A DNA stretch of 64,000 nucleotides from Thermodesulfovibrio thiophilus DSM 17215 (GCF_000423865.1 NZ_AUIU01000011.1:248001-312000); one strand, 5' to 3'; positions 1 to 64,000 are shown, counted from the first letter of the stretch. Notes: generated from the sequence alone by a model not told the origin. Translations and numbers: made by a program.

Positions 1-1318
1 TGAACACAGTGCAGATGCAGGAATTATTACGAGACTTGAAGCATTCATTGATAGTATTGGAAGCAGACAGAAAAGAGAGGACAAAAACAGAAAAGCATTT
101 CTTCCTTTAATTCTGAAAAGTTCTGTTACTTCAGCGCTATCTAACAGAACAGTATACATTCCAAGAATGACTGACCATGCTTTTGCTTTAAAAGCTGCAT
201 TCAATTACTGCGGAATTGATGCAGAGGTAATGCCACATTCGGATAAAAGATCCATTGAACTGGGGAAAAAGCATATATCTGGAGGGGAATGTTTCCCCTA
301 TGTTGTAACACTTGGAGACATGTTGAAAGTTGTATATTCATCAGATTTTATTCCTGAAAAGGCAGCATTTTTTATGCCTTCTGGGTCAGGTCCATGCAGA
401 TTTGGTCAGTATAATATATCTCATAGAATGATCCTGAAAAAATTGGGCTTTGAAAATGTTCCTGTTTATTCGCCTCAGCAGGATACACAGTTTTATAAAG
501 ACTTAAATATTGCAGGCGGAGATTTTTCTCTTAAAGCGTGGCAGGGACTGGTTGCTTTTGATTTGCTAGGTAAATTATTGCTTCAGATAAGACCGTATGA
601 AAAAAATACAGGTGAAACAGAGGCACTATATGAACATTATCTTGTAAAAATTTATGAAGCTTTAAAAAGTAGAAATGGAACTATGGGGATTTTATTGAAA
701 AATATGCGAAGAGATTTTGAAAATATACCAAAATACAGAGATAGAAAACCACTTATTGGAATTGTTGGTGAAATATTTGTCAGATCTCATGCTTTTTCAA
801 ATGAAAACCTGATAAAAAGGCTTGAAGCACTTGGTGCGGAGGTGTATCTTCCTCCAATTGAGGAGTGGATACACTATATAAACAGAATCGCACTAAGAAA
901 AGCCTTGATAAAAAAGGATAAATCTGCTATTATAAAAATTCTTGTTAATAGATTTTTCCAGTGGAGGGTGGAGAAAACTTTCTTTTCAGAATTCAGAGAA
1001 GTAATTAATTTTTTAAAAGAACCCTCTACAGAGGAATTATTTAAGCTTGCTTCACCATATGTTCCTGATACTTTTGAAGGAGAAACTATTTTGAGTGTTG
1101 GAAAAACTATGGATTTAATAAAAAGAGGTGCCAGGGGTATTATAAATACCATGCCTTTTGGATGCATGCCTGGTGCTATTGTTACTGCATTTTTAAGATT
1201 TATTCAGAGGGACTACAATATACCTGTGATCTCGCTTGCCTATGACGGAGCAAATTCTACAGTAAATGAACTCTGGATAGAAGCTTTTATAGAAACCATA
1301 AAATCTCAAAGGAGGTGA
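1..1318 (+). CDS. CoA-substrate-specific enzyme activase-like protein, C-terminal part (5' truncated)
   Basis: The reading frame is open to the left edge (codons begin at base 2), so this is the last 438 residues of a larger protein; the first internal ATG at 167 is not its start. The segment resembles the C-terminal DUF2229/HgdB-like part of the large acyl-CoA dehydratase activase-related proteins, whose N-terminal half normally carries BadF-type ATPase domains. Family-like cysteine motifs are visible: GECFPY (about codon 97), GPCRFGQY (about codon 130) and FGCMPG near the end, which may bind an iron-sulfur cluster. The exact substrate is unknown. It is followed six bases later by a tiny ribosomal-protein gene. 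Recognition is by motif only, and the ATPase half lies outside the window. Confidence 0.7.
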   Translation, partial: EHSADAGIITRLEAFIDSIGSRQKREDKNRKAFLPLILKSSVTSALSNRTVYIPRMTDHAFALKAAFNYCGIDAEVMPHSDKRSIELGKKHISGGECFPYVVTLGDMLKVVYSSDFIPEKAAFFMPSGSGPCRFGQYNISHRMILKKLGFENVPVYSPQQDTQFYKDLNIAGGDFSLKAWQGLVAFDLLGKLLLQIRPYEKNTGETEALYEHYLVKIYEALKSRNGTMGILLKNMRRDFENIPKYRDRKPLIGIVGEIFVRSHAFSNENLIKRLEALGAEVYLPPIEEWIHYINRIALRKALIKKDKSAIIKILVNRFFQWRVEKTFFSEFREVINFLKEPSTEELFKLASPYVPDTFEGETILSVGKTMDLIKRGARGIINTMPFGCMPGAIVTAFLRFIQRDYNIPVISLAYDGANSTVNELWIEAFIETIKSQRR

Positions 1319-1323
1319 CACGA

Positions 1324-1419
1324 GTGGGAAATGTTCTTAAATGGAGAAAGAAAAAGATAAAAAAACACAAATACAGCAAACTACGCAAAAAAATGAGAGC
1401 TCAAAGAAGAAACAAATAA
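1324..1419 (+). CDS. Small bS22/mS38-type (AURKAIP1/COX24 domain) ribosomal protein
   Basis: A 31-residue, extremely basic protein (about half Lys/Arg, no acidic residue) starting at GTG 1324. It is preceded by a perfect GGAGGTG at 1311-1317. It begins MGNVLKWRKKK and ends in RRNK, matching the pattern of bacterial AURKAIP1/COX24-domain proteins, called bS22 in mycobacteria and mS38 in mitochondria. Those relatives bind the small ribosomal subunit. Only ribosome association is inferred here. It lies between the activase-like gene and a small coiled-coil gene. It is short enough to be missed by ordinary gene calling. The strong Shine-Dalgarno sequence and family resemblance make it a convincing gene. 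Confidence 0.8.
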   Translation: MGNVLKWRKKKIKKHKYSKLRKKMRAQRRNK

Positions 1420-1431
1420 GAGGGAAAACCG

Positions 1432-1647
1432 ATGAAAGATTTGATAAGTTTAAAAGAAAAGATTGCTCTGATAGAATCTGAAATTAAAATAATTTCGGAA
1501 AAGTTTGATGAGATGAACAAAAAGGTAGATAAAATTGGTGAACTCAATCTTGAAATTAAAGCAATTAAATTATATTTAAAAAGAGTTTTCCCTGATTTTA
1601 CAAAAGACTTTCCTGATATCTTAAAAAAACTCAGCTCAAGGGAGTAA
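1432..1647 (+). CDS. Small coiled-coil protein of unknown function
   Basis: A 71-residue charged protein, ATG at 1432 with GAGGG upstream. Residues 1-50 form a clear heptad pattern of Leu/Ile with Lys/Glu, so a single coiled coil is likely. There is no signal peptide, membrane segment or cysteine. It sits 12 bases after the small ribosomal-protein gene and 2 bases before the MetE-like gene, so it is probably cotranscribed. I do not recognise the family. The good ribosome-binding site, operon spacing and coding-like composition support it as real. Confidence 0.6.
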   Translation: MKDLISLKEKIALIESEIKIISEKFDEMNKKVDKIGELNLEIKAIKLYLKRVFPDFTKDFPDILKKLSSRE

Positions 1648-1649
1648 TC

Positions 1650-2648
1650 ATGTCCTTTGAACCATTCAGCACCACAGGAATAGGTAGCATGCCTCATACT
1701 GAGCCTTTCGCTGCCTGTGAATTCATTTTTAAACATTTTGATATTCCTTTCTGGCCTCAGATGCCGAAGTATTCTCAGAATGAGCAAATGATTGCTCAGT
1801 TTTCTGAGGGCTTACCAGGGATAGTTAATGAACCAGGAAGAGTTTTTTTGAAAAAAGATGAAGAACAGATTAATGAATGGTTAAGCACATACTATGATGG
1901 AGTTGTCTCGCCTGTTAGTGTTGAGTATGCTGCTGGGCTTTACAGCATGGAAAAACTGTTAAATGGTAAAAAATTGAAGTTTTTTAAAGGACAGATTACA
2001 GGTCCCATGACATTTACACTTACTCTCAAAGACGAAGAGGGCAAACTTATTTATTTTGACGAGACTCTTCGTGAAGTTTCATTAATGCATTTAAAATCCA
2101 AAACTAAATGGCAGATTGAATTTTTAAGAAAATTTGCTGAAAAAATAATTATTTTCATTGATGAACCAATACTTCAGGCTGTTGGGACTTCTGCTTATAT
2201 TTCTGTTGAGCAGTCTGAATCAATGAGATTGATTGGAGAACTTGTTTCATTTATTAAATCTCTTGGAGTTACAGTTGGACTACATTGTTGTGGAAGAACT
2301 GACTGGAAAGAAATATTATCACTTGGGATAGATATTTTAAGCTTTGATGCTTTTTTCTTTTTTGATTTTTTGAAGATTTATAAAGAACAGCTTTCTGATT
2401 TTCTTAAAATGGGGGGTTTTGTTGCGTGGGGCTTTATTCCTACAACAGATGATTTAAATTCTTTGAGTGATGAAGAGATAATAAAACAGGCATTAACAAA
2501 AATTGAGGAAATTTCAAGAGGAATTCCTATAATTCTTAAAAACTCACTCATTACTCCATCCTGTGGAATGGGTTCTCTTGACATTTCAAGCTCTGAAAGA
2601 GTTTGCAGGCTTCTTAAAATTTTAAAAAATGAACTGATAAATGGATAA
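1650..2648 (+). CDS. Core MetE-like / UROD-superfamily methyltransferase
   Basis: 332 residues, far shorter than the roughly 750-residue cobalamin-independent methionine synthase MetE and corresponding only to its C-terminal catalytic barrel. It starts with the GIGSMPH loop typical of the family. It has the zinc-type ligands HCCGR at about residue 212 and SCGMG at about residue 306, consistent with thiol activation by zinc. Such short core-MetE proteins transfer methyl groups, in several anaerobes and archaea from a methyl-corrinoid protein rather than from methyl-folate. The actual methyl donor here is unknown. The start has GGGAG seven bases upstream. The 3' end overlaps tmk by 8 bases. Confidence 0.65.
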   Translation: MSFEPFSTTGIGSMPHTEPFAACEFIFKHFDIPFWPQMPKYSQNEQMIAQFSEGLPGIVNEPGRVFLKKDEEQINEWLSTYYDGVVSPVSVEYAAGLYSMEKLLNGKKLKFFKGQITGPMTFTLTLKDEEGKLIYFDETLREVSLMHLKSKTKWQIEFLRKFAEKIIIFIDEPILQAVGTSAYISVEQSESMRLIGELVSFIKSLGVTVGLHCCGRTDWKEILSLGIDILSFDAFFFFDFLKIYKEQLSDFLKMGGFVAWGFIPTTDDLNSLSDEEIIKQALTKIEEISRGIPIILKNSLITPSCGMGSLDISSSERVCRLLKILKNELING

Positions 2649-3264
2649 AGGTATATTTATAACCTTTGAAGGTATAGAAGGTTCAGGTAAAACTACACAG
2701 ATAAAACTACTTGGAGAAAGACTTAAAAAACAAGGATTGAAAGTTTTAACAACCTATGAGCCAGGAGATACAGACGTTGGTCAGAAAATTAGAAACATTC
2801 TTCTTGAACCAGAAATTAATATAAATCCTTTATGTGAACTTATTCTTTATTTTGCAGACAGAGTTCAACATGTTAATGAAAAAATAAAACCTTATCTTGA
2901 AACAGGTTTTATTGTAATTTGTGATAGATTTACGGATTCAACTGTTGCTTATCAGGGTTATGCAAGAGGTGTCTCAATTGATATAATTAAAGAACTAAAT
3001 AGAATCCTTTTTAATGAATTCAAGCCTGATTTGACAATTCTATTAGATTTACCTGTAATTATAGGACTTAAAAGGAATCAGCAAATTAATAAGACAGACA
3101 GATTTGAGCTGGAAGACTTAGCTTTTCATGACAGGGTAAGAGAAGGTTATTTAAAACTTGCAGAAATTGAGCCTGAAAGATTTTTTATTCTGGATGCTAC
3201 TAAATCTCAAATAGAATTAGCAGAGGAAATATATAAAACAATTAAATTAAGATTTCACTTGTAA
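2641..3264 (+). CDS. tmk: Thymidylate kinase
   Basis: 207 residues, the usual size for bacterial dTMP kinase, which phosphorylates dTMP to dTDP in the cytoplasm. The P-loop GIEGSGKT is at residues 11-18, the DRF motif at about residue 97, and the lid region follows about residue 140. The start overlaps the preceding gene by 8 bases without a clear Shine-Dalgarno sequence, suggesting translational coupling. It begins the tmk-holB-PSP1-metG run, an order also found in Firmicutes such as Bacillus. Confidence 0.95.
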   Translation: MDKGIFITFEGIEGSGKTTQIKLLGERLKKQGLKVLTTYEPGDTDVGQKIRNILLEPEININPLCELILYFADRVQHVNEKIKPYLETGFIVICDRFTDSTVAYQGYARGVSIDIIKELNRILFNEFKPDLTILLDLPVIIGLKRNQQINKTDRFELEDLAFHDRVREGYLKLAEIEPERFFILDATKSQIELAEEIYKTIKLRFHL

Positions 3265-3265
3265 T

Positions 3266-4249
3266 ATGAGTTTCCATAGAATTGAATCGCAGGACAAAGC
3301 GATAAAACTACTTAAAGGAACATTAATAACAAAAAAAATTCCTAATGCTTTCATTTTTATAGGCGATCCATATATTGGCAAAACTTCAACTGCTATTGCT
3401 TATGCTAAATCTCTTAACTGCTTAAATCCTGAAAATGACTATGACTCCTGTGGTATATGCCTATCCTGTACGAAAATAGAGTCTGGATTACATCCAGATG
3501 TTAAGGTTTTAGCTCCTGAGAAAGATATAATTACTGTAAACAATATAAGAGAAATCGAAGAATTTGTGTCTTTTCAGCCACTTGAGGGTAAATATAAAGT
3601 TGTCATCATGAAACAGGCTAACAAAATGAATCAGGCTGCGGCAAATGCATTTTTAAAAACTGTTGAAGAACCGCCATTAAATACTATAATTATTCTTATA
3701 TGTGAGAACATGCACACTTTACCAGAACCATTGGTTTCAAGATGTTTTAAAGTTTATTTTAAACCTCTTTCAATTGATACCATAAAAAAGTTTATACCTG
3801 ATAATCCTGATAAGGAGAATCTAATCAGAATTGTAATGGGAAGACCCGGACTTTTAATATCAAAGGACATATTAAAAGATATACAATGGTTTGCTGCTAC
3901 ATTAAAAAATGTAGAAGAAAGAAATAAGAAGTCTGTATGGAAAGATAATGAAGAGATAAAGTGGTGGATTGATTTTTTATGCATTTTTCTTAGAGATTCG
4001 CTGGTTAAAATTTTAAAGAATGTTGAACCATTAAAGCAGATTGATTCAGATTGTTGCCCTATTTTACATTTAGATTTTAAACTAAAGAAGAACATTACAG
4101 CAGAAGAAATTCTTGAATTATATGAGGAGTTACAGAGTATCAGAAAAAATATAGATTTAAATTTAAATAAATCAATACTGTGGAATTATCTGGTTAGTCG
4201 AATTCATAGTTTAATTGCGAGTTCTTCTTTAAATAAGCAGAAGCTATGA
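3266..4249 (+). CDS. holB: DNA polymerase III delta' subunit
   Basis: 327-residue clamp-loader AAA+ protein. The P-loop-like GDPYIGKT is at residues 33-40, followed by a four-cysteine zinc module (C52, C62, C65, C68). The SRC motif (VSRC), the usual delta' arginine-finger region, is at about residue 157. It helps load the beta clamp at the replication fork. It starts one base after tmk, and the neighbouring PSP1-domain gene is its usual partner in Gram-positive operons. Confidence 0.88.
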   Translation: MSFHRIESQDKAIKLLKGTLITKKIPNAFIFIGDPYIGKTSTAIAYAKSLNCLNPENDYDSCGICLSCTKIESGLHPDVKVLAPEKDIITVNNIREIEEFVSFQPLEGKYKVVIMKQANKMNQAAANAFLKTVEEPPLNTIIILICENMHTLPEPLVSRCFKVYFKPLSIDTIKKFIPDNPDKENLIRIVMGRPGLLISKDILKDIQWFAATLKNVEERNKKSVWKDNEEIKWWIDFLCIFLRDSLVKILKNVEPLKQIDSDCCPILHLDFKLKKNITAEEILELYEELQSIRKNIDLNLNKSILWNYLVSRIHSLIASSSLNKQKL

Positions 4250-4278
4250 AATTAAATCAGTAAGGGAGATTATCAAAG

Positions 4279-5052
4279 GTGAATAACATAGCATATGTAA
4301 GGATTCGTCCATTTGGTAAAGTTTATTGTTATTTGAACAACCTTGGAGAAGAGCTAAAAAAAGGGGATCCTGTTGTTGTAGAAGGTGATTTTTGTGTAAC
4401 TTTGGGGCATGTGTTAAAAACTGCAACTTCTGATGAAAACTCATCTAAACCAGTGATCAGGAAGGCAACTCAGGAAGATTTTGAAGCATTTGAGAAAAAT
4501 CTTTCTTTAGAAAAAGAAGCTTGGGACTTCTGCCTTGAAAGAATTAGAGAAAGACAGTTGCCAATGAAGCTTCTGGTGGTTGAGGCTGCTCTTGATAGAA
4601 AAAGAATTATTTTTTATTTTACATCAGAGGGCAGAATTGATTTCAGAGAGCTTGTTAAAGACCTTGCTTCCAGATTTAAAACAAGAATAGAGATGCGACA
4701 GATAGGGGTTCGTGATGAGGCAAAATTTCTGGGTGGAATTGGTATATGTGGATTGGAAATATGCTGTAAAAAATTCTTAAGTTTTTTCAAACCTATATCT
4801 TTAAAAATGGCTAAAGATCAGGAAATTGTGCTAAATGTCTCTAAACTCTCCGGTGTTTGTGGAAGATTGAAATGCTGTCTCAGACATGAATATTCTGGTG
4901 AGGTAGATGATATCGTTCAGGATGAAGAAATTATTACGCAAGAAGAGAAAGAGCCTGAAGTAAAGAAATTATCTTTTATTATTAAAGAAACCGATGATGA
5001 AGTCGGGGATGAATCTTCTGAAGGAAAGGAGAAAGATGAATCAAAAAAATAA
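4279..5052 (+). CDS. PSP1-domain protein (RicT/YaaT family)
   Basis: 257 residues, GTG start at 4279 with GGGAG at 4264-4268. The PSP1 C-terminal domain covers about residues 60-190 and carries a cysteine-rich stretch (CGLEICC and GVCGRLKCC). In Bacillus the homologue RicT (YaaT) joins an iron-sulfur RicAFT complex that affects mRNA processing by RNase Y. No other Ric partner is visible here, so only the family assignment is firm. The acidic tail of about 50 residues is rich in Glu and Lys and looks disordered. The last 17 bases overlap metG. Confidence 0.82.
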   Translation: MNNIAYVRIRPFGKVYCYLNNLGEELKKGDPVVVEGDFCVTLGHVLKTATSDENSSKPVIRKATQEDFEAFEKNLSLEKEAWDFCLERIRERQLPMKLLVVEAALDRKRIIFYFTSEGRIDFRELVKDLASRFKTRIEMRQIGVRDEAKFLGGIGICGLEICCKKFLSFFKPISLKMAKDQEIVLNVSKLSGVCGRLKCCLRHEYSGEVDDIVQDEEIITQEEKEPEVKKLSFIIKETDDEVGDESSEGKEKDESKK

Positions 5053-6934
5053 AGGATTTTATATTACAACGCCAATTTACTATGTTAATGATATTCCACA
5101 TATAGGACATGCCTATACAACAATTGCCGCAGACATACTTGCACGCTATAAGAGACTAAAAGGAGAATATGTATTTTTTCTAACAGGAACAGATGAGCAC
5201 GGACAAAAGGTAGAAAGGGCTGCTAAACAGTTCGGAAGGTCTCCAAAAGAGCATGCAGATATTATGGTTGAAAACTTCAGAGAATTATGGCGAGCATTGA
5301 ATATAAAAAATGACGCTTTTATCAGAACCACTGATGAACACCATAAAAAAACAGTTCAGGAAATCCTGCAAAAACTTTATGATAAAGGCAAGATTGAAAA
5401 GAGAACATATTCAGGAATGTATTGCACGCCATGTGAAAGATTCTGGACTGACAAGGATTTAATAGAAGGCAAATGTCCTGACTGCGGCAGGGATGTTGAG
5501 CGCATTGAAGAAGAAAACTATTTTTTCTTAATGTCAGGATATCAGGATAAATTAATCGAACATATTGAAAAAAACCCAGATTACATATTACCTGAAACAA
5601 GAAAGAATGAAGTTTTATCATTCCTTAAAAATAAACCTCTTGGTGATCTCTGTATCTCCCGTCCTGCTCAAAGGCTTTCATGGGGAATTCCTCTCCCATT
5701 TGATAGAAACTATACAACCTATGTATGGTTTGATGCGCTTGTTAACTACTATTCAGCTTTAAAATATCTTGCTCCATCTAATATTCAATGGTGGCCTCCT
5801 GACCATCATTTAATTGGCAAGGACATTTTGATAACTCATGCGGTTTACTGGTCAACGATGCTTATGGCTTTAAATTTGTCTCTTCCTCGAAATATCTTTG
5901 CTCATGGATGGTGGACTGTTCAGGGAGCAAAGATGTCAAAATCTCTTGGTAATGTGGTGAATCCATTTGAAATAATAAAAAAATATGGAGTAGATGCTTT
6001 TAGATATTTTCTCTTTCGCGAGGTTTCTTTTGGAGTTGATGGAGATTTTTCTGAAGAAGCCTTAATACGAAGAATAAATAATGATCTTGCAAATGATTTA
6101 GGTAATCTGGTTAATCGTTTTCTCGTGATGAATGAAAAATACCTTGACGGTAAGCTTCAACCTCAATGGATGGAAGAAGATTTTACAATGAAAGCTAGTC
6201 AACTAATAGAGGAGATCAACGATGAAAAATTATGGGATGAGTTTAGGTTCAATATTTTGCTTGAAAAAATCTGGGAAATGATTGCTCTTACTAACAACTA
6301 TATTGCACAGACAGAACCATGGAAACTAGCTAAAACTACACCAGACAAGCTTCAGAATGTACTTTTTAATATCTGGAACTCCTTAAGAGTTATAACAGTT
6401 TATTTATATCCATTCATGCCTGATACATCACATAAAATCTGGAATGCGTTAGGATTAAACTTATATAAATTTGACAATAAGATGCTTAAGTGGTATTTTC
6501 AATGTAAAGATATAAAAACAAAAAAAGTTGAACAGATTTTTCCAAGAATAGAAACAAAAGAAAATCAAGGCATTGATGTTAAAATTAAAGCTATGGAGGA
6601 CAAAGTGGAAGAGCTTATTGGCATTGAAGATTTTATGAAAATAAAGCTAAAAGTTGGGAAAGTACTCTCAGCAGAAAGAGTGAAAGGTTCAGAAAAACTA
6701 ATTAAACTTATTGTTGATATAGGTGAAGAAAGACAGATTGTTGCAGGAATCGGGAAGTTATATACTCCTGAGGAGCTTGTTGGCAGGTTTATAGTTGTTT
6801 TAAGTAATCTAAAACCAGCAAAACTCATGGGAGTAGAGTCTCAGGGAATGCTTCTTGCAGCAACAGGGATAGATGGAACAATCTCCATCCTTACTCTTGA
6901 TAGAGAGGTTGATCCAGGAGCTCCTATTAAATGA
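5036..6934 (+). CDS. metG: Methionine--tRNA ligase
   Basis: 632 residues from ATG 5036, chosen over an in-frame ATG at 4994 because AAGGAAAGGAG lies just before it and the family N-terminus begins there. Class I motifs are present: HIGH at residues 22-25 and KMSKS near residue 300. A CxxC-x(n)-CxxC zinc knuckle lies at about residues 127-148. The C-terminal 100 residues form an EMAP/Trbp111-type tRNA-binding domain that usually mediates dimerisation. It charges initiator and elongator tRNA-Met. It overlaps the PSP1 gene upstream and radC downstream (ATGA). Confidence 0.96.
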   Translation: MNQKNKGFYITTPIYYVNDIPHIGHAYTTIAADILARYKRLKGEYVFFLTGTDEHGQKVERAAKQFGRSPKEHADIMVENFRELWRALNIKNDAFIRTTDEHHKKTVQEILQKLYDKGKIEKRTYSGMYCTPCERFWTDKDLIEGKCPDCGRDVERIEEENYFFLMSGYQDKLIEHIEKNPDYILPETRKNEVLSFLKNKPLGDLCISRPAQRLSWGIPLPFDRNYTTYVWFDALVNYYSALKYLAPSNIQWWPPDHHLIGKDILITHAVYWSTMLMALNLSLPRNIFAHGWWTVQGAKMSKSLGNVVNPFEIIKKYGVDAFRYFLFREVSFGVDGDFSEEALIRRINNDLANDLGNLVNRFLVMNEKYLDGKLQPQWMEEDFTMKASQLIEEINDEKLWDEFRFNILLEKIWEMIALTNNYIAQTEPWKLAKTTPDKLQNVLFNIWNSLRVITVYLYPFMPDTSHKIWNALGLNLYKFDNKMLKWYFQCKDIKTKKVEQIFPRIETKENQGIDVKIKAMEDKVEELIGIEDFMKIKLKVGKVLSAERVKGSEKLIKLIVDIGEERQIVAGIGKLYTPEELVGRFIVVLSNLKPAKLMGVESQGMLLAATGIDGTISILTLDREVDPGAPIK

Positions 6935-7605
6935 AGTCTTTGAAAGAATGGCCAGAAACTGAAAGACCGCGAGAGAGACTTCTCAAAGAGGGTACTCAAA
7001 ATCTCTCTGATGCTCAGTTGCTGGCTATAATATTAAGAACAGGCTCAAATGGTAAAACTGTTATTGACACAGCAGTAGAACTTCTTAATAAATTTGGTGG
7101 TTTAAAAGGCATTGAAGAGGCATCAATGAAAGAGCTTCAATCTTTTAAAGGAGTTGGTAAAGCAAAGATTGCTCAGATTAAAGCATCTTTTGAACTTGGA
7201 CGGAGAGTGCTATCTCAAACAGTAGAGGAAAAGACCTTCAACTCAGCTCGGATAGTTTATGATTACTTTTTCCCTAAACTTCATGGATTAAAAAAAGAAG
7301 TGTTTATAACGCTTTTATTAAATACAAAACTTAAACTGATAAGAGAAATAAAAATTGCTGAAGGTATTCTGACACAGGCAGTGGTTCATCCAAGAGAAAT
7401 TTTTAAAGATGCTGTAAAAGAGTCTGCCTATGCTCTTGTGGTTGTTCATAATCATCCTAGTGGAGATCCTTCTCCAAGTGAACAGGATATAGAAATAACA
7501 AAAAAACTGAAAAAAGCATCTGACATACTTGAAATTGCTCTTTTAGACCATGTAATCATAGGAAATGGAAGATATTTTAGTATGAAAGAACAAAAAATAA
7601 TATAG
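6931..7605 (+). CDS. radC: RadC-family JAMM protein
   Basis: 224 residues with a helix-hairpin-helix (FKGVGKAK, about residue 70) and a C-terminal MPN/JAMM domain carrying the metal motif HNHPSGDPSPSEQD at about residues 172-185. It was originally named as a DNA repair protein. Its biochemical role remains unsettled, and the JAMM motif suggests a metal-dependent hydrolase. It starts in a 4-base overlap with metG and is the last gene of this run. Confidence 0.92.
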   Translation: MKSLKEWPETERPRERLLKEGTQNLSDAQLLAIILRTGSNGKTVIDTAVELLNKFGGLKGIEEASMKELQSFKGVGKAKIAQIKASFELGRRVLSQTVEEKTFNSARIVYDYFFPKLHGLKKEVFITLLLNTKLKLIREIKIAEGILTQAVVHPREIFKDAVKESAYALVVVHNHPSGDPSPSEQDIEITKKLKKASDILEIALLDHVIIGNGRYFSMKEQKII

Positions 7606-7706
7606 TTTTTAGGTGTTCATGCTTTTTGGGGATTTTAGATTTTCAAAAAGTAAAAAATTATTTTATATGTTTTATAATCGTAAAAAAATTATAGGAGGAG
7701 ATTAAA

Positions 7707-8672
7707 ATGAACAGTTCCTTAACTCCACCCATTTTAAGGGTATGTGAACTTGCTGCAATTGCATCAGCAAGACTTATGGGCAAAGGAAACAGAAAAGAAG
7801 CTGATCAGGCTGCTGTAACAGCAATGCGCAATGCATTGAATGATGTGCCAATTAGAGGACGGATAGTCATAGGAGAGGGTGAAAGAGATGAAGCTCCTAT
7901 GCTTTATATTGGTGAAGAAGTTGGGAATGGAACAGGTCCTGAGGTTGATATAGCAGTTGACCCTCTTGAGGGAACGAATTTATGTGCAACAGGCATACCT
8001 AATGCTCTTACTGTTATGGCAGTGACAGAAAAAAATGGGCTTCTTTACTGCCCTGACACTTACATGGAAAAGCTCGTTGTAAGACCTCAGGCAAAAGGTA
8101 TGGTAGATATCCGTAGACCTGTAAAAGAAAATCTCGAAGCTCTTGCTAAAGCACTTGGACGAGATATAGATGATCTTGTAGTGGTAGTCCTTGACAGACC
8201 ACGGCATGAAAATTTAATAAAAGAAATCCGCACAGCAGGTGCAAGAATAAAATTAATATCAGATGGAGATATTACACCCTCAATTGCAGCAACAGTGGAA
8301 GGAACCGGTATACATGCTCTTATGGGAATTGGCGGAGCTCCGGAAGGTGTTCTTGCAGCAGCAGCGGTTAAATGTCTTGGTGGAGAAATGCAGGCAAGAA
8401 TTAGATGGAGAAATGAAGAAGAGAAAAAAAGAGCTATAAAATATGGTATGGATATAAGTGAGGATAAAGTTTATACTCTAGATGACCTTGTTCCAAGTGA
8501 TGATATAATTTTTGTTGCAACAGGAGTGACAAAGGGAGACTTACTCAATGGTGTAAGGTTTTTTGGTGGAGGTGCCAGAACTCATTCACTTGTTATCGAA
8601 TCTTATCAGAGGATTGTAAGATTTGTTGATACAATTCATATTCTTGATAAGATTATAAAAATAACACTATAA
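7707..8672 (+). CDS. glpX: Fructose-1,6-bisphosphatase, class II
   Basis: 321 residues with the lithium-sensitive phosphatase metal motif DPLEGTN (about residue 87) and GEGERDEAPML upstream of it, typical of GlpX. It removes the C1 phosphate from fructose 1,6-bisphosphate in gluconeogenesis, expected in an organism growing on lactate or C1 units. AGGAGGAG lies seven bases before the ATG. A TATAAT at 7673-7678 could be its -10 box, though no good -35 is visible, so it is probably transcribed on its own. Confidence 0.94.
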   Translation: MNSSLTPPILRVCELAAIASARLMGKGNRKEADQAAVTAMRNALNDVPIRGRIVIGEGERDEAPMLYIGEEVGNGTGPEVDIAVDPLEGTNLCATGIPNALTVMAVTEKNGLLYCPDTYMEKLVVRPQAKGMVDIRRPVKENLEALAKALGRDIDDLVVVVLDRPRHENLIKEIRTAGARIKLISDGDITPSIAATVEGTGIHALMGIGGAPEGVLAAAAVKCLGGEMQARIRWRNEEEKKRAIKYGMDISEDKVYTLDDLVPSDDIIFVATGVTKGDLLNGVRFFGGGARTHSLVIESYQRIVRFVDTIHILDKIIKITL

Positions 8673-8728
8673 AAGGAGCATACAGCAAAATATATTTTTA
8701 TAATAAAATTTTTGATGGCAAAACGTTA

Positions 8729-9286
8729 TTAATGGCGGGGATTTTTTTTCCTCCATTCTGAAGGTTTTTCTTCAAGTCCATCTTTTCTCCATATTCCTTT
8801 CTTTTCCTGTCTTGCGAGTTTTTGTGCTTCTATAAACCATTCAACGTATTTGACATTTGGTGGTATTGTATAGATTAAAGCAAAACCATCTCTTACCATC
8901 ATGTAATTAATCATCCTTCCCTTTTTGTCCCATAGATAAGCAAGAGTCCTTCCATATTTATCCCTGTGTTGAATATCGAGCTCAACTTTTACCTGCCAAT
9001 CGCTTTCTTCAATCAATTTTTTTAGATGATCTTTTGCTTTTCTTCCCCATGGTTTCTGTCCGAGTTCAGGCGCATCAATTCCAATAAGACGGATTCGTTC
9101 AGTTTTAGCAAAAATTCCCAAAAAAGAATTTGTAACAACGGTTACAGTATCTCCATCGTGTATTTCGATAACCTTGTAATAATCTTTTTCTTTTTGTGCA
9201 CATGTTACTGAACAAAACAGAAGTGACATGATTGAGAGCAGTGAAATAATGAAGTTGATTTTGAACCGTTTATTTTGACGTTTCAT
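8729..9286 (-). CDS. Exported staphylococcal-nuclease-like (thermonuclease) protein
   Basis: 185 residues. A hydrophobic signal segment at residues 11-30 ends in SVTCAQ. That could be a lipobox-like site with C29 or a signal peptidase I site, so export is likely but the anchoring is uncertain. SNase catalytic residues can be lined up: D46 in HDGDT, R66, D71 and E74 in RLIGIDAPELG, and an Arg in YGRTLAYL. This predicts Ca-dependent cleavage of DNA and RNA outside the cytoplasm. It diverges from aroK across only 21 bases. A TATTAT on its strand ends 7 bases before the ATG, with no Shine-Dalgarno sequence. Confidence 0.87.
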   Translation of the reverse strand: MKRQNKRFKINFIISLLSIMSLLFCSVTCAQKEKDYYKVIEIHDGDTVTVVTNSFLGIFAKTERIRLIGIDAPELGQKPWGRKAKDHLKKLIEESDWQVKVELDIQHRDKYGRTLAYLWDKKGRMINYMMVRDGFALIYTIPPNVKYVEWFIEAQKLARQEKKGIWRKDGLEEKPSEWRKKNPRH

Positions 9287-9292
9287 TATAAG

Positions 9293-9299
9293 TATAATA
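9293..9299. promoter_or_regulatory. Shared symmetric -10 element between the nuclease gene and aroK
   Basis: The 21-base gap 9287-9307 contains TATAATA at 9293-9299. Read on the + strand it gives TATAAT 9 bases before the aroK ATG. Read on the - strand it gives TATTAT 7 bases before the nuclease ATG. Neither direction has a good -35 hexamer. The layout predicts a bidirectional promoter producing near-leaderless mRNAs in both directions. Confidence 0.45.
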
Positions 9300-9307
9300 A
9301 TTTTAAC

Positions 9308-9853
9308 ATGGCTAAGATAAAAAACATTATCCTTATAGGCTTTATGGGCACAGGTAAAACATCCGTAGGTCAGATTCTGGCAAAAAAGCTTAATTTTATC
9401 TTTGTGGATATTGATGAATTAATAGAAAAAATTTTAGGAATGAAAATATCTGAAATTTTTACAAGATTTGGAGAGCCTAGATTCAGAGATTTTGAAACAG
9501 AGATCATCAAACTAATAACTAAGAAAAAAAGGCAGGTAATTGCCACAGGAGGTGGTGCAGTTTTAAGAGAAGAAAATATGGCACAGCTTAAGGCAAGCGG
9601 AGTAGTTTTTTGCCTGACTGCTCCAGAAAATGTTATCTTTAAGAGAGTGAGACAGTGCAAGAACAGACCTCTTCTTCAGGTTGAAAATCCAGAACAAAGG
9701 ATAAGAGCACTTATAAAAAAGCGAATGCCTTTTTATGAGAAAGCTGATTTTTCTATTAATACAGATGGATTAACTCCAGAAGAGGTGGCAGATAAAATAA
9801 TTAAAGAATACGAGAGGTTAATTGATGGAAAAGCTCAGAGTAGAGCTACGTGA
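9308..9853 (+). CDS. aroK: Shikimate kinase
   Basis: 181 residues from ATG 9308. An upstream in-frame ATG at 9275 would add 11 residues lying inside the nuclease gene and before the likely promoter, so it was rejected. The P-loop GFMGTGKT is at residues 11-18, the substrate-binding D34/D36 pair follows, then an RFRDFE motif near residue 60, the GGGA loop near 80 and the lid Arg before RMPFYEKAD. It phosphorylates shikimate in the aromatic amino acid pathway. It overlaps aroB by 29 bases. Confidence 0.95.
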   Translation: MAKIKNIILIGFMGTGKTSVGQILAKKLNFIFVDIDELIEKILGMKISEIFTRFGEPRFRDFETEIIKLITKKKRQVIATGGGAVLREENMAQLKASGVVFCLTAPENVIFKRVRQCKNRPLLQVENPEQRIRALIKKRMPFYEKADFSINTDGLTPEEVADKIIKEYERLIDGKAQSRAT

Positions 9854-10904
9854 ACGTAGTTACGAGATTCTGATTAATAGAGACAATCTACATCTTATTG
9901 GTGAAAGATTGCTCAGATTTTCTACAGGTAGTAAGATAGGGATAATAAGCAATCCAACTGTTGCAGAACTTTACGGGAATAAACTCGTTTCATCTCTGAA
10001 AAATGAAGGCTTTGATCCTTATTTAATTTTGATTCCAGATGGAGAAACATATAAGGACTACTTCTGGGCTTATCATATTCTTACTCAACTTCTTGAACTC
10101 GGGTTTGATAGACGTTCCTGTCTTATTGCACTTGGAGGAGGAGTGATTGGAGATATCACAGCTTTTGTTGCTTCTGTTTATATGAGAGGTATTTCTTATA
10201 TTCAAATTCCTACTACACTGCTCGCTCAGGTTGACAGTTCTGTAGGAGGTAAAACAGGAGTTAATCATCCTCTTGGTAAAAATTTGATAGGAACATTCTG
10301 GCAACCATCTCTGGTCTGGATTGATGTGGATACACTTCACAGTCTTCCTGAAAGAGAGTTTATATCAGGAGTTGCTGAGATTATAAAATATGGAATTATA
10401 TGGGATAGAGATTTTTTTGAATTTATTAAGACGAATAAAGAAAAAATATTGAAAAAAGATGAAAATATACTTATAGCAATAATTAAAAGGTCTTGTGAAA
10501 TAAAGGCAGAGGTTGTATCAAAGGATGAACGAGAAAGCTCGCTCAGGGCAATTCTTAACTATGGACACACAGTCGGGCATGCTATAGAGACTCTTACAGG
10601 TTATGGGTCTTATCTGCATGGAGAAGCAATATCAATAGGAATGATTTATGAGGCAAGGCTTTCAAATCTGCTTGGTTTTTTAAGCAAGGAAAATTATCAG
10701 AGCATAAAAGATACAATAAAAAATTTTGGATTACCTGTTGATATGCCTTCTATTGTTGATATATCAGCAATGATAAAAACAATTTTGATTGACAAAAAGA
10801 ACATTGAAGGAAAAATTCGAATGGTTATTCCAGAAGATATTGGAAAAATGAAGATAAATTTTGAAGTTAATATTGAAGACATTAAAAAATTGTTTTATGA
10901 ATAA
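9825..10904 (+). CDS. aroB: 3-dehydroquinate synthase
   Basis: 359 residues from ATG 9825 (GAGAGG at 9811-9816; a TTG one codon earlier is less likely). The NAD-binding GGGVIGD motif, the QVDSSVGGKTGVNHPLGKN stretch and the zinc histidines in GHTVGHAIE are all present. It converts DAHP to 3-dehydroquinate, the second step of the shikimate pathway. It overlaps aroK upstream and the response regulator gene downstream by 8 bases, so the aro pair and the two-component pair probably share a transcript. Confidence 0.96.
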   Translation: MEKLRVELRERSYEILINRDNLHLIGERLLRFSTGSKIGIISNPTVAELYGNKLVSSLKNEGFDPYLILIPDGETYKDYFWAYHILTQLLELGFDRRSCLIALGGGVIGDITAFVASVYMRGISYIQIPTTLLAQVDSSVGGKTGVNHPLGKNLIGTFWQPSLVWIDVDTLHSLPEREFISGVAEIIKYGIIWDRDFFEFIKTNKEKILKKDENILIAIIKRSCEIKAEVVSKDERESSLRAILNYGHTVGHAIETLTGYGSYLHGEAISIGMIYEARLSNLLGFLSKENYQSIKDTIKNFGLPVDMPSIVDISAMIKTILIDKKNIEGKIRMVIPEDIGKMKINFEVNIEDIKKLFYE

Positions 10905-11592
10905 AAAAATTTTGGTTGTTGAAGACGAAAACGAGATTGCCCAGCTTATTGCCTATAGTCTAAAAAAAGAAAATTATGATGTTGTAATAGCTCTTGATGG
11001 TGAAGAAGCTTTAAAGAAGCTTAAAGAGAGTTTTTATGATCTTGTGATTCTTGATCTTATGTTGCCCAAAATTCATGGAATGGAGATTTGTAAGCTTATA
11101 AAAAATGATTCAAAATTTATAAGTACTGGCATTATAATTGTGACAGCAAAGGGAGAGGAGGCTGATAAGATTTCAGGACTTGAGATGGGAGCGGATGACT
11201 ATATTACAAAGCCATTCAGCCCCAGGGAACTTATCGCAAGAGTTAAAGCTGTTATGAGACGAACTAAATCTGAGACATCTAATAAGCAGATTATAAAAAT
11301 AAAAAATTTAATAATTGACAAAGAAAAATATTTAGTAACAGTAAATGATCAACTCAAAAGACTTTCTGCAACTGAATTCAAACTTCTTTTGTATCTTGCT
11401 GAGAGACCTAACAAGATTTTTAATAGAGACCATCTGCTTGATGCTGTTTGGGGACAGGATATATATGTAGATTCCAGAACTGTAGATGTTCATATAAGAA
11501 GATTAAGATTAAAAATAGAAAATGATCCGGATAATCCAGAGTATATAAAAACACTTCGAGGAGTTGGTTATTTTATAGAGGCTCAATATTAA
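10897..11592 (+). CDS. OmpR/PhoB-family response regulator
   Basis: 231 residues from ATG 10897; an earlier TTG at 10861 would add 12 residues encoded inside aroB. The receiver domain (residues 1-120) has the acidic pocket ED at 9-10 and the phospho-acceptor D53 in VILDLMLP. A winged-helix DNA-binding domain occupies about 135-230, with the RTVDVHIRRLRLK recognition region. It directly abuts the histidine kinase gene. It resembles PhoB, but no phosphate transport genes are nearby, so the signal is not established. Confidence 0.93.
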   Translation: MNKKILVVEDENEIAQLIAYSLKKENYDVVIALDGEEALKKLKESFYDLVILDLMLPKIHGMEICKLIKNDSKFISTGIIIVTAKGEEADKISGLEMGADDYITKPFSPRELIARVKAVMRRTKSETSNKQIIKIKNLIIDKEKYLVTVNDQLKRLSATEFKLLLYLAERPNKIFNRDHLLDAVWGQDIYVDSRTVDVHIRRLRLKIENDPDNPEYIKTLRGVGYFIEAQY

Positions 11593-12765
11593 ATGGAACT
11601 TTTCATTTTTGTTATAGTTCTCTTAATTCTTATCATTTTCATACTGACTGGTAAAATTCGAACGCTTTCTTCAAAATTAGAAAATTTAAAACAAGAAGAG
11701 CAATTATATGACTTTTCAACAGTAAAATCATCCCAGAGTTTTGAGACAATTCTAAAATCCATAACAGAAGGGCTTCTTATTATTGATCCTAAGGGATATA
11801 TAATGCTTGCTAATCAAAGCGTTAAGGATATTTTAAAAATAGATGAATCTCCTGAAGGTAAACAGGTAATTGAAATTGTTAGAAACATAGACTTGATTAA
11901 TCTTATAAGTTTATCAATGAGTAAAAAAGAAGATTTGACAGCAGAAATTACAGTTAAAAAAGGAGGAAAAGATATTTATCTTCTTGCTAAAGCAATGCCT
12001 GTGGTTAATTCAGAAGATAAGATTTTGTTTTTAATAATTCTGCTTCATGATATAACCCGTCTTAAACAACTGGAAAATGTGAGAAGAGATTTTGTTGCCA
12101 ATGTTTCTCATGAACTTAAAACTCCTGTTACTGCTATAAAAGGCTATGCGGAGACACTTCTTGATGGAGCAATTGATGACAGAGAGAATTCTAAAAAATT
12201 TATTGAAATCATAAAAAATCAGGCGGACAGATTAACTGCTCTTGTGGAAGACCTTTTAACGCTTTCCAGGATTGAGTTTGGAGATATAAAAATTGAAAAG
12301 AAGGAGATTTTACTTGATGAGATTGTAAATTCTGTATTCCAAATCTTAGGAGATAAGGCTGATAAAAAAGATATTCACCTTCAAAAAGATATTCCACCAA
12401 GAACAATAATTCAAGCTGACAAGCATAGATTGATGCAGATAATGATAAATCTTGTAGATAATGGAATAAAGTTCACCGAAAAGGGATTTGTAAAAGTAGT
12501 ATTTTTTACGAAAAACAGTAAAGGCATTATTTCTGTTGAAGATACAGGAATTGGAATTTCAAAAGAACATCTTCAAAGGATAGGAGAGAGGTTTTACAGA
12601 GTTGACCAGGCTCGATCAAGACAGCTTGGCGGAACAGGTCTTGGGCTGGCTATAGTGAAGCATCTTGTTTTAGCTCATGGATGGCAGCTTGACATGAAAA
12701 GCGAGGTTGGAGAAGGAACAACAATACAGATTGTTATCCCTGAGCAGGATATTATTCAATTTTAA
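11593..12765 (+). CDS. PhoR-like sensor histidine kinase
   Basis: 390 residues. One hydrophobic membrane segment (residues 2-20) is followed by a short coiled linker, a cytoplasmic PAS domain (about 50-155), a HisKA domain with the H-box NVSHELKTP (about 170-178) and an HATPase domain with N, G1 and G2 boxes (DNGIKF, DTGIGI, GTGLGL). There is no periplasmic sensor loop, so sensing probably occurs at the PAS domain or through partners, as in PhoR. It is the cognate partner of the response regulator, whose stop codon immediately precedes it. Confidence 0.92.
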   Translation: MELFIFVIVLLILIIFILTGKIRTLSSKLENLKQEEQLYDFSTVKSSQSFETILKSITEGLLIIDPKGYIMLANQSVKDILKIDESPEGKQVIEIVRNIDLINLISLSMSKKEDLTAEITVKKGGKDIYLLAKAMPVVNSEDKILFLIILLHDITRLKQLENVRRDFVANVSHELKTPVTAIKGYAETLLDGAIDDRENSKKFIEIIKNQADRLTALVEDLLTLSRIEFGDIKIEKKEILLDEIVNSVFQILGDKADKKDIHLQKDIPPRTIIQADKHRLMQIMINLVDNGIKFTEKGFVKVVFFTKNSKGIISVEDTGIGISKEHLQRIGERFYRVDQARSRQLGGTGLGLAIVKHLVLAHGWQLDMKSEVGEGTTIQIVIPEQDIIQF

Positions 12766-12961
12766 AGGTATTAGATTGTTTTTTTCTGGAAATAAAGTTA
12801 TCCACTGCCAATCAATTTTTATATGTCGTTAACTACCCTACTGTGTATTTGATTGCTGGGAGAAAATCACAATATTGAGGATGAATATGCTAACATATTA
12901 TATCTTTAATCTTGATTTTGCAAAAATTTAATTGCATTAATAAAAATTTTTGGAGTAACAG

Positions 12962-13798
12962 ATGCTTGCAAAAAGGATAATACCATGCCTTGATGTAAAA
13001 GATGGAAGAGTTGTAAAGGGAGTAAACTTTCTTAACCTAAGGGATGCTGGAGATCCTGTAGAAAATGCAATTTTTTACGATCAGGAAGAAGCTGATGAGC
13101 TTGTATTTCTTGATGTAACAGCCTCTCATGAAAAAAGAAAGATAATAATAGATGTGGTGGAGAAAACTGCTTCTGTTGTATTTATGCCGTTAACAGTAGG
13201 TGGAGGGATAAAAAGCATTGATGACATAAGAAATCTTCTTAATGCTGGAGCTGACAAGGTATCCATAAACACTTCTGCAGTAAAAGACCCTTACTTTATT
13301 CAGAAAGCATCGAGTCGATTTGGTTCTCAGTGTATTGTTGTTGCAGTTGATGCAAAAAGAACTGATAAGACTTTCAATCCAAAGGCATATCCTCAAGAAA
13401 CATGGTTTGATGATGTTGATTTAAAAGATGTTTTATACACTCACCAGTCAGAGTTTGTGCTGTCCACTCATGGAGGAAGACTTATGCGTCCAATAGATGC
13501 AATAGCATGGGCAAAAAAAATGGAAGTTTTTGGTGCAGGAGAGATTCTTCTTACAAGTATGGATAGAGATGGCACAAAAGAAGGTTACGACATACAGCTT
13601 ACAAAGGCAATATCAGAAGCAGTTAACATTCCTGTGATAGCTTCAGGTGGAGCAGGCACACTTGATCATCTTTACGAGGCTTTTGCATATGGTAAAGCTG
13701 ATGCTACTCTGGCAGCATCAATATTTCATTTCAGGGAGTACTCAGTAAGAGAGGCTAAAGAATTTCTGCATCAGAAAGGAATTCCTGTAAGGATTTGA
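12962..13798 (+). CDS. hisF: Imidazole glycerol phosphate synthase cyclase subunit, with an internal insertion
   Basis: 278 residues versus about 252 in most HisF. The catalytic aspartates D11 (CLDVKDG) and D130 (VDAKR) are in their usual places, as are the phosphate-binding GGG and SGG loops. The extra residues lie at about 134-162, between VDAKR and the STHGGR strand, where HisF usually has only about nine residues. HisF makes imidazole glycerol phosphate and AICAR using ammonia from HisH. No hisH is adjacent, and hisA lies 14 kb away. GGAG six bases before the ATG supports the start. Confidence 0.94.
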
Positions 13799-13819
13799 AA
13801 TCAAAACTTTTTAATATTT

Positions 13820-16800
13820 TTATTGAGATATGTTTTTCACTTTTTCTTTGGGCATTGGTTTATAAAAAAGAAATCCCTGCACCATATCACATCCAATAGA
13901 TTTCAAGATTTCATACTGATCTTTATTTTCAACTCCCTCTGCCAGAGTAATTTTATCAAGTCTTTTTGCCAGATCTATAATTGTCTGGACAATGGCAAGA
14001 CTTTTCCTGTCTTTTATCATATCTCTGATGAATGCTATATCTATTTTAATTATATCAATGGGCAAATCTTTAAGATATGCAAGAGATGAATATCCTGTTC
14101 CAAAATCATCCATTGCAATTTTTGGAGGATTAGTTAATTTTTTAATACTTGAGATTAATTCTATTGCAAAATATGGATCTTCAATAAATATTCTTTCTGT
14201 GATCTCAAGTGTAAGCTTATTTCTAACTTCAACAGGAATATCTAAGATTTTTTTTATAAAATTTGCATTGTTAAAAGTTTTACCAGAAATATTAATTGAA
14301 ATGTTTGTCTTCCATTCTTTTATCTTTTCAATAGCTTCTTTAATTGTCCGATTTTCTAACATCATTAAGTATTGACTGTTTTCTATGTAGTCAATGAAAA
14401 AATCTGGATAATAAATTGTTCCATCTCTGTCAATAATTCTCATTAGTGCTTCAAATCCAGCAATTTGCAGACTGTTAGTGTAAAGATAAGGCTGATAATG
14501 GAAAACAAACAGGTTTTCATCAACAGCTTTTTTTACAATGGTAATAACATTCCATAATTTATCTGTTTCTTTTTCTATTTCAGGGTCAAAAAATTTAATA
14601 GTTCCTGCACCTTCTTTTTTTGCCTGTGATAGTGTTATATCTGCCCTTTCATAAAGAGTTGTGAATGATCTTCCATCTTTTGGGAATAAAGATATAGAAG
14701 CATTTATATTGAAAGAAATTGATTTTGTGCCTATTTGAACAATCGTGTTGTTTAACTCATATAGTTTAGAATAAACGTTATATATTTCATCAGTATCAAT
14801 TGTTAAACAGATTCCAAAACTATCAGATCCGATTCTTGAAATTATATTTGTCTGTCCAAAAATATTTATTAGTCTTTGTGCAAAACTTCTCAAAAGTTCA
14901 TCTCCTGCAGAAATTCCATGAATTTTATTAATATAAGTCATATTATATATATCAATTAATATAAATAAAATCAGACTAGAGGCTTCTTTCAATTTTAATG
15001 AAACAGTTGTAGCAAAACCATTAAGATTTAGAAGTCCTGTAAGAGCATCATAATTTTGAAGTGTTTTAATTCTTTCAGAAAGCACTATTTTTTCGGTAAT
15101 ATCACTTGCCACAGCAACAAATCTTAAAATATTACCAGGAAGTCTTATAGGAATAATTTTAAGGTCAACATGGAAAATTTCTCCATTCTTTTTCCTGTTA
15201 GGTGTTATTGCATTAAAAATTTTACCTGAGAGAATATTATTCCACATTTCTGTATAAAACTCTGGAGGATTGAGTCCTGATTTAAATATTCTGGGGTTTT
15301 TACCAATTAACTCCGCTTTTTTATATCCACTTATTTTTTCAACGGATTCGTTTACATAAACAATATTTCCATTTTCATCTGTAATAAGTAGCCAGATATC
15401 AGAATTTTTAATGGCCTCAGAGATAATGATGTCCTGCCTTATTTTTTCAACTTTTTCCAGTGCAAAAGATAAATCTTTCTGAATTTCTTTAAGTGAATCA
15501 ACTATGGATTCGGAGAAAAAATAAGGAAACTCAGAGTATATATTAAGCAGCGCAACAATTTTCCCGCTTTTTGAAAGCGGTATTGTACATGATGAAATTA
15601 AACCTTTTTTAATCAATTCAGTTATATAAAAACTATCTCTTGAATAAGTTCTTATATCAGGATTAATAACTATCTGACCTGTTTTTAGAGTTTCAATGTC
15701 TTTTTTGTCATATTGGATGTCTATTGCTTTAAAAAAAACGGAAAGATCTCCATAGTGAAATTTAGGAATTATTTTATTCTCATCTATAAGACTTACCCAT
15801 GCGAGTTTAAATCCCAGGTTTTCAACAAGGGCTTTACATATATTATGATAAATATCTTCCTCTGTAAAAGATTCAATAATAATTTTATTTGATTGTTTAA
15901 GAATCTCACGAAGATTTTCTGCATGTTTTTTTGAGGTAATATCATAAAAAACTATAAGCCCTGAATATATTCCTTTAAAAAATATTGTATTTGTTAAACA
16001 TTGTACATAAATAACAGACCCTTGTTTTTTTATATAACGAATTTCGTAAATCTGAGAGAATTTTTTTCCTCTGAGTCTTTTTTTATAGTTTTCAAAAACT
16101 TTTTTTCTGTCTTCATGATAAACAAAATCAAGACTGCTCATTTTATAAAGCTCTTCTTCGGTATAACCAAGCAGATTTATCGCGTAGTTATTTGCATATA
16201 TAACTTTTTCCTGATATATTATGATTCCCATATTGGGAGAATTGATAAATGCATTGACTATATCGTGATATGCCCAGTTTTGGAGCATCTGTTCTAGTTG
16301 TTTATATAGATTTCTCAGATTTTCAATCTCTTCATCTGTTGATTTTTCAATATCTTCAATTGACAATATTATATCTTTAAACTTTTTCATAGATGGATGG
16401 GCAAGAATATAATGAGGAATTGGAAAACAGAAATCTTCTGAAAAATTTATGTTTGTATAATTTTTTAACTCATCCAATTTTTCTGAATATATAAATCCTA
16501 TATCTGCAGAACCTTTTTCTACAAGATGTAAGACTTCCCTATGAGTATCAGCAAAAATCAGATGAAACTTCTCAAATTCTTTTTTATGAAATAAAAGAGG
16601 AAATAAAAAATATTTTTTGTTGATTAATGCTACATTAATTACATCTTTTTCAGAAAAATATTGTTTTGATGTTATACTGCAGAGAGCACTTTGTTCATTT
16701 TTAAATTTTCCTAAGATAAAATAACCTTTATCTAAAAGTTTTAAAGTAGAATCCGGATCAGTATAGAAAAAATGATATTCTTCTTGTTCAAGAGCACTTT

Positions 16801-16945
16801 CTTCTTCTGAAAAATTTTTAAATGTTATCAATTTTATTTCTTTTTTAAGACAGCAAGCAATTGAATATATTGCTTTTTGCAACTTACTGATATCTTTTTC
16901 AAAATCATTAGGACATAAAGCAAAAGATAAAATATTTTCGGACAT
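13820..16945 (-). CDS. PhnD-like/PAS/GAF/PAS/GGDEF(degenerate)/EAL cyclic-di-GMP phosphodiesterase
   Basis: 1041 residues with no signal peptide or membrane helix, so cytoplasmic. Apparent order: a PhnD-like ligand-binding fold (about 1-195), PAS (225-345), GAF (355-500), PAS (510-620), a GGDEF-type domain (630-790) and EAL (800-1040). The GGDEF signature is replaced by GSDSF (about 706-710), so cyclase activity is unlikely. The EAL domain keeps EALMR, the Asn of SINISG, the Glu of EITER, DDFGTGYSSL and AEGVE, so it should hydrolyse c-di-GMP. It is the last gene of the ODP-chemoreceptor operon, three bases after the receptor gene. Domain borders are estimates; the first domain is the least certain. 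Confidence 0.87.
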   Translation of the reverse strand: MSENILSFALCPNDFEKDISKLQKAIYSIACCLKKEIKLITFKNFSEEESALEQEEYHFFYTDPDSTLKLLDKGYFILGKFKNEQSALCSITSKQYFSEKDVINVALINKKYFLFPLLFHKKEFEKFHLIFADTHREVLHLVEKGSADIGFIYSEKLDELKNYTNINFSEDFCFPIPHYILAHPSMKKFKDIILSIEDIEKSTDEEIENLRNLYKQLEQMLQNWAYHDIVNAFINSPNMGIIIYQEKVIYANNYAINLLGYTEEELYKMSSLDFVYHEDRKKVFENYKKRLRGKKFSQIYEIRYIKKQGSVIYVQCLTNTIFFKGIYSGLIVFYDITSKKHAENLREILKQSNKIIIESFTEEDIYHNICKALVENLGFKLAWVSLIDENKIIPKFHYGDLSVFFKAIDIQYDKKDIETLKTGQIVINPDIRTYSRDSFYITELIKKGLISSCTIPLSKSGKIVALLNIYSEFPYFFSESIVDSLKEIQKDLSFALEKVEKIRQDIIISEAIKNSDIWLLITDENGNIVYVNESVEKISGYKKAELIGKNPRIFKSGLNPPEFYTEMWNNILSGKIFNAITPNRKKNGEIFHVDLKIIPIRLPGNILRFVAVASDITEKIVLSERIKTLQNYDALTGLLNLNGFATTVSLKLKEASSLILFILIDIYNMTYINKIHGISAGDELLRSFAQRLINIFGQTNIISRIGSDSFGICLTIDTDEIYNVYSKLYELNNTIVQIGTKSISFNINASISLFPKDGRSFTTLYERADITLSQAKKEGAGTIKFFDPEIEKETDKLWNVITIVKKAVDENLFVFHYQPYLYTNSLQIAGFEALMRIIDRDGTIYYPDFFIDYIENSQYLMMLENRTIKEAIEKIKEWKTNISINISGKTFNNANFIKKILDIPVEVRNKLTLEITERIFIEDPYFAIELISSIKKLTNPPKIAMDDFGTGYSSLAYLKDLPIDIIKIDIAFIRDMIKDRKSLAIVQTIIDLAKRLDKITLAEGVENKDQYEILKSIGCDMVQGFLFYKPMPKEKVKNISQ

Positions 16946-16948
16946 AGG

Positions 16949-17824
16949 TTAAAATTTAGTTATCTTTGAGATTTCGTCATTTACTTTTACAACCGTTGAA
17001 AAAACTTTGTATGTTTCAGTAAGCATGGATGCTGTATTTGTAACTCTCTTTGAAACATCTGTCAAAACCTGGCTCTGTTCTTCAATGGCTGTTGAAAGAG
17101 TATTAACAGCATCACCAACTGTATCAGACATGGTTTTTGTTCCTTCGAATGCTTTTCTTATATTTTTCATATCGTTTTCAATGTTAGAGAATAGTTCTTT
17201 TATTTTTTCTACTTCTCCAACAGCATATGTAACCCTGGTGCTCAGATCCCCAAGTATTTTGCTTATATCCTTAGTTAATGTTTCTGTTTTCTGAGAGAGT
17301 TTTCTAATTTCATCTGCAACAACTGCAAAACCTCTTCCTGCTTCTCCAACCCTTGCTGCTTCAATTGATGCATTTAGAGCAAGAAGATTTGTTTGATCTG
17401 CGACATCAGAGATAGATGTTACGATATTACCTATGTTTTCAGTAGCGTGTCCTAGATCTTTTATATTTGTAACAACCTCTATTATTTTTTCATTATGTGC
17501 TTCAATGTCTTTTACTCTCTTTTCAAGCTCTTTATCCATTGTTTCATTGTGTTTAACCATTTCCTGAACTTCTTCATTTATTGAAGCCACACTTTGTGAC
17601 ATGTCCCTTATCGTTGTATCAATCTCTTCCATAGCAGTGGCTATCGAAGAGACATCGTCTTTTATTCGTGAAAAATTGGAGTCTATTAATCCCATAGTAT
17701 TTGAAATTGTGGAACCTACAATATTTGATTTAATAAGACCTGAAGACAATATTTTAATAAGGGAAAGATTTGTATCTACATTTTTTTTTGTTAATATAGG
17801 TTTTTTATTTTTTTTAAAAAACAT
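16949..17824 (-). CDS. Soluble methyl-accepting chemotaxis-type signalling protein
   Basis: 291 residues from ATG 17824, which follows a strong AGGAGGG; an upstream in-frame start at 17869 lies inside the neighbouring gene. There is no membrane segment, HAMP or ligand domain. After a short Lys-rich N-terminus the protein is one long coiled coil with the conserved hairpin tip (about residues 144-178, containing [20 protein letters not shown]). It should act on CheA/CheW in the cytoplasm. With no sensor domain of its own, it probably receives its signal from the ODP-type diiron protein encoded 10 bases upstream, as described for an analogous pair in Treponema denticola. Confidence 0.88.
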
Positions 17825-17834
17825 ATTTTCCCTC

Positions 17835-18623
17835 CTATCCGTACAACTCATCAGAGATGTCAACACCACATCTTAAATTACCAAGCCAGCTGAAAAATCT
17901 CTCTATATGCTCTTTTTTATAGATAATTGCTCCATGCTGTGGAGCAATTATCTGGATATCAAGTCTGCTTATTCTGTTAAGATATTTTTTTATCACAGTG
18001 TTTGAAGCAAGATATCGTTTGTGAAAGCCCTCCATGAGTTTTAAATGGTTGTCAAAATCTTCAACATAGGTATATCTTTGTCCTTTTGAGAAGATTGCTG
18101 CTCCTATGTCTCCAGTAAAGAGTGTTTTAGAGCGAGAATCATATACATTAAAGTTTGCAATTGAATGCAGAAAATGTGCTGGTATTATTTCAAGAAAATC
18201 TCCAGAAGGTAACTGAATTCTACCACCTTTATCCTGTAATTTAACTACTCTACTGACATCAAATATTCCATAATGCGGAAGGAATCTGACCCACCACTCT
18301 GAAATATAAACTTTTGCTGGCGTGACACTGAGCCACAAGGCTACACCCGATGATACATCAGGATCCTGATGAGAGAAAAAAAGATGTTGAATTTTTTCAA
18401 GATCAAGATATCTAGAAACGTTGGCAACTACTCTGGGAAAAACATGAATACCACCTGGGTCCAGTATTACTCCGATTCCTTTGTTCTCAATCAAATACTG
18501 ATTGACCTGAACAAGTCCTTCTTCTTCATGTTCTTCCCAGCCAAGCCAGATAAATTTATGCATACCATCATCATAAATAACATCTCCTCTTACAATATCA
18601 ACCTCTTTGTTTAGTACTGCCAT
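17835..18623 (-). CDS. ODP-type diiron protein (metallo-beta-lactamase fold)
   Basis: 262 residues, similar to the lactamase-like half of flavodiiron proteins but lacking flavodoxin and rubredoxin domains. Candidate iron ligands are H85, D87 and D89 ([10 protein letters not shown]), H153, D172 (FTGDIG) and H230 (APQHG). The usual HxExDH is altered to HxDxDV. This fits the oxygen-binding diiron proteins (ODP) that act as oxygen/iron sensors for chemotaxis. The gene has GGAGG before its ATG and begins an operon with a sensorless chemoreceptor and an EAL protein. A hydrolase or an NO/O2 reductase without its flavin domain are alternatives. Confidence 0.82.
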
Positions 18624-18655
18624 AATAATTCCTCCAATAATGATTTATATCTAAA

Positions 18656-18684
18656 ATTTTACCAGAAAAAGCTATTCTTTGTAA
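18656..18684 (-). promoter_or_regulatory. Promoter of the ODP-chemoreceptor-EAL operon
   Basis: On the - strand TTACAA (18684-18679) and TAAAAT (18661-18656) are separated by exactly 17 bases. The start codon at 18623 follows a leader of about 25 bases containing GGAGG. The site lies between the stop of the multiheme gene and the ODP gene, so the sensor operon can be expressed apart from the upstream cytochrome operon. Confidence 0.6.
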
Positions 18685-18695
18685 TTTTTTATTAG

Positions 18696-21356
18696 TTAAT
18701 AGTTATTTAAAAGTGCCTTGTTTCTGAAAGTTCTGATCATATTTGCGTGATGCATGGACGTATTCATTTTAATTTTATGGCATACTTCGCATTTAACCTC
18801 TCCTCCAATTGGCAAAGGCATTCCCTGATACTGCATTGCCTGAATGTTGTCTCTGTTTGTTCCATATGGGTTGAATGCAGGATATATTGCATGGGTGGAG
18901 CTGTGGCAGGCAATACAGGGAATTCTATTCATGTTTTCTTTTTTTGTTTTAAAAAGCATATTAATGTTAGCTGTCCACTTATTAAATCCATTTGATGAGT
19001 TTAAAGGTTTTTGAAATCCTGTATGACATCCAAGACAGTCTGGCTCATTTATCCATGGTTTGCGAGCATTTATCTCATAAAGTGGAGTTTCTGGATTAAG
19101 GTTTTTTATTAAAATGTTAGCTGATCTTGAGTTTTTCTGGCCCAGCAGAAGAGCTGTGGCATGTTCATGAAGACTTCCATGGCATTGAGTGCATTGAATG
19201 CCAAGTCTGGAATGAATATCACGATTGCATCTTGTATTTCCCTGAGGATCATTGGGATGACATAGATTGCAAGCTCTTGCGTCTCTGTATGGAATGTAGT
19301 TTGCGTGCCAAGCATGTATGGAAACTGAAAAGCTATTGTGTCCTTTAACTCCTTTTGAACCAACAGCTACATCTTCATGACAACTCTGACAGAGGATCGG
19401 CTTACCTCTTAATGCTGATTGATAAAGTTTTGTTTTATTATGCCTGTCATGTGTTTTAAGAATATTTATTGCTGTTTCATCTGATATGCCTGAGATTCCA
19501 TTCCACCGCCATCCACCTTCATGACATATCATGCATCTTAATTCAGTTGAAACCGGAGCAACAACTTTTGTTTTTTGCAATATTATCCCTCTATTTTTGT
19601 CTATTGCCTGTATATCAAAAACAGGATATGGATTATATGTTCCATCATCATTGTATGGTACAACAGGCAAAGCCTTGGCAATGAAAACCCCATTTTGTTC
19701 ATCAAGGTCAAATAAACCATGAAGTCCTTTTTCTGTTATTCCCACATTTTCTGGAAAATTTTTGCCGAAATAAAACTCAGCATAATTCCAGAATTTCACA
19801 TGTTTTGATGGATTTTCAAAACCCTTTTCAATCTGATATCTAATTTGAACTCCTGTAGTTATTATCTCTGGTTTTGCACCGCGCTTAATCAATAATGCCT
19901 CGAGATTATTTGCAGGAGGTAAGAATATGAACCATCTGTCAGAATCACTAAGGCAATGCATTCCAAGATCGTTCCACACAAGAAGAATGTATTCGTCCTT
20001 TGATGCATTAAATGAAGGAATCTCTATTTTTTCCTCTTTAATTTTGTAGCTCATCAAAGGCAAAGTTGCATCTTTATGATGCAATCCCTTAACAATAAAA
20101 GTTGCCAAAGCTTCTATCTCCTTTTCAGTGCCAATGAATTTTGGCATATAATCAAGGACTTTTCCCTGCCCATAAAGTTGTGTAAGAACTCCAAAATACG
20201 TAAATCCTCTGGTTTTCTCAATGATGTCATTTTTAACTCCTCCCACTGTATGGCAGCTAAGACATTGAAGATTAAAAATCTCTCTGCCAGTCTCAAGTTT
20301 ATTTTCTTCTGTCATTTCCTTGATTTTTGACCATTTCGCATATTTTAATAATCCTTCTTTATTGAGTCTTTCCTCGTCAGACACCATTATTGATGAAGAA
20401 TACATATATTCATAAATAACGTAGGGTTTTCTTGCATATTCCCGCATATACTCAAATCCACCAATCCATGCAAGTCCGATCATCAGTAGAATAAATACGG
20501 TAATTTGCTGAAGTTTTCTTGAGGTTTTGAAAATAAACAATATGGCAAGTAAATATAGCAAAACTGTAGATATGATAAATACAGTAACTGTATTACCTGT
20601 CTGTCTGTTTAACCAGAAGTTTGTTATTCTTGCATTCTCAGGAATAGCATAAAAATACCAGAAACCTGAAAGAATAAGAAATGGTAATGGAATATAAAGC
20701 CATTTTGCACAATATTTAAGAAGTTGTGTTTTGAAGCCACTTTCAGGCAAAAATACAGCTGTAACAAAACCAAAAAGTCCTGCAAACATTACGCAGATTC
20801 CTGTTCTGAAGAGCAGAGCTGGTAAATTTGTGGGATTAAAAAACCCATCCCAGAAGCTGAAAGTTTTTAACCAATCTCCTGGTGTAAGCATAAATGTAAT
20901 TATTCCATTAATTACAAAAAGACTTAACCATGCTGATACTGCATAGATAAAAGCTACTCTGAGCCTGAATCTCTCTGAAAGCATTTCAAATTTATAGTGA
21001 TAGAGTAAAAGAGATATAATTTCAACCATGAAAAATACCCACTCAATAGCCCATGCAAACACAAAGTTATGTATGAGAATTGATGTTGCCCAAGGGTTTG
21101 ACAGGGCAATTATAAACCAAATACCAACTCCAGATACTCCTCCGAAAACCATTGTAAGTAAAAGGAAAAACCAGATATGTTTTCTGACATAGTCCCTGAG
21201 TTCGGGATTCTTTTCTTTCACACTTTTTAAATCAGTAAGCCATAAAAATATCCCGCCACCCACTGCAAAATGAGATATAAAAACATGAAGAACGGCGATT
21301 ATAGCAATTAATGTTCCAGAGTTAAGATAATAAAGCTCCCAGACCGGATAGTTCAT
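18696..21356 (-). CDS. Cytochrome bd-like membrane subunit fused to an eight-heme cytochrome c
   Basis: 886 residues. Residues 1-305 contain about eight membrane helices resembling the CydA-like subunit of bd-type oxidases. A monoheme cytochrome c-like segment follows (CLSCH at 365-369), then a multiheme region with CxxCH at 608, 656, 696, 722, 774, 814 and 856, giving eight heme c sites. Attachment of c-type heme places the tail on the periplasmic side. Relatives in Nitrospira have been proposed as bd-like oxidases, but the substrate is unproven; quinol-cytochrome c electron exchange is equally possible. It overlaps the partner membrane subunit by 4 bases (ATGA). Confidence 0.83.
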   Translation of the reverse strand: MNYPVWELYYLNSGTLIAIIAVLHVFISHFAVGGGIFLWLTDLKSVKEKNPELRDYVRKHIWFFLLLTMVFGGVSGVGIWFIIALSNPWATSILIHNFVFAWAIEWVFFMVEIISLLLYHYKFEMLSERFRLRVAFIYAVSAWLSLFVINGIITFMLTPGDWLKTFSFWDGFFNPTNLPALLFRTGICVMFAGLFGFVTAVFLPESGFKTQLLKYCAKWLYIPLPFLILSGFWYFYAIPENARITNFWLNRQTGNTVTVFIISTVLLYLLAILFIFKTSRKLQQITVFILLMIGLAWIGGFEYMREYARKPYVIYEYMYSSSIMVSDEERLNKEGLLKYAKWSKIKEMTEENKLETGREIFNLQCLSCHTVGGVKNDIIEKTRGFTYFGVLTQLYGQGKVLDYMPKFIGTEKEIEALATFIVKGLHHKDATLPLMSYKIKEEKIEIPSFNASKDEYILLVWNDLGMHCLSDSDRWFIFLPPANNLEALLIKRGAKPEIITTGVQIRYQIEKGFENPSKHVKFWNYAEFYFGKNFPENVGITEKGLHGLFDLDEQNGVFIAKALPVVPYNDDGTYNPYPVFDIQAIDKNRGIILQKTKVVAPVSTELRCMICHEGGWRWNGISGISDETAINILKTHDRHNKTKLYQSALRGKPILCQSCHEDVAVGSKGVKGHNSFSVSIHAWHANYIPYRDARACNLCHPNDPQGNTRCNRDIHSRLGIQCTQCHGSLHEHATALLLGQKNSRSANILIKNLNPETPLYEINARKPWINEPDCLGCHTGFQKPLNSSNGFNKWTANINMLFKTKKENMNRIPCIACHSSTHAIYPAFNPYGTNRDNIQAMQYQGMPLPIGGEVKCEVCHKIKMNTSMHHANMIRTFRNKALLNNY

Positions 21357-22423
21357 TTTGTCACACTCTTTGAAAAAGCTGTTTTAAGCAGACAGGCTAT
21401 GACAGTTAAACCGATAATAAGGACGATCACAAAAATAATAAACACATCCCACTGTGGCGTCATCATTAACCAGGAAAGGTTAAAATTATCTCCAAGTTGA
21501 AAAATTCTTAGATTATATCGATTAATTACCATTGAAGCAATGGTAGCCAGTGTAAAAACTGCGGTAGCAGTTACATTTTCTCTGAGTCCGTAAATAAAGC
21601 TAATTATGGCAAAGGTTATACCAGAAACAAATACTGTAGTTGCAATTGGATCATCTCCCATGAACTTTAGCATAATACTTTTTTGGAGGCTTAAAAGAAA
21701 AACTATGCCAATCATAATTTGTAGCAATGTCGAATAACTGAAAATTTTCAAACCTTCTTTGATTTTTGATGTTTTCACTGCGTTATCAAGATTTCTTCTG
21801 AATTTGTAATAAATAGCATAAAAAAGCCCACCAATAGCAAAGGATGCAACAAGAAAATGAAAATATCTTGCAAAGATAGTTAATTCATCGAGGATTATAA
21901 TTGTTCCTGACCTGTTTGTAAAATATCTGTTCCATTTTTGAGGCAATTCCATGAGAGATATGTTGTTAACAAAAATAAAAGAGATGTAAAAAATAGTCAG
22001 AACAACTAGCAATAGAGCTATTTTGGCAAACTTTGAAGTTTCAAACTTTCTGTAGTGAAAATACGCAGCATAATAGGCAAGAATCAGCAGAGGTATGATC
22101 GAAATCCAGAATGTTCCTATTAGTATTGAACTTGTATAGAAAAGATTTCCAAAAACAACCTGAATAAATAAGAGTGCTGGTATTGCCATGTTTATCGCAA
22201 TAGCAAAAAGAATGGGAATTTTTTGTGCAAGGGGTTTATTTAAATCAATAAAATCAGTCTCTTTCTCGGTTTTAATCCATTTATAAAAAAGAACGACACT
22301 TATCCCCAAAATTGAATTGATCAGTAAGATATGAATGAAGAAAAAAAACTGTTCTAAAACAATTAAAATCCAGGCAGGTACTGGAAGTGTTTCAGGGTAG
22401 GGTATCAGAGGATTTATATTCAT
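21353..22423 (-). CDS. Polytopic membrane subunit of the bd-like/octaheme complex
   Basis: 356 residues with about nine hydrophobic helices and no CxxCH motif. The N-terminus (PVPAWILIVLEQFFFFIHILL) has the same general plan as the CydA-like half of its partner, and His residues in the first helix and in ARYFHFL could serve as heme b ligands. It is the first gene of a two-gene operon and is probably the partner subunit, as CydB is to CydA. The start codon has no Shine-Dalgarno sequence and lies 8 bases after a consensus -10 box, so the mRNA is probably near-leaderless. The family is not firmly recognised. Confidence 0.72.
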   Translation of the reverse strand: MNINPLIPYPETLPVPAWILIVLEQFFFFIHILLINSILGISVVLFYKWIKTEKETDFIDLNKPLAQKIPILFAIAINMAIPALLFIQVVFGNLFYTSSILIGTFWISIIPLLILAYYAAYFHYRKFETSKFAKIALLLVVLTIFYISFIFVNNISLMELPQKWNRYFTNRSGTIIILDELTIFARYFHFLVASFAIGGLFYAIYYKFRRNLDNAVKTSKIKEGLKIFSYSTLLQIMIGIVFLLSLQKSIMLKFMGDDPIATTVFVSGITFAIISFIYGLRENVTATAVFTLATIASMVINRYNLRIFQLGDNFNLSWLMMTPQWDVFIIFVIVLIIGLTVIACLLKTAFSKSVTK

Positions 22424-22431
22424 GTTATTGA

Positions 22432-22460
22432 ATTATATCAAACAAGGTTTTGAATTTCAA
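22432..22460 (-). promoter_or_regulatory. Promoter of the bd-like/octaheme operon
   Basis: On the - strand TTGAAA (22460-22455), a 17-base spacer and a perfect TATAAT (22437-22432) are followed after 8 bases by the start codon at 22423. The expected +1 is at about 22425, giving a 5' leader of only about two bases. Confidence 0.7.
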
Positions 22461-22492
22461 CTGAGAAATTAAGAGATTTAAAAGTAAGATTA

Positions 22493-24616
22493 CTATTTTA
22501 TTATAGAATCCAATTGCAGTGCTGGATGGTTAACTCTTGCAAGAAAATCTACAAGACATTCAACATCTTCGCAAACTGTTTCATCTGCAATTTTTTCAAA
22601 AAGGTCAGGAACTTCTTCTTCCTGAGCTCGTTTTTGGAAGCTTTCTCTTATTCTTTCTTTAAGTTCCTTTGGCATCCAGACAATTCTTTTTATCCCACCA
22701 TCTCCTTTAAGGAACTTTCTTGATGTAATGTAATTAACTCCGACTCCCATAAAACCTGGAACCTGAACTCCTCCTCCAATCATTCCAGCAATGGTTGAAA
22801 ACTTCATACCAATTGGCGTCATTCCATTGTATCCACGATTTACAATCATCACTCCATTTGCTTCAGGTGTAACAGCTATAATACATTCAAAACATCCACA
22901 GGATGTCATTGGATTTTCCATAATTGAGTAAAGATTTATTGTCTCAATTTCTCCACCTGAATGTTTTTTAACATAAGAATCAACTCCACTGTATCTTCCA
23001 TAAATTGGGTCAATGAGCTCCCCCTTTTCAACAGGCTGATTTCCTCCAGTTGGCTCAATCTCATAAGCTGCACGAGCATCAAGCCATGTAAATGCTCCGC
23101 AGAGACCAGGGCGTTCAGGAGTTATGACACATACATGTTTTGGTGCAAAACTCTGACATAAAAGACAGGAGTAAAACGTATCAATATCTTCATCTGTAAG
23201 TTTTGCAAGTCTTTGATCCCTTTCTTTATATTCCTTTCTTGCTTCGTCCATTAGCGTTAAAACATCTTTTTCATCCACATATAGATAAACTTCTACTTTA
23301 TCAACGATGCTTTTAAATCTTGCCTTAACCATGCTTGCAAGAATAACCCCAAGATGCTCAAGGCTTATTCCAGCTTCTTTTGCCATTTTGCTGATTCTTA
23401 TCCAGTTGATGTCTCTTTGCCCAATGTGCCATAGTCCTTCAGCTTCATTAATAAATGAATGAATCTGTCTTTCAATTACAGGCTCAAAGTCTTTATGCAT
23501 TTTTTTGCCTGCAACATTCACAACTATTCCAAGAGGCATCTGACCGCCTTTTTCATAACGACTTTTCCACTCAGTCCCAATTATTTCAGTTTTCCCGTCT
23601 TCTATTTCTGAGATGTTTTTCATTCTTACCCATTCGAATGAAGGAGTCCTCTGTCCTCCAAACTCAATAAATGTGTCCTCTTTCCTTATGCGTTCACCCT
23701 CAAATGCGGGTCCATAAGATACAGGAATGGGTGGTTTTTCAACAACTATTTTCAAACCTCGTGTTTCCAGAGCTTTTTTGACAGTTTTTTCATAGTTCTT
23801 TTCTGATGTGAGCAGAGGGTAATCAGCTATTTCAGAAATTTTAAGTTCTGGTAAATCCTGGTCAGAGATAACAGGAATACCAAAGTATATTGCACTTAAG
23901 GCAGTGGCAACTGCTGATTCATTAATCTTTCCAAACACACAGGCAAAAGCATTAACTCTATTTCTTACATATTCTAAAATTGCATCTTTTTGACCTGGAA
24001 TCTGGCCTCCGAAAATCAGGGATGACCTGACTGCCCAGTCAATAACATATACAGTTTGCTCTATCTTTGTTCCAACAGGAACAACATAAACTTCAAAGCC
24101 TGTTTTATCTGAATTTGTTACAAAATCCTCTGCAATACTGCCTATTAAAAAGGTGAGAATCTTCTTTTCTTGAAGCTCTTTTACAATTTTTGAGATATTG
24201 TCATAGTTAGCCTTTCCTATTAGCACTGCTACTGCGGGAATCCTTCCATCAACAAGTTGCACTCCAAGTGTTCTTTGAACTGTGTCTCCGAGAAAACCAT
24301 AGTATTGACCTTTATCGTGTTTCTCAGGTTCTTCTCCTCTGATATATTGAAGAGTTAGATATATTTCAGCTAAATAAAGATATGATAGAGTCTGGGAATC
24401 CAACTGCTGAATCTTATTCATGAAATCTTTAATTTCTTCAACTGTTGTTATCTTTATTCCTTCAAGAGCATAGATTAAAGGAATTCCATAGGCAGTATCA
24501 GGAAGCTCAAAGGACGATGTTCCATGCTCGGATATTATTTTAGATAATAACGAGAATGTTTTATCAAAAAGATGATTTATAGCACCTTGAGCTATTGATA
24601 TCAATTTATCTATCAT
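22493..24616 (-). CDS. acsB: Acetyl-CoA synthase (CODH/ACS beta subunit)
   Basis: 707 residues from ATG 24616, with GAGGAA upstream and a 4-base overlap with acsC; a start at 24691 would lie inside acsC and was rejected. The A-cluster cysteines are visible as CLLC and a nearby Cys (about residues 483-510) and CGCFEC (about 570-576). These hold the [4Fe-4S] and dinickel centre that condenses CO, a methyl group and CoA. At 707 residues it is near the usual length of about 730 for bacterial AcsB. The CODH catalytic subunit (acsA/cooS) is not in this window. Confidence 0.95.
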   Translation of the reverse strand: MIDKLISIAQGAINHLFDKTFSLLSKIISEHGTSSFELPDTAYGIPLIYALEGIKITTVEEIKDFMNKIQQLDSQTLSYLYLAEIYLTLQYIRGEEPEKHDKGQYYGFLGDTVQRTLGVQLVDGRIPAVAVLIGKANYDNISKIVKELQEKKILTFLIGSIAEDFVTNSDKTGFEVYVVPVGTKIEQTVYVIDWAVRSSLIFGGQIPGQKDAILEYVRNRVNAFACVFGKINESAVATALSAIYFGIPVISDQDLPELKISEIADYPLLTSEKNYEKTVKKALETRGLKIVVEKPPIPVSYGPAFEGERIRKEDTFIEFGGQRTPSFEWVRMKNISEIEDGKTEIIGTEWKSRYEKGGQMPLGIVVNVAGKKMHKDFEPVIERQIHSFINEAEGLWHIGQRDINWIRISKMAKEAGISLEHLGVILASMVKARFKSIVDKVEVYLYVDEKDVLTLMDEARKEYKERDQRLAKLTDEDIDTFYSCLLCQSFAPKHVCVITPERPGLCGAFTWLDARAAYEIEPTGGNQPVEKGELIDPIYGRYSGVDSYVKKHSGGEIETINLYSIMENPMTSCGCFECIIAVTPEANGVMIVNRGYNGMTPIGMKFSTIAGMIGGGVQVPGFMGVGVNYITSRKFLKGDGGIKRIVWMPKELKERIRESFQKRAQEEEVPDLFEKIADETVCEDVECLVDFLARVNHPALQLDSIIK

Positions 24617-25974
24617 CTTCTGTTCCTCATATAGTTTCTCAAAAATGCAGGAAGTGCACTTGCTTCTTTTGGTCCTATAACAACTTTCCATTGAGGTAAT
24701 TTATCTTCAATAGCACCCTTGAGCATGGCAACATATCCTGGAATTATGAGCTCTTTATGTTTGAGTTTTTCCTCCATACCACTTTCTTTTATAAATTGAG
24801 CAATTTTGCCAGCTGAAAACTTTCCAGCTGCCCATGCTGTAAGAACACTTAATCCGTCACAATCCATTATGCCAAGCCATGTTGGAATCTTGCTGTTTTC
24901 TATTTCCCCTTTAACGAGGAAATAAGTAAGTGCAAAATTAGTTGTAATAATGATAGGACTCATATCGTCTGCTTCACCAACTCTGTATATATCCTGTTTT
25001 ACCTGCATCGGAACCTGAGGATCGGAATAAATGTTTTGTTTTAATGTGAAAAGAATCAGATTTTTCCATTTTGGAGTGCTGTTTAAAACAATAATTGATG
25101 AGTATTTAAGAATTGCCAGTGATGCAGTTACAGTTTCATAAAATTCTGAATCACGCATGGCAAATGTTATTATTGGATATCCGGCTGATTTAACCTTTTT
25201 TTTCAAAGCTGCCCGTCTTATTAATGTGTTATCTCTCATAAGTTCACCTGCTGTCTTGGGTTGAGTATCAATTAATAAATCTTCAATCCCCTGAGCGGAT
25301 GCCTTATCAATTAAAGAGATAACCTTTTCTATTCCTTTGGCTGTGATTACCAGTGGAATATTGTACTGTTTTGCTATCTGAGTCATCTGAGCAATGTTCT
25401 CTTCATTTGCAGCAAAGAGAATGGGACGGTTTTTTGTTAATATTTCATTATTTTTTAAGAGATTAAGAGCTGACTTTGCAGCATCAGGATTGAATGTTCC
25501 AAGAATAACAGGTATTTCTGCTTTGTTGATTATTTTTTGTAATGCTGTTGTGAATTTCTCAACATCTGAGGATTTATTTTCAAGAAATATTGCATCGATT
25601 TTAAGAAATTCTCCAACTCTTTCAATTTGAGAATTCAAAACGTCCTCAACGAGCTCCTCTATATTTTCATCGATGTCCTTTATTCTGCGAGTTAACACTG
25701 GAGGATTAAAAAACTTTTTTTCATGTCTGAACAAACACTGTTCTTCTCCGATTTTTATCGGTTTATTTTTTAAACCAAAAATTATTCCGCGAATTGCCGG
25801 AGATGATGCTTCTTTAAGCTTTGCTTTTACTTCATCAGATGCTTCAGGGCATTGTTCAATATTTGCCTGTCCCTGTGCGACCTTCATTGCAAAAGCAAGA
25901 CATGTTGGAAATCCGCATTTTTTACAGTTTATCTTGGGGAGAAGCTTGAAAATTTCTATTCCTGTAAGTGCCAT
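24613..25974 (-). CDS. acsC: Corrinoid iron-sulfur protein large subunit
   Basis: 453 residues. The N-terminal domain binds a [4Fe-4S] cluster through C17, C20, C25 and C42. A TIM-barrel middle and a C-terminal corrinoid-binding domain follow. With AcsD it carries the methyl group on cobalt from methyl-tetrahydrofolate to acetyl-CoA synthase. It starts on the base next to the acsD stop and overlaps acsB by 4 bases, so equal expression is likely. Confidence 0.95.
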   Translation of the reverse strand: MALTGIEIFKLLPKINCKKCGFPTCLAFAMKVAQGQANIEQCPEASDEVKAKLKEASSPAIRGIIFGLKNKPIKIGEEQCLFRHEKKFFNPPVLTRRIKDIDENIEELVEDVLNSQIERVGEFLKIDAIFLENKSSDVEKFTTALQKIINKAEIPVILGTFNPDAAKSALNLLKNNEILTKNRPILFAANEENIAQMTQIAKQYNIPLVITAKGIEKVISLIDKASAQGIEDLLIDTQPKTAGELMRDNTLIRRAALKKKVKSAGYPIITFAMRDSEFYETVTASLAILKYSSIIVLNSTPKWKNLILFTLKQNIYSDPQVPMQVKQDIYRVGEADDMSPIIITTNFALTYFLVKGEIENSKIPTWLGIMDCDGLSVLTAWAAGKFSAGKIAQFIKESGMEEKLKHKELIIPGYVAMLKGAIEDKLPQWKVVIGPKEASALPAFLRNYMRNRR

Positions 25975-26925
25975 CTATTTCCCCTTTATTGAAAAAAGTT
26001 CTTCAATAAATGTCTGTGTAATTTTTACTGCCTCTGGATGTCTCATTATTAACAGGTCTGCTCCAGAAATCAGAAATGAACATGCTGTTACTGCTTCCCA
26101 CATTAAAGCCCTTTCATGAAGACTGCCCCAATCAGGAATTTCTACTTCAGATGCCTGCGTTTCCTTTGTTTTCCATACATAAAAACCCACATCTGCAACC
26201 ATTGGCTGACATAACATAGTATCTCCCTGAATCAGTCCCGCAATTCTTATCCTCTCCATAACTGAGTATGTATATTCAAAACCATAGCCTAATGCTGAAC
26301 ACATTGGATCTATAATTATTTTATCTTTTGGAAAACCTGTCTGGGTAATAAGGATATCTAACTGCTTTGCAAGGTTTACATCGAGCTCAGACATTGCAAT
26401 AAGATAATGCCCACCTGCCACTGAAGCTGCAGCAATTGTCTTGTAATTACTTTCCTGTGCTTTTCCGATGATGCAGTTATAACCTCTTGCAGCATCTGCA
26501 ACAACAGGAAGAACCTCGGCATCTTTTTCAGTATGGTTACTTCCAAGAATTATAAGAGGAAGATTTATTTCATCAAGTAGTTTTTTAACCTTATCAGCTG
26601 CTTGTTCAGAAGAACTATCCTTACTGTCTGGATGAGTGCTTGCAAGTCTTAGGGCTATTGCTTCTGCACCGATAGATTCACAGAATTTTGCCCATCTAAT
26701 ACTGTCATCCCATACTGAAGAGTAAACCTTTGCAATTTCCTCTGGATAATCCTCTGGTGTGACATCCTGAATTTCAAACGCAATCAAGGGCTTATGTGGA
26801 AATTCACCTTCAAAGAAATGAAAGGGTAATGCTGATGCTCCTCCAAAAGATGCTTTTTTATCCCTTCCAAATACAATTTCTGGGATTTTCCCATTATATG
26901 TTTCTTTCACTATTTGAAGGCTCAT
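25975..26925 (-). CDS. acsD: Corrinoid iron-sulfur protein small subunit
   Basis: 316 residues of TIM-barrel type, the partner of AcsC in the corrinoid iron-sulfur protein. Family-like stretches include IALRLASTHPDS and IIIDPMCSALGYGFEY. No iron-sulfur motif is expected in this subunit. It lies 8 bases after acsE and abuts acsC. Confidence 0.93.
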   Translation of the reverse strand: MSLQIVKETYNGKIPEIVFGRDKKASFGGASALPFHFFEGEFPHKPLIAFEIQDVTPEDYPEEIAKVYSSVWDDSIRWAKFCESIGAEAIALRLASTHPDSKDSSSEQAADKVKKLLDEINLPLIILGSNHTEKDAEVLPVVADAARGYNCIIGKAQESNYKTIAAASVAGGHYLIAMSELDVNLAKQLDILITQTGFPKDKIIIDPMCSALGYGFEYTYSVMERIRIAGLIQGDTMLCQPMVADVGFYVWKTKETQASEVEIPDWGSLHERALMWEAVTACSFLISGADLLIMRHPEAVKITQTFIEELFSIKGK

Positions 26926-26933
26926 GTTACACC

Positions 26934-27716
26934 TTATATTTCAAGATAAGAATGGGCATAAAGAGTTTTGCCTGTAATAACATTTATTGTTTTAACCACT
27001 TCGATTACTTCTGCGGGATTTACAATTGCTGCTGATAGTCCTTCATACATCAACAGAGCGAAAAAGTATTTATTCAATACGGGTCTTAAATGTTTTGGGC
27101 ATCCATTTGAAAGATTGCTGAGCCCGACGATTGTTTTCATTGGAGGGTCATTGAGTTCATGAAAAAGTCTCACTGCTTTTAAAACTTCTTTTGCCTGATT
27201 CTGAGAGCCAGATATCTGTAATACCAGTGGATCGAGATATATATCTTCAAGTGAAATTCCATACTCTACAGATTTTTCCATTAGCTGAACAGCTATTTCA
27301 ACTCTTTCTTCAGCATCTCTTGGAAGTCCTCCTTTCCCAACTGTAAGAGCAATTATCGGAACGCTGTATTTTGCTGCGAGTTCAAACATAATAAACCTCT
27401 CAGGATCAAGAGAAGTAGAATTGATCAAAGGCTTGCCCCATTGATTATTATGAATTTTAAGCCCTGCTTCCATTGCTGCTGGATTGGTTGTATCAAGTGA
27501 TACTGGAAGAGGAACTGACTCCTGGATTGTTGTTACTATCCATTCCATTAGCTCTTCCCCTCTATCTTCAGCAGGTCCTATATTTGCCTCAATCATTTGT
27601 GCACCGAAGTTCCATTGCTCAATTGCTATCTGTTTTATTGGCTCTTTATCCTTTTTTATTAATGCTTCACGAACTTTTTTTGAGATAATACTCAGTCTTT
27701 CGCCAATAATAAGCAT
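26934..27716 (-). CDS. acsE: Methyl-tetrahydrofolate:corrinoid iron-sulfur protein methyltransferase
   Basis: 260 residues of the pterin-binding barrel family, matching the Moorella enzyme in size. The folate-binding barrel shows GAQMIEANIGPAEDRG and the SLDTTNPAAMEAGL strand, with DPLVLQISGSQ further along. It moves the N5-methyl group from methyl-tetrahydrofolate to the corrinoid of AcsCD. It is the first gene of acsEDCB, with GGAGGAC seven bases before the ATG. The 110-base gap upstream contains an AT-rich inverted repeat (27787-27806) of unknown role. Confidence 0.94.
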   Translation of the reverse strand: MLIIGERLSIISKKVREALIKKDKEPIKQIAIEQWNFGAQMIEANIGPAEDRGEELMEWIVTTIQESVPLPVSLDTTNPAAMEAGLKIHNNQWGKPLINSTSLDPERFIMFELAAKYSVPIIALTVGKGGLPRDAEERVEIAVQLMEKSVEYGISLEDIYLDPLVLQISGSQNQAKEVLKAVRLFHELNDPPMKTIVGLSNLSNGCPKHLRPVLNKYFFALLMYEGLSAAIVNPAEVIEVVKTINVITGKTLYAHSYLEI

Positions 27717-27826
27717 CTATGTCCTCCATGAAGTTTCATAGAAAATTTTAACATAAATTCATAATTCTATCTTGATCTTCGATATTTTTTGATTTCAATA
27801 TCAAAACATAAATCTAGCTTGAGTTT

Positions 27827-28555
27827 TTATTTTTTCTTCGATTCAATCAAGTTAATTGCTTCTTTTAGGTTCACTGTTCCATGATAGAGAGCTTTACCAA
27901 TTATCACTCCCCAGAGACTTTCAATTTCTGAGAGTCTAATTATATCGTCAATTGACGACACTCCTCCCGAAGCAATAACGGGAACTTTTACAGCTTCAAC
28001 AACAGCTTTTGTAGCTTCAATATTCGGACCTGATAGCATCCCATCCCTCGATATATCAGTATAAATTATTCCCCAAATACCATAGTCTTGCATCTTTATA
28101 GCAAACTCTGTTGCTTTAATATCTGTAACTTCAAGCCATCCTTTAACAGCCACAAATCCATTTTTTGCATCTATTCCAGCTATAATTTTGTCCGGGAATC
28201 TTTTGCATACATATTTTGTAAAATCAGGATTTTCAACCGTCACTGTTCCGAGAATAACCCTGTCAACTCCTGCCATAGACAGAAGCTCGATATCTTCTAA
28301 TTTTCTAATACCTCCACCAACCTCAATGGTTCCATGAAATGTTTCCCTGATTTTTTTTATGGCTGGAAGGTTCTGAATCTTGCCTGATTTTGCTCCATCA
28401 AGATCAACAACATGAAGTACTTTTGCTCCTTCGTTCTGCCACTTTAACGCAGCTTCCTCAGGATTATTGTAATAAACAGTAATATCATGAAATTTGCCCT
28501 GACGAAGTCTTACACATTTGCCATCTTTTAGGTCAATTGCTGGAATTATATGCAT
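27827..28555 (-). CDS. hisA: Phosphoribosylformimino-5-aminoimidazole carboxamide ribotide isomerase
   Basis: 242 residues from ATG 28555, the family N-terminus IIPAIDLKDGKCVRL; an open frame upstream to 28618 lacks support. The catalytic aspartates are those in AIDLKDG and YTDISRDGM, and the phosphate-binding GGGIRK and SGGVSS loops are clear. It performs the Amadori rearrangement in histidine synthesis. There is no Shine-Dalgarno sequence at normal distance; TATACT (28566-28561) ends 5 bases before the ATG, suggesting a leaderless message. It is not adjacent to other his genes. Confidence 0.94.
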   Translation of the reverse strand: MHIIPAIDLKDGKCVRLRQGKFHDITVYYNNPEEAALKWQNEGAKVLHVVDLDGAKSGKIQNLPAIKKIRETFHGTIEVGGGIRKLEDIELLSMAGVDRVILGTVTVENPDFTKYVCKRFPDKIIAGIDAKNGFVAVKGWLEVTDIKATEFAIKMQDYGIWGIIYTDISRDGMLSGPNIEATKAVVEAVKVPVIASGGVSSIDDIIRLSEIESLWGVIIGKALYHGTVNLKEAINLIESKKK

Positions 28556-28727
28556 TTTGTAGTATAACATAACCTTCCGGTACTGAATGGATAAGCCTGT
28601 TAATGTGTTAAAGATCATCTTTGCATTAAATTATAATAAGATGAGGAAATTATAACATCTTCAAATTTTTTAAACAGTTTTTATCAAATCGCACCTTAAG
28701 GATTTTTTATGGTATATTTAAACAGAG

Positions 28728-29249
28728 ATGAAAAAAATTGTATTAATTTTGGCAGGCTTGATAAGTGTAGGTATCTTACTTTTAGTCATTGATTATATGG
28801 ATAAGGAGTCCCCAATAAAGGTAAAAATCTCAATGGAAGGTTCAGTTTTTAAAAACGCTGAATTTATTCAGAAGAAAGATGGTCAGTTAAAGCTAAAGCT
28901 TGCATCTGATGAAGCCTTTATGAGTGATGATGGGAAATTTATGGATTTGAAAAATCTTACAATGTTTTTTCCTGATAAAGAGTTTACAGTAAAAGCTCAG
29001 CGAGGCTTTTACTATCCTGAAACCGGTAATCTTACCCTGAGCGGAGGCATTGAAGGATTTTCAAAGAATTACACAGTTTATGGTACAGAAGCATACTGGA
29101 GTCCAAAAGAAGGAACTCTTTATTCAGAGAAACCACTTAAGATTGAAACTAAAAAATTTTCTGTCAATGGTAATTCTGGAAAAGCTAATGCTGATTTAGT
29201 AGAACTAAATAAAGGGGTGGTGGCAATTGTATACGCTAATAAGAAGTAG
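28728..29249 (+). CDS. lptC: LPS export bitopic protein LptC
   Basis: 173 residues with one N-terminal membrane helix (about 3-22) and a periplasmic beta-jellyroll domain (LptC/YrbK type). With LptA it forms part of the bridge carrying lipopolysaccharide to the outer membrane, so a Gram-negative envelope is implied. It begins the lptC-lptA-lptB-rpoN-hpf-rapZ run. No clear Shine-Dalgarno sequence precedes it; TATATT at 28713-28718 ends 9 bases before the ATG. Confidence 0.88.
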   Translation: MKKIVLILAGLISVGILLLVIDYMDKESPIKVKISMEGSVFKNAEFIQKKDGQLKLKLASDEAFMSDDGKFMDLKNLTMFFPDKEFTVKAQRGFYYPETGNLTLSGGIEGFSKNYTVYGTEAYWSPKEGTLYSEKPLKIETKKFSVNGNSGKANADLVELNKGVVAIVYANKK

Positions 29250-29712
29250 CCTGATATTTTTAGCTTTTTTTGTTCTGATTATCAATCCAATTTTTGCTGA
29301 GGAGAAAAAAGAAACATCAGAGCCCATTATAATAACTTCGAAGACTCTTATTAATGACAGTAAGGCAAAAACAGCAACTTTTGAAGATAATGTTGTTGCT
29401 AAAAGAGGCGAGGTTACTTTATATGCAAAGAAAATGATTGTTTATTATGAGGATGAACAGAAAGATGGAAGTATCAAAATGATTGAAGCAATTGGAGATG
29501 TAAAGCTTATAAAAGGTGATAGAGTTATAACTTCCCGTAAGGCAACTTATTATCCTGAACCAGAAGAAAGAGTAATCTTTACAGGAGAACCGAGAGCAAC
29601 AGAAGGGAAAAATCTTGTTACAGGAGAAACAATTACGTATTTTATGAAAGATGACAGATCACTGGTGGAAAAAAGTAAGGCTTATTTAAAAGAGAAAAAA
29701 ACCGAAAAATGA
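29227..29712 (+). CDS. lptA: LPS transport periplasmic protein LptA (OstA-like)
   Basis: 161 residues starting at TTG 29227 inside the end of lptC; AAAGGGGTGG at 29211-29220 supports this unusual start. A signal peptide ends near IFAEE (about residue 25). The rest has the repeated beta-strand pattern of OstA domains (TATFEDNVVAKRGEVTLYAKKM, VITSRKATYYPE). It would form the periplasmic LPS bridge. It overlaps lptB by 4 bases. Confidence 0.9.
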   Translation: MYTLIRSSLIFLAFFVLIINPIFAEEKKETSEPIIITSKTLINDSKAKTATFEDNVVAKRGEVTLYAKKMIVYYEDEQKDGSIKMIEAIGDVKLIKGDRVITSRKATYYPEPEERVIFTGEPRATEGKNLVTGETITYFMKDDRSLVEKSKAYLKEKKTEK

Positions 29713-30446
29713 GTAACACTTTAAAAGTAGAAGAATTAAAAAAGAGTTTTGGTAAAAAGGAAGCTGTTAAAGGCGTTAGCTTCAGTGTGCATAGTGGTGA
29801 GGTTGTTGGACTATTAGGCCCAAATGGTGCTGGTAAGACAACCACTTTCTATATGATGATTGGAATAATAAATCCTGATAGTGGGAATATTTTTCTTGAT
29901 GACAAAAATATCACATCAATGCCCATTTATGAGAGAGCGAGGCTTGGTATAGGATATCTTCCTCAGGAACCTTCTATATTCAGAAAATTAACAGTCAGGA
30001 ATAACTTGAAGGCTGTTCTTGAGATTAAATATGATGGTAATAAAGAAGCAATGCAGAGGATTGATGATGAGGTTAATCAACTTCTTGAGGAGTTTAATCT
30101 TACCGAGTTTGCCGATAGAGAAGGTTATAAACTTTCAGGCGGAGAACGAAGAAGGGCTGAAATTGCAAGGGCAATTGCATTGAGACCTATTTTTATGCTT
30201 TTTGATGAACCTTTTGCCGGCATAGACCCTCTGGCTGTGGTTGAATTAACCAAGACCATAAAACAGCTTAAAAACAGGGGAATAGGCGTAATAATAACTG
30301 ACCATAATGTTCGAGAGACTCTTGCTATAACTGACAGAGCGTTTATAATACACAGCGGCAAACTCCTTGCTGAAGGCTCTCCTGATACGCTTGTTAACGA
30401 CCCTGTTGTAAGAGAAGCATATCTTGGAGAGGAGTTCAGATTATAA
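29709..30446 (+). CDS. lptB: LPS export ABC transporter ATPase LptB
   Basis: 245 residues, a complete ABC ATPase: Walker A GPNGAGKT (about 36-43), Q-loop, signature LSGGERRRAEIARA, Walker B MLFDEPFAGIDP and the switch His in ITDHNVRET. The closest family is LptB, which powers LPS extraction from the inner membrane. The membrane partners lptF/lptG are not in this window. It overlaps lptA and ends one base into rpoN. Confidence 0.95.
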   Translation: MSNTLKVEELKKSFGKKEAVKGVSFSVHSGEVVGLLGPNGAGKTTTFYMMIGIINPDSGNIFLDDKNITSMPIYERARLGIGYLPQEPSIFRKLTVRNNLKAVLEIKYDGNKEAMQRIDDEVNQLLEEFNLTEFADREGYKLSGGERRRAEIARAIALRPIFMLFDEPFAGIDPLAVVELTKTIKQLKNRGIGVIITDHNVRETLAITDRAFIIHSGKLLAEGSPDTLVNDPVVREAYLGEEFRL

Positions 30447-31861
30447 TGGCACTTGAACAGCGAGCAGATTTAAGACTAACTCAAAAACTTGCACTTACAC
30501 CTCAGCTTCAACTTCAGCTAAAACTTCTTCAGTTGCCACAGCTTGAGTTAAGTCAGTATATTCAGCTTGAATTAATGGAAAATCCAATGCTGGAACTCGA
30601 TGAGGATCTTGAAAATATTCAGGAAAAAGAGCAGACAGTAGAGGAATCCGATGAACCATTGGCTGTTGATAAATTAGAAAAAATAATGATAGATGACTAT
30701 TTCACTGAAAGAGCAGATGATGGAAGAGACCTTGGATATTTTAATCTTGGCATAGAAGAAAAACCATCGTTTGAACTTTTTTATTCAACAACAGATGATT
30801 TATGGCAACATTTGTTGTGGCAGTTAAGATTGAGTAAAGCTCCGGATAAAATAAGAGTGGTTGCAGAGATGGTTATAGGAAATATTGATGAGGACGGGTA
30901 TCTTAAGGCAACAGAAGAAGAAATAGCAAAAATGTCTGAAACAGATATTGAATCTGTAAAAAAAGCTATTGAAGTTGTTCAGGGATTTGATCCAGCCGGA
31001 GTAGGTGCCAGAAATCTTAAAGAATGTTTAATTTTACAGATAAGAGCACTTGAATTGGAAAATACAATCATTAAATCTGTGATTGAAGAATATCTTGATG
31101 ATATAAAAAAGAAAAAGTATGAGCATATTGCCAGAAAATTAGCTATTTCAATTGATGAAGTTATAAAGGCTGTTAAAATTATAGAAAAGCTTGAACCTAG
31201 ACCCGGTAGAAACTTTTCTAAAACAATGGTAAATGTTCCAGTCCCGGATGTTTATGTAAACAAAGTTGAAGGTCAATATCAGATCATATTGAACGATGAA
31301 GGAATTCCAAAATTACGATTGAATAAACTTTACAGACAGCTTTTTACAGAAAAACAACTTCAGACTCAGGAAAGAAAATATCTAAAAGAAAAGTTTAAAA
31401 ATGCAGTTGAGTTTTTAAAAAGTTTAGAGCAGAGAAATAAGACAATTTACAGAGTAACAGAGAGTTTACTCAAATTTCAAAAAGATTTTTTTGATAAAGG
31501 AGTAAGTTATTTGAGGCCTCTTAATTTAAGAGATGTTGCAGGTGAGCTTGGACTTCATGAAAGCACTATAAGCAGAGTAACCTCAAACAAGTATCTTGCA
31601 TGTGAGCACGGTATATTTAATTTTAAATTTTTCTTCAGTAATGCTTTATCTTCAAATCAAGGGAATGTCTCTACTACCCTTGTAAAAGAATTGATTCAAA
31701 ACATTATCAACGAAGAAAAAGCAGAAAATCCTCTTTCTGATAAAGAAATTGCAGAGATACTTCAGAAACGGGGGATAGATATTGCCCGTAGAACTGTTGC
31801 AAAATATAGAGAAGAACTTAAGATACCACCAAAGCCTTTAAGAAAACTAAAAAAATATTAG
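30446..31861 (+). CDS. rpoN: RNA polymerase sigma-54 factor
   Basis: 471 residues. The Gln/Leu-rich activator-contact region I (residues 1-50) is followed by an acidic linker, the core-binding region (about 110-300), an HTH with HESTISRVTSNKY and the RpoN box ARRTVAKYREELKIP near the C-terminus. It directs transcription from -24/-12 promoters with an AAA+ activator. Placement after lptB and before hpf and rapZ is a widely conserved order. Start and lptB stop overlap (TAATG). Confidence 0.96.
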   Translation: MALEQRADLRLTQKLALTPQLQLQLKLLQLPQLELSQYIQLELMENPMLELDEDLENIQEKEQTVEESDEPLAVDKLEKIMIDDYFTERADDGRDLGYFNLGIEEKPSFELFYSTTDDLWQHLLWQLRLSKAPDKIRVVAEMVIGNIDEDGYLKATEEEIAKMSETDIESVKKAIEVVQGFDPAGVGARNLKECLILQIRALELENTIIKSVIEEYLDDIKKKKYEHIARKLAISIDEVIKAVKIIEKLEPRPGRNFSKTMVNVPVPDVYVNKVEGQYQIILNDEGIPKLRLNKLYRQLFTEKQLQTQERKYLKEKFKNAVEFLKSLEQRNKTIYRVTESLLKFQKDFFDKGVSYLRPLNLRDVAGELGLHESTISRVTSNKYLACEHGIFNFKFFFSNALSSNQGNVSTTLVKELIQNIINEEKAENPLSDKEIAEILQKRGIDIARRTVAKYREELKIPPKPLRKLKKY

Positions 31862-31872
31862 GGAGGAAAATG

Positions 31873-32394
31873 ATGAAAATAACCATTAGAGGCAAGAATA
31901 TCGATGTTACAGAAGCATTGAGGCAGTATATTGAAAAGAGAATAAGCAAATTTGACAAATTTTTAAATGACCAGTCAGAAGCGGTGGTAACAATAAGTAC
32001 CGAGAAGTTTACACATAAAATAGATGTTCTTTTAAAAGTAGATGGACATTTAATTCAGGCTGAAGGGAAAACTGAAGATTTATACTCAGCAGTTGACCAG
32101 GTTGTAGAAAAACTTGAAAAACAGATTTTAAAGTATAAAGAAAAGATTCAGGACAAAAATAAAAAAGAAACTATAAAATATCCATCCACATCTCAAGGGA
32201 AACCCGAGTCTCCCAAAGGAATTGTCAAATATAAAAAATTTGATTTAAGACCGATGTCTCCTGAAGAAGCAGTTGATCAGATGGAACTTTTAGATAAAGA
32301 TTTTTTTATGTTTATCAATTCCTTCACAGGAGATGTTAACGTGGTATACAGAAGAAAAGACGGCAACTACGGATTAATTGAACCTGCCAGATAG
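31873..32394 (+). CDS. hpf: Ribosome hibernation promoting factor, long form
   Basis: 173 residues (174 if the adjacent ATG at 31870 is used; GGGAGG at 31861-31866 is better spaced for 31873). The N-terminal S30AE/RaiA domain (about 1-100) is joined by a linker to a C-terminal dimerisation domain (about 115-173, with DLRPMSPEEAVDQM), as in long HPF. It pairs 70S ribosomes into inactive 100S particles in starved cells. It lies between rpoN and rapZ. Confidence 0.93.
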   Translation: MKITIRGKNIDVTEALRQYIEKRISKFDKFLNDQSEAVVTISTEKFTHKIDVLLKVDGHLIQAEGKTEDLYSAVDQVVEKLEKQILKYKEKIQDKNKKETIKYPSTSQGKPESPKGIVKYKKFDLRPMSPEEAVDQMELLDKDFFMFINSFTGDVNVVYRRKDGNYGLIEPAR

Positions 32395-32408
32395 GTTGGA
32401 ATATTGCT

Positions 32409-33260
32409 TTGCCCCTTGAAAAATTTATAATAATAGTAACAGGGCTTTCCGGAGGGGGGAAAACTGTTACTATTAGAACGCTTGAGGATATAGGTTTTTT
32501 CTGCGTTGATAATTTGCCACCTCCTGTTATTCTTGAATTCCTGGGAATGTTGAATGAATTCAGCAGTTTTAGAAATATTGCAATTGGAATTGATATCAGG
32601 GCTCAGCAATTTCTTGAAAAAGCGACTGAAGTTCTTAAAAAGATAAAAAATCTTTATAAAACCGAAGTTCTATTCATGGAAGCTGACGATGAAACGATTC
32701 TTTTACGGTATAAAGAAACAAGAAGGCCACACCCTCTTTCAGGGTTGTATAACGATTTGCTTAAGGCAATCAAGCAGGAAAGAGTTTTACTTTATCCTAT
32801 TCGAAGTTGTTCAGACCGGATTATTGATACATCCAACTTTAATCCTCATGCATTGAAGTTTTTAATCCGCTCACTATATGGAGCAGAAGAGATATCTCCT
32901 TCAGTAACTGTTATGTCCTTTGGTTATAAAAAAGGAATTCCTGCAAATGCAGACCTGGTGTTTGACGCAAGATTCCTGCCAAATCCTTATTTTGTTCCTT
33001 TTTTAACAGATTTGAATGGAACAGATGAGGAAGTAAAAAACTTTGTATTAAAGCAGAATGAAACAGTAGAATTTTTAAAATATATAAAAAATTTTTTGAA
33101 TTATGCACTTTCAGGGTATAAAAAAGAAGGTAGACCTTATATAACAATAGCAATTGGATGCACAGGAGGAAAGCACAGGTCAGTGGTTATAGCAGAAGAG
33201 ATAGCAAGATATTTGAGAAGCCTTTTTGTAAATTCTGTGGTGATTCACAGAGATTTATAA
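32409..33260 (+). CDS. rapZ: RapZ-family nucleotide-binding protein
   Basis: 283 residues with Walker A GLSGGGKT (residues 12-19), the CVDNLPP motif and the C-terminal GCTGGKHRSVVIAEEIA motif. In E. coli the homologue binds small RNA and guides RNase E on GlmZ; whether that holds here is unknown. The start is taken as TTG 32409; another TTG at 32415 is possible, and the Shine-Dalgarno sequence is weak. It is the last gene of the rpoN run. Confidence 0.92.
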   Translation: MPLEKFIIIVTGLSGGGKTVTIRTLEDIGFFCVDNLPPPVILEFLGMLNEFSSFRNIAIGIDIRAQQFLEKATEVLKKIKNLYKTEVLFMEADDETILLRYKETRRPHPLSGLYNDLLKAIKQERVLLYPIRSCSDRIIDTSNFNPHALKFLIRSLYGAEEISPSVTVMSFGYKKGIPANADLVFDARFLPNPYFVPFLTDLNGTDEEVKNFVLKQNETVEFLKYIKNFLNYALSGYKKEGRPYITIAIGCTGGKHRSVVIAEEIARYLRSLFVNSVVIHRDL

Positions 33261-33262
33261 GT

Positions 33263-33303
33263 AAATTTTAAGAAGACCATAAAAATTTAAAATCTTAAAA
33301 TTT
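33263..33303. repeat. AT-rich perfect inverted repeat upstream of the ATP synthase promoter
   Basis: An 11-base repeat AAATTTTAAGA (33263-33273) is matched by its exact complement TCTTAAAATTT (33293-33303), with a 19-base loop. It starts three bases after the rapZ stop and ends one base before the -35 box of the atp promoter. It could be an operator, a weak terminator of rapZ or chance in AT-rich DNA. Confidence 0.5.
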
Positions 33304-33304
33304 C

Positions 33305-33333
33305 TTGACAAAATAAACTCTGTATGGTATGCT
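33305..33333 (+). promoter_or_regulatory. Promoter of the ATP synthase operon
   Basis: A consensus TTGACA at 33305-33310 and TATGCT at 33328-33333 are separated by 17 bases. The predicted +1 near 33340 leaves a leader of about 45 bases with AGGTGGGG before the atpF' ATG at 33387. This is the best sigma-70-type promoter in the window. Confidence 0.75.
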
Positions 33334-33386
33334 TTTTTGCAGTTGTTTTTCAAGGTCAAAAAAATCTAACAGAAAGAAGGTGGGGT

Positions 33387-33806
33387 ATGTTAGAATTCAA
33401 CAATTGGTTTTTTGTGTTAATGGTTCAATTCTTTATTCTAATGTTTATTCTTAATGCTATCCTATTTAAACCCATGATGGAACTTTTCAGACAGAGAGAG
33501 CAAAAAGTTAAAAGTGCTCTTGAAGAAGCTCAACTGATGAATGAGAAAAAAGAAAAAGCAATTGCTCAGATGAATGCAGATTTAGCTCAGGCAAAAGCTC
33601 AGGCAAAGCAGATTATTGATGCTCTGAGGGAAGAGGGGCTTGCTTATCAGAGAGACGTTGTTTCTAATGCTGAGAAGGAGGCTGTTCAACTGATTGAAAA
33701 AGCAAGAGCAGAGATTAAAGCTGAAACAGAAAAGGTAAGAACTATGCTCAGGCAGGAGATTGTGAGACTTTCTGAAGAGATTGTCAATAAACTGGTAAAG
33801 GTTTAA
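33387..33806 (+). CDS. atpF': ATP synthase F0 subunit b'
   Basis: 139 residues from ATG 33387 (AGGTGGGG just upstream; earlier in-frame starts lie inside the promoter). One N-terminal membrane helix (about 6-26) is followed by a long charged coiled coil typical of subunit b. A second b-type gene follows, so this pair forms a heterodimeric b/b' peripheral stalk as in photosynthetic bacteria, many deltaproteobacteria and relatives. Confidence 0.88.
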   Translation: MLEFNNWFFVLMVQFFILMFILNAILFKPMMELFRQREQKVKSALEEAQLMNEKKEKAIAQMNADLAQAKAQAKQIIDALREEGLAYQRDVVSNAEKEAVQLIEKARAEIKAETEKVRTMLRQEIVRLSEEIVNKLVKV

Positions 33807-33817
33807 ATGGAGGCAAT

Positions 33818-34384
33818 ATGAGAAAATTGATTGTTTTAATATCCATAATGATAGTAATGATTGCATCTTCAGCAATTGCTGCTGAGTCAGAACATGCTGG
33901 AGGTAGTTTAAAAAGCTGGATTTATCAGATTATTAACTTTGCTGTGCTGGTATTTATTCTGGTTAAATTTTTAGGTAAACCAATGAAAAATTACTTTGCC
34001 CAGCGGAAAGAATTAATAGAAAAGAGCATCAGTGAATCTCAACAGGCTAAAGAACTTGCTCAAAAAGCACTTCAGGAAGTAGAAGAGAAACTTAAATTAA
34101 AAGATAAAGAAGTTCAGGATATTCTTGATACTGCTAAAAAAATTGGTGAGCAGGAGAAAGCGCAGATTATTCAAGACAGTGAAAAATTAAAAGAAAAAAT
34201 TCTTGAGCAGGCAAAGACGAATATAGAATTTGAGGTGAAAATGGCTAAGGATGCTTTAAGGCTCGAAGCTGCGGAGCTTGCAATCCAATTGAGTGAACAA
34301 AAACTAAAAGAGAAAATCACACCTGAAGAGCAAGAAAAGCTTCTTCAGGAATCAATAAAAATAATTGAGGAGCGGAAAAATTGA
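33818..34384 (+). CDS. atpF: ATP synthase F0 subunit b
   Basis: 188 residues. A signal-peptide-like helix (residues 3-22, ending AIAAES) precedes the membrane helix at about 35-52, then a long coiled coil to the C-terminus. Such N-terminal extensions are known in b subunits of related operons. It forms the stator stalk with b' and delta. GGAGG lies four bases before the ATG, and the 3' end overlaps atpH. Confidence 0.9.
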
Positions 34385-34926
34385 GAAAGGTCAGAGGTGC
34401 AAAGGCAAAAAAATATGCAAAACAATTTTTAAACTTGGTATCTCTCGATCAGGTTCCTGAGATTGTTGACAAGTTAAATTTAGTAGCAACTTTAATGAAA
34501 AAGGATAAAAATTTTAGAAACATGCTTGCATCTCCTTCATTTAATGACGAAGAGAGATCAAATGTGATTGGTTATTTATGTGAAAAATTATCTCTTTCAG
34601 AGGAAGTGAAAAAATTTCTAACTTTTCTCAGTAAAACAGGGGTTTTAATAGGACTGAATGAAATCATCAGATATATTAATACGCTTTATATGGAGCTGAA
34701 AAAGAAAGTAAAGGGCATTGTTATTTCTGCTGTTGAACTTCCTGAAAGCTATAAGCAAAAAATAATTGAATCCCTTAAAGCCGTTACTGACAGAGAAGTC
34801 GAACTTCAGTATGAGATAGATCCTTCATTAATCGGTGGAGTGAGAATCAAGGTGGGAAGTACAATGTATGATTTGAGCATAAAAGGCCAGTTGGGTCTTT
34901 TAAGAGATAAGCTTATAAAGGGGTGA
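34381..34926 (+). CDS. atpH: ATP synthase F1 subunit delta
   Basis: 181 residues starting at TTG 34381 in a TTGA overlap with atpF, with GAGGAGCGG upstream. It has the helical N-terminal OSCP domain and the C-terminal [13 protein letters not shown] region followed by [14 protein letters not shown], diagnostic for OSCP/delta. It connects the b/b' stalk to the alpha subunits. Confidence 0.93.
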
Positions 34927-34932
34927 GAAACT

Positions 34933-36441
34933 ATGGAACTTAAGATGGAAGAAATTAGCGAGTACCTTAAAAAGCAGATTGCTGATTTTGAGAAAAAAGC
35001 TGATGTCAGCGAAGTTGGAATTGTTACCTCCATTGGTGATGGAGTTGCAAGAATTTATGGACTGGATAACTGCATGGCTTCCGAGATGCTTGAACTTCCA
35101 AATGGTGTTTATGGAATGGCTCTGAATCTTGAAGAGGATAACGTAGGTGCTATCCTTTTCGGTGAAGATAAACTTGTTAAAGAAGGTGATCTTGTAAAAA
35201 GGACAGGGAGAGTTATGGAAACCCCTGTTGGTGAGGAACTTATCGGAAGAGTAGTTAACGCAATCGGTATTCCAATTGATGGTAAAGGTCCAATTAATGC
35301 AAAGAACTTCAGAAAGGTTGATGTTATTGCTCCTGGTATTATTAAACGTCAACCAGTTAAAGAGCCACTTCAGACAGGTCTTAAGGCAATAGATGCGATG
35401 ATTCCTATAGGTAGGGGACAGAGAGAGCTTGTTATTGGTGACAGACAGACTGGGAAAACAGCTATTTTGCTTGATACCATTATCAATCAGAAAGGTCAGA
35501 ATTGTATATGTATATATGTTGCCTGTGGACAGAGGCGACAGAGTGTAGTGCAGGTCGTTGAAACATTGAAGAGATACGGTGCTATGGAGCATACAATAAT
35601 TGTGGCAGCAACCGCATCCGAACCAGCATCCATGCAGTATCTGGCTCCATATGTTGGCTGTGCAATAGGTGAGTATTTTAGAGACAAGGGAATGCATGCA
35701 TTGGTTTGTTATGATGACCTTACAAAACAGGCATATGCTTATAGACAGGTTTCATTGATTCTTAGAAGACCTCCAGGAAGAGAGGCATATCCTGGAGACG
35801 TATTCTATCTTCATTCAAGATTACTTGAGAGAGCAGCCAAGCTTTCGGATGCAGAAGGTGGTGGTTCACTTACAGCGCTCCCTGTAATTGAGACCCAGGC
35901 AGGTGACGTTTCTGGATATGTTCCAACAAATGTTATTTCCATCACTGACGGTCAGATATATCTTGAGCCAGAACTTTTTTATGCTGGTGTTCGTCCTGCA
36001 ATTAACGTAGGTCTTTCTGTTTCACGTGTTGGCGGTGCTGCTCAGATTAAAGCGATGAAGCAGGTTGCTGGAATGTTACGTTTAGATCTTGCTCAGTATA
36101 GAGAACTTGCCTCATTTGCTCAGTTTGCAGCAGACCTTGATAAAACAACAAGGGGACTTCTTGAAAGAGGTCAGAGAATGGTGGAGCTTCTCAAACAGGA
36201 TCAATACGTACCAATGCCTGTTGAAGATCAGATTATGTTGATTTTTGCAGGAACACAGGGTCATCTTGATGATTTACCTGTTTCAGCAATTAAATCTTTT
36301 GAGCAGGGATTCTTAAGTTTTATAAGAAGCCAGAAGGAAGACCTCAGGAAGGAAATTAGAGAAAAGAAAGAGCTCGATGATACTCTTAGACAGAGAATTA
36401 CCGATACTATCTTAGAGTTTAAAAAGACTTTTCAGGCTTAA
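34933..36441 (+). CDS. atpA: ATP synthase F1 subunit alpha
   Basis: 502 residues. Walker A GDRQTGKT lies at about 169-176, and the alpha signature [17 protein letters not shown] near residue 355. It is the non-catalytic nucleotide-binding subunit of F1. GGGGTGAG precedes the start. A 265-codon open frame runs antisense over it and is treated as a shadow. Confidence 0.97.
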
Positions 36442-36469
36442 ATAAAATCTGAAGTTAGGGAGCTGTTAA

Positions 36470-37354
36470 ATGCCAACATTAAGAGATATCAGAAAACAAA
36501 TAAAAGCAATACAGGGAACAAAAAAGATTACCTCTGCCATGAAGATGGTGGCAGCAGCCAAGCTTCGTAAAGTACAGGATAGCATGCTCAGATACAGACC
36601 ATATTCTACGAAGATGCAGCAGATTTTAGCAGATCTTTCTGGAGCAGTTGAGACAAGAGGTGATCTTCCGCCATTGCTTTTAAGAAGGCCTATAAAAAAT
36701 GTGGAAGTTATGGTTATTACGTCTGATAAAGGACTCTGCGGAGCTTTTAATACAAATATATTGAGATATACAACAAAAGAAATAGATCGACTGAAAAAAG
36801 AAGGATTTAATGTTACAATTTCAGTTGTTGGTAGAAAAGCGAGGGATTATTTTAAAAGAAGAGAAGTTCCTCTTAAAAATATATGGACGGGGATTTCGGG
36901 AAAACTTCAATATACTCACGCACAGATGATAGCTCAGGAGATGATTAATTCATATATTGATGAGATGATTGATGAGGTTTTGGTTATATATAATGAGTTT
37001 AAATCTGTAATCTCTCAACGAGTTGTAATTAATAGAATTTTACCTGTTGGTAAAATCTCTTCTGAATCATCTGAACAGCAGGGGTTTTTCCCATTTACAT
37101 ATGAGCCTGCTGCGCCAGAATTATTTGCAATGCTTCTACCCATTTATATAGAAATTCAGATTTATCGTGCTCTTTTGGAATCTCAGGCAGCAGAAGAAGC
37201 TGCAAGAATGACAGCAATGGATAACGCAACGAAGAACTGTGATGAGTTGATAAGAAAGACAACTCTTCTTGCTAACAAAGTAAGACAGGCATCTATTACA
37301 ACAGAACTTATGGACATAGTAGGTGGTGTTGAAGCTTTAAAACAAGGTGAATAA
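36470..37354 (+). CDS. atpG: ATP synthase F1 subunit gamma
   Basis: 294 residues with the typical N-terminal rotor helix (RDIRKQIKAIQGTKKITSAMKMVAA), a central domain beginning VMVITSDKGLCGAFN, and the C-terminal helix ending RQASITTELMDIVGGVEAL. It forms the rotating central stalk. GTTAGGGAG precedes the start, within the atp operon. Confidence 0.97.
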   Translation: MPTLRDIRKQIKAIQGTKKITSAMKMVAAAKLRKVQDSMLRYRPYSTKMQQILADLSGAVETRGDLPPLLLRRPIKNVEVMVITSDKGLCGAFNTNILRYTTKEIDRLKKEGFNVTISVVGRKARDYFKRREVPLKNIWTGISGKLQYTHAQMIAQEMINSYIDEMIDEVLVIYNEFKSVISQRVVINRILPVGKISSESSEQQGFFPFTYEPAAPELFAMLLPIYIEIQIYRALLESQAAEEAARMTAMDNATKNCDELIRKTTLLANKVRQASITTELMDIVGGVEALKQGE

Positions 37355-37360
37355 AATTAA

Positions 37361-38806
<1,446 letters not shown>

Positions 38807-38824
38807 TTAAAAGGAGTGTATGGA

Positions 38825-39247
38825 ATGGAAAACAAATTGAAGTTGGAAGTTATAACTCCTTATGGGGAATTAATAAACGAAGATGTTGATGAAGTCTATA
38901 CCACAGGAGCCGAAGGTGACTTTGGAGTTTTGCCTGGACATTGTCCTTTCTTAACTGCCATAAGAATTGGTTCACTTTCATACAAAAAGGAAGGACAGAC
39001 TTATTATCTTTTTGTTAATCGAGGATATTGTGAAGTACTAAATGACAGGGTTCTTGTACTGGTCGGCAGTGCGGAGAGAGTAGAAGAAATTGATGTGGAA
39101 AGAGCAAAAGCAGCACTGGCACGTGCCGAGGAAAAAATTCGTAAGGCTCAAGCTGGCGAAGCAGATATTGACCTTGCAAGAGCTCAGGCAGCACTTGAAA
39201 GAGCAACAATAAGGGTTCAATTGGCAACTAAGCTGATTCCAAAATAA
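38825..39247 (+). CDS. atpC: ATP synthase F1 subunit epsilon
   Basis: 140 residues from ATG 38825 (AAAGGAG spaced eight bases; a GTG at 38816 overlaps the Shine-Dalgarno sequence). An N-terminal beta-sandwich (residues 1-85, containing GAEGDFGVLPGHCPFLTAI) is followed by a helical hairpin. It completes the operon: the membrane a and c subunits (atpB, atpE) are absent from the window on both sides, so they must be encoded elsewhere. Confidence 0.95.
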   Translation: MENKLKLEVITPYGELINEDVDEVYTTGAEGDFGVLPGHCPFLTAIRIGSLSYKKEGQTYYLFVNRGYCEVLNDRVLVLVGSAERVEEIDVERAKAALARAEEKIRKAQAGEADIDLARAQAALERATIRVQLATKLIPK

Positions 39248-39248
39248 T

Positions 39249-39284
39249 AAAAAAGTGGGGAGATTTATTGCTCCCCACTTTTTT
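39249..39284 (+). terminator. Rho-independent terminator of the ATP synthase operon
   Basis: A perfect 14-base stem AAAAAAGTGGGGAG (39249-39262) and CTCCCCACTTTTTT (39271-39284) with an 8-base loop, starting two bases after the atpC stop and ending in a run of six T. The A-tract also allows function on the other strand, but no - strand gene ends here. Confidence 0.93.
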
Positions 39285-39364
39285 ACAATGATAAGAATTA
39301 TATTCCTTTTTATTTTTCCAGTTTGTTTATTTTATGGCTATATTTAGTCATAGTCTTAAAATTT

Positions 39365-39383
39365 TTTGACTTTTTAAGTCAAA
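39365..39383. repeat. Perfect 8-base inverted repeat beside a -10-like box
   Basis: TTTGACTT (39365-39372), a TTT spacer and AAGTCAAA (39376-39383), with TATAAT at 39385-39390. The left arm contains TTGACT, but its 13-base spacing to TATAAT is too short for a normal promoter. It may be an operator for the regulator/KaiC pair starting 174 bases downstream. Confidence 0.5.
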
Positions 39384-39563
39384 GTATAATTGAAATAATC
39401 ACAATTAGTAGTAATCCCGTTTTTATTTAAAAATTTAAAATAAAAAGATTCTTGATATTAACCGAAATGTTTTGTTAATTTACTATTATAGAGATACAAA
39501 TCTAACCTAGCTTCAAGAAAATCATATCAAAATATAATCTAAAAAAGATGCGGAGGTGTTATC

Positions 39564-39941
39564 ATGGTAAAAGAAAGTGAAGTAATTGAGGTCAATATTG
39601 AAGCAAGAGTCCAGAAATTATTTTTAAATGCAATTGAATTGCTGGGTGGTCTAAAGCAATTATGTGACTACAGATCTCTGACATGGTTACCTGCACTTGC
39701 AAGGGCAGCTTATGCAGTGGTATTGAAAGAAGAATATAATAAAACAGATGATGAAATAGCTCAAGAAGTTGGACTTTCAAAACAGTCTGTCAGAAATATA
39801 CTGCAATCCAATCCTGAATTAGTAAAAGAAAAGATAAAAAAAATAAAAGATTTTATGGAAGAAGAAGGAAAAGAGTTGAGAGGACATATCGCAGGAGCTA
39901 TCGTTAAACTTGCTTATAATCTAAGCAAAGAAGACAGTTAA
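39564..39941 (+). CDS. HTH regulator of the near-KaiC type
   Basis: 125 residues, ATG 39564 after GGAGGT. A helix-turn-helix is visible at about 68-95 (DDEIAQEVGLSKQSVRNIL), preceded by a helical region with LTWLPALARAAYAVVLKEE. This resembles the small regulatory domain described as occurring next to single-domain KaiC-like ATPases (near_KaiC_dom), mostly in archaea. The KaiC-like gene follows within 50 bases, supporting that reading. The target genes are unknown. Confidence 0.7.
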   Translation: MVKESEVIEVNIEARVQKLFLNAIELLGGLKQLCDYRSLTWLPALARAAYAVVLKEEYNKTDDEIAQEVGLSKQSVRNILQSNPELVKEKIKKIKDFMEEEGKELRGHIAGAIVKLAYNLSKEDS

Positions 39942-39985
39942 TAGTTTAATTGAGAATGATCGAGAGCTGGCTTCGGAGGTGGACA

Positions 39986-40858
39986 GTGGAAAGAATGGAC
40001 TTTGAGAAACCACAGGTCATTGAAGAGAGCATAATAAAAAGCAGAGAAGCATTAAAAAAATCTCCTGAATTAAAAGGACTTCCAACTGGAGTTGAAGGAC
40101 TTGATGACCTTTTCTTTATTACGGAAATAAAAGATAAAAAAATTATCAAAAAACCACTTGGTGGAATACCCTCTTTAAGTGTGATAAACATTACAGGATC
40201 TTCTGATACAGGTAAGACTCTGTTAGTTGAACAATTTACAATCAAACAGGCAGAACTTGGTAGCAATATAGCATTTATAACTGTAGAAACACCATCAGCT
40301 TTTGTTGCAACATCTCTTAATGAGAGAGCAAGTGCAATGGGAATTAAATTTTCAGATATAGAAGACCGTATTATATTAATAGATGCTGCTTCTCATACTA
40401 TGTTGCGTGAAAATACTCCTAATCTTTTAGCAACTCTGGCATATGTGATAAAAAAATATAACACAACTATTACTGTTATTGATTCAGTAACTGGATTTTA
40501 TGAACACAGGGAAATGCTCGCGAGAACAATAATAAGACAAATTTATAATTTTTTAAAAAAATGGTATCAGACTGCTCTTATTGTCTCACAAAAACGATCT
40601 GGACATGAAGAGCTCACTGCTGAGGCAGCAGGTGGTTATGCTGTGGGGCATATTGTTGATGGTACAATGGTGCTTGCAAAAGAGCTCATAATGTCTCAAT
40701 ATAGTTCGAAGGTTTTTGGTAAACCTCTGGGAGAGATAGTAAGGCTTTTTCGAATAGATGGTTGCAGGCTTTGCGGGCATGATACCAGAACACATTTTCT
40801 TGAAATCAGTGATACAGGTCTTATAAAAGTAGGTCCTATTTTAGTGAATAAATGGTAA
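39986..40858 (+). CDS. Single-domain KaiC-like RecA-superfamily ATPase
   Basis: 290 residues from GTG 39986, supported by GGAGG at 39975-39979; ATG 39995 and TTG 39950 are alternatives. The P-loop GSSDTGKT, the VETPSAF region in place of the usual KaiC catalytic Glu pair, and the Walker B strand ITVIDSVTGFYE are visible. The C-terminus has CRLCGHDTRTH. It belongs with archaeal-type KaiC proteins rather than the duplicated cyanobacterial clock protein, and no kaiA or kaiB is present. It probably acts with the upstream HTH protein in signalling or regulation. Confidence 0.78.
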   Translation: MERMDFEKPQVIEESIIKSREALKKSPELKGLPTGVEGLDDLFFITEIKDKKIIKKPLGGIPSLSVINITGSSDTGKTLLVEQFTIKQAELGSNIAFITVETPSAFVATSLNERASAMGIKFSDIEDRIILIDAASHTMLRENTPNLLATLAYVIKKYNTTITVIDSVTGFYEHREMLARTIIRQIYNFLKKWYQTALIVSQKRSGHEELTAEAAGGYAVGHIVDGTMVLAKELIMSQYSSKVFGKPLGEIVRLFRIDGCRLCGHDTRTHFLEISDTGLIKVGPILVNKW

Positions 40859-41031
40859 AAATATTATCACTGTTTCATTCTATCTATATCAATTTTCGTA
40901 AAATCGAGATATTAAAGAGTGGTAAACTGAAAAAATTCTGGTTATATATTTAATATTAAAACATTTCATAATCTTGAACAGTTTTTAGTTGTTAAAATTA
41001 ATATTTATTTTAATAAAATTTATTGCATGAA

Positions 41032-41061
41032 TTGACTTTGAGCATGTGAGAAGAGTATTAT
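41032..41061 (+). promoter_or_regulatory. Promoter of the histone-deacetylase-like gene
   Basis: TTGACT (41032-41037) and TATTAT (41056-41061) are 18 bases apart. The start codon at 41067 begins 5 bases after the -10 box, so the predicted +1 falls at or next to the A of the ATG. Confidence 0.6.
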
Positions 41062-41066
41062 TTTTT

Positions 41067-41984
41067 ATGAATAAACATGTTGCTTTTATATACGACGATA
41101 TTTTTTTGAAACACGAAACTCCGGAAGGGCATCCTGAAGCAAAGGAAAGACTGATTGCGATTGTCAATCATCTTAAAAGTGAAGGAATATGGGACAAATT
41201 AATACATGTAAAACCAAGAAAAGCAACAGAAGACAACCTTCTTCTGGTTCATGAATTCGACTATATTGAAAAAATAAAAAACTTACCTCCTGGATATATA
41301 GATCCAGATACTTATATATGTGAACATACTTATGAAGTAGCTTGTTATTCGGTTGGTGCTGTTTTAGAGGCTGTTGATGGTGTAATTAATAAAAAATTTG
41401 ATAGAGCTTTTTGTGCTGTAAGACCGCCAGGGCATCATGCAGAGATTGATAGTGCAATGGGTTTTTGTATTTTTAACAATATTTCAGTTGGTGCGGCTTA
41501 TGCTAAAAAAAAGGGATTTAGAAAAATTTTTATTGCTGATATAGATGCGCATCATGGTAATGGAACACAGCATATTTTTGAAGATGACTGTTCTGTTTTT
41601 TATTTCAGTTCTCATCAATTTCCTTTTTATCCAGGAACAGGAAGAGAACTTGAAAGAGGAAAAGATGCAGGAGAAGGTTGTACCTATAATATTCAGTTAA
41701 GAGCTGGTTCCGGGACAAAAGAGTATTTAATGGTGTTTCAGGATATTCTTCCTCAGAAAATAAGAGAAGTTAAACCAGACTTAATCCTTGTCTCTGCTGG
41801 ATATGATATGCATCAGGATGATCCGCAGAGCTATATAAATGTTACAACAGAAGGTGTGAGAAGTGTGATAAGAAGTATTTTATTGGCTTCATATGTTCCA
41901 AAAATATTTGTTCTGGAGGGTGGTTATAACCCTCCAGTTTTAGCAGAGTGTGTCAAGATAACTCTTGAGGAAATGTTAGATTAA
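41067..41984 (+). CDS. Histone deacetylase superfamily zinc hydrolase (AcuC/class II-like)
   Basis: 305 residues from ATG 41067; a GTG at 41046 would lie upstream of the predicted transcription start. The catalytic motifs PPGHHAE, DIDAHHGNG, GYDMHQDDP and GGYNPP are all present, so an active zinc amidohydrolase is likely. Bacterial members act on acetylated lysine (AcuC on acetyl-CoA synthetase), acetylpolyamines or related acetoin-type substrates. The substrate here cannot be told. It converges with the PPC-domain gene with a 4-base overlap. Confidence 0.92.
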   Translation: MNKHVAFIYDDIFLKHETPEGHPEAKERLIAIVNHLKSEGIWDKLIHVKPRKATEDNLLLVHEFDYIEKIKNLPPGYIDPDTYICEHTYEVACYSVGAVLEAVDGVINKKFDRAFCAVRPPGHHAEIDSAMGFCIFNNISVGAAYAKKKGFRKIFIADIDAHHGNGTQHIFEDDCSVFYFSSHQFPFYPGTGRELERGKDAGEGCTYNIQLRAGSGTKEYLMVFQDILPQKIREVKPDLILVSAGYDMHQDDPQSYINVTTEGVRSVIRSILLASYVPKIFVLEGGYNPPVLAECVKITLEEMLD

Positions 41985-42403
41985 TCTTTCCATAGAAATA
42001 ATCCTGTATCACTATCAAATCCTCTCTCAAAACTAATTCCTTCAAATTCAATTATTTCGAATTCAAAAGCAAAAATTTTAGCTTCAGAAAGATGTCCACC
42101 AATACATGTAAAATCATCTTTTGACAGGACAATATGAAGATGCATAAATGGTTCGTTATCTTTTATTGAAATATTGCCTTTGAGGGATAAAATTTCCATG
42201 GCTTCATTAAACTCTTTGGCTATATATTTTCGTTCAGTCTGGTTATAATAGCCAATTTTGGCAAAGCTCACAGCACCAATTCCGGTTATAATACCTGAAG
42301 TTATCGAGTTATCTTTTAAAAAACTGCTAAGTCCGGATATTATTTCATCACCTTTACATAGCCTGCCCTGTATAATTCTTTTTACATTAAAATTTTTAAT
42401 CAT
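41981..42403 (-). CDS. PPC/DUF296-domain protein
   Basis: 140 residues matching the PPC (plants and prokaryotes conserved) fold, with metal-type histidines in HLHIVLS and GGHL. Bacterial and archaeal stand-alone forms are trimeric; DNA binding is suggested by plant AT-hook homologues but unproven. AGGAG lies seven bases before the ATG. The tail-to-tail overlap with the deacetylase-like gene leaves no room for a terminator, so the two transcripts must overlap. Confidence 0.82.
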   Translation of the reverse strand: MIKNFNVKRIIQGRLCKGDEIISGLSSFLKDNSITSGIITGIGAVSFAKIGYYNQTERKYIAKEFNEAMEILSLKGNISIKDNEPFMHLHIVLSKDDFTCIGGHLSEAKIFAFEFEIIEFEGISFERGFDSDTGLFLWKD

Positions 42404-42476
42404 TTTTTACTCCTTTAAAATCTTTATACTTTCATAATGAATAGATTAAGTTTATTCCTCTTAAAAAATTAGAATT

Positions 42477-44612
42477 TTATTTTTCATTGTTCGATTGAAG
42501 TCTCTCTACAAGTATATCTAATGAGTGTTTGACCTGAATGTCCAGTCCCTCCTTATCAACTCCTCCTCTTATCTGCATTACACAGCCTGGACAGTCAGTG
42601 CACACAAGTTTTACTCCTGTTTTTTTAATATTTTCAAGTTTTCTTTTCAAAATGATTCCTGATATTTCTGGAAATTTTAATGAATAAGAACCTCCCATGC
42701 CACAGCATGTATCTGATTCAAACATCTCTATCAGTTTAAGCCCTGAGGATTGTAGACTCTCTCGTGGTTCCATATAAATGTTTAGACTTCTTATTAAATG
42801 ACACGGATCATGATATGTAAATGTTTGTTCATTTGATTTTTTAAAGTTGATTTTACCTTCTTTTATCAGTTTATTTATTAGCGCTGATGCATCAATAGCT
42901 TTTGTAGAGACTTCCTGTGCTTTTTTGATTACATCCTCTTTATAATCCTGATCTATTAGATCTTTTATAAACTGTTTTTTCAGGGCAACAGTACAGGTTG
43001 GACAGGCAGAAACAATATATTCAGCGTTAAGACTTAACAGTGCTTCAACATTTTGTTTTGAATTGTTTGCCGCAACGTCCATAACTCCAGAATACCTTGC
43101 TGGAGCACCACAGCAGGTCTGTTCTTCTGGGAATAAAACTTCGATACCAGCAGTATTTAAAAGCTTTACCAGAGCTTCACCTATTTCAGGATAGGCAAAG
43201 TCGATAAGACAGCCTGCATAGAATAAAGCTTTTCTATCTGATTTTGGTTGTTTGATATTTTTAAATCTATCTCTGAATGCAACATCAGCAATAGCAGGAA
43301 GACTTCTCTGTTCTGTAAGTTCTGAAAGAAAGAATGGCAGATGCCTGATAAATCCCTGTTTTTCAAAGGGTTTCTGAAGTTTTGATGCAGTCCTGAGTAT
43401 TGTATGAAAAAGTTTTCTGTTATTAACAACTGAATATATTGCTTTTGTTTTGAAGTTTAATCCTTCTTCTTTTGCAAGTTTTTTCCTGAGTTCCAGAATT
43501 AAATCAGGAATGTTTATTTTGCCTGGACAGACCTTTACACAATTTCCACATTGAATACAGAGCCCCTGAATATCTTTAGAAGCTTTCAGACCTTCTGTCC
43601 ATGCAGTAAGGATTGTTCCTATTCCACCAGTATAAACCCTTCCAAATACATGTCCTCCTATTATTCTGAAAACAGGGCATACATTAAGGCATGAAGCACA
43701 GCGTATACATTGAAATGTCTGTTTAAAAAGCGGGTCTTTTGCTAACTTGCTGCGATTATTATCAAAAAGAATTATATGGAGCTCTTTTTTTGAACCATCT
43801 GTATGTTCGGTCTGTGCATTGACAAAGGATACATAACTGGTTATTATCTGAACAGTTGCGCTTCTTGCCAATGTTCTTAAAATTGGGAAAGTATCTTCGA
43901 TCTTTGCAACCAGTTTTTCAACCCCAACAACAGCAACATGAATTTTAGGTAAGGCCATTGTAAGACGGGCATTTCCTTCATTTGTACATACAACAAGTGT
44001 TCCTGTTTCAGCAATGGCAATGTTCGCACCTGTAATTCCCATATCTGCTGTCATAAATTTTCTGCGCAGATGCTTTCTTGCAAATTTAACCATTCTGGAG
44101 ATGTCAGGCTCAATTGGTTCAACCTTTTTTGTGAATATGTCTGAAACATCATGTCTTGTTAAATGGATAGCTGGTAAAACCATATGCGAAGGTCGTTGTC
44201 CTGCAAGTTGAATTATCCATTCTCCAAGGTCTGTTTCATTAACTTCAATGCCTGCTTCTTGTAAATATTTATTTAAATGAATCTCTTCAGTTGCCATTGA
44301 TTTTGATTTAACAACGCTTTTTACATTGTTCTTCTTTGCAAGTTCAATTATGTAATTTCTTACTTCATCAGGATTTTGTGTAAAGAAAACCTTTGCTCCA
44401 TTGTCAGTAGCTGATTTAATAAACTGATTAACTAATTCATCAAGATGGTCGGCTGTATAGGATTTGCTTGATACAATTTGCTCTCGTAATGCTTCAAAAT
44501 CAAGTCCCTCGTAAATCTTTTTTCTGCTTATAACATAAGCTTCTGAAAAGCGCGTTAATGCTCCAGAAAGATTGGCATTTGTTAAAGCCTTCTGTATTTC
44601 TTCTTTTATCAT
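42477..44612 (-). CDS. Fused LutB-LutA-type L-lactate dehydrogenase iron-sulfur protein
   Basis: 711 residues: an LutB-like LUD domain (about 60-300), two [4Fe-4S] motifs (CIRCASCLNVCP and CIQCGNCVKVCP) and an LutA-like C-terminal half with two CCG-type motifs (CCGAPARYSG, CCGMGGSYS) that bind non-cubane clusters. In Bacillus LutA and LutB are separate; fused forms occur in the lactate operon of Desulfovibrio. With LutC it oxidises L-lactate to pyruvate at the cytoplasmic side. It is the last gene of the lactate operon. Confidence 0.9.
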   Translation of the reverse strand: MIKEEIQKALTNANLSGALTRFSEAYVISRKKIYEGLDFEALREQIVSSKSYTADHLDELVNQFIKSATDNGAKVFFTQNPDEVRNYIIELAKKNNVKSVVKSKSMATEEIHLNKYLQEAGIEVNETDLGEWIIQLAGQRPSHMVLPAIHLTRHDVSDIFTKKVEPIEPDISRMVKFARKHLRRKFMTADMGITGANIAIAETGTLVVCTNEGNARLTMALPKIHVAVVGVEKLVAKIEDTFPILRTLARSATVQIITSYVSFVNAQTEHTDGSKKELHIILFDNNRSKLAKDPLFKQTFQCIRCASCLNVCPVFRIIGGHVFGRVYTGGIGTILTAWTEGLKASKDIQGLCIQCGNCVKVCPGKINIPDLILELRKKLAKEEGLNFKTKAIYSVVNNRKLFHTILRTASKLQKPFEKQGFIRHLPFFLSELTEQRSLPAIADVAFRDRFKNIKQPKSDRKALFYAGCLIDFAYPEIGEALVKLLNTAGIEVLFPEEQTCCGAPARYSGVMDVAANNSKQNVEALLSLNAEYIVSACPTCTVALKKQFIKDLIDQDYKEDVIKKAQEVSTKAIDASALINKLIKEGKINFKKSNEQTFTYHDPCHLIRSLNIYMEPRESLQSSGLKLIEMFESDTCCGMGGSYSLKFPEISGIILKRKLENIKKTGVKLVCTDCPGCVMQIRGGVDKEGLDIQVKHSLDILVERLQSNNEK

Positions 44613-44628
44613 AATATATAGTTTCCTC

Positions 44629-45165
44629 CTAAAAGTTTTCTACACAAAGAATAATTACTCTCTCAGGCCCGTGCACTCCTATGGTGAGCACTCTTTCTAT
44701 ATCTGCTGTTCTGCTAGGACCACTAATTACAGTCATATATGGAATAGCTTTAATGTCAATTTTTTTCATCAGTGATTCCATATCAGGTAAAATGTTATTA
44801 CATGGAAGAATAGCGATGTGAATTTCAGTCAAACTTGAACAGAGTCTTTTTGTAAGAGTATCAGATATCTCAACTATACTGCCTGTTTCCGCAATTCCAA
44901 AATTGACCTGATTTATTCCAATTTTAGCTGAGTTGGCAGAATTGGGATTAATATCAAACTCAATTTGAGGGAGTTCCTTTTTCAAAGAATCTAAATCTAT
45001 GCCTTCAAGAAATTCGGAATAACACCATACAACAGATTTGGAAACTTCATCAGATATGTTCTGTTTTATAAAATCTTTTATAAAATTAAGCACATCTGTC
45101 TTATTGTTAAATGAGTAGACTTCAGCATTTACTACTTCTGCCTTTTGTTTAAAAAGCTTAAACAT
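44629..45165 (-). CDS. lutC: LutC-type LUD-domain protein
   Basis: 178 residues of the LUD domain fold, including NFGIAETGSIVEIS and GPSRTADIERVLTIGVHGPE, the typical LutC signature. It is the third component of the LutABC-type L-lactate oxidising system and has no metal-binding motif of its own. It lies between the glycolate-oxidase-like iron-sulfur gene, which it overlaps by 8 bases, and the LutBA fusion. Confidence 0.91.
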   Translation of the reverse strand: MFKLFKQKAEVVNAEVYSFNNKTDVLNFIKDFIKQNISDEVSKSVVWCYSEFLEGIDLDSLKKELPQIEFDINPNSANSAKIGINQVNFGIAETGSIVEISDTLTKRLCSSLTEIHIAILPCNNILPDMESLMKKIDIKAIPYMTVISGPSRTADIERVLTIGVHGPERVIILCVENF

Positions 45166-46468
45166 TTTCTTTCTCCTCAGATTTGTATGATTGTGCTAAT
45201 AAATTGACTGTATGTAAAACCTTACAGCTATTATCCCATCTGTGGATGCTTTCAAAAAGTTGCATCATACAGGCAGGACATCCAGTACATACAACATCTG
45301 CCTGTGTCTGTTTTATGTCTTCAGCTTTTGATTGAGCAATTTTTAATGCTGTATCTGGATGAGTAAGATGGTAACTGCCTCCGCTTCCACAGCACATATC
45401 AGGTTTTTTCATTTCAATCAGAGTTATTCCGGGAATCATTTTTAGAAGTTGCCTTGGTTCATTAAATACTTTCATTGATTTTTTTAGATGACATGAATCA
45501 TGATAAGTGACTTTGAGGTTAAGCTCACCTTTTGGTGGTTCGAATTTAATAATTTTCAAAAGAAATGTTGATATATCATAAACTTTATCAGTCCATTTTT
45601 TCGCTTTTTCTTCGTAAGCGGTATCACCTTCCAGAATAATGGGATATTCATGTTTTAATGCACTTCCACAGGATCCACAGACTGTGATTATATAGCCTGC
45701 ATTAACTTTTTCAAAGATATCAATATTTTTTTTAGCCAGCTCTCTGGCTGTATCTATATCTCCATGAACCATCACAGGCATTCCACAGCAGTTTTGCTTT
45801 CTGGGAGTGATTACTCGTACTTTATTTTTTTTAAGAACATAGATGAGGTCATTTCCAACTTCAGGATAAAAGTAGTTTACAGAGCAGCCTGTAAAGAATA
45901 TTGCTGTTGCTTGTGCATCTTCAACATCTTCCAGTTCCTGCACGGTGTCTCTAAAGCTTTCTTTTGAAATTTCAGGAAGTAAAAACTCTTCATCAAATCT
46001 TTTCCCGAACTGTCTGAGTAATCCTCTCGGAGCTCTCACTTTTTGTTCTTCATGTTTCAGAAACAATCCCTGCATTGTAGCAAAAGCTTTCATGCCTTTA
46101 TCAAATAATTCTGGATTTTTAAGCAATCCAAAGAGAACTTTTTTAATGAATGGCAGGCCCTTTTTCTTTGCAATCGTAGCTCTCAATCCAAGAATAATCC
46201 TGTCATATCTGACACCTGAAGGGCATGCCAGCATACAGGATTTACAAACAAGGCAGTTAAATATCAACTTAACGAGAGTTTCATCATCTATATCTATTTT
46301 ATCGTCAAGAATGGCTTCTCCAAGAGCTATCTTTCCTCTTGCAACAGAAGATTCTTTCTCCTCAACTCCGTATACTGGACATACAGACATGCAGTTGCCA
46401 CATTTCATGCAACGTATTAACTCTTTTTTCAGAGTCTCAACATCATCAAAGACTGTTTTGGCTGTCAC
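45158..46468 (-). CDS. GlcF-like iron-sulfur subunit of D-lactate/glycolate dehydrogenase
   Basis: 436 residues from GTG 46468, with GGAGG six bases upstream; a TTG at 46489 lies before this Shine-Dalgarno sequence. Two [4Fe-4S] motifs (CMKCGNCMSVCP, CLVCKSCMLACP) are followed by two CCG domains (CCGMPVMVHG, CCGSGGSYHL). It accepts electrons from the FAD-linked dehydrogenase encoded just upstream. In sulfate reducers this pair is thought to pass electrons to the quinone pool or to other carriers; the acceptor here is unknown. Confidence 0.9.
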   Translation of the reverse strand: MTAKTVFDDVETLKKELIRCMKCGNCMSVCPVYGVEEKESSVARGKIALGEAILDDKIDIDDETLVKLIFNCLVCKSCMLACPSGVRYDRIILGLRATIAKKKGLPFIKKVLFGLLKNPELFDKGMKAFATMQGLFLKHEEQKVRAPRGLLRQFGKRFDEEFLLPEISKESFRDTVQELEDVEDAQATAIFFTGCSVNYFYPEVGNDLIYVLKKNKVRVITPRKQNCCGMPVMVHGDIDTARELAKKNIDIFEKVNAGYIITVCGSCGSALKHEYPIILEGDTAYEEKAKKWTDKVYDISTFLLKIIKFEPPKGELNLKVTYHDSCHLKKSMKVFNEPRQLLKMIPGITLIEMKKPDMCCGSGGSYHLTHPDTALKIAQSKAEDIKQTQADVVCTGCPACMMQLFESIHRWDNSCKVLHTVNLLAQSYKSEEKENV

Positions 46469-46469
46469 T

Positions 46470-47861
46470 TTAATCCTCCACTGGTACAAGCTTGGCAGGA
46501 TTTAAAATGTTATCGGGATCAAGTGCTTGCTTAATCCGCCTCATAGTTTTAATGCCTGATTTTCCAATTTCATTTTTAAGATATTTAAGTTTGGCTACTC
46601 CAATGCCATGCTCACCAGAAAGTGTTCCTCCAAAAGATAGAGCAACTTCAAATATTTCATCAATAGCCTTATTAACACGCTCAAGTTCATCTTTGTTTAA
46701 AGGATCAATAAGTAGTGTTGGATGAAGATTTCCATCACCCGCATGCCCGAATGTGCCTATCATGATGTTGTATTTCTTGGAAATATTTGAAATTGCAGCG
46801 AGCATTTCAACAATTTTTGTTCTTGGAACAGTGGCATCTTCGAGGATTGTTGCTGGTTTTACCTGGGCAAGAGCAGGAAGAGCTGCTCTACGAGCTGTCC
46901 ATATTGAGTCTCTTTCCTGAGCTGTTTGGGCAACTTTAGCTTTGCCATTGTTTTCTTTGATAATTTCAAGACATTTTTCTGCTTCCCAATCAACAGAATC
47001 TTTGCCCATGCCATCCACTTCAATTAAAAGCAAAGCTTCAGCATCGACAGGAAGTCCTACTTTTGCGTAGTTTTCTACTGTTTGAATGGTAACTTTATCC
47101 ATTATTTCAAGAGTTGCTGGTATAACATGTGCACGAATAATATCTGTAACAGTTTTCCCAGCATCCTCAATTCTGTCAAAAAATGCAATCATGGATTTAT
47201 AGTATTTTGGTGCCGGAATCAGTTTACATATTATCTCTGTTATGATTCCAAGAGTGCCTTCTGAACCAACAAAAAGACTTGTAAAATCATATGCTGTAAC
47301 ATTTTTTACTGTTTTCCCGCCATATCTGAATATTTCACCGGTTGGAAGCACAACTTCCATTCCCATAATATAATGTTTGGTAACACCGTATTTGAGTCCT
47401 CTTAGTCCACCTGAGTTTTCAGCAACTGAACCACCAACCGTAGCAGTTGCCATAGAACCAGGGTCTGGTGGATATATTAATCCATATTTAGAAACCGCGC
47501 TATTTAAATCTGAAATAATCACTCCAGGCTGAACAGTTGCTGTAAGATTATCAGCGTCAATCTCGATGATTTTATTCATTCGCTGAAAAGAAATCACAAC
47601 ACCTTTACTTAATGGCACAGGTCCTCCACTTAAGCAGGTTCCTGCACCTCTAGGATATATAGGTGTTTTTGTCTGCCTTGCAAGAGATATGAGTTCTTGA
47701 ATCTGTTTTATATTTTGAGGAAAAACAACCACCCCGGGAATCTCGCTTGGAATCCCGGGAGTGGCGTCATAACTGTAAGTTATTAGTTCAGCTTTATCAG
47801 TAAGAACATTTTCAGGACCAAAGATGTCTTTACACTTTTTTATGAAACCATCATCAATCAT
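46470..47861 (-). CDS. FAD-linked D-lactate (or glycolate) dehydrogenase
   Basis: 463 residues of the GlcD/D-lactate dehydrogenase family: an FAD-binding PCMH domain with YPRGAGTCLSGG and DPGSMATATVGGSVAENSGG, and a C-terminal FAD-oxidase domain ending with GTLSGEHGIGVAKL. Context next to a lactate permease makes D-lactate more likely than glycolate. It overlaps the permease gene by 4 bases and is one base from the iron-sulfur subunit gene. Confidence 0.91.
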   Translation of the reverse strand: MIDDGFIKKCKDIFGPENVLTDKAELITYSYDATPGIPSEIPGVVVFPQNIKQIQELISLARQTKTPIYPRGAGTCLSGGPVPLSKGVVISFQRMNKIIEIDADNLTATVQPGVIISDLNSAVSKYGLIYPPDPGSMATATVGGSVAENSGGLRGLKYGVTKHYIMGMEVVLPTGEIFRYGGKTVKNVTAYDFTSLFVGSEGTLGIITEIICKLIPAPKYYKSMIAFFDRIEDAGKTVTDIIRAHVIPATLEIMDKVTIQTVENYAKVGLPVDAEALLLIEVDGMGKDSVDWEAEKCLEIIKENNGKAKVAQTAQERDSIWTARRAALPALAQVKPATILEDATVPRTKIVEMLAAISNISKKYNIMIGTFGHAGDGNLHPTLLIDPLNKDELERVNKAIDEIFEVALSFGGTLSGEHGIGVAKLKYLKNEIGKSGIKTMRRIKQALDPDNILNPAKLVPVED

Positions 47862-49627
47862 TTTACTTCTCCCTTTCCGATGATTCTTGATAAAATTACT
47901 ATAAATATTGAAATGACGAATGTCCCAATTAGATAGTTAACTCCTGCTTGAGACATACCAGTTTGAGCAACTGACTTAGTAGCTGCAACTGCTGTCTGAA
48001 CCACCTGTTCCCAGTGAGGAACCATCCATGTAAATACGTATGCCTGAAGCATTGCTAAAACTCCCAATAAGAACGTAAGAACTAGAGAATGTTTCAAGGT
48101 GAATCTAAAAATATTACCTTCCTCACCCACAGATCCTGTAGCTGCTGTTGCAACAGCTATTGATTGTGGTGAAATCATTTTTCCGAAGACTCCACCAGAG
48201 GAGTTTGATGCTACTGTAACAACAGGATCTATTCCAATCTGACGTGCTGTAACTTCCTGGAGTTTTCCAAAAAGAGCATTCGATGATGTATCTGATCCAG
48301 TCATAAAAACTCCTAACCAGCCAAGAAATGCTGCAAAGAATGGGAAGATAGAACCTGTTGAAGCAAATGCATAACCGAGTGTAATAGCCATTCCAGAGAA
48401 GTTATAAAGATAGGCAAATCCAAGAATTGTGCCTATTGTAACAATAGGCCATTTAAGCTGATTAAGGGTTTTTCCGGCAACTTTAAGTGCTGTGCCAATT
48501 GATGCTCCCATGACAGGAATTGATAAAAGTCCTGCAAAAAGAATTGCAGTTCCAGCAGCTGAAAGTAAATTAAATGCATAAACTGCAGCTTTTGGTTTGC
48601 CGATATGGTCTATGACTTCTTTATCAAGCCCTGGAATTGAAAATTTAAATGTTGCAAGCTGGTCAAGAACTTCTTTAATTGGTTTTACACCCCATGCAGC
48701 AACAAATATTGAAAGAAGGATAAACGGTGCCCATGCTCTGAATACTTGGCCTCCTGTATATTCAAGTTTTGCTTTTCCTGTAGCAGCAGCTTCATGTTCA
48801 AAGGTCCATGATTCTTTCGGATGCCATATTTTGGCAAATATTACTGTTGCTATGATTGAGACAATTGCTGAAAGAATATCTGGTAGATATGGTCCAATAT
48901 AGTTGGACACAAAGAATTGAGTTAATGCAAAGGAACCACCACTTACAAGAAGTATTGGCCAGATTTCAACTGCTTTTTTCCATCCAGCCATAACAACAGC
49001 CATGTAAAATGGTACAATTATGCTGAAAAACGGAAGCTGTCTTCCAACCATTTTGCTTATTGCCATCAGATCAACGCCAGAAACCCCAGAGGCTACCACT
49101 ATTGGAATTCCTATAGCACCGAATGCAACAGGAGCAGTATTTGCAATAAGACAGATACCTGCAGCATAAACAGGATTAAACCCTAACCCCGCTAACATGG
49201 CTGCTGAGATTGCCACTGGAGTTCCAAATCCTGCTGCTCCTTCAAGAAATGCACCGAAAGAGTAGGCAATGATTACAGCCTGAACTCTTCTGTCATCAGA
49301 GATTGAAGCAAGAGAGTTTTTTATAATTTCAAACTGTCTTGTTTCAACAGAAAGGTTGTAGATATAGACTGCTGTTACAACAATCCAGCACACTGGCCAC
49401 AATCCAAATAGAAAACCATTAAAGATTGAAAGGACAGAAAGATTTACAGGCATTCCATAGGAAACTATGGAGATTAACATCGCAATACAGACTGCTAAAA
49501 TAGCTGCCCAATGTCCTTTCATTCTCTTATAGGCAAGAGCCCAGAAAAGAAAAAGGATTGGTATCGCAGCAACGAAAGCACTTAATGCAAGGCTACCCAA
49601 AGGGTTAATGTCCATTTTCCATGGCAT
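47858..49627 (-). CDS. lldP: L-lactate permease family transporter
   Basis: 589 residues, about 14 hydrophobic helices, with the family stretch GAFLEGAAGFGTPVAISAAML and a glycine-rich SNSSGGVFGKMISPQS near the end. It is predicted to import lactate (possibly glycolate) with protons. It is the first gene of the lactate operon; GGAGG lies eight bases before the ATG, and a good promoter lies at 49660-49688. Confidence 0.93.
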   Translation of the reverse strand: MPWKMDINPLGSLALSAFVAAIPILFLFWALAYKRMKGHWAAILAVCIAMLISIVSYGMPVNLSVLSIFNGFLFGLWPVCWIVVTAVYIYNLSVETRQFEIIKNSLASISDDRRVQAVIIAYSFGAFLEGAAGFGTPVAISAAMLAGLGFNPVYAAGICLIANTAPVAFGAIGIPIVVASGVSGVDLMAISKMVGRQLPFFSIIVPFYMAVVMAGWKKAVEIWPILLVSGGSFALTQFFVSNYIGPYLPDILSAIVSIIATVIFAKIWHPKESWTFEHEAAATGKAKLEYTGGQVFRAWAPFILLSIFVAAWGVKPIKEVLDQLATFKFSIPGLDKEVIDHIGKPKAAVYAFNLLSAAGTAILFAGLLSIPVMGASIGTALKVAGKTLNQLKWPIVTIGTILGFAYLYNFSGMAITLGYAFASTGSIFPFFAAFLGWLGVFMTGSDTSSNALFGKLQEVTARQIGIDPVVTVASNSSGGVFGKMISPQSIAVATAATGSVGEEGNIFRFTLKHSLVLTFLLGVLAMLQAYVFTWMVPHWEQVVQTAVAATKSVAQTGMSQAGVNYLIGTFVISIFIVILSRIIGKGEVK

Positions 49628-49659
49628 GGTTAAACCTCCGTAACGTAAATTTTTAATAA

Positions 49660-49688
49660 ATTATGCATATTTTTAGAATAACTGTAAA
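49660..49688 (-). promoter_or_regulatory. Promoter of the lactate operon
   Basis: On the - strand TTTACA (49688-49683), 17 bases and CATAAT (49665-49660) precede a leader of about 25 bases with GGAGG and the permease ATG at 49627. It lies in the 72-base gap after argF, so lactate genes can be controlled separately from arginine genes. Confidence 0.6.
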
Positions 49689-49699
49689 TCAGAATATTC

Positions 49700-50599
49700 C
49701 TACAAAGCGAGTAAAAACTCGAGAATTGCTTTTTCGGTGTGAAGTCTATTTTCAGCCTGATCCAGAACAACGCTTTGAGGTCCATCAATAATTTCATCGG
49801 TTATTTCCTCTCCTCTGCGTGCAGGAAGACAGTGCATAACAATGACATCTAATTTTGCCTGTTTGAGGAGCTTAACATTGACCTGAAAATTTTTAAATTT
49901 TTCTTTTTTTTCAATATGTTCTTCTTCTCCCATGCTGAGCCAGACATCTGTGTAAACAACATCAGCATTTTCTACAGCAATTACCGGATCATGAAACAGT
50001 TTTATTTCTGTAAAACTTTTTGCTTTTTCAATAACTTCTGCAGAAGGTTCGCATCCTTGCGGCGTGGCAATATGCATTTTTACACCTGTAAGTGCAGAAG
50101 CTTCAATTAAAGAGTGTGCTACATTGTTTCCATCTCCAATGTAGGCTATTTTTATACCTTCAAGTTTCCCCTTTTTTTCAAAAATTGTCATCATGTCAGC
50201 CATTGCCTGACATGGATGATGTTCATCACTTAATGCATTTATTACAGGCACAGTTGACCATTTTGCAAATTCTTTAATTGTTTTGTGATAGAAGCTTCTT
50301 ATTAAAATGCAGTTTAGATAGCGGGATAGAACTAAAGCTGTGTCTTTTATTGCCTCTCCTCTGCAGAGCTGAATTTCTTTAGAACTCAGATAAACAGGAT
50401 GTGCTCCAAGCTGATAAATAGCAACTTCAAATGAAACTCTTGTTCTGGTGGAAGGTTTTTCAAAAATCATACCAATGCTTTTCCCTGAAAGAGGAGTTTC
50501 ATGAAGATCCTTATTTGCTTTGAACTCAAGGGCTCTGTTTATTAAATAAGTAAACTCATTTTGATTTAAATCAAATACTCTTAAAAAATCTTTTTTCAT
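49700..50599 (-). CDS. argF: Ornithine carbamoyltransferase
   Basis: 299 residues. The carbamoyl-phosphate site STRTR (about 52-56) and the ornithine-site HCLP (about 260-263) are intact, as is the DVWLSMGEE loop. It makes citrulline from ornithine and carbamoyl phosphate in arginine synthesis. It overlaps argD by 4 bases and is the second gene of an argD-argF operon. Confidence 0.95.
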   Translation of the reverse strand: MKKDFLRVFDLNQNEFTYLINRALEFKANKDLHETPLSGKSIGMIFEKPSTRTRVSFEVAIYQLGAHPVYLSSKEIQLCRGEAIKDTALVLSRYLNCILIRSFYHKTIKEFAKWSTVPVINALSDEHHPCQAMADMMTIFEKKGKLEGIKIAYIGDGNNVAHSLIEASALTGVKMHIATPQGCEPSAEVIEKAKSFTEIKLFHDPVIAVENADVVYTDVWLSMGEEEHIEKKEKFKNFQVNVKLLKQAKLDVIVMHCLPARRGEEITDEIIDGPQSVVLDQAENRLHTEKAILEFLLAL

Positions 50600-51798
50600 T
50601 GTATATCCGACAATACAGAATTTAGAATGTATATGGCTTTATCCACATCCTCTTTTTCAATTATCAGCGGAGGGGTAAATCTTAGTACTGAACCATCTCC
50701 TGCTGTTCCAATGAGCAATCCTTTTTCTATACATTTTTTTACTATTGAAGCACCATTTATTGAAAGTTCTACTCCAATCAACAATCCAACACCTCGAATT
50801 TCTTTAATTTTTTCTTGATGTTTTTCTTTAAGAGAATTGAGTTTTTTTACTATATATTTAGACATTCTTTGTGCGTAATCGAGAAGATAACCATCTTCAA
50901 GAATCGTCTCAATAGTTGCAACAGCAGCAGCACAGGCAACAGGATTCCCACCGAATGTTGATGCGTGAGTTTTTGGCCCCATTGCCTGAGCAATTTCTTC
51001 TGTTGTTAGAATTGCTCCGATCGGGATTCCACTTCCGAGTCCTTTTGCAAGACTCATTATATCTGGTTTGATGCCAAAATGTTCATAAGCAAAAAGTTTA
51101 CCTGTTCTGCCAATTCCTGTTTGAACTTCGTCAAGAATTAAGAGAATGTTATATTTGTCACAGAGTTCTCTTACTTTTTTAAAATAGTTTTTTGATGGAA
51201 TGTTTATCCCACCTTCTGCCTGAACTGGTTCGAGAATTATAGCGGCTGTTTTGTCGGTTATTGTTTTCTCCATTGCTGTTACATCATTAAATGGAACAAA
51301 TTTTATACCTTGAAGTAGTGGTTCAAAGCCATGATGATACTTTGCCTGCCCTGTTACTGAGAGACTGCCAAAGCTTCTACCATGAAATGAATTCTCGGCT
51401 GCAATAAACTCAAAGCGTTCCTGTCCGAATTTATTTTTCATATATATTCTTGCCAGCTTGAGGGCTCCTTCATTTGCCTCTGTCCCTGAATTACAGAAGA
51501 ACACTCTGTCTGCAAATGAATTTTCAATAAGAAGTTTTGCCAGATTTAGCTGTGGTTCTGTATAGTATAGATTTGAAACATGTATTAATCTCTGGACCTG
51601 TTTTTGGAGTGCCATCACGACTTTTCTATGACAGTGTCCAAGAACATTTACTGCAATCCCTGCAAGAAAATCGAGGTATTCTTTACCATCCACATCCCAG
51701 ACTTTTACTCCTCTGCCTTTTCTGAGCACAATGGGAAATCTTGTGTAGGTAGGAATTAACAATTTGTTGGAAAGTTCTATAATTGACCTGGATTCCAT
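50596..51798 (-). CDS. argD: Acetylornithine aminotransferase
   Basis: 400 residues from ATG 51798. This is a class III PLP-dependent aminotransferase with the cofactor region ILDEVQTGIGRTG and the Schiff-base Lys in SLAKGLGSG (about 245-253). It transfers an amino group to N-acetylglutamate semialdehyde in arginine synthesis and may also act on succinyl-diaminopimelate precursors. No Shine-Dalgarno sequence is present; TATTAT (51812-51807) ends 8 bases before the ATG. Confidence 0.94.
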   Translation of the reverse strand: MESRSIIELSNKLLIPTYTRFPIVLRKGRGVKVWDVDGKEYLDFLAGIAVNVLGHCHRKVVMALQKQVQRLIHVSNLYYTEPQLNLAKLLIENSFADRVFFCNSGTEANEGALKLARIYMKNKFGQERFEFIAAENSFHGRSFGSLSVTGQAKYHHGFEPLLQGIKFVPFNDVTAMEKTITDKTAAIILEPVQAEGGINIPSKNYFKKVRELCDKYNILLILDEVQTGIGRTGKLFAYEHFGIKPDIMSLAKGLGSGIPIGAILTTEEIAQAMGPKTHASTFGGNPVACAAAVATIETILEDGYLLDYAQRMSKYIVKKLNSLKEKHQEKIKEIRGVGLLIGVELSINGASIVKKCIEKGLLIGTAGDGSVLRFTPPLIIEKEDVDKAIYILNSVLSDIQ

Positions 51799-51941
51799 AA
51801 AGTTTAATAATACCACAAAACGCTTATTTAATGGTATAATTCAAAATGAGTTTATAAGTCCATGTTAATTTTTTGTCTTTTATAAACAGGGTTTTTCTAT
51901 TAAAAATGCAATTTTAATTTACAGAGCTAGAAATCTGGTAA

Positions 51942-52499
51942 ATGACAAAACAAGAAATCAGAAGTAGAATGCTTGAGAGAAGAAAAAATATTGATGAACA
52001 AATTAAAAAACAGAAGAATTTAAAAATTGCTTCTTCTTTCATTCATTTTTTAGAAACAAACAGTATTAAATCAATACTTCTTTACGCATCTTTTGGAAGC
52101 GAGGTTGATACATGGATGATTTTTCAATATTGCATAAACAAATCAATTAAAACTGCTTTCCCTAAAGTTAACAAAAAATCAAACAGGCTTGAGCTTTTCT
52201 GGGTTGATAAAATTGAGGAATTAACTCCAGGATATAAATTAATTCTTGAACCATCAACCAGTAAAAGAGCATTAATAGAAAACATTGATGTAATAGCTGT
52301 TCCAGGCGTTGCTTTTGATAAACAGTGTTTTAGAATTGGTTATGGCGGAGGATTTTATGATAGACTCCTTTTACATAAAAAAGGCTTTGCTATTGGACTG
52401 GCTTATGAAGAACAGATAGTTGATAAATTACCAGTCCTGGCACATGATAAAAGAGTTGATTTAATAATTACTGATGAGAGGGTGATAAGCTGTGTTTGA
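51942..52499 (+). CDS. 5-formyltetrahydrofolate cyclo-ligase family protein
   Basis: 185 residues of the ATP-dependent MTHFS family, with an N-terminal [13 protein letters not shown] basic region and the C-terminal [11 protein letters not shown] phosphate-binding loop. It converts 5-formyl- to 5,10-methenyl-tetrahydrofolate, returning stored folate to the C1 pool. It fits its neighbours folE, folD, metV and metF. It overlaps folE by 8 bases. The Shine-Dalgarno sequence is weak, and a TATAAT 100 bases upstream (51835-51840) is only a tentative promoter. Confidence 0.9.
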
Positions 52500-53058
52500 T
52501 AGGAAAAAAATTGAAGAAGGTGTAAGACTTATTCTTGAAGGAATTGGAGAAAATCCCGACAGATATGGTATAAGAGAAACACCATCACGCATTGCGAGAA
52601 TGTGTGAAGAAATTTTCAGAGGACTTTTACCTCCAGAAGAAGATTTGCTTAAATATATTGACGGAGAAACGCATGATGAGATGGTTCTTATTAAAGAGAT
52701 TCCATTTTATTCAGTTTGTGAGCATCATCTCTTGCCTTTTTTTGGGTATGTGCATATTGCTTATATTCCGGCTGGACGAATCGTTGGTTTAAGTGAGCTT
52801 CCAAAGGCGGTGGATTATTTATCAAAAAGACCACAGGTTCAGGAAAGACTTACAAAGGAGCTTGCAGATTTGCTTATGAATAAATTAAAACCAGAGGGAT
52901 GTATAGTTGTTATTGAAGCAGAGCATCTCTGTATGAGCATGAGAGGGATAAAAAAAATCGGGACGAAAACACTTACTTCAGCAGTGAGAGGAATATTCAG
53001 AAGAAATCAGACCACAAGACAGGAAGCACTTGAATTGATGGGTAAGAGGAGTGAATGA
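52492..53058 (+). CDS. folE: GTP cyclohydrolase I
   Basis: 188 residues from GTG 52492, with GAGAGGGTG upstream. Zinc and substrate residues are visible in [12 protein letters not shown] and in [12 protein letters not shown]. It makes dihydroneopterin triphosphate, the first step in tetrahydrofolate synthesis. Position inside a folate/C1 operon suggests the cofactor supply is tied to Wood-Ljungdahl flux. Confidence 0.96.
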
Positions 53059-53059
53059 A

Positions 53060-53917
53060 ATGACTGAGATTCTTGATGGAAAGTTATTGTCTTTTAAAAT
53101 AAGGGAAAACATAAAGAAAGATGTGGAAGTTTTAAAAAATAGAGGTATTAGTCCATGTCTTGCTGTTATAGTTGTCGGTTATAATAAAGCATCGCTAAAG
53201 TATGTTTCTTTCAAGGAAAAGGCTTGTAAAGAACTTGGAATTGAGAGCATGATTTTTAAACTGCCTGAAAATACAGAAGAAATAAATCTTATCAAACTAA
53301 TTGAAGAATTAAATAATAACCAGAGAATTAATGGAATTCTTATTCAGCTTCCTCTTCCATCTCATTTAGATCAGAATGCGATTCTTGAAAAAATCAGTCC
53401 GTTTAAAGATGTAGATGGTTTTACACCATATTGTCTAGGGAGACTTTTAACTGACAATCCTCTTTTTATACCATGTACCCCTAAGGGTGTTTTAAAAATG
53501 TTTGATGAATATAAGATTGCTTTAGAAGGTAAGCATGCAGTTGTTGTAGGAAGAAGTATTATAGTTGGTAAACCGCTTTCTTTACTTCTTTTAAGAAAAA
53601 ATGCAACTGTTAGCATCTGTCACAGCAGAACCAGAAATCTTACAGAGATAACCAAAAAAGCTGATATACTCTGTGTTGCAATTGGCAAAGAGAGATTTAT
53701 CAGTGCGGATATGATAAAAGAAGGTGCAGTTGTTATAGATATTGGAATAAATGTAACAGATACAGGAAGGGTTGTTGGAGATATTGATTTTGATGAAGTT
53801 AAAAAGAAGGCTTCATACATAACTCCGGTTCCCGGAGGAGTTGGTCCAATGACAATAGCAATGCTCATGGAAAATACAGTTATTGCAGCAAAACTCCAGA
53901 AAGAGTTATCAGGATGA
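53060..53917 (+). CDS. folD: Bifunctional methylene-tetrahydrofolate dehydrogenase/cyclohydrolase
   Basis: 285 residues from ATG 53060 (AAGAGGAG eight bases upstream; GTG 53051 overlaps it). Motifs GYNKASLKYVSFKEKAC with the catalytic Lys, QLPLP, VDGF and the dinucleotide-binding VVGRSIIVGKP, ending in PVPGGVGPMTIAML, are diagnostic. It links formyl-, methenyl- and methylene-tetrahydrofolate in the methyl branch of the pathway. It overlaps metV by 4 bases. Confidence 0.96.
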   Translation: MTEILDGKLLSFKIRENIKKDVEVLKNRGISPCLAVIVVGYNKASLKYVSFKEKACKELGIESMIFKLPENTEEINLIKLIEELNNNQRINGILIQLPLPSHLDQNAILEKISPFKDVDGFTPYCLGRLLTDNPLFIPCTPKGVLKMFDEYKIALEGKHAVVVGRSIIVGKPLSLLLLRKNATVSICHSRTRNLTEITKKADILCVAIGKERFISADMIKEGAVVIDIGINVTDTGRVVGDIDFDEVKKKASYITPVPGGVGPMTIAMLMENTVIAAKLQKELSG

Positions 53918-54582
53918 TTGTAACCAAACATAAACAATATAAGGATCTTGAAAAATATATTCAGAATTGTAAAACTTTTTTTCTGATAGGTTGTTCTGAA
54001 TGCGCAACTCTTTGTGGAACAGGTGATGAAGAAGCTATTTTAAATCTTAAAATTTGGCTTGAAACTCAGAATAAAACAGTGACTGGATGGATGATTGCCA
54101 AAACAGGATGTCAGATATTGGGAACAAAAAGAGAGCTTTTTAAATATAAAGAAGCACTGCAGAATGCTGATTGTATTATGGTTTTATCATGCGGCTCTGG
54201 TACTCAGAGCATTACTGATTTATTTGAAGATAAGCCTGTTATTCCTGTCAATGATACGCTTTTTATTGGCAATATGAGCAGGTTTAAAGAATTTGAAGAA
54301 AGATGTCGAGCCTGTGGGGAGTGTTTTTTGGCATTAACAGGAGTTTGCGTTGTTACACTCTGTCCTAAGTCAATGCTTAATGGACCCTGCGGAGGATATA
54401 AGGATGGTAAATGTGAGGTTAATCCGCAAAGGAAGTGTGCTTGGGTGATTGCTTATAGTATTCTTGAAAAAAGAGGCTTTCTTGACAGATTTTATCAGGA
54501 AATTTTAGGTCCTAAAGATTGGGCAAAATCAAATACACCAAGATACTTTGGCAAAAGGGAGTCAATCATTGACAAAGCTTAA
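53914..54582 (+). CDS. metV: MetV-type iron-sulfur partner of methylene-tetrahydrofolate reductase
   Basis: 222 residues, cysteine-rich (GCSECATLCGTGDEE near the N-terminus; CRACGECFLALTGVC and NGPCGGYKDGKCEV in the second half), matching MetV / MTHFR C-terminal-domain proteins. In acetogens MetV binds [4Fe-4S] clusters and partners MetF so that methylene-tetrahydrofolate reduction need not use NAD(P)H directly. Here it sits between folD and metF with overlapping ends, so the same role is expected. Confidence 0.88.
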   Translation: MIVTKHKQYKDLEKYIQNCKTFFLIGCSECATLCGTGDEEAILNLKIWLETQNKTVTGWMIAKTGCQILGTKRELFKYKEALQNADCIMVLSCGSGTQSITDLFEDKPVIPVNDTLFIGNMSRFKEFEERCRACGECFLALTGVCVVTLCPKSMLNGPCGGYKDGKCEVNPQRKCAWVIAYSILEKRGFLDRFYQEILGPKDWAKSNTPRYFGKRESIIDKA

Positions 54583-55450
54583 AGAAAAGCTTCAGGGTGG
54601 AAAATTTGTAATCACTGCAGAACTGACACCTCCCAAAGGACCTGAAACTTCTAAAATAATTCAAAAACTTGAGGAATTGAAAAACTTAGTGGATGCTGTT
54701 AATTTTACTGATAATCCCTCTGCTACAATGACAATGTCATCAACAGCTGCTTGCAAATTGTCTCTTGATCTTGGTTTAGAACCTGTTTTACAGATGACCT
54801 GTAGAGACCGTAACAGAATTTCAATTCAATCTGATTTGCTCGGAGCTTATGCATTGGGAATACGAAATCTTCTTGTAATGACAGGAGACCATACAATCCA
54901 TGGTGACCATAAACAAGCAAAGCCTGTGTATGATATAGACTCTTCAATACTGATAAAACTGGTTGATAACCTTAATAGAGGATTGGATATTAATGGAAAT
55001 AAATTAAACGGTAAAACTAATTTTTTTTATGGTGGTGTGGTAAATCCCAATGCAGAACCTTTAATGCCTCAACTAAAAAGGTTCGAGCAGAAGTGGAGAA
55101 TGGGAGCAGAGTTTTTTCAAACTCAGATGATTTTTGATATTAAAAGACTTGAGAAATTTATGGAATATGCAGCAAAGTTTGAAACATTAGTAATTGCAGG
55201 TATTGTTATTATAAGAAGTAAAAAAATGTTAAACTACCTTGTCAGTAATATTCCTGGGGTTGTTGTACCACAGTGGTTAATAGATAGAACAGAAGGATTA
55301 AAAGATGAAGATGTGAAAAAATTTGGAATTGAGTTTGCAAGTTCCACAATTTTAAGTATATTAGAGCGAAAACTCTGTAATGGTATCCATATAATGGCAT
55401 TTTCTAGGGTGGAAGAAGTGAAAAATTTACTAGATTTTATTAGAATATAA
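54569..55450 (+). CDS. metF: Methylene-tetrahydrofolate reductase
   Basis: 293 residues from TTG 54569 (AAAAGGGAG seven bases upstream; an earlier TTG at 54548 lacks one). It is a FAD-binding TIM-barrel with TAELTPPKGPE at the start, LVMTGDH and GAEFFQTQMIF. It reduces methylene- to methyl-tetrahydrofolate, the donor used by AcsE. It overlaps metV by 14 bases. Confidence 0.93.
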   Translation: MTKLKEKLQGGKFVITAELTPPKGPETSKIIQKLEELKNLVDAVNFTDNPSATMTMSSTAACKLSLDLGLEPVLQMTCRDRNRISIQSDLLGAYALGIRNLLVMTGDHTIHGDHKQAKPVYDIDSSILIKLVDNLNRGLDINGNKLNGKTNFFYGGVVNPNAEPLMPQLKRFEQKWRMGAEFFQTQMIFDIKRLEKFMEYAAKFETLVIAGIVIIRSKKMLNYLVSNIPGVVVPQWLIDRTEGLKDEDVKKFGIEFASSTILSILERKLCNGIHIMAFSRVEEVKNLLDFIRI

Positions 55451-55451
55451 A

Positions 55452-57158
55452 ATGGCACTTGTCGGAGCTACCTCTTTAGGTCAGTATTTAGTTAAAAAGG
55501 GAGTTATATCAGAAGGACAACTCCTTAATGCTTTAAAATTACAAAAATCTGAAGGAATCCAGATTGGCGCTGCTCTTATCAAATTAAAGTATTTAACCGA
55601 GGACCAGCTTGTTCACACCCTGAGTGAAATATATGGTTATCGTCTAATTAATTTATTACATACAGAAATTGATATAAATGCATTTAAATTAATTCCTGTG
55701 GAAGTTATCAAAAAGTATAAAGTTGTACCATTTGCCAGAACAGGCAATACTATAAAAGTAGCGATATGCAATCCATCAGATATTGTAGGTGACCATCTGA
55801 AATTTCTTCTAACAGGGTTTAATTTAGAAATCTATCTAACAAAAGAATCTGAAATAATGAAGATATTTGAGAAGTTTATGCTCTCTGCAAATGATACAAA
55901 AAAAACTGAAACAGTTGCTGATCTTGTAGAAAGTGCGCTTGGCGATGCGGTGTCATCAGAGGAATTTGAGTTTAGAGAAGAGGATGTTAAAGTCGAAGCT
56001 CCTATTATTAAACTGGCCAATAAAATAATAGTAGATGCTTTAAAAATGAGAGCCAGTGATATTCATATCGAACCATATGACAAAGGCGTTTCTGTAAGAT
56101 ACAGAATCGATGGCGTTCTTCATAAAAGTTTGAATCTTCCACTTCAGATAAAAAGTTCATTGATTACAAGATTTAAAATTATGGCACATCTTGATATTTC
56201 TGAAAAAAGACTGCCACAGGATGGACGAATCAAGTTAAAGATTTCAAACAGGGAAGTTGACTTTAGAGTCTCAACTTTACCGATTATTCATGGAGAAAAG
56301 ATTGTTTTAAGAATTCTTGAAAAGGGAAGTCTGCAACTTGATCTAACAAAATTGGGATTTGAAAAAAACTCATTAGATTTTTTTCTTGAAGCGTTGCAAA
56401 AGCCATATGGAATGATACTTGTTACAGGACCTACTGGTTCAGGTAAAACAACAACTCTTTATTCAGCACTGATGACTCTTAATAAACCTGACGTGAATAT
56501 AATGACAGTTGAAGATCCTGTGGAGTACAGTTTTCCGGGAATAAATCAGGTTCAGGTAAAAGAAGAAATCGGGCTTACATTTGCATCTGCTCTGAGGTCT
56601 TTTCTAAGACAGGATCCTGATATCATAATGGTTGGTGAAATAAGAGATTTTGAAACTGCGGAAATAGCTGTAAAATCAGCTTTAACAGGACATCTTGTTT
56701 TAAGTACCCTTCATACAAATGATGCTGCAAGCACCGTAACAAGGCTTGTAAATATGGGGATTGAACCTTTCCTCATATCTTCTTCAGTGATTTTAATTAT
56801 GGCTCAAAGACTTGTAAGAAAGCTTTGTCAGAATTGTAAAAAAGAAGAAAAATATTCAAAAGAAACTCTTTTAAAAATAGGATTTTCTGCAGATAAGATA
56901 GACCACCTTAAAACTTATCGAGCCAATGGCTGTTCTGAATGTAACAATACAGGATACTTAGGAAGAGTTGCTTTGTATGAAGTTATGCCAATAAAAGATG
57001 AAATGAGAGAGCTAATTTTAACAGGTGCCCCTGCTACCGAGATAAAAAGAGAAGCTATCAATATTGGGATGACTACTCTAAGGCAGAGTGGAATAAATAA
57101 AGTTATACAGGGAATTACTTCGGTAGAAGAAGTTCTTAGAATAACTTTCGAGGATTAA
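55452..57158 (+). CDS. pilB: Type IV pilus / type II secretion assembly ATPase (PilB/GspE)
   Basis: 568 residues. An MshEN/GspE N-terminal domain (about 1-150) is followed by the ATPase core with Walker A GPTGSGKT (about 325-332), the Asp box (VEDPVEYSFPGINQ), Walker B IIMVGEIRDFETA, the His box (LVLSTLHTNDA) and a tetra-cysteine zinc site (CQNC near 458 and CSEC near 497). It powers pilus extension or secretion from the cytoplasmic face. No other pilus gene is adjacent; it is one base after metF, so it appears to ride in a metabolic operon. Confidence 0.93.
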   Translation: MALVGATSLGQYLVKKGVISEGQLLNALKLQKSEGIQIGAALIKLKYLTEDQLVHTLSEIYGYRLINLLHTEIDINAFKLIPVEVIKKYKVVPFARTGNTIKVAICNPSDIVGDHLKFLLTGFNLEIYLTKESEIMKIFEKFMLSANDTKKTETVADLVESALGDAVSSEEFEFREEDVKVEAPIIKLANKIIVDALKMRASDIHIEPYDKGVSVRYRIDGVLHKSLNLPLQIKSSLITRFKIMAHLDISEKRLPQDGRIKLKISNREVDFRVSTLPIIHGEKIVLRILEKGSLQLDLTKLGFEKNSLDFFLEALQKPYGMILVTGPTGSGKTTTLYSALMTLNKPDVNIMTVEDPVEYSFPGINQVQVKEEIGLTFASALRSFLRQDPDIIMVGEIRDFETAEIAVKSALTGHLVLSTLHTNDAASTVTRLVNMGIEPFLISSSVILIMAQRLVRKLCQNCKKEEKYSKETLLKIGFSADKIDHLKTYRANGCSECNNTGYLGRVALYEVMPIKDEMRELILTGAPATEIKREAINIGMTTLRQSGINKVIQGITSVEEVLRITFED

Positions 57159-57160
57159 TT

Positions 57161-58741
57161 TTGCACATCTCAGAGACAATTCATACTGACTATCTCATTA
57201 TTGGAAGCGGTGTTGCAGGATTAAGAGCATCAATTGAGCTTTGCAGTAAAGGAAATGTGCTTGTAGCGACAAAGGATTTACCAACTGAAAGTTCTACTGA
57301 ATATGCACAGGGGGGTGTAGCAGTTGCTTTAAGTGATGAAGATGAAATAGGCATACATTTTGAAGACACAATCAAGGCAGGAGATGGACTCTGTAATGAA
57401 GAAGCTGTAAAAATCCTTGTAAGCGAAGGACCTGAAAGAATAATAGAACTTATTAACTGGGGAGCTGAATTTGACAAGGAAGGTCTAAAGCTTTCATTTA
57501 CTCTTGAAGCAGCACATTCAAGAAAAAGAATTCTTCATGCTCATGGAGATTCCACTGGCAGGGAAATAGAGAGAGTTTTGATTAAAAAAGTTTCTACAAT
57601 GAGAAAGATAAAAAAAGCTTCTTTTGCAATGGCAGTTGATTTGATAGTTGAAGAGGGAAGATGCATTGGAGCATTACTTTTAAGAGGTAAAGAAATTATC
57701 AAATGTTTTTCAAAAGCAACAATACTGGCCACAGGTGGTGCTGGACAGGTTTATTCAAGAACAACAAATCCAAGAGTAATAACTGGTGATGGTATGGCAA
57801 TGGCCTTTAGGGCTGGTGGATATCTTAAAGATATGGAATTTGTTCAATTTCATCCAACAGCTCTTTATGCTCCAGGTATTCCAGCATTTCTTTTAAGTGA
57901 GGCAATGAGAGGTGAAGGAGCAATTCTCAGAAATATAAATGGTGAGACATTTATGAAAAATTATCATCCTCTTGGAGAGCTTGCTCCCAGAGATGTTGTT
58001 TCAAGAGCGATAGTATCTGAAATGATTAAAACACAATCAACTCATGTTTATCTTGATTTGACTCATCTTGATGAACATTTTTTAAAACAGAGATTCCCTA
58101 CAATATATTCAACCTGTTTGAAATTCAATTTTGATATAACAAAACAGTGGATTCCTGTTTCGCCAGCAGCTCATTTTATTATGGGAGGAGTAGAAACAGA
58201 TACAGATGGAAGAACAAATATTGAAGGATTATTTGCAGCAGGCGAAGTAGCATGCACAGGAGTTCATGGAGGAAATAGACTTGCAAGCAATAGTTTACTT
58301 GAGGGGCTTGTATATGGATATAGAGCTGCTCATGGAGCAATTAATTATGTTGAGGACAAACAACCGCCATCTTTAAATGATAAAGAAGTGATATCAGGAG
58401 AGATTCTTTATATGGATTCAGATGAAATAATGAATGTTAGGAAAGAATTGAGACAGACAATGTGGGAAAGAGTAGGTGTTATACGATGTGGAGAATCTCT
58501 AAGTATGGCTAAAAACAGAATAACTCCTGTTTATGATAAACTTTCAAAAGTAATTTTTCTTGATCCACTGGCACTGGAGCTGAAAAATATGATTACAGTA
58601 GATTTATTAATCACAGAATCGGCATTAGCCAGAAAAAATAGCGTGGGAGCACATTACAGAACTGATTATAAAGAAAAATTCCCTGGATGGGAAAAACATT
58701 TAAAGATTAGAAAGAGAGACAGATATATTGAAATCTTTTAA
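57161..58741 (+). CDS. nadB: L-aspartate oxidase
   Basis: 526 residues starting at TTG 57161, with GAGG eight bases upstream. The FAD-binding GSGVAGLRA (about 14-22), the succinate-dehydrogenase-type active-site stretches (HSRKRILHAHGDSTGRE, EGAILRN, APRDVVSRAI) and the HGGNRLASNSLLEG motif are present. It makes iminoaspartate for NAD synthesis. In an anaerobe fumarate is the likely electron acceptor. It overlaps pyk by 14 bases; nadA and nadC are not nearby. Confidence 0.94.
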   Translation: MHISETIHTDYLIIGSGVAGLRASIELCSKGNVLVATKDLPTESSTEYAQGGVAVALSDEDEIGIHFEDTIKAGDGLCNEEAVKILVSEGPERIIELINWGAEFDKEGLKLSFTLEAAHSRKRILHAHGDSTGREIERVLIKKVSTMRKIKKASFAMAVDLIVEEGRCIGALLLRGKEIIKCFSKATILATGGAGQVYSRTTNPRVITGDGMAMAFRAGGYLKDMEFVQFHPTALYAPGIPAFLLSEAMRGEGAILRNINGETFMKNYHPLGELAPRDVVSRAIVSEMIKTQSTHVYLDLTHLDEHFLKQRFPTIYSTCLKFNFDITKQWIPVSPAAHFIMGGVETDTDGRTNIEGLFAAGEVACTGVHGGNRLASNSLLEGLVYGYRAAHGAINYVEDKQPPSLNDKEVISGEILYMDSDEIMNVRKELRQTMWERVGVIRCGESLSMAKNRITPVYDKLSKVIFLDPLALELKNMITVDLLITESALARKNSVGAHYRTDYKEKFPGWEKHLKIRKRDRYIEIF

Positions 58742-60173
58742 TTTTAGACAAAATAAGAGAAAAGCAAAGATTGTCTGTACAATAGGCCCCGCGTCAGAAA
58801 GCAGAGAAATAATCCATCAGATGATAGAAAGCGGGATGGATGTTGCAAGGCTTAATTTTTCTCATGGTAATTATGAATGGTTTGAAAAGATGGTAAAAAT
58901 AATCCGTGAAGAAGCTAGAATCCTGCATAAATCAGTTTCAATTTTACAGGATCTTCAGGGTGTCAAAATCAGAATAAGTGATGTTGAAGATGACGAAATC
59001 CAGTTATACGAAGGAGAAATAATTGACATTTTTCCTGGTAATAAACTTACAACTGCTAACAAAATATTTATTTCTTATATGCCTCTATTGGAAGATGTAG
59101 AACCAGGAGAGGATATTTTAATAGATGATGGACTTTTGAAAATTAAGATAATAGATAAACTTCAGAATAGATTAAAAGGAAAAGTCATTGAAGGAGGTAT
59201 TCTCAAATCAAGAAAGGGTGTCAATCTTCCATTTACAAGAACCTCCATAAGTTCTTTTACTGAAAAAGACAAATCAGATCTCAATTTTGGAATTAAACTT
59301 GATGTTGACTACGTTGCAGTTTCATTTGTGAGATCTGCTTATGATATTGAGTTAATAAAAAAATGGGCACAGGAAAAGAATATTACTCTGCCACATTTGA
59401 TTGCCAAGATCGAAAAAAGAGAAGCGCTTAAAAATATTCATGAAATTCTTAATACTACAGATGGAATTATGGTTGCAAGGGGAGATCTTGGAGTTGAATT
59501 GCCTCCTGAGGAAGTTCCTTATTATCAGAAAATGCTTATAGATGTTGCCAATCAAAGCAAAAAGATTGTTATCACAGCAACTCAGATGCTTGAATCAATG
59601 AGAGAACATTCAAGACCAACAAGAGCAGAGGCAAGTGATGTTGCCAATGCTGTGCTTGATGGGACAGATGCTCTAATGCTTTCAGCAGAGACAGCCAGCG
59701 GAAAATATCCTGTAGAGTCAATTATAACTATGGATTCAATTATAAGTTTTACAGAACAAAAACTTGCAGATAAAATTAACACTATTTTTAAAGTAAGTAA
59801 ATATTTCCCTGAAGCAATAGCTTCTGGAGCAGTTAGAGTAGCACAGGACATAGAGGCAAAAGCAATTGTGGTTTTCACACATTCAGGATTTTCAGCATTA
59901 CTTATTTCCAAACTGAGACCTTTAATGCCGATAGTAGCTTTTACCCCAGAAGAAAAGGTCTACAGAAGACTTCCTCTTTTATGGGCTGTTGTTCCAAAAC
60001 ATATACCTAAAAAAATTGATATGATAGATAACTTATTTCTCAAAGAAACTGAAGCAGAACTAAAAGATTTAAGTCTTGTAAAAGATGGTGATGCTGTTGT
60101 ATTTGTAGCCAGCTCACCCTTTTTGGGCAATAAAAATGTGATTAGACTTCATAGAGTTGGAGATCCTTTATAA
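58728..60173 (+). CDS. pyk: Pyruvate kinase
   Basis: 481 residues, TTG start at 58728 within the end of nadB. Motifs KIVCTIGPAS, NFSHGNYEW, the active-site stretch LIAKIEKREAL, MVARGDLGVE and the NAVLDGTDALMLSAETASG stretch are complete, so it should be active. It makes pyruvate and ATP from phosphoenolpyruvate. It converges with the LysR gene with a 6-base overlap. Confidence 0.96.
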   Translation: MKSFNFRQNKRKAKIVCTIGPASESREIIHQMIESGMDVARLNFSHGNYEWFEKMVKIIREEARILHKSVSILQDLQGVKIRISDVEDDEIQLYEGEIIDIFPGNKLTTANKIFISYMPLLEDVEPGEDILIDDGLLKIKIIDKLQNRLKGKVIEGGILKSRKGVNLPFTRTSISSFTEKDKSDLNFGIKLDVDYVAVSFVRSAYDIELIKKWAQEKNITLPHLIAKIEKREALKNIHEILNTTDGIMVARGDLGVELPPEEVPYYQKMLIDVANQSKKIVITATQMLESMREHSRPTRAEASDVANAVLDGTDALMLSAETASGKYPVESIITMDSIISFTEQKLADKINTIFKVSKYFPEAIASGAVRVAQDIEAKAIVVFTHSGFSALLISKLRPLMPIVAFTPEEKVYRRLPLLWAVVPKHIPKKIDMIDNLFLKETEAELKDLSLVKDGDAVVFVASSPFLGNKNVIRLHRVGDPL

Positions 60174-61076
60174 AAGCAGATCTGAGTAAGGATAGTTTTT
60201 AAGATATGCTATAAATTCTTCAACAGCTGGAGAAAGAATTGTGTTTTTAGGTAAAACAATATAAAAATCTCGGGTTATTTTCCCCTCTTTTAGTTTAAGC
60301 ACTCTCAAATTTCCACATGATATTTCTTTGCGAATAGCCCATTTGGACACTATGGATAATCCAGTACCTCTTTCGACTGCTTCTTTTATGGAACCAGTAC
60401 TTCCAAGAATCAATGATATATGAAGATCAGAAACGCTGAGCCCATTTTCTGCAAGAAATTTTTCAATTATAACCCTTGTGCTGGAACCTTCTTCTCTTAT
60501 TACAAAAGGCTCTTTTATCACATCATAAATTGATACAGATTTCTGATGAGTTAGAGGATGTTCTGAAGAGCATATTACACACAATTCGTCAGAAATTATT
60601 GATTCAATAGAAAATTTGTTTTTCCCTGGCATTTCCGATATAATTCCAAAATCTATCATGCTTGAATTAAGCATTTCTAGAATTTTTCTTGCATTCCCGA
60701 TTGAAATACTCACTCTTATTTTTGGATGTCTTTTTTTGAAATCCACTGCAACTGCTGGAAGTATATAATTGCCAACTGTTGTACCTGCTCCTATTTTTAC
60801 ACAACCTTTTATTAAGCCTGTTATTTTACTTATTTCTTTTGCGGCTTCAGCATAGAGAGTTAAAATTTGTTTTGCATATTTGTAAAGTATTTCACCTGCT
60901 GGAGTGAGATTTATACTGCCTGATGATCTATCAAATAGTTTGGTTTCATATAATTCTTCAAGAGCCTGAATTTGTAAACTGACAGCAGGCTGAGTAAGAT
61001 GGATAATTTCTGAAGTCTTGGAAAAACTTTTAGTCTCAGCGACTGTGCAAAAAACCTTTAATTTGTGGTCTTCCAT
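60168..61076 (-). CDS. LysR-family transcriptional regulator
   Basis: 302 residues from ATG 61076 (a TTG two codons earlier is unlikely). The winged helix lies at residues 1-60 (KTSEIIHLTQPAVSLQIQALEEL), followed by a periplasmic-binding-type effector domain (about 90-295). The effector and targets are unknown; it faces pyk, not a divergent target. It has no Shine-Dalgarno sequence, and the -10 box ends 9 bases before the ATG. Confidence 0.92.
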   Translation of the reverse strand: MEDHKLKVFCTVAETKSFSKTSEIIHLTQPAVSLQIQALEELYETKLFDRSSGSINLTPAGEILYKYAKQILTLYAEAAKEISKITGLIKGCVKIGAGTTVGNYILPAVAVDFKKRHPKIRVSISIGNARKILEMLNSSMIDFGIISEMPGKNKFSIESIISDELCVICSSEHPLTHQKSVSIYDVIKEPFVIREEGSSTRVIIEKFLAENGLSVSDLHISLILGSTGSIKEAVERGTGLSIVSKWAIRKEISCGNLRVLKLKEGKITRDFYIVLPKNTILSPAVEEFIAYLKNYPYSDLLL

Positions 61077-61085
61077 AAACAATTA

Positions 61086-61114
61086 ATTTTACCATAAAAA
61101 TTTTTAATATGCAA
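61086..61114 (-). promoter_or_regulatory. Promoter of the LysR-family gene
   Basis: On the - strand TTGCAT (61114-61109) and TAAAAT (61091-61086) are 17 bases apart, with the ATG 9 bases after the -10 box. The predicted leader is only 2-3 bases. Confidence 0.6.
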
Positions 61115-61185
61115 CTAAAATTGTACCCTAAGGATTTGACAATTAAAATATCTTTTTATTAGGTTTATATAAACGGGGGAGGGGG

Positions 61186-61296
61186 ATGCTAGTGATGATA
61201 AAAAAGGTTCTTTTGAGCAGATCGAAAAAAAATATGGGAAAAGTCATAAAAACTTATATTTCTTCAATGTGGGAGGTGATTTATGCCTTTATATGA
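61186..61296 (+). CDS. Possible 36-residue leader ORF upstream of the FmdB-like gene
   Basis: An ATG at 61186 directly after a G-rich GGGGGAGGGGG opens a 36-codon frame (MLVMIKKVLLSRSKKNMGKV...) whose end overlaps the start of the FmdB-like gene by 14 bases. It is basic in its first half and has no recognisable domain. The spacing of the G-rich block is too short for an ideal ribosome-binding site, so this may be a leader peptide or nothing. Confidence 0.25.
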   Translation: MLVMIKKVLLSRSKKNMGKVIKTYISSMWEVIYAFI

Positions 61297-61465
61297 GTAC
61301 AGATGTAAAAATTGTAATACAACTTTTCAGCTACTTAAGTCGATAAACAGAAGGGATGATATGGAAAGGTGTCCTAAATGTGGAAGTATTGAGACTGAAC
61401 GAATTATTTCTCAATTTATGAGCAATATTAAATCATGTAGTTCACATAATTATTCAGGTGGTTGA
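61283..61465 (+). CDS. FmdB-family zinc ribbon protein
   Basis: 60 residues with the family start MPLYEYRCKNC and a second CPKC pair at about residues 36-39, forming a single zinc ribbon (C8/C11 and C36/C39). GGGAGG lies before the ATG. The family is often called a putative regulatory protein after FmdB of Methylophilus, but its role is unknown. No clear target gene is next to it. Confidence 0.85.
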   Translation: MPLYEYRCKNCNTTFQLLKSINRRDDMERCPKCGSIETERIISQFMSNIKSCSSHNYSGG

Positions 61466-61477
61466 AGAATTAGATAA

Positions 61478-61494
61478 AACGGTAGGTTACCGTT
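61478..61494. repeat. Short perfect inverted repeat after the FmdB-like gene
   Basis: AACGGTA (61478-61484), a GGT loop and TACCGTT (61488-61494). It lies 12 bases after the FmdB-like stop and 160 bases beyond the end of the oppositely oriented small gene. There is no T run on the + strand; on the - strand only TTTTAT follows. It may be a weak terminator or protein-binding site. Confidence 0.45.
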
Positions 61495-61654
61495 AAACAT
61501 GATATGATAAAATTGTTTTTTTGAATATACAAATCAAAAATAAGGAAGATTAATTGCACCAATTTTAGGCAAATAAAAAATTTTTCTGTTTTTATCAAGA
61601 CTTTGTAATAAGATTAACATAGTTTTTAACAAAATTTGTTTAAAACATGAAAGG

Positions 61655-61903
61655 TTATGAAATTTTAAGGAATTTTTCTCTGATAATTTCTCTGAGTTCT
61701 TCATCAGAAAGATCTGGTTCAGATAAAAAAAGTTCAATTAATCTTACAGAATTATTGGAAAGACAGTTTGGGCATATAGTATTAAGATGAATGGTGAAGC
61801 AGTCCATACAAAAAAAGGCTAATTTCAATGGAATAATGCACTTCCCAAATTTTTGTCTGATTGTGCATTTTTCTTCTATTTCAAATATTTTAGTTTTTTC
61901 CAT
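61655..61903 (-). CDS. Small cysteine-rich protein, possible zinc ribbon, unknown function
   Basis: 82 residues. Two CxxC pairs in the middle (CMDC and CPNC, separated by 9 residues) suggest a zinc ribbon; the acidic C-terminal third (SEPDLSDEELREIIREKF) looks helical. I do not recognise the family. There is no Shine-Dalgarno sequence, and TATAAT (61917-61912) ends 8 bases before the ATG, a near-leaderless layout seen elsewhere in the window. A 67-codon frame overlapping it in another - strand frame is discarded. Confidence 0.6.
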   Translation of the reverse strand: MEKTKIFEIEEKCTIRQKFGKCIIPLKLAFFCMDCFTIHLNTICPNCLSNNSVRLIELFLSEPDLSDEELREIIREKFLKIS

Positions 61904-61957
61904 CTGAAAATATTATATCAATTTTTACTGGTAATTTATGTCTATGGTTTAAAATTT

Positions 61958-61985
61958 TTAACATTAATATCTGTTCTGGTATAAT
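61958..61985 (+). promoter_or_regulatory. Promoter of aspS
   Basis: TTAACA (61958-61963) and a perfect TATAAT (61980-61985) are 16 bases apart. A leader of about 27 bases with TGGAGG precedes the aspS ATG at 62019. Confidence 0.6.
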
Positions 61986-62018
61986 AAAAATTTAGTAAAT
62001 CTGCAAGCTGGAGGATAA

Positions 62019-63803
62019 ATGCTTCGGGATAAATATTGTGCTGAGGTTAAAGAAGATGAAATTGGTAAAGAACTCAGGCTCTGTGGGTGGGTTTTTCGTA
62101 GAAGAGACCACGGAGGATTAATATTTATTGATTTGCGTGATAGAACAGGTATTGTTCAGATTGTTTTCAACCCTGAGTTTTCAATTGAAACCCACGAGAA
62201 AGCTCACAATTTAAGAAGTGAATATGTGATAGCAGTAAAAGGTATTCTTCGCAGAAGACCTGAAGGAACCGAAAATCCGGAATTGATGACTGGCAATGTA
62301 GAATTGTGGGCGCAGGAACTTGAAATACTAAGCAATTCAAAAGTTTTACCGTTTCAACTTGCTGAAGCTGAAGAAACAAGTGAGCTTTTGAGGTTGAAAT
62401 ATCGTTATCTTGATCTACGCAAAGCTGAAATGCAACGAAACTTTTTTATAAGGCATAGATTAACCATGACAGTTAGAAATTTTCTTGACAGTAAAGGTTT
62501 TATTGAAATAGAAACACCTATGCTTACTAAATCCACTCCTGAAGGGGCAAGAGATTTCCTTGTTCCAAGCAGGCTTAATCCGGGCACTTTTTATGCTCTG
62601 CCTCAATCCCCTCAGCTTTTTAAACAGATTCTTATGATGTCAGGCTTTGATAAATATTTCCAGATTGTCCGATGTTTTAGAGATGAAGATTTAAGGGCAG
62701 ACCGTCAACCAGAGTTTACACAGATTGATATGGAAATGTCTTTTGTAGAAATTAAAGATATTATTGAAATTACAGAAGAGATGTTAGCGGAAAACTTTAA
62801 AAATATACTTGGAGTTGAAGTTCTCCGACCATTTAAACAGCTTACTTACGATGAGGCGATGAACAGATATGGCTCGGATAAACCAGATCTGAGATTTGGA
62901 CTTGAAATTCATGATGTAAGTCAGATAGTACAACACTCTTCCTTTAAGGTATTTCTTGATACACTTGAAAGAGGTGGAGTTGTGAAAGCAATTAGAGGGC
63001 AAGGGCTGGCAATACTTTCACGAAGTGAGATAGATAAATTAACCGAGAAAGTTCAATCATTTGGTGCAAAAGGACTTGCATGGATAAAGCTTAAAAATGG
63101 CTTTGAATCGCCTATTGTAAAGTTCTTCCCAGAGCAGATTCTTAAAGAACTGGCTGAAAAGATAGGTGCGCAACAGGGCGATATGTTACTGTTTATTGCT
63201 GATAAAAAATCCATAACCAATGAAGTTATGGGCAGGCTCAGGCTTGAAATTGCTGAGATGTCTCGGATAAAGAGAGAAGGATTTGCATTTGCATGGATAT
63301 TAGATTTTCCTTTATTTGAGTGGAATGAAGATGAGAGACGATTTGTAAGTATGCATCATCCATTTACATCTCCAGAGGATAAACAGATTGAACAACTTCT
63401 CAATGTTTCAGATGAAGCCTTTAAAGATCCTCAGAGTACATTGAAAGATATAAAAGCAAAGGCATATGATATTGTGCTTAATGGTTATGAGCTCGGTGGC
63501 GGAAGTATTAGAATTCACAGGGCAGATATTCAAGATCGGATATTTAGAGTTCTTGGCATTCCAGAGGAAGAAGTAAAGAGAAGATTTGGTTTTTTTGTTG
63601 AAGCTCTTCAATATGGAGCACCTCCTCATGGTGGAATAGCTCTAGGATTAGACAGACTTGTTATGATTATGACAGGTGCAGATTCTTTAAGAGATGTTAT
63701 AGCCTTCCCAAAAACTCAAAGAGCTTTTTGCCCTATCAGTGAAGCACCTACCAACGTTGATTTAAAACAGTTAAGAGAGTTACATATAAAAATTGATGTT
63801 TAG
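62019..63803 (+). CDS. aspS: Aspartate--tRNA ligase
   Basis: 594 residues, the bacterial long form: an N-terminal OB-fold anticodon domain (about 1-110), class II motif 2 (FRDEDLRADRQPEFTQ) near 220, a GAD insertion domain (about 295-410) and motif 3 (GLDRLVMIM) near 545. The stretch ALPQSPQLFKQ is typical. It may charge both tRNA-Asp and tRNA-Asn if no AsnRS exists, which the window does not reveal. Own promoter and TGGAGG support the start. Confidence 0.97.
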   Translation: MLRDKYCAEVKEDEIGKELRLCGWVFRRRDHGGLIFIDLRDRTGIVQIVFNPEFSIETHEKAHNLRSEYVIAVKGILRRRPEGTENPELMTGNVELWAQELEILSNSKVLPFQLAEAEETSELLRLKYRYLDLRKAEMQRNFFIRHRLTMTVRNFLDSKGFIEIETPMLTKSTPEGARDFLVPSRLNPGTFYALPQSPQLFKQILMMSGFDKYFQIVRCFRDEDLRADRQPEFTQIDMEMSFVEIKDIIEITEEMLAENFKNILGVEVLRPFKQLTYDEAMNRYGSDKPDLRFGLEIHDVSQIVQHSSFKVFLDTLERGGVVKAIRGQGLAILSRSEIDKLTEKVQSFGAKGLAWIKLKNGFESPIVKFFPEQILKELAEKIGAQQGDMLLFIADKKSITNEVMGRLRLEIAEMSRIKREGFAFAWILDFPLFEWNEDERRFVSMHHPFTSPEDKQIEQLLNVSDEAFKDPQSTLKDIKAKAYDIVLNGYELGGGSIRIHRADIQDRIFRVLGIPEEEVKRRFGFFVEALQYGAPPHGGIALGLDRLVMIMTGADSLRDVIAFPKTQRAFCPISEAPTNVDLKQLRELHIKIDV

Positions 63804-63821
63804 TGTATAATTTTATAAATC

Positions 63822-64000
63822 ATGATAAAAATTCCAATTGATAAAGCAAAACCCGGAATCAAGATTGTCAAAGATATTGTAAATGAATCAGGTATGATTG
63901 TTGTTCCTGCTGGTAAAGAGCTTACAGAATCTTTAATAGATAAGCTTTCGATGATGAATATAGATTTTATATATGTTGAGGGGAAGAAAGAACTACCGCC
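63822..64000 (+). CDS. Start of a protein of unknown function, cut by the window edge
   Basis: The first 59 codons from ATG 63822 run off the right edge. The segment (MIKIPIDKAKPGIKIVKDIV...) resembles the short beta-rich N-terminal module often found before HD-type signalling domains or as a small stand-alone protein, with the pattern PG-x(n)-ESGMIVVPAGKELTESLIDKL. There is no Shine-Dalgarno sequence; TATAAT (63806-63811) ends 10 bases before the ATG. The assignment needs the missing part. Confidence 0.55.
   Translation, partial: MIKIPIDKAKPGIKIVKDIVNESGMIVVPAGKELTESLIDKLSMMNIDFIYVEGKKELP

Follow-up and report, generated by a model that had tools for sequence, protein, structure and literature searches.

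In Treponema denticola, the oxygen-binding diiron protein (ODP) TDE2498 and the cytoplasmic chemoreceptor TDE2496 form an established, genetically coupled pair (PMC7666581). According to a passage of PMC7319448, Muok et al. 2019 observed two gene orders for operons that hold an ODP and a receptor; the passage also mentions operons where ODPs accompany other signal-transduction genes, and fusions of ODPs to signaling domains. Aerotaxis and c-di-GMP control have mostly been studied as separate circuits. We analyzed a locus of Thermodesulfovibrio thiophilus DSM 17215 (the window, 64,000 nt of NZ_AUIU01000011.1) in which an ODP gene, a receptor gene and an EAL gene follow one another on the minus strand, separated by gaps of 10 and 3 nt (Table 1). 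As in T. denticola, a sensorless soluble receptor is paired with an ODP; unlike in T. denticola, the conserved unit here also includes a third gene, for a predicted EAL phosphodiesterase.

Table 1. Features of the ODP-receptor-EAL locus (window positions)
Feature	Position	Strand	Remarks
Upstream gene pair: 356-aa protein and 886-aa bd-I-like/multiheme c protein	18696..22423	-	context, not core
TGGTAAAAT, extended -10-like element	18656..18664	-	counterpart in 9/14 cassette genomes
GGAGG ribosome-binding site of the ODP gene	18631..18635	-	read directly from the sequence
ODP (oxygen-binding diiron protein) gene	17835..18623	-	262 aa; PF19583, 6qrq and 6qnm matches
Chemoreceptor gene	16949..17824	-	291 aa, ATG start; MCPsignal E = 2.4e-37, hydropathy, tip comparison
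Multidomain EAL protein gene	13820..16945	-	1041 aa; Pfam, active-site motifs
PhnD-like domain, type-2 periplasmic-binding-protein fold, cytoplasmic	16361..16945	-	aa 1-195
PAS_B domain	15071..15436	-	aa 504-625 of the EAL protein
Degenerate GGDEF domain, predicted non-cyclase	14591..15061	-	GSDSF motif
EAL phosphodiesterase domain	13823..14551	-	intact catalytic motifs

The first protein of the set matches the Pfam ODP family PF19583 with E = 6.8e-74 (248.4 bits; cut-off 27.2) and aligns over nearly its whole length with the solved structures 6qrq (E = 3.2e-101) and 6qnm (E = 5.7e-97), which we take to be the ODPs of T. denticola and T. maritima. These species come in part from PMC7785958, which also gives a Gln replacing a motif-2 His as a feature of ODPs. 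The window protein carries the ODP ligand pattern (H-x-D-x-D, H, D, QH): the six diiron ligands that the original prediction had named, H85, D87, D89, H153, D172 and H230, are all in place, together with the ODP-typical Q229, which it had not named, and all seven residues are common to 65 of 65 aligned ODPs. ODP family, clade and ligand set are those of the T. denticola and T. maritima ODPs, so that by its sequence the protein is, as first assigned, a true ODP with a complete ligand set, and it would be predicted to bind iron and to bind O2 as a peroxo adduct. It is a stand-alone MBL domain, in which Pfam finds only ODP/Lactamase_B domains and no flavodoxin. The same genome encodes a separate 405-aa flavodiiron-type protein with the H-x-E-x-D-H motif and without the Gln.

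Pfam and hydropathy agree with the original description of the second protein as a soluble chemoreceptor without a ligand domain: it consists of a signaling domain only, with no sensor domain and no transmembrane segment, and supplies the adjacent sensorless cytoplasmic receptor of an ODP-receptor module. Its conserved CheA/CheW-contact tip, 10 residues long, is identical in seven of the eight other receptors of the genome (nine in all) and near-identical in the eighth. Six CheW-domain matches also occur in the genome, and some of their reading frames are large enough to encode CheA. By homology, this receptor is predicted to couple to CheA and to respond to the ODP, which makes chemotaxis the best-supported arm of the mechanism proposed below.

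Conservation of the three-gene order in relatives had been put forward as a check on the operon, and we found this order in all 13 genomes of the genus with a true ODP (the window included) and in one genome of another family (G230), so that every one of the 14 genomes with an ODP of this type has the cassette. The ODPs are 79-84% and the receptors 80-86% identical to their window counterparts, against 53-65% in the EAL protein, whose reading frame is split in G166, G205 and G093; in G166, the frame-broken EAL gene stands beside an intact ODP and an intact receptor. The flanks vary: a cytochrome gene pair precedes the cassette in 10 of the 14 genomes (one seen in part), six carry downstream of it a radical-SAM gene (identified by Pfam in G052) or a counterpart of the same size, and the remaining genomes have other genes there, where the contig extends that far. 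Because the cassette is conserved throughout while its flanks change, the ODP-receptor-EAL linkage exceeds chance. All three genes are absent together from the congener G075 (99% complete, with several chemoreceptors), which has no ODP and no close orthologue of the receptor or of the EAL protein (best 37% and 31%). Two further genomes of the genus without an ODP are 72% and 56% complete, making that absence uninformative. A search for similar DNA in plasmids found none. Relatives of the ODP do occur on Proteobacteria plasmid records, one of them overlapped by a chemotaxis gene.

The reading frames, strands and spacings of the original prediction agree with the ORF coordinates, and hydropathy gave no transmembrane segment in any of the three proteins, whose genes would be read as one transcript. 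The promoter proposed for that transcript, at 18656-18684, is a 9/12 consensus match of a kind found 40 times against 42.8 expected from shuffled sequence, and we set the consensus scan, taken alone, aside as uninformative, its count being at chance level. The -10 half of the match, however, falls within a TGn?TAAAAT element that 9 of the 14 cassette genomes carry 36-44 nt upstream of the ODP start codon (shuffled mean 0.2, maximum 2), an element that was picked after inspection and several of whose carriers share the upstream gene by descent. The element is present also in two genomes with other upstream genes. Because of this recurrent element, a promoter near 18656-18684 is plausible.

The EAL protein is composed, in order, of PhnD-like, PAS_A, GAF, PAS_B, degenerate GGDEF and EAL domains (Pfam), as expected of the multi-sensor EAL protein first described, to which the degenerate GGDEF (GSDSF) and the cytoplasmic PhnD-like domain have to be added. 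Because the GG[DE]EF active-site motif is lost, here and in all orthologues read, and the EAL catalytic motifs are intact (EAL, NIS, EITER, DDFG, KID, EGVE and QG), the protein is likely a c-di-GMP phosphodiesterase whose GGDEF domain is at most regulatory. In a profile search of the genome it was the sole match to PF00563 (EAL); GGDEF gave six matches, the EAL protein's own included, and HD-GYP-type domains three. For the PhnD-like domain, PF12974 exceeds its cut-off in the orthologues L041/G047 (42.8 bits in G047) and L033, and Foldseek gives a probability of 1.00 to binding proteins at TM scores of just 0.3-0.45, using a weak model built from two sequences (pLDDT 69.6); this is enough to support a binding-protein-like fold and too little to assign a ligand. 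The G052 orthologue consists of PAS_B-GGDEF-EAL only, without the PhnD-like, PAS_A and GAF domains. Where present, these three domains could bring other signals to the EAL protein.

PAS_B is the slowest-evolving part of the EAL protein, with a mean identity among orthologues of 81%, vs 45-64% for the other domains and near the 85% of the ODP and the receptor. The PAS domains of NifL and Aer are flavin redox sensors, and in the PDB it is to such domains that PAS_B matches best: 3ewk (presumably the flavin-bearing MmoS), NifL (2gj3, PAS1; 9qq6, full NifL) and Aer (8dik). Two PAS_B residues, W568 and N583, are invariant among the orthologues; N583 aligns with Asn102 of NifL, and we take it as the equivalent of the flavin-binding Asn of NifL, RmcA and AxDGC2 (PMC12540587). 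We regard PAS_B as a probable flavin redox sensor like those of NifL, Aer and RmcA, and flavin binding is likely rather than certain because PAS_B has L, P and F where NifL has the three flavin contacts S39, E70 and Y110. Since its slowest-evolving part is a NifL/Aer-like PAS domain, the EAL protein may sense redox itself.

To place the window ODP, we compared 67 ODPs, those of the phylum Nitrospirota together with T. denticola and T. maritima, in a tree whose rows for these two species are partial, that of T. maritima with a one-residue slip. The 14 cassette ODPs cluster together within a clade of receptor-linked ODPs to which T. denticola and T. maritima also belong (support 95/89), and their sister ODPs sit inside chemotaxis gene clusters, one arranged cheA-cheW-MCP-MCP-ODP-cheR-cheD-cheB (G120) and another, in the g3 genomes, running cheA, cheW/cheZ, MCP, cheB, ODP, receptor and then an HD-GYP gene. 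Another 11 ODPs, from families f6 and f28, make up a clade of their own (100/100), in which nearly every ODP is followed by a GGDEF-EAL gene and there is no receptor, and in a third, distant group ODP and GGDEF are fused in one protein with the GGEEF motif kept. One genome, G037, has an ODP by a receptor and another ODP by an EAL gene. With the cassette, the GGDEF-EAL pairs and the GGDEF fusions falling in separate groups, sequence comparison indicates that ODPs became linked to c-di-GMP enzymes on several occasions, with partners of differing architecture. A profile comparison of the receptor, the GGDEF-EAL partners, the fusion linkers and the window EAL protein, which looked for a common docking region, found only trivial overlap.

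Our preferred reading, held with about even confidence, makes the operon a unit that responds to oxygen or redox state through two outputs, with PAS_B as the most likely input to the EAL protein. The diiron site of the ODP would bind O2, or load or lose iron, and the ODP would report to the sensorless cytoplasmic receptor and through it to the CheA/CheW array, setting the swimming bias the way its T. denticola counterpart does. The EAL protein encoded alongside would act as a c-di-GMP phosphodiesterase governed most probably by PAS_B, and oxidizing conditions would then bring about both a change of direction and lower c-di-GMP through the only EAL enzyme of the genome. Two parallel oxygen/redox sensors in one operon are favored because PAS_B is conserved, resembles NifL and Aer and is kept in G052. 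The replacements at S39, E70 and Y110 and the broken EAL gene of G166 were counted against the two-output reading.

In the original prediction, a single signal could feed both outputs. On this reading, the same ODP would bind the receptor as well as the EAL protein, or the PAS_B of the latter, setting CheA activity and c-di-GMP hydrolysis together. The linkage on which it was built stands, in the conserved cassette and in the joint absence from G075, and PAS_B evolves as slowly as the ODP and the receptor, which would suit a docking surface. The 11-ODP clade, paired with GGDEF-EAL proteins without a receptor, and the GGDEF fusions suggest that an ODP can act as input to c-di-GMP enzymes. The ODP may thus control the EAL protein directly, but there is evidence against it: the EAL protein has sensor domains of its own, PAS_B among them, the profile comparison gave no docking region common to ODP partners, and in G166 the EAL gene is broken. 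Moreover, the window ODP groups with receptor-linked ODPs and outside the clade paired with EAL proteins, which would require direct control of the EAL protein to have been acquired independently. We consider shared input doubtful, and rather doubtful the broader claim that the ODP physically controls both the receptor array and the only EAL enzyme and is a general input module for c-di-GMP enzymes.

It is unlikely, in our view, that the genes are merely co-expressed, the EAL protein being needed under the same conditions and answering a PhnD-like ligand or a GAF or PAS_A cue with no signal from the ODP. Four potential input domains, the fast divergence of the EAL protein outside PAS_B and the G166 locus, broken in the EAL gene alone, would fit such an arrangement, but the sole strongly constrained domain, PAS_B, resembles redox PAS domains, the PhnD-like, PAS_A and GAF domains are missing in G052, and the linkage outlasts repeated changes of the flanks. 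A protective O2- or NO-reducing enzyme of the flavodiiron type in place of a sensor is highly improbable; the window ODP is distantly similar to flavodiiron proteins, but its receptor linkage is conserved and the genome has its separate flavodiiron-type protein. We rejected that assignment on the missing flavodoxin domain and on H-x-D-x-D plus QH in place of H-x-E-x-D-H.

The second messenger c-di-GMP is a 'stop swimming' signal, and EAL enzymes destroy it. That related species keep the three genes together suggests that one oxygen/redox cue underlies both steering and the choice between settling and swimming. Here, an anaerobe encodes its only EAL enzyme in the same conserved unit as a receptor pair predicted to sense oxygen, providing a compact, testable case of a diiron sensor rewired between chemotaxis and second-messenger output. 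The ODP-GGDEF fusions offer a direct route to ask whether O2 on an ODP switches c-di-GMP synthesis. If one sensor were indeed shared, a single O2/iron event would set both the swimming direction and the motile-sessile switch.

The original prediction had also called the joining of an ODP-receptor pair to an EAL protein undescribed. We found no description of this exact triple in the searched literature, which did not include Muok et al. 2019 itself; ODP-receptor operons, operons with signaling genes and fusions were already reported, according to the summary passage in PMC7319448, and that passage names no c-di-GMP enzymes and no unit joining a receptor with a c-di-GMP enzyme. The general idea that ODPs are recruited to several signaling pathways is shared with the ODPs of Muok et al. 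2019, as far as that passage covers them. The terms ODP, lactamase and diiron do not occur in a review from 2022 on the sensory inputs of c-di-GMP signaling (PMC8846402).

RmcA of P. aeruginosa and AxDGC2 are GGDEF-EAL enzymes with flavin PAS domains. The EAL protein resembles RmcA in having a Venus-flytrap-type domain and in its predicted phosphodiesterase output and at most regulatory GGDEF, and both RmcA and AxDGC2 in its PAS domains, the last of which, before GGDEF-EAL, is the redox input in those two and probably so here (PMC12540587). In contrast to them, the EAL protein has its binding-protein-like domain in the cytoplasm and has lost the GGDEF motif, and its gene is linked with those for an ODP and a receptor. 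Bacterial hemerythrin folds as a four-helix bundle, and the hemerythrin enzymes differ from ODP in their unrelated fold and in having the sensor fused to one output. In Vc Bhr-DGC, Ferrovum Bhr-HD-GYP and DcrH, a diiron O2/redox sensor nevertheless leads to c-di-GMP or chemotaxis, as proposed here (PMC8846402, PMC13401364). The DosC-DosP pair of E. coli (DgcO-PdeO) likewise places c-di-GMP synthesis and breakdown by partner proteins under O2 control (PMC8846402), but does so through heme sensors and with no chemoreceptor.

Among the ODP-bearing loci compared within Nitrospirota, the oxygen-binding diiron protein (ODP) is fused to a GGDEF domain at L062, L063 and L064, and these fusions are candidate single-protein diguanylate cyclases under O2 control. 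At L056–L061, L071 and L093–L095, a GGDEF-EAL gene immediately follows the ODP gene and the receptor is absent; these GGDEF-EAL partners share a conserved N-terminal region of ~280 aa that carries no annotation.

Features surrounding or related to the ODP–receptor–EAL cassette
Feature	Locus	Coordinates	Strand	Remark
Gene pair (356-aa and 886-aa proteins)	window	18696-22423	-	precedes cassette in 10 of 14 cassette genomes
Frame-broken EAL gene	L036 (genome G166)	5135-8262		frame change between GGDEF and EAL
ODP-GGDEF fusion	L062	1977-3746		GGEEF motif intact
ODP-GGDEF fusion	L063	7899-9650		GGEEF motif intact
ODP-GGDEF fusion	L064	9290-11068		GGEEF motif intact

One genome, G037, has two ODP copies (L070 and L071), one beside a chemoreceptor and the other beside an EAL protein, and at L045–L048 a chemotaxis cluster encloses ODP and its receptor, followed by an HD-GYP gene (read by Pfam in L045, assigned as homologues in L046–L048). 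At L073, ODP lies between a Roadblock/LC7 protein and a large PAS protein, in that gene order. At L086 the ODP is divergent, and its gene shares an 8-nt overlap with that of a PAS histidine kinase; more large PAS proteins are encoded downstream.

Within the cassette genomes, the frame change in G166, whose ODP and receptor are intact, reflects either a sequencing error or a real loss. Upstream of the cassette, the 356-aa protein had no Pfam match; in the 886-aa protein the N-terminus is bd-I-like, scoring slightly below the Pfam cut-off, the C-terminus is multihaem, and a cbb3-type cytochrome c domain is also present. Together, this pair possibly forms an O2- or NO-related quinol complex.
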